40,195 nt of DNA from NCBI GenBank assembly GCA_013791745.1, contig VMTH01000169.1:1-40195 (forward strand). The letters run 5' to 3'. Positions 1-40,195 of this stretch are shown in pieces. Origin of the DNA: Candidatus Omnitrophota bacterium (GTDB lineage: Bacteria; CG03). Numbering within the stretch: position 1 is the stretch's first letter; each line of letters begins with the position of its first letter. The notes beneath the pieces were generated by a model. It saw only the letters and a list, made by a program, of their open reading frames with translations, was not told where the DNA came from and did no database searches. The translations under genes were made by a program, and so were the position numbers.

Positions 1-483
1 GAGCGCCGATTGCGCTTGTTCGCTTAAAAACTTCCCGTGCCGCCATCTCGTTCCTCCGAAAACAATAGGCGTTATTCCCCGTCGAAAAACCGGCGAGGTG
101 AAGGAAGCGATATCACTGTGTCAAAAAAAATGGCCGGGCGCGAAATTTAAATTCGCCGTTTTGAGCCCCGGGGATATGCCTTCGGCACGGTATCTGGCCG
201 GAGGGGGGGGGGCGTTCTCATAAAAGATATGGCAGGGGCGGAGAAATTTTTCGCCGGCTGTGATTTTTTCATACTCACCCCTTTCCACTCTCTGGTACTG
301 GCGACGGTCTCCGGCGCGGATTTCACCGCCGTGACGTATTCCGACAAGACGGCAAATTTCATGAAGGATATGGATAAACTCTCCTCTCCAAACAAGAGAA
401 ACCGCGCGGAGCTGCCGCGTATCGCTGAAGAATGCGCTTTTCAAATCTTTCTGAATTTATTAAAAGATAAGCTGAAATTATGA
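1..483 (+). pseudogene. Polysaccharide pyruvyl transferase (CsaB-like), C-terminal part, frameshifted
   Basis: The 5' end lies outside the window. Positions 2-220 are open in one frame and read as a pyruvyl-transferase-type segment (IGVIPRRKTGEVKEAI, then AVLSPGDMPSARYLAGG). That frame stops at 221. The next frame, from about 204 to 483, continues the same family with FFILTPFHSLVLATVSG and AVTYSDKTANFM, matching the usual 'RLHaLifAa...vaisYdpKv' C-terminal signature. The switch falls in a run of ten G residues at 203-212; one extra G (or two fewer) would restore a single frame. In the CsaB family the enzyme adds ketal pyruvate to cell-surface polysaccharide. The stop overlaps the ATG of the next gene (ATGA). 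It may be a true pseudogene, a phase-variable gene, a slippage product or a sequencing error. Confidence 0.6.
203..212 (+). repeat. G10 homopolymer at the frameshift
   Basis: Ten consecutive G residues lie exactly where the reading frame of the pyruvyl transferase breaks. Tracts of this type change length by slipped-strand mispairing and are also a common sequencing error. Confidence 0.9.
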
Positions 484-1085
484 AACTACTCATTAAAGCT
501 GAAAATCTATGGCTTGAAAACAGCCGCTCGGTTGTTTTCAAAAATGTGCATGCGGAAATAAAGCAGAAGGATTTTGTCTGGCTGGAAGGCGCGGGCGGGT
601 CCGGAAAAAGCCTGCTTATGCGCACACTCGCCGGGAGACTGAAACCGTCCAAAGGGCGGCTGCTTTCCTACACCGCAGTCCCCCTGTGCACACCTCAGGC
701 CGCTCTCCTTGAGAACGAAAGCGTAAAAAACAACATTAAAGCCCTCTCGCGGGAAAAAGAGGACGCGGCCTTTACCCTGGCGGAACTTATGAAAAACATG
801 CGCCTTTTCGATTTGAGAAATATACCCGCGAAAAGTCTCTCAGGAAACCAGCGGCAGATGCTGAGGCTGGCGACTTTTCTCGCGCTTGAAGATGCAATAC
901 TCTTATTTGATGATCCTCTCGCCGCGCTTGACAATGAAAACCGCATACGTTTCATCCAGGCCGCCGAAAAAAAACACGCCCTGGGCACGGCAATGCTGAT
1001 TTCAAGCACTCTCCCGTGCCCTGCCGCCTGCCCGGCCGGCACAAGGCATCTGCTCCTTAAAGATGGAAAACTCAGCGAGGAATAA
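480..1085 (+). CDS. ftsE: FtsE-like ABC ATP-binding protein with degenerate catalytic residues
   Basis: A 201-residue ABC ATPase, shorter than typical FtsE (about 220). The Walker A motif GAGGSGKS is at residues 37-44, a Q-loop-like glutamine at 73, and an altered signature SLSGNQRQ at 119-126. Walker B is ILLFDDP, so the catalytic glutamate position carries Asp145. The switch region near 171-180 reads AMLISSTLPC and lacks the usual histidine. The FtsE assignment rests mainly on the next gene, an FtsX homologue overlapping it by 23 bases, and on the EnvC-like gene after that. In characterised bacteria FtsE drives FtsX to activate periplasmic amidases at the septum. The sequence suggests ATP binding is kept but hydrolysis is slow or lost, which is inference. 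It could instead be another small ABC subunit adopted by an FtsX-type permease. Confidence 0.75.
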   Translation: MKLLIKAENLWLENSRSVVFKNVHAEIKQKDFVWLEGAGGSGKSLLMRTLAGRLKPSKGRLLSYTAVPLCTPQAALLENESVKNNIKALSREKEDAAFTLAELMKNMRLFDLRNIPAKSLSGNQRQMLRLATFLALEDAILLFDDPLAALDNENRIRFIQAAEKKHALGTAMLISSTLPCPAACPAGTRHLLLKDGKLSEE

Positions 1086-1845
1086 ACTGATTGCGCTGAT
1101 GGCGCACGCGCTTTTCCTGACATGCGCAGGCGCGCTTTTTATGTTCCGCGGATCTTCGGAACGATATTTTGAGAAACTAAAAAACAGCGTCTTCATAACC
1201 GCTTACACGGAATGCCGCTCAGAGGCGGATCTGTCCGCGGTCAAAAACAGGATAGCGGCGATCTCCGGAGTCAAATACATCGTCATACTCACGGAAAACG
1301 AGGTGTTCGCGGCGCTCGAGGGCGCGCTGGCAAAAAAGGATATACTGATTTCGATCAAGGATGTAGAAATCCCGTCCATTCTGAAAATTTACCCGGGCAC
1401 ACTCAATTATGAACGCTTCGGAAGGATCGCGGAGCAGATTAACGCCCTTGCCGAAATCAAATATTCCGACACCGGGGGCAACGCCGTAAAAAAACTTTTT
1501 GTCTTCGCGTCAGATTTCAAAAAAGCTGTCCGCTTTATAGCGGCCATGCTCATATTAAGCGCCCTGGCCTCCGCGGCCGCCGCATTCGTGTCAATGGAAT
1601 ATCTCTCAGAAAAATTTCGATTCCTTTCCGAGAGAAATGTGCCCCGGCGGGATATCGTTCTCAAATATGCCACTGAAATCACCCTGATTCCGCTGTCTTC
1701 CCTGATCATATCTATACTGATTCTGCTGGCCTTATATCAGACAACCGGCGGGAACACCATGGTTTTTCCCACCTACCCGCAGACAGTCCTTTTGCTGCTT
1801 CTCTCATTCCTTCCGTCAGCGGCCAGGCTTATAAAAAGTGTTTGA
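1063..1845 (+). CDS. ftsX: Cell division protein FtsX-like permease
   Basis: A 260-residue protein with the FtsX plan: one N-terminal membrane segment (about residues 9-27), an extracytoplasmic domain of roughly 120 residues, then three membrane segments near 158-180, 206-226 and 236-253. The extracytoplasmic start (SVFITAYTECRSEADLSAVKNRI) resembles the FtsX domain that contacts EnvC-type coiled coils. The ATG lies inside the ftsE-like gene and its end overlaps the GTG of the envC-like gene, so translation is probably coupled. Known FtsX proteins relay ATPase state across the inner membrane to amidase activators. No Shine-Dalgarno stands out, which fits coupling. Confidence 0.8.
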   Translation: MENSARNKLIALMAHALFLTCAGALFMFRGSSERYFEKLKNSVFITAYTECRSEADLSAVKNRIAAISGVKYIVILTENEVFAALEGALAKKDILISIKDVEIPSILKIYPGTLNYERFGRIAEQINALAEIKYSDTGGNAVKKLFVFASDFKKAVRFIAAMLILSALASAAAAFVSMEYLSEKFRFLSERNVPRRDIVLKYATEITLIPLSSLIISILILLALYQTTGGNTMVFPTYPQTVLLLLLSFLPSAARLIKSV

Positions 1846-3088
1846 TTTGAATTTGAACGGGGACTGTCCCCATTACGGACGAAGCTGTAAGTCCGCCAAG
1901 GCGGTTCGTAGATGGAGACTGTCCCCTTCTTTGGCCGTGATAATTATTCTGTCCGTCGCTGCGACTGCGGCGGAACTGGACTCAAAAATAAATAAAATCG
2001 AACAGGACATCCTCCGCAGCAACAGTGAATTCTTAAGCATAACGGATGAAATAGACAAACTGTCCGGTCAAATCGACGAACTTACCGAAAAAAAACAGAC
2101 CACGGCGATCAAAATAGACATGCTGACAGCGAATATTCAGCAACTCACTTCAAAGATAAATAAACTGAACGCCGACTATCAGGCCCGCAGGGACGATCTT
2201 AATTCCCTGATTGCCGAACTCGAACAGACAGGGGCGCTGGGCAGAAAAAGCAGGATTTTTGCCGATGAAAACGCCGCGGTCATAAAAAAACTATGCGTTT
2301 CGGACAACGGGGGGGAAATCCTTCTCATGCATGATTTTGAGGAAGGCAGCAAGTCAAGGATAAAGTCGTTCCTGCTGGGTGATCTGGTAGAAAAAGTAAC
2401 CGCTTTCGCACGGAGCTGCTCCGTAAAACAGCGAAAACTCGCCTCGGAGAAACAGACTGTGGAAAAAAAAATAGAGGAGCTTGAAGTGGCTCTCGGCGAA
2501 TTCACGGCGAAAGTGGCGTCCAGTAAAAAAATACAATCCAGCTATAAACAGTCTCTGGACAAGATCCGCCAAGAGCAAACGGAACTCGGCAAAGAGCTTG
2601 AAGAAAAAGAAAAGAGCAAAAAAGAAATAGACCGCCTTCTTGAAACTTTTATGAGGAAGAAAAAAGATCTTCTGATTGAAAAAGAAAGAGAGCGGGAGCT
2701 GGAAGCGCTGCGGGGAACAATGCCCTGGCCGGTTGAGGGCGCCATAATCAGCCCCTTCGGAAAACAGAAGCATCCCATTCTTGATACCTATATAGTGAAC
2801 AGGGGTATCAAAATAGAAGCGTCCACCGAATGCGTGCGGAGCGTCAGGGACGGCGAGGTTTCTTTCGCCGGATACTTCAAGGGTTACGGAAAAACTGTTA
2901 TTATAGAACACGGCGGCGGATTTTATACCGTAACGTCCGGATTTAGCGAGATAGATGTGAAAAAAGGCGACAGCGTAAAAACATCCTCTATTATAGGAAG
3001 CGTTTTACGCGGAGAAACAATGTATTTTGAAATACGGCGGGGCGGCACACCGGATGATCCGGGCCTTTGGCTGCTCAAAAATTATTAA
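1838..3088 (+). CDS. envC: EnvC-like coiled-coil protein with degenerate LytM (M23) domain
   Basis: 416 residues from a GTG overlapping ftsX. A hydrophobic signal segment (SLAVIIILSVAATAA) spans residues 31-45, a long charged coiled coil runs from about 46 to 290, and a LytM/M23 domain fills about 293-416. The active-site metal ligands are absent: the usual HxGxD region reads NRGIKIEAS and the usual HxH region reads MYFEIRRGG. This is the same pattern as E. coli EnvC (LYFEIRRQG), a non-catalytic activator of amidases AmiA/B. The position directly after ftsE-ftsX agrees with that role. Residues about 8-29 are encoded by a palindromic repeat element (1859-1926), so the native start may have been disrupted and replaced. 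Confidence 0.85.
   Translation: MFDLNLNGDCPHYGRSCKSAKAVRRWRLSPSLAVIIILSVAATAAELDSKINKIEQDILRSNSEFLSITDEIDKLSGQIDELTEKKQTTAIKIDMLTANIQQLTSKINKLNADYQARRDDLNSLIAELEQTGALGRKSRIFADENAAVIKKLCVSDNGGEILLMHDFEEGSKSRIKSFLLGDLVEKVTAFARSCSVKQRKLASEKQTVEKKIEELEVALGEFTAKVASSKKIQSSYKQSLDKIRQEQTELGKELEEKEKSKKEIDRLLETFMRKKKDLLIEKERERELEALRGTMPWPVEGAIISPFGKQKHPILDTYIVNRGIKIEASTECVRSVRDGEVSFAGYFKGYGKTVIIEHGGGFYTVTSGFSEIDVKKGDSVKTSSIIGSVLRGETMYFEIRRGGTPDDPGLWLLKNY
1859..1926. repeat. Short palindromic repeat element within the envC-like 5' end
   Basis: Two 13-base units, GGGGACTGTCCCC at 1859-1871 (itself palindromic) and the one-mismatch GGAGACTGTCCCC at 1914-1926, flank an inner hairpin: ACGAA at 1879-1883, CCGCC at 1893-1897, AA, GGCGG at 1900-1904, TTCGT at 1905-1909. 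The layout resembles a miniature mobile or REP-type element. It lies in frame at the start of the EnvC-like gene, and translation across it yields an unusual Cys/Arg-rich N-terminus. Confidence 0.6.
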
Positions 3089-3099
3089 GGAGTGAGTTT

Positions 3100-4338
3100 A
3101 TGAGAAAAATTCCAGCTTTGATGCTCGCGTTTTTTATCGGTGCGGTGGCATGGGGTGCGTCCAAAACAGATTACGAGGATATGCGGCTGTTTAACGATGT
3201 GCTGTCTCTCATAGAAAATAATTATGTGGAGGAAAAAGGGACTTCCGAACTGCTCGAGGGAGCCATAAACGGCATGATAAAAAAACTCGACCCGTTTTCG
3301 CAGTTCATGAAACCCGAAGCCGCGAAGCTTATGAAAAGCGAAACCCAGGGTTTTTTCGGGGGACTCGGCATAAAGATCACCATACGCGACAAATGGCTCA
3401 CGGTCATCACCCCCATGCCCGGCACTCCCGCCTTCCGGCAGGGGATACTCCCCGGCGATAAAATAATACAGATAGACGGGGAGAGCACGGAAGACATAGA
3501 TGTGATGGGGGCCGTGACAAAACTGCGCGGCAAACCCGGCACAAAAGTGACGATCACCATAGCGCGGGACAAAGAGACGCAGGATGTGACGATCACACGC
3601 GAAGAGATAAAAATAGAGAGCGTTCCTAAAGCCAAATCCCAAATGCTGAACGACGGAATAGCTTATATCCAGGTGACGGAATTCAATGAAAAAACTCCTG
3701 ACGACTTCGCCGCGTTTTATAACGGCTTTGAAAAATCCGGCATGCGCTCGCTCATACTGGACCTCAGGAACAACCCGGGGGGGCTACTCACATCAGCGGT
3801 GGAAGTGTCAAAACATTTCCTGGAAAAAGACCAGATGGTTGTTTACACAAAAGGCCGCAAAAAAAATTCGGACCTGAAATTTTATGCGGAAAAAACCCTC
3901 CACAAAAAAATACCCCTGGTGGTGCTGATAAATCACGGTTCAGCCTCAGGATCAGAAATTGTGGCAGGCGCAGTGAAAGACTGGGGCAGAGGCGTCCTGC
4001 TGGGAGAGAAAACTTTCGGAAAAGGCTCGGTACAGAGTCTGATAAACCTCTCGGACGGTTCCGAGCTTCGCCTGACGACGGCTAAGTATTACACCCCTAA
4101 AGGCATCTGTATACATGAAACGGGCATTGAGCCCGACATAAGCGTGACACTTTCAAGAGAAGAGAGTATAAAACTGATGCAGCAGTCGGAAAAAATCTAC
4201 GGCTTATCCGAAGAAGATAAAGCAAAAAAAGAAAAAGAACACATATCCGACCGGCAGCTTGAGCGCGCCAAAGAAATACTTTTCGCGGAAATGAAATTCT
4301 CGGGGAATTTAACGCCTCCGGAAGTTTCTAAAAATTAA
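3100..4338 (+). CDS. ctpA: Carboxy-terminal processing protease CtpA (peptidase S41)
   Basis: The 412-residue start chosen is ATG 3100, with AAGGAG at 3087-3092; an upstream in-frame TTG has no such signal. Residues 1-20 form a signal peptide (RKIPALMLAFFIGAVAWGAS). A PDZ domain spans about 80-165 (GGLGIKITIRDKWL, GILPGDKIIQIDGEST). The S41 catalytic core contains NHGSASGSEI and GEKTFGKGSVQ: Ser283 and Lys308 are 25 residues apart, the spacing known for the Ser/Lys dyad of this family. CtpA-type proteases trim periplasmic substrates, including peptidoglycan hydrolase regulators. A gene of this family after envC-like M23 genes is a recurrent arrangement in bacteria. Its stop overlaps the next ATG (TAATG). 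Confidence 0.95.
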   Translation: MRKIPALMLAFFIGAVAWGASKTDYEDMRLFNDVLSLIENNYVEEKGTSELLEGAINGMIKKLDPFSQFMKPEAAKLMKSETQGFFGGLGIKITIRDKWLTVITPMPGTPAFRQGILPGDKIIQIDGESTEDIDVMGAVTKLRGKPGTKVTITIARDKETQDVTITREEIKIESVPKAKSQMLNDGIAYIQVTEFNEKTPDDFAAFYNGFEKSGMRSLILDLRNNPGGLLTSAVEVSKHFLEKDQMVVYTKGRKKNSDLKFYAEKTLHKKIPLVVLINHGSASGSEIVAGAVKDWGRGVLLGEKTFGKGSVQSLINLSDGSELRLTTAKYYTPKGICIHETGIEPDISVTLSREESIKLMQQSEKIYGLSEEDKAKKEKEHISDRQLERAKEILFAEMKFSGNLTPPEVSKN

Positions 4339-5417
4339 TGGCAAAACGCAAAAAGAGAACCCGGCTGCTGCCTGTGCTTTTTTTATCCGCCGCCGCGGCG
4401 GCGGCATGGTTACTGCTCCTGCAAACAGAAAACCGTGTTGATGACTGCCTTAAAATAGAACAAAACATCAACAGCGTCCTTTTAACAGCCGGCGTACCGG
4501 AGAAAAACGTCACTTCCTGGTGGGAGGAAAAGAAAAAAAACCGGGTGGAGTGGCTTAAAATAAACAAAAAAATACTCATCAGAAAACCCCTGTGGGGGCT
4601 TTTCAGCGCCGACAATCTTTTACAAAATGTGGAGAACCGCCGCAAATACGCCCTCTCCGTCAAAGACGAGGATGACCACCTGTCGCGGGAGATCAAAATC
4701 CTCCGGGACGGAAATATTTATTGCCTTATAACTCTGCGCGGCGAAAAAGCCGGGCCGTCACTATGCATAATAATAGACGACTGCGGCGGCAGCAAAAAAC
4801 AGCTCACCTCTTTCACGCAACTCAACCTTCCTTTAACATACGCCATCCTGCCTTATCAGAGATACAGCCGCGTGATAGCCCAGTCACTGGCAAGGAGCGG
4901 GTCTGACACCCTGCTTCATATGCCGATGGAACCGCATAAAGCTGATATGAAAGCTCTCGGCAAAGGCGCTTTAAGCGCGGAAATGACAGGGGATGAAATC
5001 ATAAAAAAAATCACAGCGGCGCTGGGCTGCGTGCCCGGCGTAAAGGGCATGAACAATCATATGGGCTCACTGTTTACGGAAAACAGGGAAAAAATGAAAA
5101 TCGTTATGACTCTTTTAAAAAAAGAGGGTCTGTTTTTTCTGGATTCGGCCACCTCGCCGAAGAGTGTCTGCCGGGAAACGGCATCTCTGTCCGGGGTTAA
5201 ATGCCTGCGGAACAATATTTTCCTTGACAACATAGATTCCGCCGGGGAAGTGAAGAAACGGCTGCTGGAAGCGGCCTCGATCGCCCGTAAAAACGGCAGC
5301 GCCATTGCGATCGGCCACGCCACCCGCAGGCACACCGCGGACGCGATAAAAGAAATATCCAGGGAACTCAAAGACGTGGAAATAGTGCCGCTTTCCAGAC
5401 TCATGGATAATATCTGA
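4338..5417 (+). CDS. Divergent polysaccharide deacetylase family protein (YibQ-like)
   Basis: 359 residues. An N-terminal membrane anchor or uncleaved signal (LLPVLFLSAAAAAAWLLLL) is followed by a poorly conserved stretch, then a NodB-like barrel from about residue 135. That domain has the marks of the divergent polysaccharide deacetylase family: LCIIIDDCGG, LTYAILPYQRYS, LLHMPMEPH, GMNNHMGSLFTE, FFLDSATSP and IAIGHA. The family often sits beside envC and ctpA genes, as here, and is presumed to act on periplasmic glycans, although its substrate is not established. Translation is probably coupled to ctpA by the TAATG overlap. Confidence 0.85.
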   Translation: MAKRKKRTRLLPVLFLSAAAAAAWLLLLQTENRVDDCLKIEQNINSVLLTAGVPEKNVTSWWEEKKKNRVEWLKINKKILIRKPLWGLFSADNLLQNVENRRKYALSVKDEDDHLSREIKILRDGNIYCLITLRGEKAGPSLCIIIDDCGGSKKQLTSFTQLNLPLTYAILPYQRYSRVIAQSLARSGSDTLLHMPMEPHKADMKALGKGALSAEMTGDEIIKKITAALGCVPGVKGMNNHMGSLFTENREKMKIVMTLLKKEGLFFLDSATSPKSVCRETASLSGVKCLRNNIFLDNIDSAGEVKKRLLEAASIARKNGSAIAIGHATRRHTADAIKEISRELKDVEIVPLSRLMDNI

Positions 5418-5418
5418 A

Positions 5419-6390
5419 ATGCTTGTGCTCGGAATTGAAACTTCCTGCGATGAAACGGCCTGCGCGATCGTAAAAGACGGTAAGAAGATATGCTCCGAAG
5501 TGGTCGCCTCTCAGATACCTTATCACCGCAGGTTCGGGGGTGTCGTGCCGGAACTGGCTTCAAGAAAACATCTTGAAGCGATAAACGCTGTTGTTGAGGA
5601 AACCCTGTTTAAGAGCGGCTTCGATATGGAGCATATAGACAGATTGGCCGTCACCGTAGGGCCGGGCCTGGCGGGAAGCCTGCTGGTGGGAATCACAGCG
5701 GCCCGTACGCTGGCGGCGTTATACGACAAGCCCGTTTTCGGGGTCAATCACATACTCGCTCATCTGTCGGTTAATTTTCTCACAGCCAACATAAGCCTGC
5801 CCTATATAGGGCTGACCGCTTCCGGCGGGCACTGCGATCTCGTCTTTGCCAAAACCCATGATGAATTCGAAATGCTCGCCCGCACAAGAGACGACGCGCC
5901 GGGCGAGGCTTTTGACAAAACGGCTAAAATGCTCGGGTTCCCCTATCCCGGCGGCGCGGAGATAGAAAAACTCGCAAAAGGGGGAAATGAGCGGGCCGTG
6001 AAATTCCCCGTACCGCGTTTTAAAGACGGTTCTGAAGATTTTTCTTTTTCCGGCATAAAAACTTTTGTTAAAAACCTGATCCAGGAAACCGCTAAAGAAA
6101 AACTTCCGGATCTGGCGGCATCTTTCCAGAACAGCGTGGCCTCTGTCTTCTCCGGTAAGATCATTGCCGCCGCCAAAAGAAAACTCTGCCAGCGCGTGCT
6201 TGTGGCAGGCGGCGTTATGGCCAATAGCTACATAATCTCGCGGCTCGAGGAAGAATGCGCGAAAAATTCCATACAGCTCTTTTATCCTGAAGCCAGGTTC
6301 TGCACCGACAACGCGGTCATGATAGCCTGCAGAGGTTTCTGGCAGAATAAATCACTGCCTCTGACACCGGCGCCGGATCTCAAAATATGA
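5419..6390 (+). CDS. tsaD: tRNA N6-adenosine threonylcarbamoyltransferase TsaD
   Basis: 323 residues, full family length (about 330). The N-terminus LVLGIETSCDETACAIV is diagnostic for the Kae1/TsaD ATPase fold. The metal-binding histidines are His111 and His115 in VNHILAHLS, the same numbers as in E. coli TsaD. TASGGHCDL, GEAFDKTAKMLGFPYPGG and VAGGVMANS are further family motifs. TsaD transfers threonylcarbamoyl to A37 of ANN-decoding tRNAs and needs TsaB and TsaE, both encoded on the other strand of this window. The gene starts one base after the previous stop and ends in an ATGA overlap with the next gene. Confidence 0.97.
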   Translation: MLVLGIETSCDETACAIVKDGKKICSEVVASQIPYHRRFGGVVPELASRKHLEAINAVVEETLFKSGFDMEHIDRLAVTVGPGLAGSLLVGITAARTLAALYDKPVFGVNHILAHLSVNFLTANISLPYIGLTASGGHCDLVFAKTHDEFEMLARTRDDAPGEAFDKTAKMLGFPYPGGAEIEKLAKGGNERAVKFPVPRFKDGSEDFSFSGIKTFVKNLIQETAKEKLPDLAASFQNSVASVFSGKIIAAAKRKLCQRVLVAGGVMANSYIISRLEEECAKNSIQLFYPEARFCTDNAVMIACRGFWQNKSLPLTPAPDLKI

Positions 6391-7142
6391 AAAACTCTGA
6401 TTTAACCGCGGTGATACTCGCGGCCGGCAAAGGCACCAGAATGAAATCATCTCTGCCGAAAGTGCTGCACAAGGTCGACGGAAAAGCCATGATAGACCAT
6501 ATTTACGCTGAAACAAAAAAACTTACGGATGATATAATACTCGTTATAGGATGCGAAAAGGTCAAAAATCACATCGCTGAATATAAAAACTGCCGCTATG
6601 CCTGCCAGAGAAAAAAACTCGGCACCGCCGATGCCCTCGCGAAAGTCAAAAAATTAAAAGTCGGCCGGCGGCTGCTTGTAATGCCCGGCGATGTGCCACT
6701 TTTGAAATCATCCCAGCTCCGCCGGCTGATAGATTTTCATATTTTAAACGATAACGATATCAGCGTTCTGACCGCCACGAGAGATGATCCCTCGGGCTAC
6801 GGCCGGCTCATCAAAAAAAACGGCAAGGTGACAGATATAAGAGAGGAACTTGACGCGACGGCCTCGGAAAAACGCATAAAGACCGTAAACAGCGGCATTT
6901 ATATCTTTCGCGCCCCTGAGATATTCGCCTTACTGGAAAAAATAAGGCCCAACCCTTTGAAAAAAGAATACTATCTCACCGATGTTATAAAAATAGCAGC
7001 GGGGGCCGGTATGAAAATAAAAAATCTGAATTCCGTTAATGATTCTTTCCTTATGGGGATAAACTCAAAGACGGATCTTGCGATGGCGGAGAAAATCCAA
7101 AGAAGTGTGAACAAAAAGGGCGCTCGGAAAGGCGCCCGTTAA
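6387..7142 (+). CDS. Stand-alone sugar-1-phosphate nucleotidyltransferase (GlmU N-domain-like)
   Basis: 251 residues. The N-terminus TAVILAAGKGTRMKSSLPKVLHKVDGKAMIDH is the nucleotidyltransferase signature of GlmU-type UDP-GlcNAc pyrophosphorylases. GTADAL, VMPGDVPLL, GYGRLI, VNSGIYIF and KKEYYLTDVI also match GlmU. The left-handed beta-helix acetyltransferase half (about 200 residues) of bifunctional GlmU is missing; the protein stops right after the pyrophosphorylase domain with a short basic tail. It probably makes UDP-GlcNAc from GlcNAc-1-phosphate, leaving the acetylation step to another protein. The last codons lie in a GC hairpin (7118-7137), and its TAA sits immediately before, and shares its last A-run with, the Shine-Dalgarno of prs. 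Confidence 0.85.
   Translation: MKNSDLTAVILAAGKGTRMKSSLPKVLHKVDGKAMIDHIYAETKKLTDDIILVIGCEKVKNHIAEYKNCRYACQRKKLGTADALAKVKKLKVGRRLLVMPGDVPLLKSSQLRRLIDFHILNDNDISVLTATRDDPSGYGRLIKKNGKVTDIREELDATASEKRIKTVNSGIYIFRAPEIFALLEKIRPNPLKKEYYLTDVIKIAAGAGMKIKNLNSVNDSFLMGINSKTDLAMAEKIQRSVNKKGARKGAR
7118..7137 (+). other. GC-rich hairpin at the end of the nucleotidyltransferase gene
   Basis: GGGCGC (7118-7123) and GCGCCC (7132-7137) form a perfect six-pair stem around an 8-base loop. No T-run follows, so it is not a standard intrinsic terminator. It lies just upstream of the prs Shine-Dalgarno and may act as an RNA-stability or attenuation structure. It also encodes the repetitive tail KGARKGAR. Confidence 0.45.
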
Positions 7143-7154
7143 GGAGAAATAAAA

Positions 7155-8102
7155 ATGAAAAAGAATCAGAATCTCGCTGTTTTTTCAGGCGGTTCAAATC
7201 CCGTTCTTGCGGCCCATATCTGCGAATACCTGAATATCGCCGCCGGCAAAATCGACATCAGCTCTTTCCAGGACGGGGAATGCTCTGTAAAAATAGGAGA
7301 TAACGTCCGCGGGAAAGATGTTTTCATTATTCAGGGCACCTGCCCGCCGGTCAACGATAACCTGATGATACTTCTGACGATCATAGACGCGTTGAGAAGG
7401 GCTTCCGCCAAAAGAATAACCGCCGTGATGCCTTATTACGGTTACGCGCGGCAGGACAGAAAGGTCGAGCCGAGGGTGCCGATAACGGCTAAGCTCGTGG
7501 CCAATCTTCTTACGGCATCCGGCGCGGACAGAATACTGAGCCTTGAACTGCATGCGGGACAGATACAGGGATTCTTTGACATTCCCGTCGACAACCTGTA
7601 CCCGTCAGTTGTCTTCGTCGAACAGATAAAAAAAATGGGATTAAAAAACAGCATTGTCGTCTCGCCCGACGCCGGCGGCGTAGACAGAGCGCGGGCGCTG
7701 GCAAAGCACATAAAAGCCGACCTGGCCATCGTTGACAAGCGGCGGCCGGGGCCGAATAAGGCCAAGATCCTCAATATCATAGGCGATGTCAGGGGGAAAA
7801 ACTGTTTGATCTACGACGATATCATAGACACCGCCGGTACCGCCGCGGGCGTGGCGGAGGCGCTCAAAAAAAATGGCGCGGAAAAAATATATCTTCTCGG
7901 ATGCCACGCCGTCCTTTCGGGCAATGCCGTGGCCAAACTGGAAAAAGCGCCCCTGGAAAAAGTCATTGTCACCAATTCCATTCCCCTTAAAAAATCGTCA
8001 AAAAAAATAGAGCTCCTTTCGGTGGGAAAACTTTTCGCGCAGGCGATCAACTGCATACACAATGAGACATCACTGTCGAACCTCTTTAAGCTGAAAAAGT
8101 AA
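7155..8102 (+). CDS. prs: Ribose-phosphate pyrophosphokinase (PRPP synthetase)
   Basis: 315 residues, the usual length. It makes PRPP from ribose-5-phosphate and ATP for nucleotide, histidine and NAD synthesis. Family motifs run in order: FQDGECSVKIGDNVRGKDVFI, VMPYYGYARQDRK, SLELHAGQIQGFF, VVSPDAGGVDRAR, and the PRPP-binding loop YDDIIDTAGTAAG. ATG 7155 is preceded by AAGGAG at 7141-7146. The pairing of glmU-type and prs genes is common in bacteria. HisG, a PRPP user, is encoded on the opposite strand in this window. Confidence 0.97.
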   Translation: MKKNQNLAVFSGGSNPVLAAHICEYLNIAAGKIDISSFQDGECSVKIGDNVRGKDVFIIQGTCPPVNDNLMILLTIIDALRRASAKRITAVMPYYGYARQDRKVEPRVPITAKLVANLLTASGADRILSLELHAGQIQGFFDIPVDNLYPSVVFVEQIKKMGLKNSIVVSPDAGGVDRARALAKHIKADLAIVDKRRPGPNKAKILNIIGDVRGKNCLIYDDIIDTAGTAAGVAEALKKNGAEKIYLLGCHAVLSGNAVAKLEKAPLEKVIVTNSIPLKKSSKKIELLSVGKLFAQAINCIHNETSLSNLFKLKK

Positions 8103-8110
8103 ATTACCCT

Positions 8111-10210
8111 ATGGTAAAACGTCGGGAAAAGAAAGATTTCGGTTGGTGGCAGGCAGCGGTATTCACCTTATGGGGGATTATAGTTACTGTGAAGTTTTTT
8201 CCGTGGCATATCGGCATAATCTCAAATCTTTCACGGCTGCTGACCTTCAGCGATAAAATTTCCGGAGCCCCCGTGCCGGGAATTTTTTCCGCTTTTTTCC
8301 GCCATTTTCTAACCATCGCCGCAGCACTCGGTGTAATAACAGCCGGATATGGTTTCGGGAAGTTTTTATTTCAAAAATTCCTCAAAAATTTTAAGGAGCC
8401 GAATATGTTCTTATATCACTTCGGATTCGGCCAGGGAGCTCTCATTCTCGCACTGCTTTCCGCCGGTTATACGGGTCTATTTTATCCGGGCGTGATTTAC
8501 AGCATCCTTCTGACCGGGCTGTTCCTGTGTTTTCGATCAAAAAATGAAATACATTTCAGCGGCGCAACCAATGGGAAATTTTCTCTTTTTGAAAAAATGC
8601 TTTTTCTGGTCTTTGTATCCACCGCAGTCGTGAATCTGATAGGAGCGTTGACCCCCGAAACTTATTACGATTCCCTTGTTTACCATCTAGCCATACCGAA
8701 ATGGTGGCTGCAAAATCATAAGATCTCCGTTATCCCCTTTATCAATCAATCCTATTATCCCCTGAATATGGAAACGCTTTTCGCGGCGGTGATGTCTTTC
8801 TCAAATTCTTCCGGCGCGAAGATGATAAACTGGTTTTTCGCCATCGCCACCGGCGGTATGATTTATGAAACAGCTTTTTTACTGACAAAAAAACGGGGCA
8901 TCTCCCTTTTTTCGGCCATGATCTATTATACGACACCCCTCCTGATGATGCAGACATGGAGAACCGGAAACGAAATAGGCCAGGGCTTCTGGGAAATCCT
9001 GATGATATTCACGCTGATCAAATATCTAAAAAACCAAAACCGCCTTCTTCTGGCTCTTTCGGGCGCGGCCATGGGACTTTCCCTCGGCGCCAAACATCCC
9101 GCGGCAATATCTCTCCTTTCTGTTTCGGCGGCTTTCTGGTTATGGCATATCCTGAAAATCAAAATGCCGTTAAAATCAACCTTAAAAAACCACGCTATAT
9201 TCCTGGCTTTTGCAATATTAACATCGGGACCGTGGTACATAAGAACCTTTATCGCTACCGGCAATCCCCTTTTCCCTCAATTCGCGGGAAAAATTTCCGA
9301 TTTCCGGGGCGACCTGCGCGAAAATTTCGAAACCTTCACAACGGATCAGCCGCCCATAACACAGCCCGGGAAGATTGTAACGGCCTTATGGGATGTCACT
9401 ATGGGAAAATATCAGGGTTCTTTCCCCGGAGCCGTTTATCTTATCCTGGCCATACTTATTTTTTTGAAAGCGCCCTTGAGCAAGCGCTCGCAATTCCTTC
9501 TCCTTTATCTCATCCCCTACACTTTTCTATGGGTAACCGTGGGGGGAACTTATTTGAGGAGATTCCTTCCCGGCCTGACTTCTGTTTCTGTCCTTCTGGG
9601 AACATACCTCGCCATTGTTGACGACAGCAGAGGCGGCCTTAAAAATTTCGCGAAAACTTTCCTGCTCTTACTCATGGCATTCAATGTTTATCTTGCATTG
9701 GCGATGGTGGTCAAGGGGCACGGGGCCTTGAATTTCGTGATGGGGCAGGAAGATAAATACACTTATATCCGGCGGCCACGCATGGCTCATCCTAAATACG
9801 CGGGTGAAATTTTCCGCTATATCAACACAGCGCTTCCGGAAGATGCTGTGATACTTTTTGTGTCCGAGACAAGGCCCTTCTATGCGGAAAGGAACTATAT
9901 ATGGGGCACCGCGGTTCTGGGCAAGAATCCCATAGTTGAATGGGCGAATGATAGTGAAAATACCGAGGATTTCTACACAAAACTTAAGGACAAAAAAGTC
10001 TCTCACATTTTTTTCTCCCGGAGCGAAGAGTCCCGGCTGAAAGGATATAATATGTTCTACTGGTCAAAAAAAGGCGAGCAAATTTTCAAAAATTTTTGGG
10101 AGCGCTACATAACGCTTGAGTATCAGTCGGATTACTCATATCTTTACAAAATCACGGAAGAAAAACATATCACACCGCAAAATCCGCTGATGGATGCCGA
10201 AAATGATTAA
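8111..10210 (+). CDS. Membrane glycosyltransferase of GT-C (GT39/ArnT-like) type
   Basis: 699 residues with about 12 hydrophobic segments between residues 14 and 560, followed by a soluble C-terminal domain. The first large loop has TPETYYDSLVYHLAIPKWWL followed by SYYPLNMETLF, the arrangement seen in polyprenyl-phosphate-dependent GT-C transferases ('..DaL.YHla.Pk.yl...fPplmemly'), with an acidic Glu/Asp pair at the expected catalytic position. Such enzymes transfer a sugar from a lipid-linked donor to a glycan or protein outside the inner membrane; the substrate cannot be read from the sequence. It starts 8 bases after prs without a clear Shine-Dalgarno and overlaps the following methyltransferase gene. 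A lipid A or surface-glycan modification role is plausible. Confidence 0.75.
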   Translation: MVKRREKKDFGWWQAAVFTLWGIIVTVKFFPWHIGIISNLSRLLTFSDKISGAPVPGIFSAFFRHFLTIAAALGVITAGYGFGKFLFQKFLKNFKEPNMFLYHFGFGQGALILALLSAGYTGLFYPGVIYSILLTGLFLCFRSKNEIHFSGATNGKFSLFEKMLFLVFVSTAVVNLIGALTPETYYDSLVYHLAIPKWWLQNHKISVIPFINQSYYPLNMETLFAAVMSFSNSSGAKMINWFFAIATGGMIYETAFLLTKKRGISLFSAMIYYTTPLLMMQTWRTGNEIGQGFWEILMIFTLIKYLKNQNRLLLALSGAAMGLSLGAKHPAAISLLSVSAAFWLWHILKIKMPLKSTLKNHAIFLAFAILTSGPWYIRTFIATGNPLFPQFAGKISDFRGDLRENFETFTTDQPPITQPGKIVTALWDVTMGKYQGSFPGAVYLILAILIFLKAPLSKRSQFLLLYLIPYTFLWVTVGGTYLRRFLPGLTSVSVLLGTYLAIVDDSRGGLKNFAKTFLLLLMAFNVYLALAMVVKGHGALNFVMGQEDKYTYIRRPRMAHPKYAGEIFRYINTALPEDAVILFVSETRPFYAERNYIWGTAVLGKNPIVEWANDSENTEDFYTKLKDKKVSHIFFSRSEESRLKGYNMFYWSKKGEQIFKNFWERYITLEYQSDYSYLYKITEEKHITPQNPLMDAEND

Positions 10211-10766
10211 AATCATCAACGGTCAAATATACGGTTCCCCGCCCGACGATCTGAGTTACATAGGGGGGCGCGGCATTCTGGGCAGGCTTATTCTGCCAAT
10301 GACCCGTTTCATGAGATATTCTAATGTAAAAAAATACATCATTCCGTCCGAACGTTTGCTTGACATAGGCTGCGGCGACGCGTATTTTCTGCAAAAAATA
10401 AACTGCCGTGAAAAATACGGCATAGATAAACTTATGGGAGAGGAAATCACGGACAAACTGGATTTTCCTGATAATTATTTTGATTATATTACAATGCTGG
10501 CCGTGATTGAACATGTGAAAAAACCGGATGAGATAATAAGCGAGATCCACAGAGCGCTAAAACCCGGCGGAAAATTCATATTCACAACGCCCAGGAAATC
10601 AGCGGAAAAGCTAATCAGATTATACGCGAAAGATATAGACAGCGAACACGAATCATATTTCGACTATGAAAAAGTTGAAAAACTGGCCGCGGGACTTTTC
10701 CGCATATACGGATTCAACACTTTTATCTTCGGTATGAATCAGGTGTTTGCCTTAGAAAAAATTTAA
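10194..10766 (+). CDS. Class I SAM-dependent methyltransferase
   Basis: 190 residues. Motif I LLDIGCGDAYFL is at about 58-69, the post-region motif LDFPDNYFDYITMLAVIEHV near 89-108 and HRALKPGGKFIFTTP near 117-131; this is the Methyltransf_11 pattern. The substrate is unknown, but the 17-base overlap with the GT-C glycosyltransferase suggests it acts in the same lipid or glycan pathway. Two starts are possible, ATG 10194 and ATG 10203; neither has a strong Shine-Dalgarno, consistent with coupling to the preceding gene. It ends 13 bases before a convergent gene. Confidence 0.85.
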   Translation: MPKMIKIINGQIYGSPPDDLSYIGGRGILGRLILPMTRFMRYSNVKKYIIPSERLLDIGCGDAYFLQKINCREKYGIDKLMGEEITDKLDFPDNYFDYITMLAVIEHVKKPDEIISEIHRALKPGGKFIFTTPRKSAEKLIRLYAKDIDSEHESYFDYEKVEKLAAGLFRIYGFNTFIFGMNQVFALEKI

Positions 10767-10779
10767 CAATTATCCGTTT

Positions 10780-11103
10780 TTACTTTGGCGGCTCTGTACC
10801 CTTGATATCGTCTTCCGCGTTACCCGCCGGTGTTCCATCTGTTTTGGGCGCGTCAACAGGCTTTGAGGCTTCCGACGCGTAATTGAGCTGGGTGTCTGCA
10901 AGGACATTGGCCAGAAACTTCTCTTCTTCCTTGTCCAGATTGCCTTTTGTCTTCTTGTTGAGCATTTCCAGGATATCCACCGACATTTTAGCCTGTACCA
11001 GGTTCCTTTCCGCTTTACCGGTTGAGGGATTTGACATTTTCCCCAGATGCAGCATTACCGACTGCTGGAACATGAGCACCAACGCGAAAAATTCTGAATC
11101 CAT
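10780..11103 (-). CDS. DUF1844 domain protein
   Basis: 107 residues. Residues 1-70 match the DUF1844 pattern: FFALVLMFQQSVMLHLGKM, then the conserved 'dp.tGk...dl..Ak..iDiLemL..KTkGNL...Ee..l...l' region, seen here as TGKAERNLVQAKMSVDILEM and KTKGNLDKEEEKFL. The remainder is a low-complexity Pro/Lys/Glu-rich tail. The function of DUF1844 is unknown. It is the last gene of the minus-strand operon, has a strong GGAGGTG Shine-Dalgarno, and its ATG overlaps the gltX stop by one base. Confidence 0.9.
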   Translation of the reverse strand: MDSEFFALVLMFQQSVMLHLGKMSNPSTGKAERNLVQAKMSVDILEMLNKKTKGNLDKEEEKFLANVLADTQLNYASEASKPVDAPKTDGTPAGNAEDDIKGTEPPK

Positions 11104-12590
11104 TATTCACCTCCAGAGCCGCCGTAACGGCCGACATATCCGCCTATTCTTTTAAGCGCTTCGTTTTTTCCGAGAAAAGCGCACATATGAAAAAGAGACG
11201 GCCCCTTTGACCGGCCGGAAAGCGCCCACCTCAGGGGATGGAAAATATCTTTTGTCTTGATGTCTTCCGCTTTGGCGAAGGCCCTGACTTGTTCCTCTAT
11301 CTTCTCGCCGCTGAAAGGTTCCGCGCTCTCAAGCGCTTTCGCCAGCTTTGCCACGATATGCACCGTATCGGCGGCCCTGCTCTTAACATCGGCGTCGTCT
11401 TCAAAATCACTATCAAACAGGAACCCGATCTTTTCGGGTATTTCCGTGAGTTTCTTTATCTTTTCTTTTTCCATCTCAATCGCGGCCGTGAGCCTCTCTT
11501 CCGGATATTTATCCATACCGGCTTCTTTAATAACAGCCGCGGCGCGGCGCCTGATATCAGCGCCTGAAAGGTTTTTTATGTGCTGGGCGTTGAGCCACAG
11601 AAGTTTATCATTATCGAAAATCGCGGCCGACTGACCGCATCTCGAGAGAGAGAATTCCCTTTCAAGCTCATCCGGAGAAAAAATATTCCGGCTGTCTTTC
11701 GTGGCCCATCCCAGAAGCGCGAGATAATTCACGATCGCCTCCCTGATGAAACCCTCATCGGCGTATTCCAGCAGGGAACGGGCCCCGCTCCTTTTAGATA
11801 ATCTGGAGCCGTCAATATCAAGAATCATTGTAAGGTGCGCGAAACGCGGCACTTCCCAGCCGAGAGCCTCATAAAGCATTATCTGTTTGGGCGTGTTTGA
11901 AATATGATCTTCCCCTCTTATCACATCGCTTATCTTCATCATATGATCGTCAACAACACAGGCAAAATTATATATCGGTAACCCGCCGGAACGCATGATC
12001 ACGAAATCCCCGATCTCATCAGACCGCACGCTGATATCGCCTCTTATGCCGTCGTGAAAACTCACAGTCCGGCCTTCTTCCACCCTGAACCTGATTACCG
12101 GCTCTTTGCCTTCCGCCATAAGCTGACTTATCTGAGCATGACTGAGATCCCGGCATTTTCCCGAATAACCACCCCTGCCCTTCGATTCAAGCTGGGATTT
12201 TCTCTCAGCGGCGAGCTCCTCCTGAGAGCAAAAACAGCGATAGGCTCTTTTCGCGCTCAACAGAGTATCAACAGCCTGAGTGTAAAAATTCCTTCTCTGG
12301 GCCTGAAAATACGGGCCGCAGGGGCCGACCGAGGTCATCTCGTCTTCGCCTTTTTCATTTTTTACAATGAGCGGGCCCTCATCCCATTTGATCCCCATGA
12401 ACTTCAGCCCCTTTATTATAGACCTGACAGACGGCACGGTGGAGCGAGCCTCATCGGTGTCTTCGATCCTGAGGATGAATTTTCCGCCGCGGCCGCGGGC
12501 ATAGAGCCAGTTATACAGCGCGGTGCGCGCGCTGCCTATGTGAAAATACCCCGTAGGCGACGGCGCGAAACGCACTCTTATATCATTCAT
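11103..12590 (-). CDS. gltX: Glutamyl-tRNA synthetase
   Basis: 495 residues, a class I aminoacyl-tRNA synthetase charging tRNA-Glu. The HIGH-type motif is in APSPTGYFHIGSARTALYNW near the N-terminus, and the KMSKS equivalent is RLSKRSGARS. GGLPIYNFACVVDDHMMKISDVIRGEDHISNTPKQ is highly conserved in the family. Whether the enzyme is discriminating or also charges tRNA-Gln cannot be decided without alignment; no GlnRS or GatCAB gene is visible in the window. The start overlaps the hisG stop by 4 bases (ATGA), so the two are co-translated. Confidence 0.97.
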   Translation of the reverse strand: MNDIRVRFAPSPTGYFHIGSARTALYNWLYARGRGGKFILRIEDTDEARSTVPSVRSIIKGLKFMGIKWDEGPLIVKNEKGEDEMTSVGPCGPYFQAQRRNFYTQAVDTLLSAKRAYRCFCSQEELAAERKSQLESKGRGGYSGKCRDLSHAQISQLMAEGKEPVIRFRVEEGRTVSFHDGIRGDISVRSDEIGDFVIMRSGGLPIYNFACVVDDHMMKISDVIRGEDHISNTPKQIMLYEALGWEVPRFAHLTMILDIDGSRLSKRSGARSLLEYADEGFIREAIVNYLALLGWATKDSRNIFSPDELEREFSLSRCGQSAAIFDNDKLLWLNAQHIKNLSGADIRRRAAAVIKEAGMDKYPEERLTAAIEMEKEKIKKLTEIPEKIGFLFDSDFEDDADVKSRAADTVHIVAKLAKALESAEPFSGEKIEEQVRAFAKAEDIKTKDIFHPLRWALSGRSKGPSLFHMCAFLGKNEALKRIGGYVGRYGGSGGE

Positions 12591-13459
12591 CGTATAACTT
12601 TCGTCAGCGGGTACTCTATAATATCGGCGGCTCCGGATTTTTTCAGAAGTGGAATTATGTTTCTGGCCGTCACTTCCATCAGAACAACCTCCATGGCCAT
12701 ACCGCCGCCGAAGGCCAGTGACGATATTGTGGGGTTGCTGTACTTCTTAAGGATCTGCTCAACTTTCTTAACGCATCCGGCGGAAACGTTCATCTTCAAT
12801 CCCACCAGGCCTTCCGCCTTGAGCGCGCCTTTGAGGAGCAGCGCTATGTCTTCCATCTTGGATTTTTTCCAGGAGTCGCTGTACGCGGACGGGGATGATA
12901 TAAATCGCGTGGTGGAAACCATGACCTCATCTATGACCCTCAGGTTGTTTCTTCTGATGGATTCTCCCGTTTCGGTGAGCTCGCATATAGCGTCGGCAAG
13001 CGTGCCGGCCTTGGTCTCGGTAGCGCCCCAGGAAAAATCTATTTTCGCTCTCACCCCTTTCTTCGCGAGCCATTTTTTGAGCACACTCATGAGCTCCGTG
13101 GAAATCCGTTTTCCCGAAAGCTGGGACACTTTCTTGATTTTAGAGTCATTTCTGACGGCTATCACCCATTTGGCGGGGCCGAACGAACTTTTGGAATAAT
13201 TGAGTTCGCATATCTCTTTGACCTTGAGGCCGGATTCCAGTATCCAGTCAAAGCCCGCCAGGCCGCAATCGACTATGCCGTCGGTGATATACTTCGCCAT
13301 TTCCTGCGGGCGTATCAGCAGCACTTCTATCTCATCATCATCGCAGGCGGGGCTGTACGACCTTGTTTTGGCGGAAATATTGAAACCGGCTTTGCCAAAG
13401 AGCGCTATCGTTGAATTTTCCAGGGATCCTTTCGGTATCCCAAGTTTTAATTTTTTCAT
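12587..13459 (-). CDS. hisG: ATP phosphoribosyltransferase, long form
   Basis: 290 residues from ATG 13459; a GTG two codons upstream is part of the GGAGGTG Shine-Dalgarno and is unlikely to be the start. It catalyses the first step of histidine synthesis, PRPP plus ATP. The N-terminus LKLGIPKGSLENSTIALFGKAG and IVDCGLAGFDWILE are HisG motifs. The C-terminal regulatory (HisG_C) part, about residues 210-290, has LKMNVSAGCVKKVEQIL, which marks the long, self-sufficient form that does not need HisZ. It lies between tsaB-rimI and gltX with no other his genes in the window. Confidence 0.95.
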   Translation of the reverse strand: MKKLKLGIPKGSLENSTIALFGKAGFNISAKTRSYSPACDDDEIEVLLIRPQEMAKYITDGIVDCGLAGFDWILESGLKVKEICELNYSKSSFGPAKWVIAVRNDSKIKKVSQLSGKRISTELMSVLKKWLAKKGVRAKIDFSWGATETKAGTLADAICELTETGESIRRNNLRVIDEVMVSTTRFISSPSAYSDSWKKSKMEDIALLLKGALKAEGLVGLKMNVSAGCVKKVEQILKKYSNPTISSLAFGGGMAMEVVLMEVTARNIIPLLKKSGAADIIEYPLTKVIR

Positions 13460-13484
13460 ATTCACCTCCGTTTTATAAAGTGCA

Positions 13485-15557
13485 TTATTGCAGTTTTCGC
13501 TCGTAAATAAAAGCGTCTTCTTTCGGATAGCCGAAATAATCCTTGCGCTCGGCTATTCTGGTAAAACCCGCTTTCTCAAGCAATTTATGCGCGGCTTGCC
13601 CGGAAACGCGGACTTCAAGATAGGCCGATTTGCAGCCCAGGCTTGATGCTTTTTTCAAAATCTCATACAAAAGGCAGCTGCCGACGCCCTTGTTGCACTC
13701 AGCCGGAGCCACAGCAAAATTGATTATGTGCGCTTTTTCCGAAACGACCCAGAACACCGCATATGCCATAAGAGACATCTTGTCACGCCGCTGCCAGCGT
13801 CCGGAAAGCGTGTAAAGTTTTGACACGGGAATAGCCAGTTCCTCCTTGAACATCTGGCGCCGCCAGGGCCTTTCGGAAGAAGCCTCTTCTATATTCATGA
13901 CTTCAGGAAGATCTTTAATACCGAAAGGCCTTACCATATATTCCAGATTCTCAACACTCATTTTTTTCAGCGGATCTACCGGAAGTCTCTTGTCCATCTT
14001 TTTAAATTCGTCAGCTTCAGGCGTTTTATCCTCAGAACTTTCCTGCACGGTGTGATCAGATATTTCTTCCGTTATATCCTCGTCTGCTTTTACAGGAGTT
14101 GGTTCACGGGGGGGCGCTTCCTCTGCGGTTTCTTCCGACGAGGAAGACGGCACGCCCGCGGCTTCAGGCTCAGGCGCGATCACCACGGCGACAGGCGGCT
14201 CTTCAATCTCTTCAGGCGCGGCGTCTAAGTCCGCCGTCTCAAGCGCGGCCTCTTCCGCCAAGGCCCGCTTACGGTTGATCTCTTTGATGCTTTCTTCCAA
14301 CGTCTTTATTTCTTCCTCTTTCCGGCGGCGTTTATCGGAAAGCGCGCCCAGCATCTCTTCTTCTTTCTTTATTCTCTCAAACACTTCTTCAAAACGGGAA
14401 GTGGCGAGCTCGTCGATCTGGCGGCTGTAATTGCCCTTTTCCTCTTTCAGATTCTCCACTTCCTGCCTGAGCTCATCACGCTGCTGGATATAGATCTCCA
14501 CCTCCCTCGGTATCTCAGGCGGAAGTTTTTTAATCTTCTCATATTTCGCCTCCCTCAAGGCCAGCTCCCGCGAGCAATCCCGCAAACGGCTTTTTAAATC
14601 TTCAAGTTTCTTTTCATATTCCTCTATTTTTTTCTCTTTCGCCGCAATTGATTCGGTATATGCCGTTCTTTTGGCGTTGAGTATTGACAGTTCATCCATG
14701 GAAGATGCCAATTCCCCGCGGATAGCGGCGGCCGTCTCTGAGAGCTGAGCGATATCTTCTATCTCCTGCTCCTTCTCCCTTTTTACCTTTTCAAGGTTTT
14801 TGATATCTTCTCTGACCCCTTCTTTTTTTGCCACAAGCTGGGATATTTTGACCATTTCATCCTCCAATTTTTCCTGCCATTTGGCTTCCGCCTGTTTGCG
14901 GCTTATGTATATCGGCACTATTTCCGAAGCCCTCGATGCCGCCTCACCATTTGCCGCCAACACAAGATTATCAACAGCGGCGGAAAGCAGAATCATATTC
15001 TCCAGTATATCCGTAGCTTTGAGCTTTAAAAATTTCAGGTTTTTCTTCTTCAGGATATCTTCATCACGCTGCGATATTCTGCCGCACAAACACAGTTTTC
15101 CGGGGAGCGACAGCGCATAATCAAGCCATTCGTCTATTTCCACGGCGTAAATATCCGCATTGGCGGTGGCGCCGATGACGCCGCCGGGATAAACAGCTCC
15201 GTAGACGAAGCCGTTCCCCGTATCCAGCATAGCGGCCGCCGTTGCACCCGTGGCCGCCGTACCCGCGGCGGCCACATCAAGCGACCTCATGGCTATGAGC
15301 GGGATCCTGAGCTGCTGTGCGAGCACACGAGCGAAAGTGACGCCGACCCTGACGCCGGTAAAGGAACCCGGGCCTATTTCAACAAATATTTTTCTAAACG
15401 TTGAAAGGGGGAACTCGTCTTTCACTTTCGCGAAACATTCAAAGAATCCGTCCAGATCTCGCTTGCCGAAATCCGTGTGATAAAAACTTCGGCGGCTCCC
15501 CATCACAGCGGCGATGGCATACTCGCCCATGGAAGTGCTGACATATAATTCGCTCAT
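13485..15557 (-). CDS. TsaB - coiled coil - RimI fusion protein
   Basis: 690 residues in one uninterrupted frame. Residues 1-225 are TsaB (YeaZ): EIGPGSFTGVRVGVTFARVLA near 60-80 and a C-terminal VPIYISRKQAE. Residues 226-440 are a Lys/Glu-rich coiled coil. Residues 441-535 are an acidic, Pro/Ser-rich linker. Residues 540-690 are a GNAT acetyltransferase of RimI type: VRPFGIKDLPEVMNIEE, RPWRRQMFKEEL, the acetyl-CoA loop NKGVGSCLL and a terminal DYFGYPKEDAFIYERKL. TsaB is the partner of TsaD in t6A synthesis; RimI acetylates ribosomal protein S18. TsaB and RimI genes are often adjacent and sometimes directly fused; a roughly 310-residue coil plus linker between them is unusual. Its start overlaps the tsaE stop (ATGA). 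Confidence 0.92.
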   Translation of the reverse strand: MSELYVSTSMGEYAIAAVMGSRRSFYHTDFGKRDLDGFFECFAKVKDEFPLSTFRKIFVEIGPGSFTGVRVGVTFARVLAQQLRIPLIAMRSLDVAAAGTAATGATAAAMLDTGNGFVYGAVYPGGVIGATANADIYAVEIDEWLDYALSLPGKLCLCGRISQRDEDILKKKNLKFLKLKATDILENMILLSAAVDNLVLAANGEAASRASEIVPIYISRKQAEAKWQEKLEDEMVKISQLVAKKEGVREDIKNLEKVKREKEQEIEDIAQLSETAAAIRGELASSMDELSILNAKRTAYTESIAAKEKKIEEYEKKLEDLKSRLRDCSRELALREAKYEKIKKLPPEIPREVEIYIQQRDELRQEVENLKEEKGNYSRQIDELATSRFEEVFERIKKEEEMLGALSDKRRRKEEEIKTLEESIKEINRKRALAEEAALETADLDAAPEEIEEPPVAVVIAPEPEAAGVPSSSSEETAEEAPPREPTPVKADEDITEEISDHTVQESSEDKTPEADEFKKMDKRLPVDPLKKMSVENLEYMVRPFGIKDLPEVMNIEEASSERPWRRQMFKEELAIPVSKLYTLSGRWQRRDKMSLMAYAVFWVVSEKAHIINFAVAPAECNKGVGSCLLYEILKKASSLGCKSAYLEVRVSGQAAHKLLEKAGFTRIAERKDYFGYPKEDAFIYERKLQ

Positions 15558-16036
15558 TCCGATATTTCCGCTGCGGCGCTCTCAAATATCCGGATCTCTC
15601 TGTTATCTCCGGATAAAGAATTTATTCTGACGAGATAAAAATCCTTAAAAAATTCGAGGCCTGTTTCCGGCCATTCCACTATGAAAACCGCTTGTTCCGC
15701 GAAAAGTTCCTCGATGCCTATGTCAAAAATTTCTCCGCTCTCTTTGATCCTGTAAAAATCCATGTGATACACCGGGGGGGTACCGTCGTATCTGTTGATG
15801 AGCTTGTAACTCGGACTGCTGACATCGGATTCAGAGCCGAAGCAGGAAACAATGCCCCGGGCGAACTCGGTCTTGCCCGACCCCAGATCTCCCGCCAGCA
15901 GAACAACATCGCCGCTTTTAAGCGTAGCGGCAAAACCCGAAGCTATCGCCCTGGTTTCCTCGGGAGAGCCGCTCTCGAACACAGCGCTCTCTTTAAGAGA
16001 AATGCCTGAATCCTTTATAATCCGTTCTGTTCCCAT
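15554..16036 (-). CDS. tsaE: tRNA threonylcarbamoyladenosine synthesis ATPase TsaE
   Basis: 160 residues from ATG 16036 (an in-frame TTG lies one codon upstream). Walker A is LLAGDLGSGKTEFARGIV; SPSYKLINRYDG and YHMDFYRI are the conserved TsaE motifs; the acidic IFDIGIEELF and VEWPE follow. TsaE is the small ATPase that resets the TsaB-TsaD complex in t6A synthesis. The start lies 44 bases inside the thiL gene, and the gene ends in an ATGA overlap with tsaB-rimI, so these three are a translationally coupled unit. Confidence 0.93.
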   Translation of the reverse strand: MGTERIIKDSGISLKESAVFESGSPEETRAIASGFAATLKSGDVVLLAGDLGSGKTEFARGIVSCFGSESDVSSPSYKLINRYDGTPPVYHMDFYRIKESGEIFDIGIEELFAEQAVFIVEWPETGLEFFKDFYLVRINSLSGDNREIRIFESAAAEISE

Positions 16037-16997
16037 CAAGAAAAACCCCTTCCCCCTCGCTGACAGTTCCTACTCTGAAAACGGGGACTTTTATTTTAGC
16101 AAACTTTTCTCTCGCAGACGCGCCCACAAGATAATAATCCTCACCGCCCACAAGAGCCATCCTCAGCGCTTTTTTTCTCCCGAGACAGAAATCGACAAGT
16201 TCTTTTTTGAGCGGCACCAGGGCGCTCTCAATATTCACCGCCACACCGCTCTGGCGCGCTATGCTCCGGCAGGAATCTATAAGCCCGTCGCTGGAATCCA
16301 TTAAGGCCGAGACAAAAGGGAATAATTTTTCGCCGGCGCCTGAAAAAATATCAGGATATAAAAAATTTTTGACGAGAAAATTTTTCCCGCTCTCTCCGGC
16401 TTTCAACAGCTCCAGCCCCGCCGAGGAAAGTCCGGGATAGGAAGTTATGAACAGGATATCGCCTTTTTTCGCGCCTGAGCGCCTGATATTATATCCGGCC
16501 GGGCCTATCGCGCAAACAGAGATATAAAGGCCGCGGCTGGCGACTATATCCCCCCCCTCCACTTTGAGGCGCCATTTCTTACAGGCCTTTTTGATACCGC
16601 CGTATAGAGCAAAAAATTTCTCGTCGCTCACTTTTCGGGGAAGGCCCATTGATATCAGCACACTTTCCGCCGCGCTTCCCATGGCGGCGATGTCAGAAAC
16701 GGCGCCTGTCACCGCCCTGTATCCTATAGAATCATCCGGAACCAGACTGTTGAAATGCACGCCTTCCGAGTACGAATCCACCGAGACCGCCATGCGGCCG
16801 CCTCCCGCGGCTTCTGAGTCCGCCGTCTTAGGCGCGATCACAGCGGCATCATCACCTATATCGCCGGCCAGGCCCGCGCGGCGCAAATAAAGGAAAAGCT
16901 CGCCGAGCAGGCGATCTTCCCTGTTAAACGCGCGAGCTGTCTTATTTTTTTGTTTTATAATTATCTGAATACGGGCCCGATTATCAAAAAAGGGCAC
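15993..16997 (-). CDS. thiL: Thiamine-monophosphate kinase
   Basis: 334 residues from GTG 16997; the start is uncertain because no Shine-Dalgarno precedes it and the first 20 or so residues are extra compared with the family. ThiL phosphorylates thiamine monophosphate to the diphosphate. Motifs are GDIGDDAAVI (Mg-ATP binding, about residues 45-54), VSVDSYSEGVHF, GYRAVTGAVSDIAAMG, LKVEGGDIV and DSSDGLIDSCRSIA. The thiL-tsaE-tsaB-rimI order is a recurrent bacterial cluster. Upstream lies an 8-base tandem repeat (17017-17032). Confidence 0.92.
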   Translation of the reverse strand: MPFFDNRARIQIIIKQKNKTARAFNREDRLLGELFLYLRRAGLAGDIGDDAAVIAPKTADSEAAGGGRMAVSVDSYSEGVHFNSLVPDDSIGYRAVTGAVSDIAAMGSAAESVLISMGLPRKVSDEKFFALYGGIKKACKKWRLKVEGGDIVASRGLYISVCAIGPAGYNIRRSGAKKGDILFITSYPGLSSAGLELLKAGESGKNFLVKNFLYPDIFSGAGEKLFPFVSALMDSSDGLIDSCRSIARQSGVAVNIESALVPLKKELVDFCLGRKKALRMALVGGEDYYLVGASAREKFAKIKVPVFRVGTVSEGEGVFLDGNRTDYKGFRHFS

Positions 16998-17016
16998 ACA
17001 GCCCCGTTAAACGATT

Positions 17017-17032
17017 GACAACCGGACAACCG
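17017..17032 (-). repeat. Tandem 8-base repeat upstream of thiL
   Basis: GACAACCG occurs twice head to tail (17017-17024 and 17025-17032), about 20 bases before the thiL GTG and next to the AT-rich palindrome AAATTTAAATTT (17034-17045). It could be part of a promoter or operator; there is no direct support for that. Confidence 0.3.
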
Positions 17033-17060
17033 GAAATTTAAATTTTTAGCTGAAAATTAT

Positions 17061-17294
17061 TTAAGCGGCGGGCTCGTCTTTTTTTGCCTCGGCCTGCTCT
17101 TTCTTTTCCGCGGCACTCTCTTTTATGGCGCTGATGCCTGCCGCGACGGCAATAAGGCCTCCGAAAATAAGGCCGAGAGCGACACTGCCCTTGATAACAA
17201 CCAGCACATCGTCGCCGGCATAACCGAAATTGTTGGGGAGTATCCACAACACCGAAATAGCAACCGAAATCAAACCCCCAAGAATACTAAGCAT
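17061..17294 (-). CDS. Small two-helix membrane protein of unknown function
   Basis: 77 residues. Two hydrophobic segments, about residues 3-19 (SILGGLISVAISVLWIL) and 33-55 (VVIKGSVALGLIFGGLIAVAAGI), are followed by a charged Lys/Glu/Ala tail that probably lies in the cytoplasm. I do not recognise the family. The gene is well supported: AGGAGG six bases before the ATG and a near-consensus promoter about 40 bases further upstream. It heads the minus-strand block that continues into thiL after a 63-base gap. The strength of the promoter suggests high expression. Confidence 0.75.
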   Translation of the reverse strand: MLSILGGLISVAISVLWILPNNFGYAGDDVLVVIKGSVALGLIFGGLIAVAAGISAIKESAAEKKEQAEAKKDEPAA

Positions 17295-17334
17295 TTAGCC
17301 TCCTAATTATTCATAAACCATCGAATCTGCGTAT

Positions 17335-17363
17335 ATTGTATTTTAACGCCGTTTTCTTGTCAA
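17335..17363 (-). promoter_or_regulatory. Near-consensus sigma-70 promoter for the small membrane gene
   Basis: On the minus strand, TTGACA (17358-17363) and TACAAT (17335-17340) are separated by exactly 17 bases. It faces the small membrane protein gene (ATG 17294) and may also serve the thiL-tsaE-tsaB/rimI-hisG-gltX series. Confidence 0.75.
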
Positions 17364-17385
17364 GATTTCTGTTTTTTGCTAACCT
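17357..17385 (+). promoter_or_regulatory. Possible divergent promoter for proC
   Basis: On the plus strand, TTGTCA (17357-17362) is followed after 17 bases by TAACCT (17380-17385), 8 bases before the proC ATG. The -35 box overlaps that of the opposite promoter. The -10 match is weak. Confidence 0.35.
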
Positions 17386-17393
17386 TTCCCTTG

Positions 17394-18230
17394 ATGAAAA
17401 CCAACGCGAAAAAAATCCTGTTTATCGGCTGCGGTGCCATGGGCGAAGCCATACTCTCCTCATGTCTTAAAAACGGCCTTTACTCTCCGGAAGAGGTCTT
17501 TGTCGCCGAGAGCGACTCAAAAAAAAGAAGTGAAATCTCGCTGTCTTACGGCGTACAGACAATGAGCCCTGAAGAAGCCGGCCGTCGAGAAAACAATATC
17601 AGCGCCGTTATCGCCGCGGTCAAACCGCAGCAGGCGGAAACCATAATCCCAATACTGAAAAATACCCGGTTTCAGATGCTCATAACAATAATGGCCGGCG
17701 TGAGCTGCTCTTATTTCACCGACAGTGTCGGTGAGATCCCGGTTCTCCGGGTGATGCCCAACATGTGCGTCAAGGTCTCAAAATCGGTCAGCGCTCTTTT
17801 CGCGAATGAGAATCTTTTGGCCAGCCCTTTCAAAAATGAACTCATGGAAGAAGCGGAAAAAATCTTTTCAGCCCTCGGCGCTGTAATTCGTGTAAAAACC
17901 GAAGATGATATAGCCCGGGCGACGGCAATATCCGGCTCCGGTCCGGCTTATGCGGCATATTTTATAGAAGCCCTTGAAGAAGCCGCGGCTGCTCTGGGCT
18001 TCAGCCCGGATGAAGCTGGGTTTTTATCCCTCAAAACCTTTGAGGGAACGCTCGCCTATCTCAACGAAACAGGGGAAAGCGCCGCCTCACTGCGTAAAAA
18101 GGTGACGAGCCCCGGCGGCACCACTGAAGCGGCGATACGGATTTATGAAGAAAACAAGTTGAAAGAAACGGTTTCCGCCGCCTGCCGCGCGGCCTATGAG
18201 CGCGCCGTGGAACTCGGGAAAAAGAAATGA
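17394..18230 (+). CDS. proC: Pyrroline-5-carboxylate reductase
   Basis: 278 residues from ATG 17394 (a TTG 18 bases upstream gives a non-conserved extension). It reduces pyrroline-5-carboxylate to proline. The NAD(P)-binding start ILFIGCGAMGEAIL, the central VLRVMPNMCVKVSKSVSALF, SGSGPAYAAYFIEAL and the C-terminal VTSPGGTTEAAI are all P5C reductase signatures. No Shine-Dalgarno precedes the ATG, and a -10-like box ends 8 bases before it, so the transcript may be nearly leaderless. It begins the plus-strand block ending with lspA. Confidence 0.95.
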   Translation: MKTNAKKILFIGCGAMGEAILSSCLKNGLYSPEEVFVAESDSKKRSEISLSYGVQTMSPEEAGRRENNISAVIAAVKPQQAETIIPILKNTRFQMLITIMAGVSCSYFTDSVGEIPVLRVMPNMCVKVSKSVSALFANENLLASPFKNELMEEAEKIFSALGAVIRVKTEDDIARATAISGSGPAYAAYFIEALEEAAAALGFSPDEAGFLSLKTFEGTLAYLNETGESAASLRKKVTSPGGTTEAAIRIYEENKLKETVSAACRAAYERAVELGKKK

Positions 18231-18249
18231 AAAAACCTGGAGGTTTATT

Positions 18250-18531
18250 ATGCAGTCTTTGTTAAATGTAATCGGCCATCTGCTCAACAGTGTCATCGCC
18301 CTGATAGTGCTTATCCTGATCCTCGATATGGTGCTGAAAAATTATCTTTCAAAATCCGGCAAAAGCATAGCTGAGATACCCGCCGGTGATATTGTGCGCG
18401 ACACATCTCTGACCATAGTCGCCGCCGCCAAATCAGCCGTAAATATTGAAGACAAAGAGCTCCTTCAGAAAGTTGTCATCGGTATAGGCGCGGCAATTTT
18501 TCTGCTGATACGCATATTCCTGATTCAATGA
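18250..18531 (+). CDS. Small membrane protein (in the usual YggT position)
   Basis: 93 residues from ATG 18250, which has GGAGG at 18239-18243. One hydrophobic helix spans about residues 4-26 (LLNVIGHLLNSVIALIVLILILD) and a second ends the protein (VVIGIGAAIFLLIRIFLIQ), with a polar middle of about 45 residues. YggT-family genes often follow proC, and the length fits, but I do not see the family's conserved residues clearly, so the name is not assigned. It overlaps the mtnA start (ATGA). Confidence 0.7.
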   Translation: MQSLLNVIGHLLNSVIALIVLILILDMVLKNYLSKSGKSIAEIPAGDIVRDTSLTIVAAAKSAVNIEDKELLQKVVIGIGAAIFLLIRIFLIQ

Positions 18532-19511
18532 CGAAAATCGTCACACCGGATCCTCTCAGATTCGCGAAAGGAGAACTGATCCTTCTGGATCAGAGAAAAA
18601 TTCCGGAAAAAAAAACTTACATACGAATCAAAAGCGCCGCGGCCGCAGCTAAAGCCATAAAAGAAATGGTCGTGCGCGGCGCTCCCGCCATAGGCATCGC
18701 CGCGGCCTATGGGATGGTGCTGGGAAGAAAGAAGCCCCTACAATCGGCGAAAATGCTGATAGAGGCCAGGCCCACCGCCGTGAACCTCAAATGGGCCGTG
18801 GATGAAATGCTGAAAGTCAAAGACAGAAGTTTCAAGTCCATGCTGGCAAAAGCTCTGGAGTTAGACAAAGAGAATAAAAAACTTTGCGAACTCATAGCCG
18901 AACACGGCGCGAAACTCATCAAACAATCTTCGTGTGTGATGACGCACTGCAACGCCGGACCTCTTGCCACCGACGGTATCGGCACGGCGCTGGGCGTGAT
19001 ATTCGCGGCGAGAAAAAGAATTGACAGAGTGTATGTCAAAGAAACCCGGCCGCGGCTTCAGGGCGCGCGGCTGACGGCATGGGAACTGAAGCAATGGAAG
19101 ATCCCGTGCGTCCTCATAAGCGACAGCATGGCCGCACACATAATGAAGACTTCCAAAGTTGACGCCGTCATCGTGGGCGCCGACCGCATAGCTGCAAACG
19201 GTGACAGCGCGAACAAAATAGGCACTTATGATCTGGCCATATCCGCAAAATACCACAACATCCCTTTCTACATCGCGGCGCCCTATTCCACGATAGATTT
19301 CAGCGCCAGAAACGAGAAAGATATAGAAATAGAAGAACGCGATGAGAAGGAAATGCTTTTTGTGGGCGGTAAAGCCATAAGCGCACCGGGCGTAAAAGCA
19401 CTGAACCCCTCTTTTGATGTGACGCCGGCGGCGCTGATAACGGCCATCATCACCGAAAGAGGCGTGATAAAAAAACCCTCCCGGAAAACAATGAGGAGAT
19501 TTTATTCCTGA
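18528..19511 (+). CDS. mtnA: S-methyl-5-thioribose-1-phosphate isomerase
   Basis: 327 residues. It converts methylthioribose-1-phosphate to methylthioribulose-1-phosphate in methionine salvage. The eIF2B-like fold motifs are EMVVRGAPAIGIAAAYG, THCNAGPLATDGIGTALG (with the catalytic Cys), KETRPRLQGARLTAWEL, and GADRIAANGDSANKIGT (with the catalytic Asp). No other methionine-salvage genes are in the window. The start overlaps the preceding small gene and the stop is directly followed by the ileS ATG. Confidence 0.95.
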   Translation: MTKIVTPDPLRFAKGELILLDQRKIPEKKTYIRIKSAAAAAKAIKEMVVRGAPAIGIAAAYGMVLGRKKPLQSAKMLIEARPTAVNLKWAVDEMLKVKDRSFKSMLAKALELDKENKKLCELIAEHGAKLIKQSSCVMTHCNAGPLATDGIGTALGVIFAARKRIDRVYVKETRPRLQGARLTAWELKQWKIPCVLISDSMAAHIMKTSKVDAVIVGADRIAANGDSANKIGTYDLAISAKYHNIPFYIAAPYSTIDFSARNEKDIEIEERDEKEMLFVGGKAISAPGVKALNPSFDVTPAALITAIITERGVIKKPSRKTMRRFYS

Positions 19512-22235
19512 ATGAGTAAATATAAAGTGCTGCTCCCGAAAACAGCTTTTTCGATGAAGGCCAACCTGCGCGAAAAAGAGCCTCTCATCCAGCAAAAATG
19601 GAAGAAGGCCGATATCTACGAACAGATACTGCTGAACAACGCCGGCAAAAAAGTTTTTGTGCTCCACGACGGGCCTCCCTACGCCAACGGCCGCATACAC
19701 ATAGGGCACGCCCTCAACAAGATACTGAAGGACATAATCGTGAAATACAAGAACATCAGCGGTTTCGCCGCGCCCTTTGTGCCGGGATGGGACTGTCACG
19801 GGCTCCCGATAGAATACCAGCTTTTCAAGGAGCTCAATATAGGCAAATCCGATATTTCCCAGATAGAATTCAGAAAAAAAGCCGCGGACTTCGCGAAAAA
19901 TTTCGTAAAAATCCAGATGAAAGAATTCATGAGGCTGGGTATTTTCGCCGATTGGGGCAAACCATATCTGACGATAAACAAAACTTATGAGGCCGGCATC
20001 CTTGAGACTTTCGCGGAACTGGTTGAAAAAGGCTATGTTTACCGCGGCGCCAAGCCGGTCTATTGGTGCTGCGATTGCGAGACGGCGCTTGCCGAAGCGG
20101 AAGTGGAATACCACGACATCCCCAGCCCTTCTATAACCGTTCTTTTTAAGAGCGAGGAACTTGAAAACACCTGCGCGGCGGTCTGGACAACGACGCCCTG
20201 GACACTCCCGGCTAACGTGGCGCTGGCCTTCAACAAGGATTTTCTCTATTCCGTGATAGAGCTGGAAAGAGACGGAAAAAAAATCCGCGTCCTGGCTCTG
20301 GATGAGAAAAAGGAAGAGATCCGCGCAAAATTTAACTCAAAGGACATGCGGATAATATCCCAGGCCAAAGGCATCAAATACGCCGGTATGAAATTCCGCC
20401 ATCCCTTCCTTGAGAGGTCATCCGTGGGCATAGTAGCCGATTTTGTAGAAAGCGGAGAAGGCACCGGAATAGTGCACATAGCCCCCGGACACGGCGAGGA
20501 CGATTACAGGGCGGGACTGAAATACAACCTGCCCGTCATCTCGCCAGTGGATGAGAGGGGGAGATTCACGGAAGAAGCCGGTGAATTCAGCGGTCAATTT
20601 GTGCTGGACGCCAACGAAAAAATACTTGATGTGATGCGCGCGAAAGGCTCTCTTCTGGAAAGTGAGCAGATATCGCACTCCTATCCGCACTGCTGGAGAT
20701 GCAAAAAGCCGGTGATTTTCAGGGCCACGCCGCAATGGTTCATTTCAATCGACAAAAATAATCTGCGGGGAAAACTCCTTGAGGAAATCAAAGGTGTAGG
20801 CTGGACGCCTCCCGAAGGAGAGAAGAGAATATCCGCCATGGTGGAAGGCCGTCCAGACTGGTGCATATCGCGCCAGCGATACTGGGGCGTTCCCATCCCC
20901 GTCTTCTACTGCGAAAAATGCGGCGAACATCTGCTGGACTCTAAGGTCATAAAAAAACTGGCGGCGCTTGTCCGTGCTGAAGGAAGCGACATTCTCCTTA
21001 AGGAGAATCTGCCCCTTGAGATGATATGCGAAAAATGCGGCGGTAAAAAATTCTCGCTGGAAAACGACATACTGGATGTGTGGTTTGATTCGGGAGCCAG
21101 CAATCACATCCTTGAGGAAAGAGCCGGCCATCACTGGCCCGCCGATCTTTATCTCGAGGGCAGCGACCAGCACAGGGGCTGGTTCCAGTCATCCCTCATA
21201 CTCTCCTGCGCCGCAAAAGGCGCCGCGCCTTATAAAAATGTCGTAACGCACGGTTTTGTGACAGACGGCGAAGGGCGCAAAATGTCCAAATCGCAGGGAA
21301 ATGTCATAACGCCTCAGGAGATAATAGACAAGAGCGGCGCCGACATACTGAGGATCTGGACAGCTTCCCAGAATTACGCGGGCGACCTGCGCCTTTCGGA
21401 TGAGATACTGAAATCCTGCACGGATTATTACAGGAAAATACGCAACACTTTCAGATTCATGCTCGGAAACCTGCACGGCTGGACAAGCGATATGCAGACA
21501 CCGAAAGACAGGATGACATCGATTGACCTCTACATACTCAGCAGAATGGAAACGGTTAAAAAAGAAGTGAGGGGGGATTACGAGAGCTATAACATCGCGG
21601 GAGCCTTTCACCGCCTCTTTGATTTTATAAACCTTGACCTCTCATCTTTCTATCTTGACATAATCAAGGACAGGCTCTACACGCTCGGCGAGGATTGGCC
21701 CGAAAGGCGCAGTTCCCAGAGCGCTCTCTGGGAACTGCTCAAAAACCTGACGCTCCTTTTCGCGCCCGTCCTGGCCCACACCTCGGAAGAGGTGCTTCAG
21801 ACGGCGAAAGAGGAGATCGACGGCTCTTTGCCGGACAGCGTTTTCCTCACGGAGATACCGGAAGAAAAATTCGTCATCACTGCAAAAAAGGCAGAGGAAT
21901 GGGCTCAGCTTTTCAAAATAAGAGAAAGTGTTTTAAAGGCCATAGAAAAGGCCCGCGGTGACGGCAGGATAGGGAATGCCCTCGAGGCCGGAGTCTCTAT
22001 AAGCGGCGACGGCGGGAACGCCATCGCCGCTTTCAGCGAGACTGAGCTCAAAGAAATATTCCTGATATCGCAGATCGGCGATGAGGACGGAAAAGAAATA
22101 CTAGCCGAGCGCTCGGAAAACGGAGTGACGGTGAAGATATACCGCGCCGACGGCGTAAAATGCGGCCGCTGCTGGAGAATAACACGGGACAACTCTGACG
22201 GTTTATGCGGACGCTGCGGAAAAATTGAAAAATAA
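19512..22235 (+). CDS. ileS: Isoleucyl-tRNA synthetase
   Basis: 907 residues, class I synthetase. PPYANGRIHIGHALNK (about 55-70) carries HIGH; KMSKS is at 590-594. The editing domain includes VWTTTPWTLPANVALAF and the family motif FVPGWDCHGLPIE is present. The C-terminal zinc finger is complete: CGRCWR and CGRCG. The gene follows mtnA with no gap and overlaps the lspA TTG by 11 bases; ileS-lspA is a widespread gene pair. Confidence 0.98.
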   Translation: MSKYKVLLPKTAFSMKANLREKEPLIQQKWKKADIYEQILLNNAGKKVFVLHDGPPYANGRIHIGHALNKILKDIIVKYKNISGFAAPFVPGWDCHGLPIEYQLFKELNIGKSDISQIEFRKKAADFAKNFVKIQMKEFMRLGIFADWGKPYLTINKTYEAGILETFAELVEKGYVYRGAKPVYWCCDCETALAEAEVEYHDIPSPSITVLFKSEELENTCAAVWTTTPWTLPANVALAFNKDFLYSVIELERDGKKIRVLALDEKKEEIRAKFNSKDMRIISQAKGIKYAGMKFRHPFLERSSVGIVADFVESGEGTGIVHIAPGHGEDDYRAGLKYNLPVISPVDERGRFTEEAGEFSGQFVLDANEKILDVMRAKGSLLESEQISHSYPHCWRCKKPVIFRATPQWFISIDKNNLRGKLLEEIKGVGWTPPEGEKRISAMVEGRPDWCISRQRYWGVPIPVFYCEKCGEHLLDSKVIKKLAALVRAEGSDILLKENLPLEMICEKCGGKKFSLENDILDVWFDSGASNHILEERAGHHWPADLYLEGSDQHRGWFQSSLILSCAAKGAAPYKNVVTHGFVTDGEGRKMSKSQGNVITPQEIIDKSGADILRIWTASQNYAGDLRLSDEILKSCTDYYRKIRNTFRFMLGNLHGWTSDMQTPKDRMTSIDLYILSRMETVKKEVRGDYESYNIAGAFHRLFDFINLDLSSFYLDIIKDRLYTLGEDWPERRSSQSALWELLKNLTLLFAPVLAHTSEEVLQTAKEEIDGSLPDSVFLTEIPEEKFVITAKKAEEWAQLFKIRESVLKAIEKARGDGRIGNALEAGVSISGDGGNAIAAFSETELKEIFLISQIGDEDGKEILAERSENGVTVKIYRADGVKCGRCWRITRDNSDGLCGRCGKIEK

Positions 22236-22695
22236 AAAACTTTTAATCCTTATAGCCCTCTCCGGCTTTGCTCTTGACCGCCTGTCAAAATTCCTGATAA
22301 GGGAAAACTTCTGGATAGGCGAATCCCGCGCGGTGACAGGAAACTTTTTCCGCCTGACCCATATCACAAACACCGGCATAGCTTTCGGCATGGCGCGGGG
22401 CAACAATATTTTTTTCCTTATTCTGAGTCTTGCGATAATCTCGCTAATGATATATTTTTTTGTGAAAAAGGCGGCAGCCCGTGAACTGCTGCCGCTGGCG
22501 CTCATCGCCGCCGGAGCCGCGGGCAACATCTACGACCGCATATTCTACGGGAGCGTCTGTGATTTTCTGGAATTCAATCTCGGTTTTCCGCCCTTCAATC
22601 CCTGGCCCATCTTCAACATCGCCGACGCTATGGTTGTAACAGGCGGAGCAATCCTCTTCTACATAGAATTCATCCGCAAAAACCCCGCCCAATAA
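22225..22695 (+). CDS. lspA: Lipoprotein signal peptidase (signal peptidase II)
   Basis: 156 residues from TTG 22225, inside the end of ileS. Four hydrophobic segments and the two catalytic aspartates are visible: the Asp of GNIYDRIFYGSVCDFLEF and the Asp of FNIADAM. NTGIAFGMA is also conserved. LspA cleaves prolipoprotein signal peptides in the inner membrane, so this organism should make lipoproteins. It ends two bases before the convergent helicase gene, with no room for a classical terminator. Confidence 0.95.
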   Translation: MKNKKLLILIALSGFALDRLSKFLIRENFWIGESRAVTGNFFRLTHITNTGIAFGMARGNNIFFLILSLAIISLMIYFFVKKAAARELLPLALIAAGAAGNIYDRIFYGSVCDFLEFNLGFPPFNPWPIFNIADAMVVTGGAILFYIEFIRKNPAQ

Positions 22696-22697
22696 AT

Positions 22698-24299
22698 TTA
22701 TTTTTTGTTTTTGACGTGGGCGATGAGCGGTTTCTGCCCTTGTTTCTTGAATCCGGCGATGATCTCTTCCGCGTTTTCAAAGGGCACGGACATGAAAGAA
22801 AATTTTTCCAGTATCTGAATATCCCTGATATGCTGTGATTTGATGGACACTTTGCGCATGATGAGCTCAACAAGTTTCCGGGCATCTATATTGTCTTTCT
22901 TGCCGAGCGCGACGAAAAGCCGCACCTTCCCGTGCTGATCCAGCTGCTTTCCCTTTGAGGGCGAGTCTTTGATTTTGCCATAGCTGTCGGGACTGAGCTC
23001 TTCCTCAAAACAATAGCTGAGGACAGCGGCCAATATTTTTACCGGCTCGTTCTCGCCTATAAGTTTCGCCGCCCAGTCATAATAGGACGCGCCTATTTCT
23101 TCCCCTAAGACGAGCGCCAGGTCATCGTGTATCTTTTTCTTTTTGGCGTTGATTATGTCATCCACATTGGGAATCCGCGCTTTTTTAATATCCGTCTTGG
23201 CGAAACGCTGTATGAACATGAGCCTGTTATACTCGCTGGGAGTGATGAAGGTTATGGCCGTGCCCTGCTTGCCGGCCCTGCCCGTGCGGCCTATCCTGTG
23301 AACATAGGATTCCGGATCCTGCGGCAGCGAATAATTGATAACGTGGGTGAGATCGCTGACGTCTATACCGCGGGCCGCCACATCCGTCGCTACAAGTATG
23401 TTCACCTTTTTGTTCTTGAACTGACCGAGCGTCCTTTCTCTCTGCGCCTGCGATATATCCCCGTGGATAGCCACCGCGTCATAACCCCTGTCCTTCAAGT
23501 GGGCCGCGACGCCGTCAACATCGCTCTTGGTCCTGCAGAAAACCAGCGCGTAAAAATCATCCTCAATGTCTATTATCCGGCACAGCGCCTCGAATTTATC
23601 ATGCGCTTTCACCTCAAAATATATCTGTTCCGTCAGATTGGTTATAAGGTTCTCTTTCTTGACCGTGAGAAGTTCGTGGCCGTCCATGTATTTGTTGGCG
23701 AGCGCTCTTATCTTTGCCGGTATTGTAGCGGAAAACAGAAGCGTTCTCTTGGCGGGATTCGTGTGCTTCATTATCTCTTCCATGTCCTCAATGAAGCCCA
23801 TGTTGAGCATCTCGTCGGCTTCATCAAGTATCAGGTGCTCGATTTTGGCCACATTCAGCGTCTTTCTGTTGAGGTGATCTATCACCCTTCCCGGGGTGCC
23901 GACCACAATATGCACTCCTTTTTTGAGGCTCCGCAGCTGCTGGTCTATTGACTGGCCGCCGTATATGGGCACCACCCTGATGTCCTTGCTTCCTTTGAGC
24001 GAATTTATCTCTTCCGCCACCTGAATGGCGAGCTCCCGGGTCGGGGTCAGAATGAGAGCCTGCACTTTTCTGAGATCCTCTTTGACCATTTCTATGAGCG
24101 GCAAACCGAAAGCCGCAGTTTTCCCCGTGCCGGTCTGGGCCTGAGCTATGATGTTCACATCGTCCCTCATCATCAGGGGGATGGTCAATATCTGAATCGG
24201 TGTCGGTTCTTCAAACCCTTTTTTATTGATAGCCTTCAGCGCATTCTCTGAAAGGCCGAAATCCTTAAATGTTTTCTTTTCTTCCGTGTTTTCTGTCAT
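22698..24299 (-). CDS. DEAD-box RNA helicase with DbpA-type RNA-binding domain
   Basis: 533 residues. Helicase motifs in order: PTPIQ (Q motif), AQTGTGKT, PTRELAIQ, GTPGRVID, DEAD, SAT, ATDVAARGIDVSDL and HRIGRTGR. The C-terminal 85 or so residues (KVRLFVALGKKDNIDARKLVELI onward) look like the DbpA RNA-binding domain, as in DeaD/CsdA-type proteins. It probably remodels rRNA during ribosome assembly or cold adaptation. A -10-like TATAAT lies about 50 bases upstream and a GAGG Shine-Dalgarno precedes the ATG. Confidence 0.95.
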   Translation of the reverse strand: MTENTEEKKTFKDFGLSENALKAINKKGFEEPTPIQILTIPLMMRDDVNIIAQAQTGTGKTAAFGLPLIEMVKEDLRKVQALILTPTRELAIQVAEEINSLKGSKDIRVVPIYGGQSIDQQLRSLKKGVHIVVGTPGRVIDHLNRKTLNVAKIEHLILDEADEMLNMGFIEDMEEIMKHTNPAKRTLLFSATIPAKIRALANKYMDGHELLTVKKENLITNLTEQIYFEVKAHDKFEALCRIIDIEDDFYALVFCRTKSDVDGVAAHLKDRGYDAVAIHGDISQAQRERTLGQFKNKKVNILVATDVAARGIDVSDLTHVINYSLPQDPESYVHRIGRTGRAGKQGTAITFITPSEYNRLMFIQRFAKTDIKKARIPNVDDIINAKKKKIHDDLALVLGEEIGASYYDWAAKLIGENEPVKILAAVLSYCFEEELSPDSYGKIKDSPSKGKQLDQHGKVRLFVALGKKDNIDARKLVELIMRKVSIKSQHIRDIQILEKFSFMSVPFENAEEIIAGFKKQGQKPLIAHVKNKK

Positions 24300-24347
24300 C
24301 TTTTCCCTCTTTTTTTACTTACAAATTCAATTCAGCAAGCATACACT

Positions 24348-24353
24348 ATTATA
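24348..24353 (-). promoter_or_regulatory. -10 box upstream of the helicase gene
   Basis: A perfect TATAAT on the minus strand, about 49 bases before the helicase ATG. No convincing -35 box is found at 16-18 bases. Confidence 0.5.
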
Positions 24354-24399
24354 AGCGAAAAAGATAGCGGCGGATGGTGGCAGGGCGCGGTGATGGATG

Positions 24400-24434
24400 G
24401 CCCGGGGATTCTCCACCGCCGGGTCCACCCGGGC
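24400..24434. other. GC-rich inverted repeat between helicase and DUF6868 genes
   Basis: GCCCGGG (24400-24406) and CCCGGGC (24428-24434) can pair around a 21-base loop. It lies just beyond the stop of the DUF6868 gene and could end or protect that transcript, but there is no T-run. Confidence 0.35.
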
Positions 24435-24441
24435 TGTCATA

Positions 24442-24684
24442 TTAGCTGATTATCGCCAGAGCCGCCCACGGGATCAGGTTGAAAACAAAAATGAGGATCT
24501 TGTACATACCGAGGAAGGAGTAGAGCGCGACATTGAATGTTTCCCGCGGCATTGGGAACCACTTGCCGTGCATCTTGTACACAAAATCCCCCGCGCAGAC
24601 CAGAAGCAGGGATGAAAACATCAATAATCCCATGTTCAAGATCGTGCACCACATAAAAAACCTTGTCATCATCTGAATGTCCAT
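24442..24684 (-). CDS. DUF6868-type small membrane protein
   Basis: 80 residues from ATG 24684 with GGAGGG upstream (an in-frame ATG 69 bases earlier lacks a signal). Two hydrophobic helices (MWCTILNMGLLMFSSLLLVC and ILIFVFNLIPWAALAII) flank a conserved-looking loop, VYKMHGKWFPMPRETFNVAL and YSFLGMYK. This 'FFMWCTI...KWFPM.RETFN...YSFLG.YK' pattern matches the DUF6868 family as I recall it. The function is unknown. It is the last of three accessory genes in this orientation. Confidence 0.75.
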   Translation of the reverse strand: MDIQMMTRFFMWCTILNMGLLMFSSLLLVCAGDFVYKMHGKWFPMPRETFNVALYSFLGMYKILIFVFNLIPWAALAIIS

Positions 24685-24757
24685 AAAAACCCTCCTGTAT
24701 AACTTCTTCTCTTCACTGTGAACGCCGCATCCAGCTAAACAATTTTTGAGCACGCGT

Positions 24758-25213
24758 TTAAATCTTTCGGCTTTTTCTCGCGCTCAGGACAAGCTCCCTG
24801 ATCTCCGGCGGCAATTGTTTATCCTGCCATTTCCTTTCCACCTCTGTTGATTTGTCCGAATTTTTGACGGCTTTCAGAGCATACCACGCCGCAGCCAGTG
24901 AATGGTCGACCATGTGGGCGGTCGCCACAGCGTGACCGACGGCACGAGCCACCGCAATTGCAGTCTTGTTCGAGGACTCATTTGCCACCGCAATCGCGCC
25001 TAATGACGCATTCCTCGCATCCCCCACCGAGGCCTCTCCCTGCCTCCACTCTTCAGCCACATTTAGCGCGCTTATAAGCCGCCCGTCTATTGTTTCACCG
25101 GATAGATTCAATACATGCCCCGCGCAATCAGAGGCCCATTTAATTAACTGGCAATGCCACTCCTTTTTCAGAGACCCGCCGCGATGAACCGCGACAAAAC
25201 GCCTGTCCCTCAT
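24758..25213 (-). CDS. Imm-5-like putative immunity protein
   Basis: 151 residues. MRDRRFVAVHRGGSL at the start, CQLIKWASDCAGHVL, GHAVATAHMVDHSLAAAWYALKAV and a C-terminal WQDKQLPPEIRELVL match the family generally annotated as 'putative immunity protein' (Imm-5-like). Such proteins are alanine-rich and mostly helical, and the family name comes from toxin-immunity neighbourhoods; a protective function here is not shown and no toxin gene is adjacent. GGAGG sits 8 bases before the ATG. It is separated from the next upstream gene by 47 bases and probably shares its promoter. Confidence 0.75.
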   Translation of the reverse strand: MRDRRFVAVHRGGSLKKEWHCQLIKWASDCAGHVLNLSGETIDGRLISALNVAEEWRQGEASVGDARNASLGAIAVANESSNKTAIAVARAVGHAVATAHMVDHSLAAAWYALKAVKNSDKSTEVERKWQDKQLPPEIRELVLSARKSRKI

Positions 25214-25260
25214 TAATTTTGCCTCCTCACCAATGAAAAGGCAACCGGCCCCTTGTTCGC

Positions 25261-25737
25261 CTAATTCGTTTTTGCCAGTAATACGACATAATTTTTCCCG
25301 TATTTCTTAGCGCATTTGGGGCAAGCGGTGTAGTAAAAGAATAAATCTTTGATCTCCTGGCCCTTTGCCGTTACATATCGTTCCATCTCCTTGATCCATA
25401 GCGGAGTATTTTTGTAATGGCCTTCAAACACTTTTGACAAAAACGTTCCGGAAATAGCGCTTGTTTCTGCCCCCGGCACATCTCTGATTGTTTTAAGATA
25501 AATATCCATCCCCCACATGGAATCATGTTTAGATAAGACAATGAATTCTGACCCGGCGGGCACTGCGTTTGCCTCTTTCATCGCATTTACGTTTTTCACC
25601 ATTTTCGAGCCGAAGTTAAGAGGAATGTGGAAAAAGCACGCGACATGATCTTTTATAAATTTTTTATTTTCCCATTTTATTTCTTTTTCGTCCCATGGGG
25701 CGGGATTGAATTCAGGGCAACAAGTTTCTTTGTCCAT
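25261..25737 (-). CDS. Conserved CC/CPKC protein, family usually labelled 'hydrolase'
   Basis: 158 residues. An N-terminal CCPEFNPAPWDEKE, FFHIPLNFGSKM, SAISGTFLSKVFEGHYKNT and the C-terminal YYTACPKCAKKYGKNYVVLL match a widespread small family often labelled 'hydrolase' with no demonstrated reaction. The Cys pair near the N-terminus and the CPKC motif near the C-terminus could form a metal site or a disulphide pair. No catalytic triad is evident. It is preceded by GGAGG and a near-consensus promoter, and heads the accessory group that includes the Imm-5-like and DUF6868 genes. Confidence 0.7.
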   Translation of the reverse strand: MDKETCCPEFNPAPWDEKEIKWENKKFIKDHVACFFHIPLNFGSKMVKNVNAMKEANAVPAGSEFIVLSKHDSMWGMDIYLKTIRDVPGAETSAISGTFLSKVFEGHYKNTPLWIKEMERYVTAKGQEIKDLFFYYTACPKCAKKYGKNYVVLLAKTN

Positions 25738-25796
25738 TTTTTACCTCCGGGTTCAGGCGTTTACTGTTCTACACAATATTTTCCGAGCCTTGTCCT

Positions 25797-25825
25797 ATTT
25801 TATTGAATTTTCGTCGGGCTGTCAA
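25797..25825 (-). promoter_or_regulatory. Near-consensus sigma-70 promoter for the accessory group
   Basis: On the minus strand, TTGACA (25820-25825) and TAAAAT (25797-25802) are 17 bases apart, about 60 bases before the ATG at 25737. Confidence 0.7.
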
Positions 25826-25929
25826 AAATCAGACAACGGCGCGTGGGCACTTCGCCTCCGGCAAAATTTAAAACAGATAGCACGGGCGTATTTCAAATAT
25901 ACGACGATAATTGATAGAATGTAATTGCT

Positions 25930-26829
25930 ATGAAAAACGATACGATCCCCCTCAAGCGCTTTATAAATCCCAGGAAAGGGATGCGGCTGGACACATTCCT
26001 TCAGTCAAGGATAGAAGGGCACTCTCGGTCATTCATACAATTTTTGATAAAAACGGGCAATGTAAAAGTTGACGGAAAAACTGAAAAAAAACATCACAAA
26101 CTGAAAGGCAACGAGGAAATATCCGTCAACCTGATAGCCGACCCCGCCACAAATGTGAAAGCGGAAAAAGTTAATTTCAAAGTAATTCACGAAGAAGAAA
26201 GCTTTCTCATCATTTCCAAGCCTTCGGGGATCATAACGCATCCCGCCGGAAGAAACTCGTCGGGCACGCTGCTCCAGGGGCTGCTCTTCAAATATCCCCA
26301 GCTCAACGACTGGAAGGGGCTGGGCAAGCCGGGACTCGTGCACCGTCTGGACAGGGAAACATCCGGCCTGATGATCGTGGCAAAAACGGCAAACGCCCAG
26401 AAAATAATTATGAAACAGTTTTCCGACAGGACCGTCGCCAAACACTATTTAGCCCTTTGTGACGGAAAAGTGACATCCAGCCAGTTCATAGAGGCGTCTA
26501 TAAAAAGAAACGACTTCAACAGGACCGCTTTTTCCGTAGAAGCTGACGGAAAAAACGCAAAAACCTATATAAGGCCCGTGGCGCAGTTCCCCGGAAAAAC
26601 GCTTCTGCTGATCAAGATATTCACCGGGCGCACCCATCAGATCAGGGTGCATCTCTCCCACATCGGCTATCCCGTTTCAGGCGACATAAAATACGGCGGT
26701 TCGCCGGATGCGCGTATAATGCTGCACTCGTATTCTATAGGTTTTAATCATCCCGAAAACGGAAAACGGCTTTATTTTAAAACAGATCTTCCCGAAGATT
26801 TCCCCGACGCAAAAAGCCTCAGTGTATAA
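25930..26829 (+). CDS. RluA/RluD-family pseudouridine synthase
   Basis: 299 residues. An S4 RNA-binding domain occupies about residues 15-65 (MRLDTFLQSRIEGHSRSFIQFLIKTGNVKVDGK). The catalytic domain has HRLDRETSGLMIVAKT, with the Asp of HRLDRET being the family's nucleophile, and FTGRTHQIRVHLSHIGYPVSGD. It isomerises uridines, most likely in 23S rRNA. There is no Shine-Dalgarno; a TAGAAT box ends 9 bases before the ATG. The last base of its stop codon begins an ATG that could couple a longer form of the next gene. Confidence 0.93.
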   Translation: MKNDTIPLKRFINPRKGMRLDTFLQSRIEGHSRSFIQFLIKTGNVKVDGKTEKKHHKLKGNEEISVNLIADPATNVKAEKVNFKVIHEEESFLIISKPSGIITHPAGRNSSGTLLQGLLFKYPQLNDWKGLGKPGLVHRLDRETSGLMIVAKTANAQKIIMKQFSDRTVAKHYLALCDGKVTSSQFIEASIKRNDFNRTAFSVEADGKNAKTYIRPVAQFPGKTLLLIKIFTGRTHQIRVHLSHIGYPVSGDIKYGGSPDARIMLHSYSIGFNHPENGKRLYFKTDLPEDFPDAKSLSV

Positions 26830-26888
26830 TGACCGATATAGCATTGACCAAATATATAAAGCAAAATCCTCAAATCTCGCTTAAAATT

Positions 26889-26897
26889 TGGTATAAT
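26889..26897 (+). promoter_or_regulatory. Extended -10 promoter, leaderless type, before the wza-like gene
   Basis: TGGTATAAT at 26889-26897 is an extended -10 element (TGnTATAAT). The preferred ATG at 26904 begins 6 bases after it, about where transcription would start, so the transcript would lack a leader. No Shine-Dalgarno precedes this ATG. Confidence 0.55.
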
Positions 26898-26903
26898 GCG
26901 GAA

Positions 26904-27536
26904 ATGTATATTTTGCGATCTATTTTTCTGGCGGCGATGCTTATCGCGCAGCTCTGCGGAGCTTCCGACAATGAAGATTACCGGCTGCAGGCGGGCGACG
27001 AGATCGAGATATTCGTCTGGCAGAATCCCGATATAAGCCGGACGCTGACAATAGAAAACAACGGCGAAATATCATACATCCTCATGGAAAACATACCGGC
27101 CTCAGGTCTCACAAGGGAAGAGCTCGCCGGGAAAATAACCGAAAAACTTTCCGCCTATATAGAAAATCCGAAAGTGTCGGTGATAGTTAAAAAATTCATA
27201 AGAAGACAGGTTTATGTAATAGGCCAGCTCAACAAGCCCGGCACATATCCCCTGAAAAAAGATATGCGGCTCCTTGAACTCATCGCTCTTGCCGGCAGCT
27301 TCTCCGATTCCGCGAAAGAGAGCGAACTGGAAATAATACGCGGCGACAAAATAATAAAAGTGAACGCCGGTGCCATCATGCGGCGGGAGCAGGACGATAT
27401 CATACTGGAAGCCGGAGATATCGTCAGCGCTCCGCGCTCCGCGCTGTCAAACACAAATGTCGCCATAAGGCAGATATCGCCCATACTGACATTTCTCACG
27501 ACGATTATGACCGTAGCCATTCTGATAATTTTATGA
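26904..27536 (+). CDS. Polysaccharide export protein (Wza/BexD family)
   Basis: 210 residues from ATG 26904, chosen because it places a normal signal peptide (MYILRSIFLAAMLIAQLCGAS) at the start; an alternative ATG at 26829 overlaps the rluD stop. The poly-export domain begins DYRLQAGDEIEIFVWQNPDIS and an SLBB domain follows (RRQVYVIGQLNKPGTYPL, LLELIALAGSF). A hydrophobic helix ends the protein (ILTFLTTIMTVAILIIL). Wza-type proteins form the outer-membrane and periplasmic exit for capsule or exopolysaccharide. It is shorter than E. coli Wza (about 380) and the Cys near residue 18 is not in a good lipobox. The stop overlaps the wzc start (ATGA). Confidence 0.88.
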   Translation: MYILRSIFLAAMLIAQLCGASDNEDYRLQAGDEIEIFVWQNPDISRTLTIENNGEISYILMENIPASGLTREELAGKITEKLSAYIENPKVSVIVKKFIRRQVYVIGQLNKPGTYPLKKDMRLLELIALAGSFSDSAKESELEIIRGDKIIKVNAGAIMRREQDDIILEAGDIVSAPRSALSNTNVAIRQISPILTFLTTIMTVAILIIL

Positions 27537-29236
27537 TAGAAGAAGACGAGATAGACCTCCGACAGATATACGCTCTGGCCTGCAAACACAAGCTTCTTAT
27601 TTTTTTGTTTTTCGTAGCGGGGATCGCCGCCGCGATTATCGCAACAATGATCAAAACCCCGGTTTACCGCGCAAGCGCCATGCTGCTGATAGAAAAGAAA
27701 TCGGGAGGCGGACTGCAGGAAGCCATAGGTTTTGAGATGACACAAAACGATTATTATCAAACCCAGTATTCCATCATAACAAGCCGTAGTATAGCTGAAA
27801 AAGTGGCGGCGGCGGTCAACGCCCGCAAAAAAAACGGATCCCCAAGAGACCTAACCACCGGGTTCATGGGCAATGTATCGGTTGATCCCGTAAAGAGCAG
27901 CCGGCTTGTAAAGATCAGCTATGACAGCATCTACCCGGCGGAGGCAAGTGAAGTGGTCAACACACTCGCCGAAGTATACATATCGGAAAATCTGAAGAGC
28001 CGGCTGCTTCTCTCCCACGGCATACTGGATAAAATCTCATCGGCAAAAGGAGCATCCGTCTCCGAAGATGACAGCGATATAAACTCTCTCCCGCAGATAC
28101 TCAACAACCCTCTGCTACAGAGGCTGAAAGGCGATCTCATTTCCCTGCAGGTGAAACTCGCGAGCCTCTCCACAAAATACAAAGACAATTATCCCGAGAT
28201 CATCGGCTTAAAAAAGGCCGTGGACATAATGAAAGAAAAAATAAGAGAGGAAACCCTCAACATAATCTCCAGCATAAAATCCGAGCTTGAGGGCAAACTC
28301 ACCGTAAACAACATACGCGTGATCGACACCGCTGAAACACCCAAAAAACCGATTCTGCCTAACAAGCGCAAAAACCTTCTGCTAGGCTCATTCAGCGGAC
28401 TTGCCCTGGGGATACTCGCGGCATTCCTGCTGGAATTTCTTGATAACAGCATTAAAACAAAGGACGATATAGAACATTACCTTTCAGTCCCTTTCCTCGG
28501 CTATATTCCGCGAGTCGCGGACGGCTTCAAAAATGTAATTGATTTAACCAAAGACCTTGATTCAAGACAGCACTCTCATTTTGCCGAATCTCTCAGAAAC
28601 ATACGGGTCAGTATCAATTTCGCCGGCGAGATCCGCTCACTGCTGATAACAAGCACCATGCCGGGCGAGGGGAAAACAAGTTTCGCCGTGGCTCTTTCGC
28701 ATATTCTGGCGCACGCGGAAAACAGCGTTGTTCTCATAGACACGGATCTGCGGAAACCTAAAATACAGGGGATTTTCGGCATAGACACATCGCCGGGACT
28801 CAGCGGCTACCTGAGCGGCCAGGCCGGTCTTGAAAAAATTATACACAAAACGGAAATACCCAATCTCGCTATCATCCCCGCTGGCGTAATACCCCCGAAC
28901 CCTTCCGAACTGCTTGAACGGGACACCTTCGGAAAACTGCTGAAGAAGCTCAGGGAACAATTCCGCTGGGTGATATTTGACAGCCCTCCCATCTTTCCCG
29001 TAAGCGACGCCGTGATAATCTCAAAAATAACCGAAGGCACCGTGTATCTCATAGATTTCGGCAAAACAAAAAAAGAACCGGCGAAGGAAGGAAAAGAAAA
29101 ACTTGAAAAAGCGGGCGCGAAAATAATAGGCGCCGTTATTAACAATATAGATATCGAAAAACACAAATATTATTACCCCTACTACAGCTACTATCACTAT
29201 TACGGCGGCGGGGAAAAAGGAGAAGATTCCAAATGA
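27533..29236 (+). CDS. Wzc-like chain-length determinant / bacterial tyrosine kinase
   Basis: 567 residues. A Wzz domain lies between membrane helices at about residues 18-39 (HKLLIFLFFVAGIAAAIIA) and 282-303 (LLLGSFSGLALGILAAFLLEF). The cytoplasmic BY-kinase has Walker A STMPGEGKTS, Walker A' VVLIDTDLRKP and Walker B WVIFDSPPIFPVSDA. The C-terminal tail carries nine tyrosines in about 14 residues (YYYPYYSYYHYY), the expected autophosphorylation cluster. With the Wza-like protein it would control polymer length and export of a surface polysaccharide. The polymerase and glycosyltransferase genes are not in the window. Confidence 0.93.
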   Translation: MIEEDEIDLRQIYALACKHKLLIFLFFVAGIAAAIIATMIKTPVYRASAMLLIEKKSGGGLQEAIGFEMTQNDYYQTQYSIITSRSIAEKVAAAVNARKKNGSPRDLTTGFMGNVSVDPVKSSRLVKISYDSIYPAEASEVVNTLAEVYISENLKSRLLLSHGILDKISSAKGASVSEDDSDINSLPQILNNPLLQRLKGDLISLQVKLASLSTKYKDNYPEIIGLKKAVDIMKEKIREETLNIISSIKSELEGKLTVNNIRVIDTAETPKKPILPNKRKNLLLGSFSGLALGILAAFLLEFLDNSIKTKDDIEHYLSVPFLGYIPRVADGFKNVIDLTKDLDSRQHSHFAESLRNIRVSINFAGEIRSLLITSTMPGEGKTSFAVALSHILAHAENSVVLIDTDLRKPKIQGIFGIDTSPGLSGYLSGQAGLEKIIHKTEIPNLAIIPAGVIPPNPSELLERDTFGKLLKKLREQFRWVIFDSPPIFPVSDAVIISKITEGTVYLIDFGKTKKEPAKEGKEKLEKAGAKIIGAVINNIDIEKHKYYYPYYSYYHYYGGGEKGEDSK

Positions 29237-30396
29237 AAAAATTAAGTTTTTTTGCGGCTGTAAAGTCCGCGGGTTTCGGCGCGACGGTTGTGTGCCTTAT
29301 CGCGTTCCAGTCATCCGCCCGAGGATTTCTGACAAACACTGTTGAAACACCTTCCGCTCAAACGCTCGGCCACGGCATTATAGAATTCGGCGGGGGGGCG
29401 GGAGTTTATAAACCGGCGAACTCCGACACATACAGCAACGATAAAAACGCCTGGGGCAATTTCGGCGTGACGGAACGGCTCGAGGGCGGTCTCACTCTCT
29501 ACACGAGCACCATGGCCGCGGCAAACATAAAACTGCTTCTCATTAAGGGCGGGAAACTGCCTTCTCTGGCGGTGGGCGTAAACAACATAACCGGCAAAAC
29601 AAACGAAACTTTTTCCACTGGAGCGCCTGGCGACACGGCTGTTTCAAATTCGGTTTACTGCGTTCTCAGCCAGGATTTAAAAATAAGCGGAAGCGTTCTG
29701 ACAATATCGGCTGGCAGAGGCAACAGGGGCTTTGTTGACAAGACGGGAGACTATAAAAACCTGCACGGGACTTTCGCGGGCCTGAAATTGAACGCCGGGC
29801 AGGTCTGCGCGGCTGTTGAAGAAGACGGCAGAGATGTGAATTGTTCGCTTGCCTTCAATTTCCCCACGGGAATGAGCGTGGGAGCCAGCGCGCGCAATCT
29901 GAAAGAAAACTTCGCGCCTAAAGTCTTCGGGGTTTTTTTGAATTTCAGTAACACCATGATAGAGCAGCGGATCACCGCTCTTGAAGCTAAAATAAAAATT
30001 CTTTCCGGCGAAACCGCGCCGGTTGAAGCGTCTAAAATTTCAGCCGAGAGGATGGCCGCCGAGGAGAAGCGGAAAAAAGAATCGGAAACTAAACTGCGAA
30101 CAGCAAAGATCAAAACATATTTTATGGAAGGTCATAAGCTCTTCGCTGAAGAAAAGTATCCTCAATCAATAGAATTTTTCGAGAAAGTCCTTGAACAGAA
30201 CCCCGGCCATGCGGAAGCGGCAAAATACCTGAAGACAGCTAAAATTAAAACATATTTCATGGAAGGCCATAAGCTCTTCTCGGAAACAAAATACACTCAA
30301 TCAATAAAGTTTTTTGAGAAAGTTATCGACCTGAGCCCCGGCCACGCGGCCTCAGAAGATTATATCAAACGCGCGCGTACACAGCTGAAACAATAA
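29233..30396 (+). CDS. Outer-membrane beta-barrel-like protein with C-terminal TPR repeats
   Basis: 387 residues. After a signal peptide (about 1-30), residues 31-240 are Gly/Ser-rich alternating strands beginning NTVETPSAQTLGHGIIEFGGG, typical of small barrels of the YjbH or capsule-associated type. A Lys/Glu-rich coil follows (about 245-285), then two near-identical 45-residue TPR units, each with the core KIKTYFMEGHKLF, Q-S-I, FFEKV and PGHA. The ATGA overlap with wzc puts it in the polysaccharide export operon, perhaps as a periplasmic or outer-membrane partner. I do not recognise a named family for the whole protein. Confidence 0.65.
   Translation: MKKLSFFAAVKSAGFGATVVCLIAFQSSARGFLTNTVETPSAQTLGHGIIEFGGGAGVYKPANSDTYSNDKNAWGNFGVTERLEGGLTLYTSTMAAANIKLLLIKGGKLPSLAVGVNNITGKTNETFSTGAPGDTAVSNSVYCVLSQDLKISGSVLTISAGRGNRGFVDKTGDYKNLHGTFAGLKLNAGQVCAAVEEDGRDVNCSLAFNFPTGMSVGASARNLKENFAPKVFGVFLNFSNTMIEQRITALEAKIKILSGETAPVEASKISAERMAAEEKRKKESETKLRTAKIKTYFMEGHKLFAEEKYPQSIEFFEKVLEQNPGHAEAAKYLKTAKIKTYFMEGHKLFSETKYTQSIKFFEKVIDLSPGHAASEDYIKRARTQLKQ
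30100..30369 (+). repeat. Tandem 135-base duplication encoding two TPR units
   Basis: Units at 30100-30234 and 30235-30369 have the same period (45 codons) and are very similar in DNA, mostly differing at third codon positions. The unit core is KIKTYFMEGHKLF.E.KY.QSI.FFEKV....PGHA. Confidence 0.85.
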
Positions 30397-30459
30397 GTTT
30401 ACCCTGAATATAGCGGCGGTGGGCAGCCGTAAACCCGCGATTCCGGCGGAAATTAATTC

Positions 30460-31380
30460 TTAGAATTTGCCCGACAGCGACAGCCGGTAAGTGTCGTCGA
30501 AATCTCCGTAAGGCACCCAGGCAAAATCCAGATTATAGGAGCCCATGCCCAGTCCGAAACCGGCCGAGAAACCGTCTATGGTGTCAAAATCGTTGAGTGT
30601 CTTATAACCCATCCTCACGGGGAATTTCACGGCTTCCACAGGAAGCATATATTCAAAACCTATGTTCAGATTCACCTCGTTGTCCCTCGGCAGATTGAGA
30701 TCCGCGGCAACTGTCATCTGGGGGGAGACTTCCACGCCCATTCCGAGCTTTATAACGGAAGGCAGATTGTCCTCTTGCGCGCTAAACTTTATCTTCGTCC
30801 CGAAATCTTTTAGCGCGATGGCCAGCGACATCGGTTTCCCTGAGAGACTCAATCCTTTTTTTATAATACCGGCATCGGCGGCGATGGCGACATTGGACGA
30901 ATCGCTGCCTATGCTCGATTTCAGCGCTTTGACGGTAAAACCCGCATCCAGACCGGCGTGCTTTTTGGCATAGCTTATTCCGACAGCGCTGTCATTGGCG
31001 TTAAATGTGCCAACCGGCGCGGAGGTGTCCGCCACCCTTCTTTCAAATTCATCTATCGCAAGATAGGTCATGCTCAAGCCTAACACGGCGCCCCCGGCGG
31101 GAAATGCCGCTCCGAGAAATTCTATTGAGGTGTCCTCGAACCAGTCCGTGTGCATGGCGAGCACTTCTCTGCTCTCAAGAGAGGCGATCCCGGCCGGATT
31201 CCAGTATAGAGCGCTCACATCCGTCAGCGCCGCCGCTGCGCCTCCCATACCCATGGCGCGCGCACCCATGCCTATCTTAAGAAACTGCGCTCCGCATGTC
31301 CCGGCGTCGCTTTTGCTCATCCACGCGAAAGACTCGCCCGTCAACAAAATCAGACCCGCTAAAATTAAAATTTTTTTCAT
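30460..31380 (-). CDS. PorV/PorQ (UPF0164) family outer-membrane protein
   Basis: 306 residues with a signal peptide (1-19). The start of the mature protein, DAGTCGAQFLKIGMGARAMGMGGAAAALTDVSALYWNPAGIAS, is the diagnostic FadL-like N-terminus of the PorV/UPF0164 family. Successive amphipathic strands lead to a terminal Phe (YRLSLSGKF), the usual barrel-assembly signal. In Bacteroidota PorV is the type IX secretion shuttle that carries C-terminal-domain cargo. Here it is the last gene of the operon that starts with a giant protein bearing a FlgD/sorting-domain-like C-terminus. GGAGG precedes the ATG. Confidence 0.85.
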   Translation of the reverse strand: MKKILILAGLILLTGESFAWMSKSDAGTCGAQFLKIGMGARAMGMGGAAAALTDVSALYWNPAGIASLESREVLAMHTDWFEDTSIEFLGAAFPAGGAVLGLSMTYLAIDEFERRVADTSAPVGTFNANDSAVGISYAKKHAGLDAGFTVKALKSSIGSDSSNVAIAADAGIIKKGLSLSGKPMSLAIALKDFGTKIKFSAQEDNLPSVIKLGMGVEVSPQMTVAADLNLPRDNEVNLNIGFEYMLPVEAVKFPVRMGYKTLNDFDTIDGFSAGFGLGMGSYNLDFAWVPYGDFDDTYRLSLSGKF

Positions 31381-31401
31381 TTTTTATTCCTCCGGTAATT
31401 A

Positions 31402-32583
31402 TCAGAATTCATACACAACCCCCGCGTCAAAATTATACGTGTCATAATTGTATTTGTACACCGCCTCGTAATCCTGGTTTGAATCCTGGGTGAAATAATT
31501 GGCGGACACTTTCGCTTTTAGTTTCCTGCTCAATCTATAAGAGCTCCCCAGCGACACGAAATGTGTTTTGTTCTGCACCTTTGAAGAAGTGTAATCGCTG
31601 TTGGCTTTCTGTGTGAGGCGCCCTTCATAATTTTTAATGCCGTATTTATAGGCGCAGCTCACCTGAAATTTATTGCCGAAAGACACGACCGGCCCCGCGG
31701 AATATGAATTATAGTCGTAATAATTGTCCACGAATTTAGGAGCTGCCGCGTCAAAATGGTCCTGATTCGAGCGATTTACGACGGCTCCGAGCGTGAGCCC
31801 CGCCGAAAAAGAACCAAACAACCGGGAATAAACCATATCCAGCGACGAGGTCCTGTCGTTCCTCTTCGTCAGAGTGTACTCGCCCTGCGGATCTATGAGG
31901 TTCTGATCGGGGAAATCCTTGAGCATGAAATTAAGGTTCACATCAACTATTGATTTAGGATTCAGCTTTTTCAGGCCTCTGAAATAAATATTGACGCCGC
32001 TGAAATCAAGTATGTTGGTCCCCGGAAAGACTTCCTGTCCGTAAAGCGCCGACGCCAGCGAAGCGTATTCGGGGAACTTCACTTTCATTATATCAAAGGA
32101 GCCGATGAACTTATCCATGCCCATGCAGTTTTGCGTTTCATTCTCTATACCGAGGGTGAATTTCTCAAAATCAAAAAGGCCTTCGCCCCAGTCCTCATCC
32201 GTTGTTTCCCTGAAATAGTTAAAAACATAACCAGTCTTGAGTTTGAATTTATGTTCTGGAGAAAGTTTATTGACAAGACGCAGCGTAAAATTATGGCTCA
32301 TCGAGTCCTGATAGAGCGTGCCGCCGCCAAGGAGCTCATAGACGCTTTTAGAGCCCCTGTAATTACCATAGTATCCCGGAAGGAGCACAACACTCTCGCT
32401 GAATTTGACAGCGGGCACGGCGGCGATGTTGAAATTGCCTCCGGAAGCGGAACTCTCACCCTCAAAAAAAGAAGCGCCGCCGGTAAGATTAATCTCTCCC
32501 ACGGGAATGATCTCCGCCGCATAGAGCGGAATCAGTAGAACACAAGCTGCCGCAACAATTAAAGTTTTTTTCATATCAATCAC
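31402..32583 (-). CDS. Outer-membrane beta-barrel protein of unknown function
   Basis: 393 residues. The GTG at 32583 lies 8 bases after GGAG and is favoured over the ATG three codons later. A signal peptide (KKTLIVAAACVLLIPLYAA) is followed by a beta-rich protein of alternating polar and aromatic residues, with repeated Tyr and Phe and a C-terminal Phe (FDAGVVYEF), typical of a 14-18-strand barrel. I do not recognise the family. It lies 55 bases after the FecR gene and 21 bases before the PorV-like gene in the same direction. Confidence 0.75.
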   Translation of the reverse strand: MIDMKKTLIVAAACVLLIPLYAAEIIPVGEINLTGGASFFEGESSASGGNFNIAAVPAVKFSESVVLLPGYYGNYRGSKSVYELLGGGTLYQDSMSHNFTLRLVNKLSPEHKFKLKTGYVFNYFRETTDEDWGEGLFDFEKFTLGIENETQNCMGMDKFIGSFDIMKVKFPEYASLASALYGQEVFPGTNILDFSGVNIYFRGLKKLNPKSIVDVNLNFMLKDFPDQNLIDPQGEYTLTKRNDRTSSLDMVYSRLFGSFSAGLTLGAVVNRSNQDHFDAAAPKFVDNYYDYNSYSAGPVVSFGNKFQVSCAYKYGIKNYEGRLTQKANSDYTSSKVQNKTHFVSLGSSYRLSRKLKAKVSANYFTQDSNQDYEAVYKYNYDTYNFDAGVVYEF

Positions 32584-32638
32584 TTAATTTTCTCCTTCAT
32601 TGTTTTTTATCATTCCCATTTTAAATTTACCCGCAGGC

Positions 32639-33985
32639 TTATCTCATCCCAGCCTGTTCAAATATAGACGGCTCTACAACAATATCAATTTTGCCATCGA
32701 CACCGCCAAAATTATTGCTGCTGAAAACGAATTCTTCATTATAACCACTGTACGAATTTGCAGCTGTCGCTAATTGCCCTTCATCATCAATGAAATAATA
32801 ATCTTCTTTATAATTCCCCGGAATATCGCTTGTATAACTATCATGTCCTTTTCCGCCAATACCGATTTGCTCAGTGTAATTAAAAGCGACAAGCGTTGCT
32901 CCATCCTGTCTTATGGCTCGCTCAACTCCGTTTTCATATATCGACCAATCTGTGACCGATGCGGCGGCATCCCAGTTCGTTCTTTTTTTCGTCCACTCAA
33001 CGGAATCAACCGTGTTTGAAGCGGCGCAATCATGCTGTTTGACCCAATAATCCGGAGCTGCGGTCCAAACCTGATTATCTGTTTTCTCAAAAGCAATCTG
33101 ATTCGCGACTGAAAGATCCGCGGGCAAGTCCGTGTTGAATGTCGCCAGCCATGTGAAATAATCAAACCTGTTGTCTCTTTCATTAAGAGCGACGAACTTG
33201 AACTGGTCCGACTGGGGCCTGACTATGTATTCCTCTATCCTGACGCGTTTGCCAAAATAGTCCACCATCGTCTTTCCCTGCTCGTATTCGGCATTTTTAA
33301 TTTCTGTCGCCGCGGCCGCCTGCACCTGCTCCTTGGTCATATCCATTCTGACTTCATTCATAAATTCCGCTTTTGTCATCAGCACTTCTCTCGCTGTGGG
33401 AGCGAAACTCAGATCAGCGGCCTGTTCCGGAGCGATTCCGGGCAGGATCTCAAGGAACTGATTCTGCCTGATATAAATTTCCTCGCCTATTCCCGAAATC
33501 TCACGGGCGGAAACAACGCCGGCAAAAACATTCACTCTGGTTTTTCCGCTCTTATCCACGATGACGCTAAACTTCGTACCGCGGACCGCGCAGACGGAGG
33601 CGGGAGTTTTTACGGCGAAGGATACATTTTCTTCTTTTAGTTTTTCAATCTTGTTCGTCAATTCACCCATTGCCATATCCAAAAGAGTGTCGGTGTCGCT
33701 GAGTTTCGCGATTCTTACATCCGTTGACGGGCCTATATCCACCTGACTCCCCGTGTCCAGGACAAGAGACGCTTTTCCGCCGGGGCCGGTCTTTATGACA
33801 TCATTTTCCTGCAGATAAAGGCCTTTTGTCAGCAGTGTCCAAAGCGCAGGAAGCGGCTCGGAAACAGACTCTGCTCCTGAGCGCGAATACTCTGCCTTTC
33901 CGCCCACATCCGTCACAATGGCACTCGCCGCGAAAGCGGAAACAGCCAGCCCAGCAGACATTAAAGCTATCATAATTCTTTTCAT
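32639..33985 (-). CDS. Exported FecR-domain protein
   Basis: 448 residues. A signal peptide (1-19) is followed by a FecR domain, about residues 25-165: VTDVGGKAEYS, LYLQENDVIKTGPGGKASLVL, VDIGPSTDVRI and AVKTPASVCAVRGTKFSV. The remaining 230 or so residues (aromatic, Asp/Asn-rich) have no membrane helix and no family I recognise. It is therefore not a classical anti-sigma FecR, which carries a cytoplasmic helix and a transmembrane segment; no sigma factor gene is adjacent. GGAGG precedes the ATG. It follows the giant surface protein gene by 29 bases, so they are probably co-transcribed. Confidence 0.85.
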   Translation of the reverse strand: MKRIMIALMSAGLAVSAFAASAIVTDVGGKAEYSRSGAESVSEPLPALWTLLTKGLYLQENDVIKTGPGGKASLVLDTGSQVDIGPSTDVRIAKLSDTDTLLDMAMGELTNKIEKLKEENVSFAVKTPASVCAVRGTKFSVIVDKSGKTRVNVFAGVVSAREISGIGEEIYIRQNQFLEILPGIAPEQAADLSFAPTAREVLMTKAEFMNEVRMDMTKEQVQAAAATEIKNAEYEQGKTMVDYFGKRVRIEEYIVRPQSDQFKFVALNERDNRFDYFTWLATFNTDLPADLSVANQIAFEKTDNQVWTAAPDYWVKQHDCAASNTVDSVEWTKKRTNWDAAASVTDWSIYENGVERAIRQDGATLVAFNYTEQIGIGGKGHDSYTSDIPGNYKEDYYFIDDEGQLATAANSYSGYNEEFVFSSNNFGGVDGKIDIVVEPSIFEQAGMR

Positions 33986-34000
33986 ATAACCTCCATACTC

Positions 34001-34012
34001 GGGGACAGCCCC
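34001..34012. repeat. Partial copy of the GGGGAC-GTCCCC motif
   Basis: GGGGACAGCCCC between the giant gene and the FecR gene resembles the reverse complement of the palindrome at 1859-1871 (GGGGACAGTCCCC) with one base missing. It could be chance. Confidence 0.3.
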
Positions 34013-34014
34013 TC

Positions 34015-37000
34015 TTATCTTATTATCGCTATCTTTCCTCTGTCTCTGCCCTGTCCGGCCGTTTCAACGATGTAGAAATACACGCCGGAGGCGATTCTGC
34101 CGCCGTTGGAATTTTTCAAATCCCAGGTGATTATGTTTTCTCCGTCCCATGAAAGATCGGAGTCGCCGGGACCAAAGGCCTTTTTGAGGCTCTGTGAAGC
34201 TGACCACACCTGCTCGCCTGTGACCGTATATATCCTGACCTCGCCGTTGACAGTGGTTCCGGCGGCAACCTCGGCCGCGGTGCCGGGCACGCACACCTTG
34301 ATGCTCAAGCTGTTAGTGCGGCAGGGATTCGGGAACACATAGGCCTTAAAGGCATCCTCATAGGGATTTGACACGATCGTCACGACAGCGGAACGCATAA
34401 TATACTCTCCGGAATTATCTTCCAGATGCAGATCATAGGAACCCGCCGGGGCCGCCGGATCTGCCGAAATTACAAACTGCACAGTCAGCGTGGTTGTAGA
34501 GCAGGGGGCAATGGTACTGCCCGTAATGAAATAACCCTCTGACACATTGTCCAGTTTGATAATATCTAACGCCTCGTCATTAAACTTGTCAAGGCCTGTG
34601 CCGGTTATGGTCAGAGTTATCGTGTTACCGGGACTTGCCGTGCCGGATACCGTGACAGAACTGACATTAACCGTGCTGCTTGATGAATTCACAGTAAAAG
34701 CATTCGCGAGAGTGCCGTAGCCGTTGTCGGCATTTGTCGCAGTCACATTCCTTGCCCCGGTGGCCGCTCCGCCGTCTATAACGACATTCCATGCCGTTAG
34801 CTGAGTGGAACTCACTCTTGTAATGGAACTTACGCTGATTCCGGTCGGGTCGAATGTAACAGTAACGCCGTCCTTAAAGCCTGTTCCGGTCACTGTTATA
34901 GACGGTATTGTCGTACCCTGCTCACCGCTGGCGGGAGAAACAGAAGTCACCGTCGGATTGACGACCGTTGCGGCCGGGACCGCTGAAAGCTTGAACACGG
35001 CAAAATACGAGAAATGACTCGTCTGAACCGTTATCGTGTTATTTTCCTCGTCTATAACCGGCGCGCTGTCTACGAGATTCCACTCCGCGTTGGATGAAGC
35101 CGTGGACGAATAGACATAAAGCAAATCGGTCGCCGGATGTGTGGAAATAGACGAATCGTATTCAAAAGTCAGTTCCACCGTCTGGCTTGCCGCTATTGAG
35201 GCGAGAGGCCCGCTGACAAGGCGCGCCTTGACCTCATAAAGAGCGCTGGCCGCGGCTGTCGCAAGCTCCGGCCCGTTAAAAGACGGCATCGCCGCGCCGT
35301 AGCGCGCGGTGTAGAAACTGTCTCTTGTGGTGGCATAGGCCTGGATAGCGGCCGCTGACCTCACACCCGATGCCGAAGGCGCGGGCGCGGGAACTGATTC
35401 GCCCGGAAAAGCGGTCTTGCCGACTGTGACCTTCACATCCGAACCGGTATCCATACTCCCCGTCGGCACATAGACCGAGCTGTCATCGCCGTTGCCTATG
35501 TCAACGGTTCCGCCGAAAGTGGGGTTGATGTTCTTCTGCGCGTAATTATCCCACGCTTTGTAGAATGTGTAGGCGAAAGGATAATCGCCGCTTCCGGTGT
35601 AATCAGCGGGCGACTGCTTATTGCCCTTCAAATCTGTACCCTGAAAGTGATAAGCTATGGAATTCTGCGCGCCTGAAAAAGTGAATACAGCGCTTATGTC
35701 CGTCTTATTCAAAGACATAGCGGCGCTGTCAAAAGCGCCGGCAACCAATGTTCCCGATGAACAATAAACACCGTCCAGAATAATCACATTTGAAACCTTG
35801 CTTTCGCGGAGAGGCTCGGAAGCAAAGGCTTCTATCGTGATGGTGTTGGAGGATTTCTTTACCCAGCTGATAAAACTCGGAGCGTTGTCCTGAAAGATGA
35901 AATTATATGTCTGGGCGTTCTGCGTTATCATCTGCGATTCCGGCGCCATGAACAGAGCGTGACCTTCCATCGGCAGAACAACGGTGTAAGAGACATTTTT
36001 GCGCAAACCGGGGATTCTATAGCTTTCTATTTCCCCCGTGCCGCTGTTGGTGATGAGCTCACCGAAAACAAGGTCTGTCATGTCCTGATTTGAAGCCACA
36101 ACTTCTTCAACTTCCGTGTTTTTGACCTTGCTCCCGTCGGCCTTGGTGAAAACGCCCGACAGCGCGGATCCCGTGGAAAGAGTGATGGTTCCCATTGCGA
36201 CAGTTCCCGACGATATTTCTATACCTTTAATAAATTCCGAGCAGAAACCTTTCACCACCGCGCGCATGTTATATCTGCCGTCACTGAGGCCCATAATGGT
36301 AAAAGAAGATTTCCATCTGCCCGGCCCTGCATCGGGCCCTTCCCAGAAGGGCGCTCTGCTAATCGTCTGATAGCCGTCAAAAGGATCTGAGTATCTTTCG
36401 CCGGCGGACTGGACAACAATAAAAGCGCCGTAAGTTTTAAGGCCGGCCTTTTCATCACCACCGAATCCCTGCGTCAGTATTTCCATATCATCCTTGGATG
36501 AAAGCAGAGGCGTCCTCACAACGCCCGTTATCCCCTTGGTCGGAAGCGTCACTGTCAAAACCGTATTGGTGCTTCCTACAAGAACATTTTTTTTGACAGC
36601 CGGAGCGTAATAAGATTCCTCTTCCCACCTGTCCCACACCTCAGGGCGAGGCGCGGCCGTCAGTTTCCAGTAAACGACTTCCGGAGCAAGCCCCTTCAGC
36701 ACGAATTTTCCCTCAGAATCTGTCCTGAAATCGGACCAGCCGTCCGTCATTCCGAGCATGGGATCGGCCTCAACTTTCACATTAGGGACGGGATTACCCG
36801 CGACATCCTTCACGATGCCCTTAATATTTCTGCCTTTCTTTAATTCTATCGTACCCAGATTAACATCGGCGGTTGAATCAGGGACAATGACGCCCACTAT
36901 CTTCTTATGCACATAGGCGTAAGAAAGATCGCTCTTGCTGTATTGCACTTCCACTTCATAAGTGCCCGCCGGCAGATTCTTCAATTTGAAAGCGCCGGTC

Positions 37001-40000
37001 GTGGAACTGATTTTAATGTCAGCAGGTGCCCATGAGTCATTATAATCGCGCGTCTCCCTGTGCGTTCCTTCCTGCCGGGGAATGCCCTGGCATCTCACCC
37101 TGACACCGTCATAAATCACGCTTCCCGTGTCTTTATCTCTCAGCACCCCGGTGATATTGGCGCCTTTTTTAAGCATTAATGTGCCCAGATCAATCGTTTT
37201 TGTGGAACCGGCGGGGATCTCAAACGGCACAATGGCATTCTTATAACTCTGGTCCCACACGCGCACCATGGCATTGTACTTGCCGGGATATATGGAAGTA
37301 AAAGAGAAACTCTGCGTCGGGCTGTTAAGCGTGCTCGGCATGCTCGCGATACCGAAATTGCTGTAATCCACAAAATCAATGGACTTACCGGGGGCAACCG
37401 GCATGTAATGTTCCCTGCTCACCAGCTCCATCCAGTAATGGCCCTCGACGCCGCTCACTGACCTCTGCACCGTGCCTTTGACCTTGACACCGTCAATCAG
37501 CGTCAGCGGATCAAGATTTTTGGTTTCACCCGTCGCAAGCGGCACCATTGGCGTGAGCGACGCAAGGTCGGCGTTGGGGCTGAACTGCCCGCCGAACATA
37601 GCCGCCAGCGCGCCTCCGTCGTTAGTGTTGTCAAAATAAAGCGGCGGCATAATAATATAACTGCCTTCGGCCAGGCCGCGGATCGTGTAAGAGGCCACCG
37701 TGGGAGACCAGACTTCCAGCGAAGCTTTAAGACGGGAATCTATAATATTCCCGCCCTGCTGCATCTGTTTGACAGACATCGCCATCACCGCTAAATTCAT
37801 GGGCGGGCCTTCCAGCTGTGTTCCGGTGTGGTCATAGATATAATAAGTCTGGGTGCTGGCATTATAAACATCATTCCACGTCGGATATTTTGCGGAATTG
37901 AGCACAAGGGTTCCGCTTATCCGGCCGGCCGGTTTCAGGAAAATGTCCCCGAGCGGATAATTCTCGCCATTGTTGACGCGCGCCCTCTTCTGCACCATGC
38001 CATAATTACCCAGAGGCATGCCGTTCACATCCGTCTCCATAATCGTGACAACATATTCCCCCGTCCTGAGTTCGTCAATAGAAAAATTGCCGCTTGCGTC
38101 AGGATGGAGGGCGGCATTGTTGCTAGGCATGCCCTGATTCCAGAGCATTTCACAGCTTATGGTTATAGACATTGAATCCACCGGAGCGCTATACTGGTCA
38201 AGAATCCTTCCGTTTATTGAACCGGAGAAGGGATTAAAAGTGATGGTCTTCGTGCTTCCGGCGTCAATTTTCTGCCAGCGGCCTTCCTGTTCAAAACCGT
38301 TGTTAAGGCCCCAAATATTCATCTGGTACTGCCTGCCCGCTGTCAGGCCCGCGATAACATAAGGCATTTGCACAGAGCTGAATGAACTTATAGGTACAGA
38401 AAAACCTATATTTTTTCCCTGATGAGTGGCCTCGTCAAAAGCGTCAATATTCAGCCATATTTTTTTCACGCCGCCGTCGTCCCATGACTGATTCAAATAA
38501 ATCGCGTATGTTGACGGTGACCAGTTGATGACCATGTTGCCGCTTATCGTCACGCCTTCATCCATTACCACGGCTTCGGCTTTCGTCATAAGAAGGCTCG
38601 TCGCGCCCACGGAAACCGTCGTGTCGGTTGATGCGTAGAACTGGCTATTGAAACTCAGAAAGTAAGTCGTGTTCGGAGTAACATTCCAGACGGTAAAAGG
38701 CATTGTTGTGGAATCAATGCCTATATCCCACTGATTCTGATCCCATTCCCTCTGCCCCCAGGCCCAGACCGAGTTATCGGCCGTGTGAGCGTTGACATCA
38801 ACATATCTCTGCTGGAGCTCGCTGATGTTGGTGCTCATTATAACGATGTATCCTTTTATATCCACCGCCGGATTCAGGACTATCGCCATCTGATAAAATG
38901 TCGCGCCGGCTCCGAGAACGCCGCCCAAAGCTGCAGGTTTAAGAACCACAGTCGTTGATATTGACACATACTTATTCGCATTTGCTCTGATGTTGTAAGT
39001 CCCTTCCACCAGAGGAAGAACGCACACTGCGCTTGAAGCCCCGCTTGAAATCCTGAAATTAGACCAGCCGCCGTCAGCGCTGTTTATGCTCCACGCGTCA
39101 AGATTCCCCCACAATTCGGTGACAGTGTTTCCCCACTGATCAGTGTAAGGCGTAAACGGCGCGAGTAGCTGTATCGTGGCCGTGATTTTAACGCCGGTGC
39201 CGAGCTCAAAATTCTGCCAGGCCTCATCACCCGAAAGAGAAACATTCTGCTCGCGTTTAGTGGTGTAACCCGCCTTACGGGCTTCCATAAAATAAGTGCC
39301 CTCGGCCATACCTCTCATCTTATATACGCCATTCTCATCTGTATAAGTGTGATTCCAGCTGTACTGATTCCCCGCGTTCACCTCGGCAAACGCCGCGGGC
39401 CCGCCGCCGGATTCACTGGGGAGCGTGACCGTGCCCCTGATAACGCCCACCCCTGACACCGTTACAATCGTGGAAGTGGAATCTCCCAGCAGCAAAGTCT
39501 GCGGTGAAAAATACGGCGCCGCGACTTCAACAAAAATTTTACATTCGCCGTTCAGGGGAATTCTCTTCAGCCAGTCCCATGAAAAATTAACAGAAACCGT
39601 CCTGGTCAGCGTCTTGGTTGAACCGTCGCGCAAAGCGAAATCTTCCTGGGGTATCCAGTCCCAGAAATCATAATCCGAATTCGCCTGAATGGCGTCAAGC
39701 TCCTGATAACTGAGCTTTAATGCCTCTTTTGCTTCCAATGTGAGCGAATTAAAATAACCCCACCAGTCATTACCGTTAATATTGTAGTAAGAGCTTGAGG
39801 TTGAAATCGCTGTTCCGGGAATAAAATGCGGAGCGTCATTCTCCCACATGACCTGTTCCCATCTGAAAGTGTCCGCTATGCCGTTGTTATTGGTATCGGC
39901 CACAATTCTGAGCTGAGCGCCGCCGGAGGTCTGTATTGACGGGTTTGTCGACACCAGCACATAATTGATTCTTAGTTCATCGTCGATATTATCTCCGTTT

Positions 40001-40195
40001 GGTGATATTGTAGCATCACCACCGTCGGAAGTGACGGAAATAGATTCAAATGAAACGGGAATTCCTGCTCCTGTGTCATAATAAGTGTAACCGCCTGTCC
40101 CGGCAGTCATGTAATCGTAATTATATTCAAATGTTACCGAACTCGAATCTAACGCCGTGACTCTGATGACTGTTTCTACACCCTCGTTCGAAAGA
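34015..40195 (-). CDS. Giant modular surface protein, 5' end outside the window
   Basis: About 2,059 residues are visible, and the frame stays open to the window edge. From the N-terminal side: a 'SPNGDNIDDELRI' calcium-loop-like segment; about ten carboxypeptidase-regulatory or prealbumin-like beta repeats (starts such as GVIRGTVTLP, GSINGRILDQ, ANITGVLRDK, RNIKGIVKDV, KGITGVVRTP); an Ig-like segment; a ZU5-like region ending TVQTSHFSYFAVF; an IPT/TIG domain (VTSVSPASGEQGTTIPSITV); and a FlgD/sorting-like C-terminus (YVFPNPCRTN, VRIYTVTGEQVW, GGRIASGVYFY, GKIAIIR). The C-terminus resembles outer-surface export signals. It is probably an adhesin or envelope scaffold. It is the first visible gene of a four-gene operon. 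Confidence 0.85.
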   Translation of the reverse strand, partial: LSNEGVETVIRVTALDSSSVTFEYNYDYMTAGTGGYTYYDTGAGIPVSFESISVTSDGGDATISPNGDNIDDELRINYVLVSTNPSIQTSGGAQLRIVADTNNNGIADTFRWEQVMWENDAPHFIPGTAISTSSSYYNINGNDWWGYFNSLTLEAKEALKLSYQELDAIQANSDYDFWDWIPQEDFALRDGSTKTLTRTVSVNFSWDWLKRIPLNGECKIFVEVAAPYFSPQTLLLGDSTSTIVTVSGVGVIRGTVTLPSESGGGPAAFAEVNAGNQYSWNHTYTDENGVYKMRGMAEGTYFMEARKAGYTTKREQNVSLSGDEAWQNFELGTGVKITATIQLLAPFTPYTDQWGNTVTELWGNLDAWSINSADGGWSNFRISSGASSAVCVLPLVEGTYNIRANANKYVSISTTVVLKPAALGGVLGAGATFYQMAIVLNPAVDIKGYIVIMSTNISELQQRYVDVNAHTADNSVWAWGQREWDQNQWDIGIDSTTMPFTVWNVTPNTTYFLSFNSQFYASTDTTVSVGATSLLMTKAEAVVMDEGVTISGNMVINWSPSTYAIYLNQSWDDGGVKKIWLNIDAFDEATHQGKNIGFSVPISSFSSVQMPYVIAGLTAGRQYQMNIWGLNNGFEQEGRWQKIDAGSTKTITFNPFSGSINGRILDQYSAPVDSMSITISCEMLWNQGMPSNNAALHPDASGNFSIDELRTGEYVVTIMETDVNGMPLGNYGMVQKRARVNNGENYPLGDIFLKPAGRISGTLVLNSAKYPTWNDVYNASTQTYYIYDHTGTQLEGPPMNLAVMAMSVKQMQQGGNIIDSRLKASLEVWSPTVASYTIRGLAEGSYIIMPPLYFDNTNDGGALAAMFGGQFSPNADLASLTPMVPLATGETKNLDPLTLIDGVKVKGTVQRSVSGVEGHYWMELVSREHYMPVAPGKSIDFVDYSNFGIASMPSTLNSPTQSFSFTSIYPGKYNAMVRVWDQSYKNAIVPFEIPAGSTKTIDLGTLMLKKGANITGVLRDKDTGSVIYDGVRVRCQGIPRQEGTHRETRDYNDSWAPADIKISSTTGAFKLKNLPAGTYEVEVQYSKSDLSYAYVHKKIVGVIVPDSTADVNLGTIELKKGRNIKGIVKDVAGNPVPNVKVEADPMLGMTDGWSDFRTDSEGKFVLKGLAPEVVYWKLTAAPRPEVWDRWEEESYYAPAVKKNVLVGSTNTVLTVTLPTKGITGVVRTPLLSSKDDMEILTQGFGGDEKAGLKTYGAFIVVQSAGERYSDPFDGYQTISRAPFWEGPDAGPGRWKSSFTIMGLSDGRYNMRAVVKGFCSEFIKGIEISSGTVAMGTITLSTGSALSGVFTKADGSKVKNTEVEEVVASNQDMTDLVFGELITNSGTGEIESYRIPGLRKNVSYTVVLPMEGHALFMAPESQMITQNAQTYNFIFQDNAPSFISWVKKSSNTITIEAFASEPLRESKVSNVIILDGVYCSSGTLVAGAFDSAAMSLNKTDISAVFTFSGAQNSIAYHFQGTDLKGNKQSPADYTGSGDYPFAYTFYKAWDNYAQKNINPTFGGTVDIGNGDDSSVYVPTGSMDTGSDVKVTVGKTAFPGESVPAPAPSASGVRSAAAIQAYATTRDSFYTARYGAAMPSFNGPELATAAASALYEVKARLVSGPLASIAASQTVELTFEYDSSISTHPATDLLYVYSSTASSNAEWNLVDSAPVIDEENNTITVQTSHFSYFAVFKLSAVPAATVVNPTVTSVSPASGEQGTTIPSITVTGTGFKDGVTVTFDPTGISVSSITRVSSTQLTAWNVVIDGGAATGARNVTATNADNGYGTLANAFTVNSSSSTVNVSSVTVSGTASPGNTITLTITGTGLDKFNDEALDIIKLDNVSEGYFITGSTIAPCSTTTLTVQFVISADPAAPAGSYDLHLEDNSGEYIMRSAVVTIVSNPYEDAFKAYVFPNPCRTNSLSIKVCVPGTAAEVAAGTTVNGEVRIYTVTGEQVWSASQSLKKAFGPGDSDLSWDGENIITWDLKNSNGGRIASGVYFYIVETAGQGRDRGKIAIIR

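Follow-up and report, generated by a model that had tools for sequence, protein, structure and literature searches.

A TsaB–RimI fusion protein with a long predicted coiled-coil arm and altered active-site residues, conserved within one bacterial family

The stretch of DNA analysed here, referred to as the window, is 40,195 nucleotides long and carries on its minus strand the genes thiL, tsaE, a fusion gene, hisG and gltX, in that order. The fusion gene is a single open frame running from 15557 to 13485 (−), which encodes 690 amino acids from an ATG start and from which internal stops are absent. Its N-terminal part is matched by the NCBIfam model for TsaB (TIGR03725, residues 51–218, 74.8 bits vs. 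a cut-off of 69.3) and its C-terminal part by that for RimI (TIGR01575, residues 549–684, 91.4 bits vs. a cut-off of 86.4), the latter with a GNAT fold and with RimI among the best PDB matches. With both profiles above their cut-offs, the layout proposed in an earlier note on this DNA, namely TsaB, coil, acidic linker and RimI in one frame, is borne out. The parts of the protein and the neighbouring genes are as follows.

14904..15557, minus strand: TsaB domain, residues 1–218 (TIGR03725 above cut-off; TsaB/YeaZ matches in the PDB)
14871..14915, minus strand: TsaB C-tail, residues ~215–229 (PIYISRKQAEAKWQE), running unbroken into the coil
14526..14900, minus strand: coil arm A, residues 220–344 (helix in the models; length and periodicity)
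14508..14525, minus strand: tip or turn LPPEIP, residues 345–350 (helix break in both models; conserved)
14229..14507, minus strand: coil arm B, residues 351–443 (models, alignment and conservation profile)
13938..14228, minus strand: acidic Pro/Ser/Ala-rich linker, predicted to be disordered, residues 444–540 (pLDDT below 50)
13485..13937, minus strand: RimI (GNAT) domain, residues 541–690 plus the stop (TIGR01575; PDB 9mto, 5isv and 2cnm)
15554..16039, minus strand: tsaE (PF02367, 117.9 bits; TIGR00150, 101.1 bits), with a 4-bp overlap with the start of the fusion gene
15993..16997, minus strand: thiL, upstream, in one cluster with the fusion gene (TIGR01379, 220.5 bits)
12587..13465, minus strand: hisG, downstream (PF01634/TIGR00070), the fixed neighbour for gene-order comparison
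11103..12590, minus strand: gltX, downstream (TIGR00464, 530.8 bits), used for the species tree
5419..6390, plus strand: tsaD, encoding the partner of TsaB (PF00814, 281 bits)

The earlier note had placed tsaE in the operon of the fusion gene and tsaD within the window; both placements hold, but tsaD lies ~8 kb off, on the opposite strand and outside the operon. TsaC is encoded elsewhere in the window genome (G000), and TsaC, TsaD and TsaE are all present in it. The fusion is the sole TsaB of G000, the only other match to TIGR03725 being tsaD. Elsewhere in the window, a 699-aa frame without a Pfam match (8111–10210, +) lies near the tsaD cluster, a 2031-aa frame with carboxypeptidase-regulatory-like repeats (34015–40110, −) adjoins a FecR-domain protein, and an Imm-5-like putative immunity protein (24758–25213, −; PF21805, 120.7 bits) is found beside a small putative hydrolase (PF20603).

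Relatives were grouped as f1, the family of the window (G000–G006), f2 (G007), f3 (G008 and G014), f4–f6 (G009, G010, G011, G012, G013 and G015) and f190, a family outside the phylum. The TsaB–RimI fusion is real. Full versions of it occur in four other f1 genomes, G002 and G003 from the window genus and G005 and G006 from other genera (three genera in total), the latter two sharing 42–44% identity with the window protein across its full length; in G001 the frame runs through TsaB plus coil and is intact up to the contig end. An intact frame in all these genomes rules out the sequencing join or frameshift that the earlier note had raised as a danger. The compared genomes do look like fragmented (metagenome) assemblies, which would suit an artificial fusion created by sequencing error or mis-assembly; however, the identical join is present in several genomes at 42–96% identity, and two of the fusion-bearing relatives are independently published MAG contigs (PHAM01000073.1 and PEUP01000024.1, labelled Elusimicrobia), so we regard the chance of such an artifact as negligible. 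Each f1 member carrying the fusion has it as its sole TsaB and, where the contig includes the RimI end, as its sole RimI above the cut-off, and in G004 (f1, 63% complete) neither TsaB nor RimI was found. Separate tsaB and rimI genes were not found in the window genus or family and occur only in other families (f3, with a coil on rimI, and f190, without one). This lineage-conserved layout in a single frame also supports the idea, put forward in the same note, of a tether between the two heads. Among the matches listed from ~370 genomes outside the phylum, none spans the coil, and no coil-bearing form was seen there. Long-frame RimIs from other phyla (G141, G152, G164, G373, G090 and G291) were set aside, as their extra frame is apparently stop-free noise with no coil.

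The TsaB domain has a diverged N-lobe and a conserved IGPGSFTGVRVG motif. Over window positions 15400–15557 we also observed that the f1 N-lobe has lost two motifs typical of TsaB, AIDT(S/T)T and HS(E/D), which are kept in f3–f6 and f190. Judging from its family and pathway, the TsaB head of the fusion would be expected to have TsaD and TsaE as its normal partners. In the complexes studied so far, the C-tail of TsaB promotes tRNA binding and reaches the tRNA/TsaE side (PMC11648230), and an arm continuing from this tail should therefore leave the t6A complex near that side. Matched by eye, the tail of the window protein is like the Trp/Lys-rich stretch at the C-terminus of Thermotoga maritima and Aquifex aeolicus TsaB (WEKKKRG vs. 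KWQEK; PMC11648230), but it extends into a coil of ~220 residues rather than ending.

The coiled coil itself is recovered by prediction, helix or coil spanning residues ~220–443 (~224 residues) with heptad-like periodicity and, in the models, a break at 345–349. These models are single chains based on three close sequences: AlphaFold2 run on the full-length protein gave helices at 220–344, 350–386 and 389–443 at a mean pLDDT of 49, with the domains poorly modelled, and the coil modelled alone reached a pLDDT of 86 and a pTM of 0.50. The hydrophobic periodicity of ~3.5 residues was reached by 10/500 shuffles for arm A and 2/500 for arm B; when arm A of G005 or of G006 was shuffled, 0/500 reached it. 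Counted from the Lys-Trp in the tail up to the LPP of the tip, arm A measures exactly 120 residues in G000, G005 and G006, which represent three genera, with no indel; arm B of G005 has a one-heptad insert (7 aa) that is without a counterpart in arm A. The LPPEIP tip is kept in G000–G003 and G006 and reads LPPDIP in G005, and each arm bears a conserved patch, MDELSILNAKRTAYTES at residues 287–303 in arm A and ATSRFEEVFERIKKEEE at residues 385–401 in arm B. Across the f1 genera the coil is homologous (z 22–30 vs. heptad-preserving shuffles). The f1 coil compared with the f2 and f3 coils gave z of 0.1–2.2, not above heptad-preserving shuffles, and we dropped homology between them, leaving position and layout as the only link. 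Matches of the coil to SMC and KIF21A in Pfam/NCBIfam were likewise discounted as generic coil similarity, being far below the cut-offs.

As to how this coil is arranged, Foldseek matched its model to many antiparallel hairpins (EmrA, SMC arms, HP0958/CT398, RipA and EnvC) over 170–200 residues, at E-values of 0.02 and above. The predicted shape of residues 220–443 is thus like that of EmrA, the SMC arms, HP0958/CT398 and the RipA N-domain, a resemblance in shape only. Further, the conservation profile of the coil mirrors best about residue 342.5, adjoining the Pro-rich break (r 0.56), and in a hairpin the patches at 287–303 and 385–401 would face each other; since this mirror test was post hoc and made on few sequences, the hairpin is only favoured by it. 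On the models and the mirrored conservation, we favour a coil that would form an intramolecular antiparallel hairpin arm issuing from the TsaB C-tail and would not be primarily a dimeriser. The suggestion in the earlier note that the coil may dimerise is accordingly unsupported in the form in which it was made. A coil acting mainly as a parallel homodimer, and crosslinking two TsaB heads (and thus TsaD–TsaB units) as well as two RimI heads, would agree with the good heptad periodicity, with the known TsaD2B2 tetramers (PMC11648230) and with the seven-residue insert in arm B of G005, which a parallel coil would readily accommodate in register, and it also profits from the limitation of the models to single chains and from the coil pTM of 0.50. 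We nevertheless consider it unlikely, because family members retain the LPPEIP helix break, the model of a single chain resembles hairpins and the conserved patches mirror around the tip.

Between the putative hairpin and the RimI domain lie the 97 residues of the linker (444–540), with a net charge of −19. Among relatives the linker varies from ~64 to 160 aa with an identity of 13–38% outside G002, neither its length nor its sequence being conserved. The linkers of the near-identical G000 and G002 (window 13938–14228; L031 ~1870–2300) differ in length by ~60 residues, and that of G002 contains repeated APETADSEAA-like units.

In RimI of E. coli and Salmonella, Glu103 is described as the proton acceptor and Tyr115 as the proton donor (passages in PMC3347575), and Tyr129 and Tyr130 as contacting the peptide (passages in PMC3851700). 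In a comparison set of 54 RimIs sampled beyond the phylum, which leans towards high-scoring ones, Asn108, Tyr115 and Tyr130 were each invariant (54/54), and position 103 was Glu in 51. The RimI domain of the window keeps Glu103 as E648 and the Tyr129 equivalent as Y674; Asn108 is replaced by G653, Tyr115 by L660 and Tyr130 by F675, and in the CoA loop Q/R76 is replaced by C621, a loss of Q/R common to G000 and G002. All three of the invariant positions are changed in every f1 member having the RimI domain (Gly, Ser or Ala at 108; Leu in the window genus and Phe in G005 and G006 at 115; Phe at 130), and in all of them Glu103 is kept, as is the GxG loop of f1 RimI. Compared with the stand-alone RimI of Salmonella and E. 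coli (PDB 2cnm and 5isv), the domain shares the GNAT fold, the TIGR01575 equivalog, Glu103 and Trp27, but differs in these three replacements and in being linked through an arm to TsaB. It therefore belongs to RimI by its sequence-model match and is without two defining catalytic features of that family (Tyr115; Asn108 together with Tyr130). These losses make classical RimI activity doubtful, and the name of S18 acetyltransferase given to this end of the protein in the earlier note is not supported as it stood. Human Patt1 is modelled with Phe in the place of Tyr115 (passages in PMC3851700), so that activity may survive a change from Tyr to Phe; in the window genus the residue is Leu. In RimI of f3, positions 115, 130 and 103 are occupied by Val, Phe and Ile, respectively, that of f2 has all catalytic residues intact, and from these sequences the erosion of the active site seems to have occurred separately in f1 and f3. 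The N-terminus of S18, which in the window genus starts MEKK or MKKK without Ala, was dropped as proof of lost function, since Ala is present in only ~10/29 of the outgroup control genomes with RimI and is not diagnostic. S18 starts without Ala in most of the sampled RimI-bearing genomes (L149–L162 and L181–L210), and the S18 label of RimI thus seems loose across bacteria.

Within the fusion protein, it is the RimI domain that is under the strongest purifying selection. Identity between genera is 66–69% for RimI, 35% for TsaB and ~40% for the coil, and dN/dS was 0.026 and 0.07 for RimI, 0.11–0.12 for the coil and 0.36 and 0.21 for TsaB, the dS between G000 and G002 being a value that few changes underlie. 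Such conservation, together with the low dN/dS, contradicts the notion of a RimI end in decay, left over from a lost acetyltransferase and retained only because it is attached to the end of tsaB, an essential gene; the loss of active-site residues in f1 and f3 and the absence of RimI between tsaB and hisG in f4–f6 would fit such decay, which we hold to be very improbable. Since the domain has lost invariant residues and yet varies least of all parts of the protein, repurposing is the most likely explanation.

Gene order at this locus differs among the relatives. The closest RimI from beyond the phylum is that of f190, where the genes run thiL-tsaE-tsaB-rimI-hisG-gltX, tsaB and rimI are distinct and a coil is absent; TsaB of f190 ends in YIRRAEAEVKWEEKERLKKP, matching YISRKQAEAKWQEK of the window, where the protein continues into the coil. 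In f3, a separate tsaB overlaps by 14 bp (ATGCAAAACATTGA) with a gene for coil, linker and RimI. The f2 contig starts inside the coil and continues with RimI, hisG and gltX, the tsaB side lying beyond it. At the edge of this contig (L079, G007:C57, 1–120), an in-frame TAG is present ~41 bases from the end, with coil-like sequence on either side; it may be a genuine stop or an error at the contig end. The coil–RimI genes of f3 and f2 share with the window the coil, the acidic linker and RimI before hisG-gltX; in f3 tsaB is a separate gene, and neither coil resembles that of the window more closely than heptad shuffles do. In f4–f6 (L140–L146) the order is tsaE-tsaB-hisG-gltX without RimI between, and no RimI above the cut-off was found in the genomes of these families. 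In the GltX tree f1 groups with f2 (99/97) and f3 is placed among f4–f6, and on these placements coil–RimI is most simply ancestral to the phylum, with losses in f4 and f5/f6. HisG places f2 differently from the GltX tree, and transfer may be an alternative source of coil–RimI. In the RimI tree, f1, f2 and f3 form a group without firm support (95/46), and f190 stands next to it (98/92). Compared at this one locus, the relatives may be read as a series from separate genes (f190) through coil–rimI (f3) to the full fusion (f1).

Fusions of TsaB (YeaZ) with RimI are reported for Bordetella and Mycobacterium leprae (PMC4926160), and a YeaZ–RimI–YgjD triple fusion for Coriobacterium glomerans (PMC3571937). 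Like the window protein, they have TsaB followed by RimI in one chain, but the passages of these papers that describe them mention no coil or long linker. Direct fusions in other phyla, L074 (G042), L069 (G209) and L070 (G340), are without the coil and keep Tyr115, unlike the window. No paper that combines TsaB with a coiled coil and t6A turned up in the library searched. Direct TsaB–RimI fusions are thus already known; new here are the long coil with its conservation, the coil–RimI intermediate and the disappearance of active-site residues from a strongly constrained domain.

Keeping these published and newly seen direct fusions in mind, the protein could be an ordinary bifunctional fusion in which RimI still acetylates N-termini, with coil plus linker serving only as a long spacer. 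This is consistent with the retention of Glu103 and the GxG loop in f1, with a RimI score above the equivalog cut-off, with the presence of every catalytic residue in f2 and with the strength of the purifying selection. However, every f1 member having the domain deviates at the three positions that are invariant (54/54) in other RimIs, the window genus has Leu at the position of the general acid, Q/R of the CoA loop is lost in G000 and G002, f3 is without Glu103 as well, and the fixed length of arm A and the conserved patches of the coil exceed what a spacer needs. We give this explanation a minor, if appreciable, share of the probability.

The reading we prefer, with a probability of about 0.5, is that of a two-headed t6A protein with a hairpin arm, a leash and a repurposed or chemically altered RimI module. 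The TsaB head, the only TsaB of the cell, would pair with TsaD and TsaE; its C-tail would extend as a long helix, turn at LPPEIP and fold back, forming an antiparallel coiled-coil arm ~13 nm long (modelled with moderate confidence), and the freely varying acidic linker would tether the RimI-fold domain away from the t6A complex. There, this domain may bind the N-terminus of a protein or a ribosomal surface, or may act as an acetyltransferase of altered chemistry. The retention of Glu103 in f1, the Phe in the place of Tyr115 in Patt1 and the complete set of catalytic residues in f2 weigh against such a repurposing. M. tuberculosis RimI is described as acetylating, in vitro, N-terminal peptides of several neighbouring gene products and not the folded TsaB–TsaD complex (passages in PMC4926160), which makes acetylation within the complex a weaker idea.

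More tentatively, the ~13-nm hairpin arm might end in a non-acetylating pseudo-acetyltransferase that docks the t6A complex onto ribosomes or nascent N-termini, with active-site loss separate in two families. We consider this doubtful; if true, it would be a case of a pseudo-acetyltransferase connecting tRNA modification with translation. RimI and t6A genes adjoin or are fused in many bacteria, and the reason for this is unsettled. A conserved arm tethering the two, together with an eroded acetyltransferase site, suggests that they may stay connected through physical binding and not through acetylation, and the gene orders of the relatives (separate, coil–RimI and fused) offer a path for how the fusion arose.
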